From Clostridiales bacterium (lineage in GTDB: Bacteria > Bacillota > Clostridia > Christensenellales > CAG-1252): a DNA stretch of 12,242 bases. A program made the translations under genes and the position numbers. The stretch is taken from the NCBI GenBank assembly GCA_003445835.1, contig DMCI01000098.1, positions 1-12,242 of the forward strand. Reading direction: 5' to 3'. The notes under the pieces were generated by a model. The model was not told the origin of the DNA. It saw only the letters and a list, made by a program, of their open reading frames with translations, and did no database searches. Below are positions 1 to 12,242 of the stretch, in pieces; position 1 is the stretch's first letter, and the number at the start of each line of letters is the position of its first letter.

Positions 1-663
1 GTGCTTAAGCGTAACATCGTGCAATGTTTGAACGATTACGACATCCCGCTCCGTTATTCCACCACCGTCACCCGCGTGACGGGCAAAAACCGTTTGACGG
101 GCGTGTACGTTGCGCCGGTGGACGACAAAATGAACCCCATCCTCGAAAAAGAGGAATATATCCCTTGCGACACCTTGCTTTTATCCGTCGGTTTGATCCC
201 CGAAAACGATCTTTTGACGGGGACGAGCGTGGAGATGAGCCGCGTGACTTCGGGCGCCGTGGTGGACGAATATCGTCAGACGTCCGTCCCCGGCATTTTC
301 TCGGCGGGCAACGTCCTGCACGTGCACGATTTGGTGGATAACGTCAGCGAAGAAGCCTTCGTCGCGGGCAGATCGGCGGCGGCTTTCTCCAAAGGAGAAC
401 TTTGCGTCGGAAGTACCGTATCCGTCACGCCTTCCGGCGGGGTGCGCTACGCTTTGCCGCAAAAGGTGCATCAAGGGGAAGGCAAGGTGAAGCTGTACTT
501 CCGCGTGGACAAGGTCTACCGCGGCAGAACGGTCGTTGTCCAAAGCGAAGGGGAAGTCATCAAACGCAAAAAGACGCTTGTGATGGCGCCGGGCGAAATG
601 CAAAACATCGAGGTCGATAAAAACTTGATCAAAGGTGATATATCGATCTATACGGAGGAATGA
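1..663 (+). CDS. FAD-dependent (NAD(P)-linked) oxidoreductase, 3' part only
   Basis: The open frame runs in from the window edge, so only the last ~220 residues are seen. The GTG at position 1 is most likely an internal valine codon. The visible part holds the end of the NAD-binding domain and the second half of the FAD-binding domain: a CDTLLLSVG strand (residues 56-64) followed by IPENDL, then GIFSAGNV (98-105), the usual motif contacting the FAD pyrophosphate. A beta-rich tail of about 80 residues follows. In Bacillota this family often lies between a GlpA-like dehydrogenase and a DUF1667 protein, and the next gene here is DUF1667. A role in electron transfer to or from a small organic substrate such as glycerol 3-phosphate is inferred from that context only. 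The stop overlaps the next start (ATGATG). Confidence 0.85.
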   Translation: MLKRNIVQCLNDYDIPLRYSTTVTRVTGKNRLTGVYVAPVDDKMNPILEKEEYIPCDTLLLSVGLIPENDLLTGTSVEMSRVTSGAVVDEYRQTSVPGIFSAGNVLHVHDLVDNVSEEAFVAGRSAAAFSKGELCVGSTVSVTPSGGVRYALPQKVHQGEGKVKLYFRVDKVYRGRTVVVQSEGEVIKRKKTLVMAPGEMQNIEVDKNLIKGDISIYTEE

Positions 664-1010
664 TGAATACCACTTGTATCATGTGCCCGATGGGCTGCTC
701 GCTCACCGTGGAAGAAAAAGACGGCGTCGTAACGGTCAGCGGTAACGGCTGTCCTCGCGGCGAAAAATACGGCAAGGCGGAGTTCACCCATCCGGAACGG
801 GTGGTGACCACTCTTTTGAAAGGCTTATACGGCGGTGTGGTCAGCGTCAAGACCGATAAACCCATCCCCAAAGATAAGATAGGGGATCTGCTTGCTTGGG
901 CGGCGGCTTTCCGCTTGGATCACGCCGTGCAAACGGGGGACGTCGTGGCGGAAAACCCCGCGGACTGCGGCGCGGCTGTCGTGGCAACGTCGGATTTTAA
1001 AGGAAAATAA
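663..1010 (+). CDS. DUF1667 family protein (cysteine-motif partner of FAD oxidoreductase)
   Basis: A 115-residue protein matching the DUF1667 pattern: N-terminal TTCIMCPMGC, then GNGCPRGEKYG and THPERVVTTLL. Cysteines 5, 8, 12 and 30 form C-x2-C-x3-C-x17-C, which resembles the [4Fe-4S] motif at the N terminus of molybdopterin oxidoreductases. A metal or Fe-S site is plausible but unproven. The family is known to be encoded beside GlpA/HcaD-like flavoproteins, as here, and probably acts as a subunit or electron carrier of that enzyme. Two ATGs are possible (660 and 663). GGAGGA at 654-659 touches the first, so 663 is preferred. It overlaps the upstream stop by one base and its own stop overlaps the next start (TAATG), which suggests translational coupling. 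Confidence 0.85.
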   Translation: MNTTCIMCPMGCSLTVEEKDGVVTVSGNGCPRGEKYGKAEFTHPERVVTTLLKGLYGGVVSVKTDKPIPKDKIGDLLAWAAAFRLDHAVQTGDVVAENPADCGAAVVATSDFKGK

Positions 1011-1945
1011 TGCTTTACTACGAGTTTAAAGCGCAAATAGCAAGGGGTGACATCGCCCCCTTGTACCGCATCGACGGGGAAGATAAGTACTGGGCGGAAC
1101 TTGCCTACAAGGATCTTTTGGCGCTTTCTTCCGAGCTCGATACCGAGGTGCTCCGCGACGATCAACCCGTGGAAGACGCGGTGTTCGGCGTGCAGAACTT
1201 CCCGATGATGGCGGAGCGCAAACTCGTCGTTATCCGTGACCGCAAACTCAAGGACGCCGACGTAAAGATCTTGGAGGAATACCTTCGTTCGCCCGTCGAT
1301 TCGGGCGTCATTCTGATCTACAACTGCGAAGGCAAAGTGAAAGGGGAACGCGCCTTTACTTTCGACGCCGTGACGGAAGGGGAACTCGTCCCCTACATCG
1401 AACGTTTGGCAAGGGAAATGGGCGGCTCTGTCACCTCGTCCGCGGCAAGGAAGCTCGCTTCCTATACCGAGATGAATATGACCCGCATCAAAAACGAGCT
1501 TTTGAAGATGATCGCCCTCGGGGAGATCACCGACGATCTCGTCGCGGCGTACGTGGAACCCAGTTACTCTTACCGCGTGTTTGACTTTACCGACGCGATC
1601 GCGCGGGGCAGTTACACGGGGGCGTACGAAGTCTTATCCTCGCTGGCGAGGAACCCGGCGGAGTATTCGCCGTTTTTTACCAAATTGACCGACTATATCC
1701 GCTTGATGTTGCACGCCAAACTTGCCAAAAACGTACCCGACGCGGCGTTGGCGCAGGCGCTTGGCGTATCGCCGTATCCGCTGCAAAAAGCAAAACGGGC
1801 GGCGGCGAATTATACGCCCAGACAGTTGTTGGCAATACTTATGAAGATGTATTCTTTGGAGCAGGACTATAAGTCGGGCGCCATCGGCGTGGAAAACGCA
1901 ATGGATCTTGCGATCGCAGAAGCGATCGAAGCGAGGAAAAAGTGA
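1010..1945 (+). CDS. holA: DNA polymerase III subunit delta
   Basis: A 311-residue protein, slightly short for HolA (about 330-345). Delta is the clamp-loader subunit that opens the beta sliding clamp during replication. Recognisable segments are the N-terminal APLYRIDGEDKYW, where other HolA proteins have LYLLxGxExYL; FPMMAERKLVVIRD (residues 64-77), the clamp-binding strand-helix region; IKNELLKM (160-167), matching the IxNELxKL of the lid domain; FDFTDAIARG (191-200) at the start of the collar domain; and VENAMDLAIAEAI near the C terminus. There is no functional P-loop, as expected for delta. AAAGGA at about 1000-1005 serves as ribosome binding site. The start overlaps the DUF1667 stop and the stop overlaps a GTG start (GTGA), so it lies inside the coupled operon. 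The rpsT gene that often neighbours holA is not seen. Confidence 0.92.
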   Translation: MLYYEFKAQIARGDIAPLYRIDGEDKYWAELAYKDLLALSSELDTEVLRDDQPVEDAVFGVQNFPMMAERKLVVIRDRKLKDADVKILEEYLRSPVDSGVILIYNCEGKVKGERAFTFDAVTEGELVPYIERLAREMGGSVTSSAARKLASYTEMNMTRIKNELLKMIALGEITDDLVAAYVEPSYSYRVFDFTDAIARGSYTGAYEVLSSLARNPAEYSPFFTKLTDYIRLMLHAKLAKNVPDAALAQALGVSPYPLQKAKRAAANYTPRQLLAILMKMYSLEQDYKSGAIGVENAMDLAIAEAIEARKK

Positions 1946-2496
1946 TCGGATTATTAAAAAGAACAAACAGGTTTTTGCTGTATGCCATCACGGGCGTGAT
2001 GATGCTTTTTGCGGTGCTTTCGGAATTGTTGATGATCGCCGCCACCTCGGCGTATACGACGGGGACCGGCTATGCGACGTTGCTGATCCCGGTCGGATTG
2101 GTTTCCGTCGTGCTCTTTGCATTGATCTCCAAAGCGCTCGTCTACGTCGCTTTTCGTATCAGCAATATTCTTTTTATCAAAAAAAGCGGAAGATTGTATC
2201 CTTTTTCCATTCCGTTTGGTGATTTTGAAAAAGGGTGTTACGCCTTTTTGATCTGCGGACTTTTTCTTTGCGGCGTCGTGCATTTGCCGGCGGTGTTCTT
2301 CCCCTCTTTCGGGCGGGTGCTCAGCGCGATCCGCACCTTCGTTTTGTGGGGAACTTTGGTTTTGATCGTCAGGCATTTTCTTAAGAATTATTCGCACGAT
2401 TACGACAAAAAGACGCTTGCGTACTCTTTGATCTTATTGCCGCTGATCCTTCTTTCGATCTCGCTTGCGCTGACCCTCGTGGAGGTGCTCAGATGA
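1942..2496 (+). CDS. Integral membrane protein, five predicted helices, unknown function
   Basis: A 184-residue, strongly hydrophobic protein that I do not recognise as a named family. Five membrane segments can be drawn at about residues 11-35, 45-71, 99-121, 127-146 and 158-180, joined by short loops with basic residues (FIKKSGR, RHFLKN, DYDKK). No catalytic motif is visible. The start is a GTG overlapping the holA stop (GTGA), preceded by GAGGAAAA. Its stop overlaps the start of the next gene (ATGA), which encodes a secreted, membrane-anchored M28-like protein. Tight coupling of the two suggests they act together at the membrane, for example as a complex or as anchor and ectodomain; this is inference. 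Confidence 0.75.
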   Translation: MIGLLKRTNRFLLYAITGVMMLFAVLSELLMIAATSAYTTGTGYATLLIPVGLVSVVLFALISKALVYVAFRISNILFIKKSGRLYPFSIPFGDFEKGCYAFLICGLFLCGVVHLPAVFFPSFGRVLSAIRTFVLWGTLVLIVRHFLKNYSHDYDKKTLAYSLILLPLILLSISLALTLVEVLR

Positions 2497-3746
2497 AAAA
2501 GCTTGTTTTGCTGATTTTGGTTTTTTCGTTGGCGCTTTCCTCCTTGTTGTTTGCGGGGGTGACCGCCGTTGCGGAGACGCCTTCTTCCTACGATTACGCC
2601 GTCGCTTACGCGCAAAATCACGCGAGGCGCGACATTCTTTCGGGCGGGGAAGCCGCCGCGGCAAATACTTTGGCAACCGCTTTGACAAACTTCGGTTATG
2701 CGGTACAAACGCCTGCGTTCCGCTTTTACAGACAGAACGATGTCGGCGCGAAGGTCGCTTACGATTACAAGCACGTCCTCGGCTTTAAAAACAACGGCAA
2801 GGGAAAGTGCGTTTTGATCGGATGCTATTATGGCGGATATGAGCCGCAAGACAGTTACGGTGTGGGAAACGGCGGGACCGTGGCGCTTTCGGTCGGGACT
2901 CTTCTTTCTGTTGCACGTTTGCTTTCCGCCGTGACGACGGAGTACGATATCGTCATCGCGTTTTGGGGCGGCATCGAGGCTTTCGGAGATTTCCGTGTCA
3001 AGGATTGCGGCGTTGAAAATGACAAAATCGCTCTATACGTCAATCTTGACGGCGTCGGGGTGGGTGACCGCGACTATCTGTATGCCGACGACGTGCCTCG
3101 CGCGCAGGAAAAATATTTCCGCAACGTGATAAAAAAAGTCGGCGCGGATATTTCCGCTCCTCCCGTTTACAAGAAACAAGTGGCGCTCTCTTACGGAGAG
3201 GAAGACGCTTACAGCTATGCGCATTTGGGACTTCTCGGCGTCAACCGCTTCTTTATGGCGGAGGACGTACCTTGCGTGAATTTCGTCGGCGGCGCGTGGG
3301 ATTATGACTGCGGTCTTTATCGTTACAGCCGCAAAGGTGATATCGAAGGGACTTCTCTTGATACGATAGAAAGCATAGACGGCTTCAATGGCGGCGCCGC
3401 AAAAACCGCGGCAAGACTTGACGCCGTTGCTTCCGTTGTCTACCACGGCGTGACGGGGAAAGACCTTGCGTCCGCCCTTGATAAAGCGCAGGGAGAAATT
3501 TCCGCCGCGGATCTTGACAGTTCGCTCGCCGTGTTGTTGATTTCTGCCATCGGGACGGCGCTTTTGATCGCGTTTTTGATCCTCTTGTACGTCAAACAGG
3601 GAAAAGACAGACGACAGGTGGCTTGGGATCCCGGTTTGAACGGCAGCAAAGACGACCCTTATACGGAATTCCGTGAAACGCAAGACGAGGAGAGCGAGGA
3701 ACCGAAGCCTTCCGATGACGACGATGACGACGTTTTCCGTTTTTAA
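2493..3746 (+). CDS. Membrane-anchored, secreted M28-like (Zn-peptidase fold) protein with degenerate active site
   Basis: 417 residues with a signal peptide (MKK plus a hydrophobic core, likely cut after AVA at 27), an extracellular domain, a transmembrane helix at about 345-367, and a cytoplasmic tail ending in an acidic run (six Asp then VFRF). That makes it a type I membrane protein. The ectodomain follows the order of the M28 aminopeptidase fold: VLIGCYYGG (107-115) where active enzymes have the first zinc His and its Asp; GVGNGGT (123-129) in place of GADDNASG; a helix; FWGGIEAFG (157-165) in place of the Glu-Glu motif; and YVNLDGVG (182-189) matching NLDxxG. Of the usual ligands only D186 and perhaps E162 remain. 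A C-terminal metal His is not evident. It may be an inactive peptidase homologue or bind something else. The start overlaps the upstream membrane-protein gene. Confidence 0.7.
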   Translation: MKKLVLLILVFSLALSSLLFAGVTAVAETPSSYDYAVAYAQNHARRDILSGGEAAAANTLATALTNFGYAVQTPAFRFYRQNDVGAKVAYDYKHVLGFKNNGKGKCVLIGCYYGGYEPQDSYGVGNGGTVALSVGTLLSVARLLSAVTTEYDIVIAFWGGIEAFGDFRVKDCGVENDKIALYVNLDGVGVGDRDYLYADDVPRAQEKYFRNVIKKVGADISAPPVYKKQVALSYGEEDAYSYAHLGLLGVNRFFMAEDVPCVNFVGGAWDYDCGLYRYSRKGDIEGTSLDTIESIDGFNGGAAKTAARLDAVASVVYHGVTGKDLASALDKAQGEISAADLDSSLAVLLISAIGTALLIAFLILLYVKQGKDRRQVAWDPGLNGSKDDPYTEFRETQDEESEEPKPSDDDDDDVFRF

Positions 3747-3795
3747 CGGCGGTTAACGAGTTTTTACTTCGTTTCGCTTTATTTTTTTCGCGCGG

Positions 3796-3806
3796 TATAT
3801 TATACT
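3796..3806 (+). promoter_or_regulatory. Likely -10 region for the cdaA operon
   Basis: The 88-base gap between the M28-like gene and cdaA holds an AT-rich stretch with overlapping -10 candidates, best TATACT at 3801-3806 with TATATT at 3796-3801 as alternative. The -35 match is weak (TTTATT at 3778-3783, 17-base spacing). A start near 3813 would leave a leader of about 20 bases carrying AAGAGGTG at 3821-3828. The position between two genes, after the overlapping starts have ended, supports a new transcription unit here. Confidence 0.45.
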
Positions 3807-3834
3807 TGAAATAGTTTATTAAGAGGTGACGCGT

Positions 3835-4695
3835 ATGGACGTTTTGATGAACTATTTCGAAAAAGGTACCTTCGGATGGCTTTCCATTGTGGACGCGGTG
3901 TTCGTTTTGATCTTTTTGATCGCGGTCATGGTGTTTTTCTTTCGCAAAAAGAATTATCGCGTGGGCTTGTTTTTCGTGCTGTTCACCTTGCTCTTCATCG
4001 GGCTGGACGTGGTGATCGCCGTCTTTAAGATCCGCTCCATCTTCTTTGCAAGGGAGATCATGCGCTTCCTTGCCGTGATGTTTATCGCCGCAAGCGCGGT
4101 CGTTTACCAATCCGATTTGAAACTTTTATTTGCCAAGTTCGGCGGGCAGGCGGAAGAAAACGTCTACGCCAAACTGCACAACGGTCGTGACGAGGATGAC
4201 CTTCGTTACGCTTCCGGGGAGATCGTCAAGGCGTGCCAAAACCTTTCCAAAAACAACATCGGCGCTTTGATCGTCGTTTGTCCCACCATCATTTCTTCCA
4301 ATATGTTGGATACGGGTATCCGCCTAAACGGCGCTTTGTCCGCCCCTCTTCTGGAAAGCATCTTCAATCCGCATTCCCCTCTGCACGACGGCGCCGTCAT
4401 CATCAAAAACAACGTCGTTCTTGCGGCGGGATGCTTCCTCCCCCTCTCGCAAAACCCCTCTATCAGCAAGGATCTCGGCACTCGTCACCGCGCTGCGATC
4501 GGCATCACGGAGGAGACCGACGTTTTGACCATCGTCGTCAGTGAGGAGACGGGTATCATCAGTTTGGTGCAAAACGGCGATATCAAACGCTACATCACCG
4601 GCGAAAAACTTATGGACGCTTTGGACGCCGCCTTTGGCATCACCGACCTCAGCCGCAGAAATTCCAGACAATTCGGGAGGAACACCAAAAGATGA
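3835..4695 (+). CDS. cdaA: Diadenylate cyclase CdaA (c-di-AMP synthase)
   Basis: A 286-residue membrane enzyme that condenses two ATP into cyclic di-AMP, the second messenger controlling potassium and osmotic balance and cell-wall homeostasis in Bacillota. Three N-terminal membrane helices lie at about 17-36, 43-63 and 70-89, followed by the cytoplasmic DAC (DisA_N) domain. Both catalytic motifs are intact: LHDGA (residues 183-187) and GTRHRAA (215-221). IVVSEETGIIS follows as usual. ATG 3835 is chosen because AAGAGGTG at 3821-3828 sits 6 bases before it; the in-frame GTG at 3826 lies inside that ribosome binding site. Downstream there is no cdaR (YbbR repeats) or glmM, which commonly follow. 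Instead a DUF1015 gene starts overlapping its stop (ATGATGA). Confidence 0.93.
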   Translation: MDVLMNYFEKGTFGWLSIVDAVFVLIFLIAVMVFFFRKKNYRVGLFFVLFTLLFIGLDVVIAVFKIRSIFFAREIMRFLAVMFIAASAVVYQSDLKLLFAKFGGQAEENVYAKLHNGRDEDDLRYASGEIVKACQNLSKNNIGALIVVCPTIISSNMLDTGIRLNGALSAPLLESIFNPHSPLHDGAVIIKNNVVLAAGCFLPLSQNPSISKDLGTRHRAAIGITEETDVLTIVVSEETGIISLVQNGDIKRYITGEKLMDALDAAFGITDLSRRNSRQFGRNTKR

Positions 4696-5936
4696 TGAAA
4701 GACATCGTAAAAATACCTCGCGTTCTTTTACCCAACGCAGACGTTGATCTCAAAAAGTGGGCGGTCATCGCTTGCGACCAGTTTACCTCGCAGGGGCAAT
4801 ACTGGCAGCAACTCAAAGACTACTGCGGCGACGTTTCCGCGCTCAACATCATCTTCCCCGAGTACTATCTTGAAAAGGGCAATATGGAGGAGAGAATCCA
4901 AAGCATCAACTCCTATATGCAAAAGTATCTTTCGGAAGGGGTCTTCCGTGAGATCGACGGCGTTATCTTGACCGAAAGGATCACTTCTTACGGGCACAAG
5001 CGCACCGGCATCCTGCTTGCGCTAGATCTTGAACAATACGATTTCACGACGGGCAAACTTCCCATCCGCGCCACCGAAGCGACGGTCAAGGAAAGACTTC
5101 CCGTCCGTTTGCGCATCCGTGAAAACGCGCTGTTGGAACTGCCGCACGTTTTGATCTTGATCGACGACGAGGATAAGACGGTCGTTGAGCGCGCTCGCGC
5201 AAGCGTCACCGAGGACGACCTCTTATATTCGACCGAACTCAATATGAAAGGCGGCTCCGTCAAAGGCTATCTTTTGAAGGACCCGCAACCTATTCTGGAC
5301 GCTTTGCTGGCGCTTGGCAGTGAGGAACGTATGGTGAAGCGCTACGGCGACAAGACGCCTTTCCTCTTTGCCGTCGGTGACGGCAACCATTCCGTTGCTA
5401 CCGCAAAACTTTTGTGGGAGAGGATCAAACCCAGCCTGACCGAAAGCGAAAGGGAAGCGCATCCCGCGCGTTACGTCCTTGCGGAAGTGGGCAACCTCTA
5501 CGACGACGATCTCGTCTTCGAGGCGATCCACCGCGTGATCTTCGGCGCGGGCAAGGATTTTATCAAGGAAATGTCCGATGCTCTTTCCGGCGAAGGTCAC
5601 GTTTCCTTGCTTTACCGCGGTGAAATGTACGGCGTTTCCGTCCCGCGCGTCGCGGCGGAAGCCGTTAAGGCGGTGCAGGAGTTTATCGACAAGTATATCG
5701 CTTCGCACGAGGGCGTCTCGGTGGATTACATCCACGGTGACAAAAACCTTGCGGAAGTGGCGGCGGCTAAGGACGGCGTGGCGATCTTTATGCCCGTGAT
5801 GGAAAAGAGCGATCTGTTCCCTTACGTGGTCAAGCACGGATCTCTCCCGCGCAAGACCTTCTCAATGGGAGAAGCGGAAGAAAAAAGGTATTATTTGGAA
5901 AGTCGTGTCATCATCGACAACGTCAGAAAGGAGTAG
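4692..5936 (+). CDS. DUF1015 family protein
   Basis: A 414-residue soluble protein matching the DUF1015 (COG4198) family over its whole length. Motifs are the N-terminal RVLLP and WAVIACDQFTSQ (about 24-35), RATEATVKERLPVRLRIRENA in the middle, GDGNHSVATAK (about 229-239) and, at the C terminus, LPRKTFSMGEAEEKRYYLE (385-403). The GDGNH and KTFSMGEA motifs suggest a conserved binding or catalytic pocket, but the biochemical function is not established. Family members in Clostridia are often found near serine biosynthesis genes; here it lies between cdaA and aspartate kinase. GGGAGGAA at 4675-4682 is the ribosome binding site. ATG 4692 is preferred over ATG 4695 by spacing (9 bases). It overlaps the cdaA stop and ends 3 bases before lysC. 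Confidence 0.88.
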   Translation: MMKDIVKIPRVLLPNADVDLKKWAVIACDQFTSQGQYWQQLKDYCGDVSALNIIFPEYYLEKGNMEERIQSINSYMQKYLSEGVFREIDGVILTERITSYGHKRTGILLALDLEQYDFTTGKLPIRATEATVKERLPVRLRIRENALLELPHVLILIDDEDKTVVERARASVTEDDLLYSTELNMKGGSVKGYLLKDPQPILDALLALGSEERMVKRYGDKTPFLFAVGDGNHSVATAKLLWERIKPSLTESEREAHPARYVLAEVGNLYDDDLVFEAIHRVIFGAGKDFIKEMSDALSGEGHVSLLYRGEMYGVSVPRVAAEAVKAVQEFIDKYIASHEGVSVDYIHGDKNLAEVAAAKDGVAIFMPVMEKSDLFPYVVKHGSLPRKTFSMGEAEEKRYYLESRVIIDNVRKE

Positions 5937-5939
5937 ACT

Positions 5940-7253
5940 ATGAAAGTATGCAAATTCGGCGGCAGTAGCATGGCGTCGGGTGAAACCATCAAAAAAGTGG
6001 CGGATATCATCCGCTCGGACGAAAGACGCAAGTATATCGTCGTATCTGCGCCGGGCAAGCGCTTTAAGGAAGATATCAAGATCACCGACAGCTTGCTCAA
6101 CGCGTATGCGGAGTGCAAAAAGGGCAAGAAACTTTCTTCCCTGTTGCAACCGATATTCGATCGTTTCAACGGCATTGCAAAAGACCTCGGCATCGAAGAT
6201 AAGGTCGACCTTGCCGCGGTGTTTGAGGAGATCGAGGCCGGCGTCGTCGCCTCCCCCATCCCCGACTATGCGGCGGCGCAGGGCGAAAGGCTTTCCGCAA
6301 TGCTTCTTGCGGCATATCTCGGCTACGAGTTTTTGGATGCCCGTGAGATCATTCGTTTTGCGGACAACGGGCAATTTAACGCGGAATACACAAACGACCT
6401 TGCGCGTAAGCGTTTGCAGGACGTTACGACGGGCGTCGTGATCCCCGGGTTTTACGGTAGCACCTCCAGCGGGCAGATCCGTACCTTCAGCCGCGGCGGC
6501 AGCGACGTGACGGGCGCCATCATCGCGCGCGCGGTCAAGGCGGAGATCTACGAAAACTGGACGGACGTCAACGGCTTTTTGACCGCTGACCCCCGTATCG
6601 TGGAGAATCCCAAGCCCATCCCCGAGCTTTCGTACCGTGAACTTCGCGAACTTTCCTACATGGGCGCAAACGTCCTTCATCCCGAGAGCATCTTCCCGGT
6701 CAGAAAGGCAAATATCCCCATCAATATCAAAAACACCTTCGATCCCGAAAATCCCGGCACGATGATCCTTCCGGGCGTTTTGCAACACGAGCGTTTGATC
6801 ACGGGTATCGCGGGCAAGAAGGGCTTTGTGAGCATTCTCATCGAAAAGTCGATGATGAACAACGAGATCGGCTTTACGAGGAAGCTTTTGTCCGTTCTTG
6901 AAAACTTGAATATGAGTTTTGAGCACCTGCCTTCCGGCATCGATACGATGACCTTGATCATCGCGGATACCGAGATCGGCGGCAAGCTTCAAGACCTTGT
7001 GGGAGGCATCCGTGAGGCGGTCAGTCCCGACCGTTTGGAGATCCAGTCCGACCTTGCTTTGATCGCAACGGTGGGTCACGGTATGGCGTATAAGCCCGGC
7101 ACGGCGTCAAGGCTCTTTACCGCGCTTTCCCGCGTGGGCGTCAACATCAAGATGATCGACCAAGGCTCCAGCGAACTGAACATTATCGTGGCAGTCTCGG
7201 GCGAAGATTACGAAAAGGCTATCAACGCCATTTACGAAGAGTTTATCAACTAA
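5940..7253 (+). CDS. lysC: Aspartate kinase (monofunctional, two ACT domains)
   Basis: 437 residues. It phosphorylates L-aspartate with ATP, the first committed step toward lysine/diaminopimelate, methionine and threonine. The N-terminal kinase domain shows KFGGSS (5-10), RTFSRGGSDVTG (181-192), WTDVNGFLTADPR (from 207) and YMGANVLHPES. The C-terminal part (from about 287) has two ACT regulatory domains, including FEHLPSGIDTMTLII and LALIATVGHGM (372-382) followed by NIKMIDQGSSELNIIV. FEHLPSGID resembles the B. subtilis YclM-type isozyme, which is regulated by amino acids; which effector acts here cannot be read. There is no fused homoserine dehydrogenase. AAAGGAG just upstream of ATG 5940 is the ribosome binding site. 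It lies in a tight operon between the DUF1015 gene and the glucokinase gene. No attenuator or riboswitch is visible before it. Confidence 0.93.
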   Translation: MKVCKFGGSSMASGETIKKVADIIRSDERRKYIVVSAPGKRFKEDIKITDSLLNAYAECKKGKKLSSLLQPIFDRFNGIAKDLGIEDKVDLAAVFEEIEAGVVASPIPDYAAAQGERLSAMLLAAYLGYEFLDAREIIRFADNGQFNAEYTNDLARKRLQDVTTGVVIPGFYGSTSSGQIRTFSRGGSDVTGAIIARAVKAEIYENWTDVNGFLTADPRIVENPKPIPELSYRELRELSYMGANVLHPESIFPVRKANIPINIKNTFDPENPGTMILPGVLQHERLITGIAGKKGFVSILIEKSMMNNEIGFTRKLLSVLENLNMSFEHLPSGIDTMTLIIADTEIGGKLQDLVGGIREAVSPDRLEIQSDLALIATVGHGMAYKPGTASRLFTALSRVGVNIKMIDQGSSELNIIVAVSGEDYEKAINAIYEEFIN

Positions 7254-7262
7254 GAGGTGTTT

Positions 7263-8219
7263 ATGATTTATGCAGGCGTAGACGTCGGAGGCATGAGCAT
7301 CAAGTGCTGCCTTGCGACGGAAGAGGGCAAGATCCTCGTAAAAGACAGTTTTGTTACCAAAGAAGCGATCACCTGCGCCGAAATGGCGTCTTCCACCGCG
7401 TCTTTCATCAAGTCGCTTGCCGCAAAAGCGGGCGTGGATGAAAAAGAGATCGCGGCGGTGGGGATGGGCACTCCCGGCACCGTGGACGGCAAAAAGGGCG
7501 TGATCGTTTACTCCAACAACATCAAGATGGAAAACGCGCCCATCGTTAAGGAAATGGAAAAGCACTTTGCTTGCCCCGTATACGTGGGCAACGACGCCAA
7601 TGCGGCTGCCCTCGGGGAAGCGGTCTTCGGCGCGGCAAAAGGGCTTTCGGACGTCGTACTCGTTACGCTTGGCACCGGTGTCGGCACCGGTATCATCGCA
7701 AACGGCAAGATGATCACCGGCAAAGGCGGCGCGGGCGCGGAAGGCGGCCACATCGTGATCAAAATGAAAGGTGAACCTTGCTCCTGCGGCAACCGCGGTT
7801 GCTTTGAAGCGTACGCTTCCGCATCCGCTCTTCTTCGTCAAACCGAAGCGGCGGTCAAACGCCATCCCGACAGCTTGCTTGCTTCCCTGTGGCAAAAAAA
7901 CGGCAGAAGCGGCATCGTTCCTTTCGACGCGGCAAAGGCGGGGGACAAAGCGGGACTCAAAGTTATCCGTGATTACGTCACCTACGTGGCGATGGGGCTT
8001 TCGGGGCTCGTCAACGTGTTCCGTCCCGACGTGGTCTTGATCGGCGGCGGCATCAGCAATCAAGGCGATTACTTCATCAAAAAGGTTTCGCGCAAGCTCA
8101 ATTCCATCGTGTACGGTGCGGGCGTGAACGGTAGGGTGAAAGTAAAAACGGCTGAACTTAAAAACGACGCCGGTCTGTTAGGTGCGGTGGCGCTTGCGGT
8201 CAGAGGAACCAACGCATAA
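7263..8219 (+). CDS. glcK: ROK-family glucokinase
   Basis: 318 residues, close to the usual size of Gram-positive ROK glucokinases, which phosphorylate glucose with ATP to glucose 6-phosphate. Visible motifs are the N-terminal phosphate-binding DVGGMSIK (7-14); GNDANAAALGE with the likely catalytic base D111; LGTGVGTGI; and the ROK zinc site made of H163 (GGHIV) with CSCGNRGCFE (173-182), Cys 173, 175 and 180. ATG 7263 is chosen because GAGGTG at 7254-7259 is its ribosome binding site; an in-frame GTG at 7257 lies within that site. It follows lysC by 9 bases and is the last gene of the cdaA unit, closed by the terminator at 8266-8306. Other ROK sugar kinases (for example fructokinase) are possible, but glucokinase fits best. 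Confidence 0.9.
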   Translation: MIYAGVDVGGMSIKCCLATEEGKILVKDSFVTKEAITCAEMASSTASFIKSLAAKAGVDEKEIAAVGMGTPGTVDGKKGVIVYSNNIKMENAPIVKEMEKHFACPVYVGNDANAAALGEAVFGAAKGLSDVVLVTLGTGVGTGIIANGKMITGKGGAGAEGGHIVIKMKGEPCSCGNRGCFEAYASASALLRQTEAAVKRHPDSLLASLWQKNGRSGIVPFDAAKAGDKAGLKVIRDYVTYVAMGLSGLVNVFRPDVVLIGGGISNQGDYFIKKVSRKLNSIVYGAGVNGRVKVKTAELKNDAGLLGAVALAVRGTNA

Positions 8220-8265
8220 GCGAGCGCGTATAGCGGCGCTTATACTTCGTTACTGATTCAAAAAC

Positions 8266-8306
8266 GGTGCAGTTACGTACAAGGAGTACGCGCCTGCACC
8301 TTTTTT
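8266..8306 (+). terminator. Strong intrinsic terminator after glcK (possibly bidirectional)
   Basis: GGTGCAG (8266-8272) pairs with CTGCACC (8294-8300). Inside it CGTAC (8276-8280) pairs with GTACG (8286-8290) around the loop AAGGA. TTTTTT follows at 8301-8306. Just before the stem is CAAAAAC, so the opposite strand also reads hairpin then GTTTTTG and may stop transcription leaving the IS110 transposase. The rest of the gap from glcK to this hairpin (8220-8265) shows only a weak, bulged hairpin. Confidence 0.85.
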
Positions 8307-8310
8307 CATC

Positions 8311-8430
8311 GAGCCTTGTCTAAGCGTCACTCTCCGCGCTCGCTTTTGAATGGACGCTTGTTTTTTAAAAAGCGGTCGAAAAAGCAAGGGATCGTTGAAA
8401 GCATCAAGATCACGGGGTCAAGCAAGGCTC
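8311..8430. repeat. 8-bp inverted repeat in the IS110 right-end region
   Basis: GAGCCTTG (8311-8318) is the exact inverse complement of CAAGGCTC (8423-8430), 104 bases apart, the inner copy lying in the last codons of the transposase. It could be a structural or recognition element of the right end, but eight bases can also match by chance. Confidence 0.3.
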
Positions 8431-8440
8431 CGTGATTTTT
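8409..8440 (+). terminator. Inward-facing hairpin terminator over the 3' end of the transposase gene
   Basis: ATCACGG (8409-8415) pairs with CCGTGAT (8430-8436), with a 14-base loop, followed on the + strand by a T-run to 8440. The T-run is on the right side only for transcription entering the element from the glcK side, antisense to the transposase. The transposase stop codon (8410-8412) lies in the stem. Such hairpins at IS ends can block impinging transcription. Confidence 0.5.
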
Positions 8441-9609
8441 ATCGTTGTCGGGGGCTCGTAAGGTTTTCCGCTGCTTAGGACGGCGTAGAGGATGCGCACC
8501 ATCTTTTTCATTCCGTGCGATAAAGCGACGAAGAAGTGCTTGCCCGAGGCGCGCTTTTTGTCGACGTAGGCGCGCATTACGGGGTCGGTGACGTAGGCGG
8601 ATTTGGTTGCCTGAAAGACGGCGTTTCGTAGGTATTTGGAACCCTTTTTCACCATCGACGTGCGGGTCAATACGAATTTGCCCGATTGGTAGATCGTCGG
8701 CTCGCACCCCACGAAGGCAAGCAGTTTTGCGTCGTTCGGAAAGTTTTTTACGTTTCCGATCTCGGCAAGGATGGTGGCGCCGGTGTTGACGCCTATCCCC
8801 GGGATGGTGAGGATCGGGCTTTTGAGTTTGTCCAGGATCGCGCGGAGTTTTTCTTCCAAGAGCGACAATTCGTCTTCCAAAAAGGAGATCGTTTTGGCAA
8901 GGCGCTTGAGTTCGTAGGCGTCTCCCGCATTGCTTGATCCGATGCTCGTTGCCGCCGCTTGGATCAGTTCGTCCGCTCGCTTGCCGTATCTGCCGTAGGA
9001 CAGTTTGTCCAAGTTTTTGACAAGCCGATCTTTGTCCGCCGACAAAACTTCCCGCGGGGAGGAGTAGCGTCCGATCAGCTCGATCGCGCTGCGGTAGTTG
9101 ACGTTGAAGTGCTTTTCAAATTCCGGAAAGACCAGTTGCAAAACACGTCGGTAGCGGTTTTTGGTGACCTGCATCGTCTTTTGCACGCGGTAACGGTAGC
9201 GGGTGAGAGACCGCAAGACGCGCACGTCGCTTGAAACGTGGCGGCGCTTTTCGATCTCGGTCTCCGCCGTAACTTCGGCGATGTATCTTGCGTCGCTTTT
9301 GTCCGTTTTGGTGTTTCGTAGGGTCTTGGACTTCCTGAACATATTCACCTTAAGAGGGTTGAGGGGCAGGACTGCGTATTTTTGCGTCTTTAAGTGTTCC
9401 AGAATGTTTTGTGAGTAATGCCCCGTGTACTCCAGCCCGATTTTTACTTCCTCTTTTCGCTTTTTGCTTTGTTTGACGAGGCGGTCAAACAACTCGAACC
9501 CCGTTTTGGAGTTTTCAAAAGTGAAGTTATCCACCACGACTTCGCCGTCGTTTCGCATAATGTGGCAGTCGTGCTTGTCCTTTGCAACGTCTATTCCTAC
9601 GTAGATCAT
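8410..9609 (-). CDS. IS110-family transposase (DEDD recombinase), intact
   Basis: 399 residues, full length. The N-terminal RuvC-like domain carries the DEDD tetrad: D7 in VGIDVAKDKH, E60 in GLEYTGHY, and D103 and D106 in TDKSDARYIA. A central helical and coiled-coil region follows (about 190-265, rich in Lys, Glu and Leu). The C-terminal Tnp domain has the helix-hairpin-helix-like LTIPGIGVNTGATILAEIG (267-285) and GCEPTIYQSGKF, where S309 matches the catalytic serine of the family. These enzymes move DNA as circular intermediates guided by a bridge RNA encoded in the element. ATG 9609 is chosen for GAGGAGGA immediately upstream and because MIYVGIDVAK is the normal N terminus. An in-frame ATG at 9651 would add 14 residues read from a hairpin and is less likely. 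No frameshift or internal stop, so it may be active. Confidence 0.93.
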   Translation of the reverse strand: MIYVGIDVAKDKHDCHIMRNDGEVVVDNFTFENSKTGFELFDRLVKQSKKRKEEVKIGLEYTGHYSQNILEHLKTQKYAVLPLNPLKVNMFRKSKTLRNTKTDKSDARYIAEVTAETEIEKRRHVSSDVRVLRSLTRYRYRVQKTMQVTKNRYRRVLQLVFPEFEKHFNVNYRSAIELIGRYSSPREVLSADKDRLVKNLDKLSYGRYGKRADELIQAAATSIGSSNAGDAYELKRLAKTISFLEDELSLLEEKLRAILDKLKSPILTIPGIGVNTGATILAEIGNVKNFPNDAKLLAFVGCEPTIYQSGKFVLTRTSMVKKGSKYLRNAVFQATKSAYVTDPVMRAYVDKKRASGKHFFVALSHGMKKMVRILYAVLSSGKPYEPPTTIKITEPCLTP

Positions 9610-9628
9610 ATTTTCCTCCTCGTTTAAT

Positions 9629-9651
9629 AAAAAATGCGGCAAAAGCCGCAT
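9629..9651 (-). terminator. Hairpin plus T-run in the transposase leader
   Basis: Read on the - strand, ATGCGGC (9651-9645) and GCCGCAT (9640-9634) form a perfect 7-bp stem with a TTTT loop, followed by T residues to 9629. This is a compact intrinsic terminator only 20 bases before the transposase start. It would end a short leader RNA, or attenuate transposase transcription. Confidence 0.65.
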
Positions 9652-9723
9652 ACGCTCCGCTCCGTATCCTCCTCGTAAAAACGACCGGCGTTAGGTATTG
9701 AAAAAACCGGAATCGCGGCGCGC
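9629..9723 (-). ncRNA. Candidate IS110 bridge RNA
   Basis: A - strand transcript of about 95 nt is predicted between the extended -10 at 9730-9738 and the hairpin/T-run at 9629-9651. It is rich in possible stem-loops: CCGG at 9710-9707 with CCGG at 9688-9685, TCGT-TTTT-ACGA around 9672-9683, ATACG with CGTAT around 9650-9667, and the terminal ATGCGGC hairpin. IS110-subgroup elements are known to encode a bridge RNA in the non-coding segment before the transposase, with loops that pair to donor and target DNA. Position, orientation and size (at the short end) fit. I could not confirm guide loops, because the exact element ends and target are unknown. Confidence 0.4.
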
Positions 9724-9729
9724 AATCTC

Positions 9730-9738
9730 ATTATATCA
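9730..9738 (-). promoter_or_regulatory. Extended -10 promoter for the IS110 leader/transposase
   Basis: On the - strand TGA-TATAAT (9738 to 9730) is a perfect extended -10 (TGn-TATAAT), predicting a start near 9723. The expected -35 position about 17 bases upstream holds CGTTCT, a poor match to TTGACA. A 5-bp GC hairpin (9745-9749 with 9757-9761) lies between. A missing -35 next to a perfect -10 is what is expected if the -35 is supplied by the other element end in the circular form. Confidence 0.6.
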
Positions 9739-9784
9739 TATTTTGCGCGAGAAGAACGCGCGCGGGCGGAATTATGAGCAGTTT

Positions 9785-9814
9785 CTTTACTTTATTTGAT
9801 AAACGTGGTATAAT
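9785..9814 (+). promoter_or_regulatory. Promoter of the MDR-like gene
   Basis: TTTACT (9786-9791) and TATAAT (9809-9814) are separated by 17 bases, and TGG precedes the -10, giving an extended -10. Transcription should start near 9821, leaving a leader of about 20 bases with AGGAAGGTG before ATG 9842. This is the best host promoter in the window. Confidence 0.8.
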
Positions 9815-9841
9815 ACTTTTACCTTGATAGGAAGGTGAACT

Positions 9842-10816
9842 ATGAAAGTTTGGAAAATTGTGGGGCCCAAGACGCTTTCGATGGAAGAAGTCCAAGGCGA
9901 TCTGCTCCCCGGATACGTAAAAGTTAAGGTGACCAAGCTGGGGCTTACCAGCGCGGATATCGCCGTTTACGAAGGTCAGACCGACGTTTCTCTCCCCATC
10001 GTTCCGGGGCGTATCGCAACGGCGGTCATCAGTGAAGTCAACGAGGGCAGCAACTTCCGCAAAGGGGAACGCGTGCTTCTTTCTCCCTATATGAAGGATG
10101 AGAAGGGCAGGCTTTTCACTCGTGGGTTGGATATGGACGGATATCTTGCCGATTACGTCGTTTTGCCCGAGAGCGCGGTCTACGCTTTGCCCGAAAGCAT
10201 CACCGAAGATATGGGCGTCTTTGCCGAGTATATCAGCATCGCGGCGGGGCTTATGGACAAGCTTGACCTAAAGCACGAGCAGTACGTGGCGATCCTCGGC
10301 GCCAACGCGTTGGGGCTTATTTTCGCGCAACTTGCCATTTACTACCAGGCGATCCCCATCATCATCGACCGTTCGGAAAAGAAGCTTGAGGAAGCGGCGT
10401 CCTTCGGCGTGTACTACCGCATCAACTCGTCCAAGCAGGACGCGGCGCGCAGGATCCGTCAGATCACTTGCGGCAAGATGGCGGACTGCACCGTCTTTGA
10501 GTGTCGTTCCGCTCAGCAACCGCAATTGGCGTTTTCGCTTACGGCGGAAGGCGGCAAGGTGGGCATCGTCGGTTACGACAGCTTCGTCAGTAAGCTCAAC
10601 GCGGATATCTCCGCCATCATGGGCAGGCAACTTTCCGTTATCGGCATCAACAACGGCGCCGCGGATATGAATTCCGCCATCAACCTCCTTGCCAACGAGG
10701 TCGTGCGCGTGGATAACATTGCGGATAAGACGGTGGACTTTTTGGCAGCGCCAAGTGCGTTTACCGAGTCGATAGACAGTGAAAACAATTATCTGAAAAT
10801 TCTGATCAAGTGCTAA
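9842..10816 (+). CDS. MDR-superfamily (alcohol dehydrogenase-like) protein without canonical zinc ligands
   Basis: 324 residues with medium-chain dehydrogenase/reductase architecture: an N-terminal GroES-like domain (about 1-125) and a Rossmann domain (about 145-270). Aligned by eye to zinc alcohol dehydrogenases, the first ligand Cys of GICGSD is T36 in GLTSADI, and the GHE motif is P55-G56-R57-I58, so the catalytic zinc His is Arg. The four-Cys structural zinc loop is also absent. The nucleotide-binding GxGxxG is GANALG (153-158), lacking the second glycine, but an acidic residue follows the second strand (IIIDRSEKK). It may be a zinc-independent reductase like quinone oxidoreductases, or a non-catalytic homologue. 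The substrate cannot be inferred. It stands alone with its own promoter and shares a terminator with the convergent lipoprotein gene. Confidence 0.8.
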   Translation: MKVWKIVGPKTLSMEEVQGDLLPGYVKVKVTKLGLTSADIAVYEGQTDVSLPIVPGRIATAVISEVNEGSNFRKGERVLLSPYMKDEKGRLFTRGLDMDGYLADYVVLPESAVYALPESITEDMGVFAEYISIAAGLMDKLDLKHEQYVAILGANALGLIFAQLAIYYQAIPIIIDRSEKKLEEAASFGVYYRINSSKQDAARRIRQITCGKMADCTVFECRSAQQPQLAFSLTAEGGKVGIVGYDSFVSKLNADISAIMGRQLSVIGINNGAADMNSAINLLANEVVRVDNIADKTVDFLAAPSAFTESIDSENNYLKILIKC

Positions 10817-10823
10817 AAAGTAC

Positions 10824-10856
10824 AAAAAAAGCAGTCCGATGCGGACTGCTTTTTTT
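10824..10856. terminator. Bidirectional terminator between convergent genes
   Basis: AAAAAAA (10824-10830), GCAGTCC (10831-10837), loop GATGC, GGACTGC (10843-10849), then a T-run (10850-10856). Both strands read as a 7-bp hairpin followed by at least seven T. It serves the MDR-like gene (+) and the lipoprotein gene (-), whose stop codon overlaps the T-run. Confidence 0.92.
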
Positions 10857-12201
10857 ATTTTTCAAATGCGATATTGGGAAAGTACCCGTGCAAATATTTG
10901 ACGAGGGTGTCCTCAGCGTTTTGCGCAACGAGCCGTTCCTCGTCGGAAACGCCGTCCGTCGCGTCAAAGGACGCAAGGGCGGGAAGCGATGCGATCAGTT
11001 CTTCAAAGGTCGCGGTCTGCGTGGCGGGGGTTTCGTTTAGGTCAAGTCCAAGCAGGGCGGCTACGGCGTCTTGCTCCTCGGCAAGCGTCGTAAGCAACGC
11101 GGTAAGCGTCATTTTGAAAGCGGTCTTTTTCTCGTCGGAAAAGAGAGTATACGTCTTGTGTGCGGTGAACAGGCGGTACGCTTTGTCCGCTAAAGCGGAA
11201 TCGGCGGGCGAGACGGAAACGAAGGCGCCGTCCACCGTAAAGCCGTTCAAGGTCTCCTCTTTTGCGATATACTCATCGTAACCGCCTGCGCGCGCGTCGT
11301 ATTCTTCCTTGCTGATGGGCGTCCACGTCCAGGGGGTATAGGTGTAGCCGTAATAGGTGGTGCATTCTTTTTGCTCGTAGGGGAGCCCCAAAAAGAGTCT
11401 TGCGTCCGCTTGCGCAAAGTAATCCGCCGCAAAGGTAAGGACGTTGTCGTAGTTATCTGAAAAAACTTCCGCAACGGAAAGCAGAAATTCTTTGCTTTGT
11501 TGCATTTGTTCAAGCGTTTCGTTGCTCAGCTTTGAGCTTTCCGCCTCGAAAAATCCATCGATCGCGTTTTCCGCAAGAATTAAAAGGAAGTCTTTTGCCC
11601 CCGCCGAAATGCCCGTCGCTTTGCGAAGGGCGGATACGAGGGTGATCATCGCGGTGTTGAGTTGCTTTTCGTTAAGGTTTTCGGTTTTGCCGTTTAACAA
11701 ATTCAGTTCCACGTCAAAAAGATCGTCCCCGCCGAGGAGCAGGGCGGCAAGTTTTTCACAGTCGACGACGGAATAAGGTAGGTCGGTTTTTACGTCTTTT
11801 GCCGCCGCGTAAAACACTCTGCCGGCGATCTCGGGGCTGACCGATGACGAAACGACTTGTAAGGCGTCTTGATAACTTGCGGCGTGGTCGACGGCGTAGT
11901 CTTTGTTTTTGAGGTCAAGAAGAGCGTCGGGGATGTCCTCCGCCTTGGACTTTAATCCCGCGAGGACGGAAAGGACTTCGGCGTCCTCAAGTTCCGCCGT
12001 CTCCAAAAGGGAAAGAAGTGCGGTTTTGATCTCCGCTTTATCATCGCGTTCGGCGGGGAAGACGGCGTCCACCACCTCGGCGGCAAGGGTCGATTTATCC
12101 TTGGTTTCGTTTGCGGAACGCGTGTCTTTACAAGCAAAAAAACTCACCGAAAAGGCGAGGGTCAAAGCAAAAATCAAAATAACGCAAACGATTTTTTTCA
12201 T
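10855..12201 (-). CDS. Predicted lipoprotein of unknown function
   Basis: 448 residues, no family recognised. The N terminus (MKK, a hydrophobic core, then SVSFFAC) is a lipoprotein signal peptide with Cys 24 as lipidation site; the residue at -3 is Phe, an unusual lipobox. The mature protein is rich in Ala, Leu, Asp, Glu and Lys and looks mostly helical. An aromatic patch YYGYTYTPWTWTP lies at about 283-295, followed by an acidic Tyr-rich stretch. It is probably an extracellular, membrane-tethered binding or structural protein. ATG 12201 is preferred because the signal peptide begins there and the promoter lies directly before it. An upstream in-frame start at 12237 would lie in the -35 element. 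There is no properly spaced ribosome binding site (AAAAGG touches the ATG), consistent with a leaderless mRNA. Confidence 0.7.
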   Translation of the reverse strand: MKKIVCVILIFALTLAFSVSFFACKDTRSANETKDKSTLAAEVVDAVFPAERDDKAEIKTALLSLLETAELEDAEVLSVLAGLKSKAEDIPDALLDLKNKDYAVDHAASYQDALQVVSSSVSPEIAGRVFYAAAKDVKTDLPYSVVDCEKLAALLLGGDDLFDVELNLLNGKTENLNEKQLNTAMITLVSALRKATGISAGAKDFLLILAENAIDGFFEAESSKLSNETLEQMQQSKEFLLSVAEVFSDNYDNVLTFAADYFAQADARLFLGLPYEQKECTTYYGYTYTPWTWTPISKEEYDARAGGYDEYIAKEETLNGFTVDGAFVSVSPADSALADKAYRLFTAHKTYTLFSDEKKTAFKMTLTALLTTLAEEQDAVAALLGLDLNETPATQTATFEELIASLPALASFDATDGVSDEERLVAQNAEDTLVKYLHGYFPNIAFEK

Positions 12202-12208
12202 CCTTTTA

Positions 12209-12237
12209 ACTATACCACACGCGCGCGCATTCGTCAA
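12209..12237 (-). promoter_or_regulatory. Promoter of the lipoprotein gene (predicted leaderless transcript)
   Basis: On the - strand TTGACG (12237-12232) and TATAGT (12214-12209) are spaced by exactly 17 bases, and TGG precedes the -10. The first base after the usual 6-7 base gap is 12202 or 12201, the A of the start codon. An alternating GC run (12221-12228) lies in the spacer. Confidence 0.75.
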
Positions 12238-12242
12238 GAGCG

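Follow-up and report, generated by a model that had tools for sequence, protein, structure and literature searches.

Introduction

The window examined here, a 12,242-nucleotide stretch of DNA from a Clostridiales bacterium (GCA_003445835.1, contig DMCI01000098.1), raises the question of what an IS110-type recombinase gene with a short, self-terminating leader does in its host. An initial annotation, made from the sequence of the window, had taken the leader to be the compact bridge RNA of an intact and possibly active IS110 element. We compared the locus with 10 gene-bearing genomes of one family, which together with the window form the clade of 11 members discussed below, and with nine more distant relatives. 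The features of the locus are as follows.

7257..8219, + strand: neighboring ROK family gene (domain match)
8410..9609, - strand: IS110-type DEDD recombinase gene, 399 aa, PF01548 and PF02371 (domain matches; catalytic residues)
9629..9723, - strand: predicted guide RNA of about 95 nt, from the predicted start to the end of the T-run (comparison, alignment, covariance model)
9629..9651, - strand: intrinsic terminator, 7-bp stem (5 GC pairs) and T-run, about 20 nt before the ATG at 9609
9652..9659, - strand: P1 basal stem, 3' arm (alignment pairing)
9668..9679, - strand: predicted right target guide and core complement, UUUACGAGG-AGG (analogy with the right guide and AGG of relatives)
9680..9692, - strand: P3 apical hairpin AACG-CCGGU-CGUU (95.5% of cells paired, little variation)
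9693..9703, - strand: predicted left target guide and core, UUUCAAUA-CCU (same position as the left guide and CCU of mobile relatives)
9716..9723, - strand: P1 basal stem, 5' arm (pairs with 9659-9652; both sides changed in 4 of 8 pairs)
9730..9738, - strand: extended -10 promoter element TGATATAAT (sequence comparison)
9786..9814, + strand: promoter of the neighboring dehydrogenase gene (promoter scan)
9842..10816, + strand: neighboring zinc-type dehydrogenase gene, ADH_N and ADH_zinc_N (domain match)

The recombinase gene and its surroundings

The recombinase matched both Pfam domains (PF01548, E 2.1e-37; PF02371, E 1.2e-21) and was similar in sequence to the PDB entries of IS621 (8wt6, E 4.6e-27) and ISCro4. 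The DEDD residues D6, E59, D102 and D105 and the serine of the YxSG motif were kept in all 11 clade members; with the two domains, the tetrad and the serine present, the protein is a member of the IS110 family. The likely start codon is the ATG at 9609. A longer reading frame begins at 9651, and by eye the upstream ATG was absent from G001 and stood in another frame in G004. At the far side of the leader, a promoter resembling that at 9786..9814 was seen by eye upstream of the dehydrogenase gene in 14 of 14 regions inspected, three of which are without the IS110 gene.

A REP-like palindrome (GCGCGTACTCCTYGTACGTAACTGC) was also observed at 8267-8300 of the window (+ strand) and in the flanks of L001, L004 and L008. 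With two mismatches allowed, its core occurred in 20 of 20 family genomes, including genomes without the IS110 gene, and reached 77 matches in G008 (reversed control, 0-5); G016, G017, G019 and G021 had only 1-3 each.

Conservation of the leader RNA

Judged from one sequence, the case for a leader RNA was weak, because the single-sequence fold was moderately better than shuffles (z of -2.0, with 7 of 200 shuffles as good) and the 2.5-kb region held 9 terminator-like sites against 4.2 expected. Comparison made the case strong, since the same leader was found between the extended -10 and the terminator in 11 of 11 members, its stem was kept by compensatory changes and none of 500 shuffles matched it. 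Counted from a start 7 nt past the extended -10 up to where the T-run ends, the leader was 90-103 nt long, in agreement with the structured non-coding leader of about 95 nt described initially. In the alignment, 94.1% of 238 pair cells were standard and both sides had changed in 6 of 22 pairs, values reached by 0 of 500 shuffles in each case; the count of further pair types was ordinary (137 of 500 shuffles). When the structure was slid along the alignment, pairs formed in 30-54% of cells. Conserved secondary structure among homologs, which had been set as a test of the proposed RNA, was thus found.

The basal stem had been rebuilt with other letters, as evident from GCGCGCCG/CGGAGCGU with one mismatch in the window and GCGCAUUUU versus AAAAUGCGC in G011. 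The loop stretches CAAU[A/G]CCUAACGC and GGAGGAUACG were nearly invariant, the synonymous differences of the gene being 0.31-0.79 in the pairs listed; CAAU[A/G]CCU of the left guide and core was present in all 11 members, and the right target guide was 7-9 nt long across the clade. Mean identity over 55 pairs was 0.83 in the leader, compared with 0.59 in the upstream and 0.58 in the downstream flanks and 0.56-0.57 after shuffling. A covariance model of the leader found a single strong match (E <1e-15) per gene-bearing genome, 10 in all, and the next-best match in the 20 family genomes had an E of 0.0175 (150 candidates scored per genome). No Rfam family matched 9629-9725, even at E 5.

The promoter and terminator proposed initially were both confirmed. 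The extended -10 on the - strand at 9738-9730 is TGATATAAT and was present across all 11 members, reading TGNTATAAT in 10 and TGCTATACT in G008, with no conserved -35 seen. A promoter scan that requires two hexamers did not list TGATATAAT and thus pointed to the lack of a good -35. The 7-bp hairpin with its T-run, about 20 bases before the transposase start, was found at 9651-9629. Sequence comparison therefore indicates that the leader is a real conserved RNA.

Comparison with mobile relatives

The nine relatives were L007, L114, L461, L095-L097 and the plasmid copies L462-L464. Their proteins were more distant from the recombinase of the window, with an identity of 55% for L007 and 38-43% for L461, L095, L096, L097 and L114. 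By eye, all nine had two leader loops. A left terminus and donor loop were recognizable in six, and five of these six also had a right end. In particular, the target loop of L461, L095-L097 and L114 read GTGGATTRGT, 8 nt, CCT, the apical hairpin, 7 nt, AGG and CCAC; their donor loop carried AGTTAGAT and CGAGGTTAC, and their left terminus and right end were CCTCGTAT and TTGACTTTTAATAGTTAG (L114 stands outside the motif-score table). By hand count, abutting these ends would give a -35 of TTGACT and a -10 of TATAAT at a spacing of 17, the -10 reading TATTAT in L095 and L097. L007 matched the donor loop at 21 of 22 positions and the left terminus at 17 of 23 (shuffles up to 16), and its right end was unclear (12 of 18). 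The plasmid copies, which come from other lineages and are too diverged to score, matched the motifs poorly, the right end at 14, 14 and 11 of 18.

Two of these relatives deserve a separate description. L461 is positions 22432-23607 of the Faecalibacterium phage Roos, a two-loop IS110 element with both ends whose annotation is that of a hypothetical protein. Its right guide and the flank on that side agreed at 7 of 7 positions. L114 (NZ_OY725734.1) is the 1563-base "plasmid 10" of Monoglobus pectinilyticus and consists solely of an IS110 element. It is perhaps a circular intermediate, and has a few extra junction bases compared with the relatives.

The two-loop bridge RNA and its guide register were defined by Durrant et al. 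(PMC11208160) and Hiraizumi et al. (PMC11208158). In a register chosen beforehand by eye on the same loci that were then scored, the guides of L461 and L095-L097 agreed with their own flanks at 41 of 60 letters. This was the highest score among 24 assignments, the runner-up having 36, and 0 of 20,000 flank shuffles reached it. Taken by itself, L096 was weak, with 4 of 8 letters in one guide and 4 of 7 in the other, and the left flank of another element fitted better. The match between loop and target that the initial annotation had proposed as a test was accordingly seen in these four mobile relatives and was not convincing in the clade of the window.

We found the one loop of the clade to be of the target type, with an apical hairpin that CCU immediately precedes and AGG follows. 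L461, L095-L097 and L114 share with the window the protein family and this core in the same place, and L114 also has an extended -10 ahead of its RNA. L007 belongs to the same protein family but differs in the core of the target loop, although GAGGAUA is common to its target loop and the clade loop. The idea of a short self-terminating RNA upstream of an IS110-type gene was thus supported, with a layout like that of the target half of bridge RNAs.

Alternatively, the leader could act on the recombinase gene only, as an attenuator or riboregulator built from a terminator and a structured leader and holding no guide. The leader does end in a terminator immediately before the gene, and its internal loop hardly varies, so that covariation between guide and target is invisible within the clade. 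Such a regulator is nevertheless hard to reconcile with a layout that fits the target loops of related bridge RNAs, down to a core CCU preceding the apical hairpin and an AGG following it. It is also at odds with the way the guides of the relatives match the flanks of their own elements (41 of 60 letters, the top score among 24 assignments, in a register chosen by eye on the same loci), and we regard it as very improbable.

Element ends and the donor side

In all 11 clade members, no donor loop, left terminus or right end was recognizable. With motifs derived from the relatives, 44 motif tests in the clade yielded no score higher than the top value of the corresponding 100 shuffles, and three scores tied with it; the right-end motif scored 9-12 of 18 compared with shuffle means of 10.2-10.8. 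No conserved end was present on either side of the gene among the clade members, and identity of the upstream flank was 0.67-0.76 among the near relatives of the window, G001-G004. L461, L095-L097, L114 and L007, unlike the clade, keep the donor loop and the left terminus CCTCGTAT, and all but L007 also keep the right end TTGACTTTTAATAGTTAG. The clade ends could have diverged past recognition, as the motifs came from relatives of 38-43% identity and L007, at 55%, is already without a clear right end. A hairpin just upstream of the -10 had a summed stem length of 51, compared with a shuffle mean of 42 and a maximum of 53 (300 shuffles); that it is part of an old left end is suggestive only.

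These results do not support an intact IS110 element as claimed initially, with neither terminus in 11 members against a left terminus and donor loop in 6 of 9 relatives and a right end in 5. The term bridge RNA holds for the target-binding half and fails in the strict two-loop sense, since the clade has one loop in 11 of 11 and donor-loop motifs at the shuffle level. The RNA is encoded upstream of the gene, as in bridge RNA systems, next to what cannot be recognized as a left end as such. It lies on the IS110 side as expected; with the RNA upstream and no conserved sequence downstream of the gene, the locus does not look like a member of the IS1111 group.

IS621 makes a 177-nt RNA containing both a target loop and a donor loop, from a promoter that is rebuilt at the RE-LE junction (PMC11208160, PMC11208158). 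IS621 and the window share a DEDD and serine recombinase, an RNA upstream of the gene and a loop composed of left guide, apical hairpin and right guide. In contrast to the 177 nt and two loops of IS621, the window has about 95 nt, one loop, a resident extended -10 and no recognizable donor ends. A mobile IS110 element would have ends with a core and a junction-rebuilt promoter, whereas here an extended -10 is already present in the resident copy and no conserved ends were found.

A one-loop RNA alone does not prove lost mobility, because transposition of ISEc21 is supported by a seekRNA of 74 nt, and even 58 nt, with one target-match set, as described by Siddiquee et al. (PMC11187229). As in the window, this RNA is short, holds one pair of guide stretches and lies upstream of the transposase gene; the predicted 90-103 nt of the clade are close to the 70-100 nt given there for seekRNA. 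According to the same report, ISEc21 moves, its mini-IS has ends of 29 and 16 bp, and a longer form of its RNA exists, whereas the gene of the window is single-copy with no conserved ends and no convincing target halves in the flanks. The clade could nevertheless represent an IS110 element that still moves, using a short one-loop seekRNA to recognize target and donor alike through the target halves at its flanks and entering the same site again and again. The left guide was slightly above shuffles against the upstream flank (sum of 85 vs 79.7; 9 of 500 shuffles), related flanks being counted several times, and this marginal excess could come from the shared ancestry of the window and G001-G004. 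The right guide was unmatched in the downstream flank (278 of 500 shuffles as high), which, together with the absence of conserved ends on both sides, argues against such an element.

Search for target sites

The loop of the window was read in the register of the mobile relatives, because the guides of L461 and L095-L097 match their own flanks. In this register, the predicted target site in the window would be TTTCAATA-CCT-CCTCGTA. Small indels distinguish the right half of the predicted site between members, and in an alternative register the guide would stop three letters short of this.

Patterns were searched in the 20 family genomes with the pattern read backwards as control, and no enrichment tied to the gene was found; neither these searches nor those described below identified a target. 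Four patterns were rejected. With one mismatch, CAATACCTAACG gave 81 matches vs 118 for the control, and its exact form occurred only in the leaders of 9 genomes (one mismatch in the leader of G008). CAATACCTCGTAA, also with one mismatch, gave 48 vs 23, the excess being alike with the gene (20 vs 9) and without it (28 vs 14). CAATACCTN{0,2}GTAA gave 8 vs 10. CAATACCTCCTCGTA, with two mismatches, gave 86 vs 59, divided into 30 vs 32 with the gene and 56 vs 27 without.

Around the gene, in regions of 7-19 kb (shuffled patterns run in 4 of 14 regions), the best hits were at the level of shuffled patterns except for one in G001. This site, about 8 kb from the gene, matched 13 of 15 letters where its 20 shuffled patterns reached at most 12; what is seemingly the same site reads differently in G011, G013 and G014, and G013 is without the gene. 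Two target matches lay in pgi (G011 and G002), which was rejected as the target because the codons of the site vary at the 15 readable of 16 pgi loci and the RNA does not follow. The REP-like repeat was rejected as well; its CTCCTCGTA coincides with part of the predicted right half in the clade of the window, but the left half misfits and gene-less genomes carry the repeat. In viral contigs, the window-type 15-mer had 57 matches vs 87 for the reversed control, and a second 15-mer, which is without its own control, had at least 120. No link to the system of the window was seen in the accessible account of megabase inversions in E. lenta (PMC13174815), and no invertible segment or repeated site was found at the recombinase of the window.

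Genomes in many contigs often come without rRNA operons and repeats. A target in such sequences would therefore have been missed, as both may be missing from the genomes studied here.

Distribution and inheritance of the locus

A scan of reference genomes for relatives of the recombinase gave 8 loci, and a protein scan of viral contigs confirmed none. Of the 20 genomes of the G001 family, 10 carried the recombinase, each as a single match at E 1e-60 or better. Across the wider order, matches turned up in 14 of 396 genomes, and identity above 60% was confined to the 10 family members. The ROK gene of the window was found in 18 and the dehydrogenase gene in 19 of the 20 family genomes. ROK, recombinase and dehydrogenase genes stood in that order on one contig, with the recombinase opposed, in 8 of the 10 gene-bearing genomes. 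In G003, the recombinase adjoins the dehydrogenase; the contig stops before ROK, which is on another contig. In G005, the dehydrogenase and recombinase genes are both turned, and the recombinase follows the dehydrogenase on its other side.

The G005 locus (L103; contig 203, 6.9 kb) was observed to have the dehydrogenase and recombinase genes each inverted in place relative to G008 (3228-5571), which may be either a local rearrangement or an assembly fault. Named by eye, the genes between recombinase and dehydrogenase were a metal-transport ATPase-like one and a small putative repressor in G006 and G011, and flavodoxin-like and coiled-coil genes in other genomes; the interval thus takes up genes easily, given the differing inserts.

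Recombinase distances followed those of both neighbors, with a Mantel r of 0.90 for the dehydrogenase and 0.73 for ROK (p 0.0005 each, 2000 permutations). The three trees agreed on the deep split and on the pairs G003/G004, G005/G008 and G012/G014. In the recombinase tree, G005/G008 fell into one group with the window, G001 and G002, and G003/G004 stood outside it (support 90/93, unstarred), whereas the dehydrogenase tree instead joined G003/G004 to the window, G001 and G002 (support 99/98). The median dN/dS was 0.11 for the recombinase in measurable pairs, dS being above 2 or saturated in 21 of 55, compared with 0.109 for ROK and 0.085 for the dehydrogenase. The gene thus has the marks of a domesticated gene, namely vertical inheritance at one locus, purifying selection and a single copy, with the G005 arrangement and one tree fork as exceptions.

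Recent mobility is unlikely, because the gene is single-copy and seemingly inherited in place. Copies at different sites, as a mobile IS110 would leave, were not seen; all 10 genomes had one copy in the same neighborhood, in many-contig assemblies that can hide repeats. A mobile element with a one-loop RNA would agree with a stop-free protein in 10 of 11 members and with the position of the gene on the other side of the dehydrogenase in G005. It conflicts with the one copy per gene-bearing genome and with recombinase distances that track the neighboring genes, and we consider it unlikely. What was initially described as the compact bridge RNA of a possibly active element appears instead as a target half with a seemingly immobile enzyme.

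The gene could also be an immobilized relic that is stuck and disappearing, its RNA being a leftover bridge RNA. G009, G010 and G013 have the same neighbors, and by eye the same dehydrogenase promoter, without the recombinase gene; their dehydrogenases are 82-88% identical to that of the window, and no convincing remnant of gene or RNA was found in the regions examined. This absence is consistent with loss and also with other histories. One in-frame stop in G006 would agree with decay as well. Decay is, on the other hand, at odds with a dN/dS of 0.11 at near-saturated synonymous distances, with catalytic residues kept in 11 of 11, and with an RNA whose stem is kept through compensatory change and whose loop is nearly invariant; we therefore hold a relic to be improbable. 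The recombinase with the stop is that of L015 (G006 contig 83, 4059-5246), where the leader RNA was well kept.

Discussion

The explanation that we favor, and consider rather probable, is an immobilized, probably domesticated IS110-derived RNA-guided recombinase with a target-only guide RNA under its own promoter. An IS110-derived recombinase would have entered the interval between ROK and dehydrogenase in the ancestor of this clade of rumen Clostridia, a single entry being suggested by the agreement of the trees. The element would then have lost what transposition requires, namely the left terminus, the right end and the donor-binding loop, and by comparison the recombinase appears to have been retained under selection as a single-copy resident gene.

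What follows immobilization in the mechanism is what we infer. Transcription from its own promoter would give a guide RNA of about 95 nt that terminates itself and has a single internal loop, laid out like the target-binding loop of the mobile relatives, and read-through of the terminator may also yield recombinase mRNA. By analogy with IS621 and ISEc21, the protein would bind this guide RNA, and the resulting RNP would recognize the fixed sequence TTTCAATA-CCT-CCTCGTA in the register used here. Speculatively, given a guide with one loop and a conserved active site, the likeliest activity would be recombination or nicking between two copies of one site, leading to inversion or excision, or RNA-guided binding that regulates genes.

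The domestication of guide-bearing transposon proteins is familiar from TldR and other domesticated TnpB, in which a transposon-derived protein is kept with its guide RNA for another function. TldR proteins have lost their nuclease residues, whereas the recombinase of the window keeps its active-site residues. An IS110-type enzyme with a host role is also already known, since the Piv/MooV invertases, which are relatives of IS110 transposases, invert DNA instead of transposing (PMC11208160); no invertible segment or repeated site accompanies the gene of the window. Titles and abstract openings from searches of mainly open-access papers, among them searches on domesticated or vertically inherited IS110, on bridge RNA with phase variation or with the donor-binding loop, and on Piv, showed no IS110 enzyme resident in a genome whose guide RNA serves another purpose, invertases of the Piv type aside. 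The TIGR-Tas paper, for its part, likens bridge RNA to a fusion of two single units (PMC12045711), and in our own comparison the RNA of the window has the shape of one such unit.

The gene has long stayed in one chromosomal neighborhood of these gut bacteria, and an intact enzyme, half a guide and ends that were not found suggest, from the sequences compared, that the bacteria now use it for another purpose. We propose more tentatively, as a possibility that we would not yet bank on, that the recombinase has left transposition by dropping the donor half and both ends, and that its single fixed guide rearranges or regulates a chromosomal or foreign site for the host. If this is true, it would be the IS110 counterpart of what TldR is for TnpB, possibly still catalytic. 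Bridge RNA recombinases are under development as tools, and a clade that keeps the protein and the target loop without the donor side would offer a naturally minimal design whose guide is about 95 nt long. The clade thereby makes the role of an IS110 enzyme without a donor a testable question.
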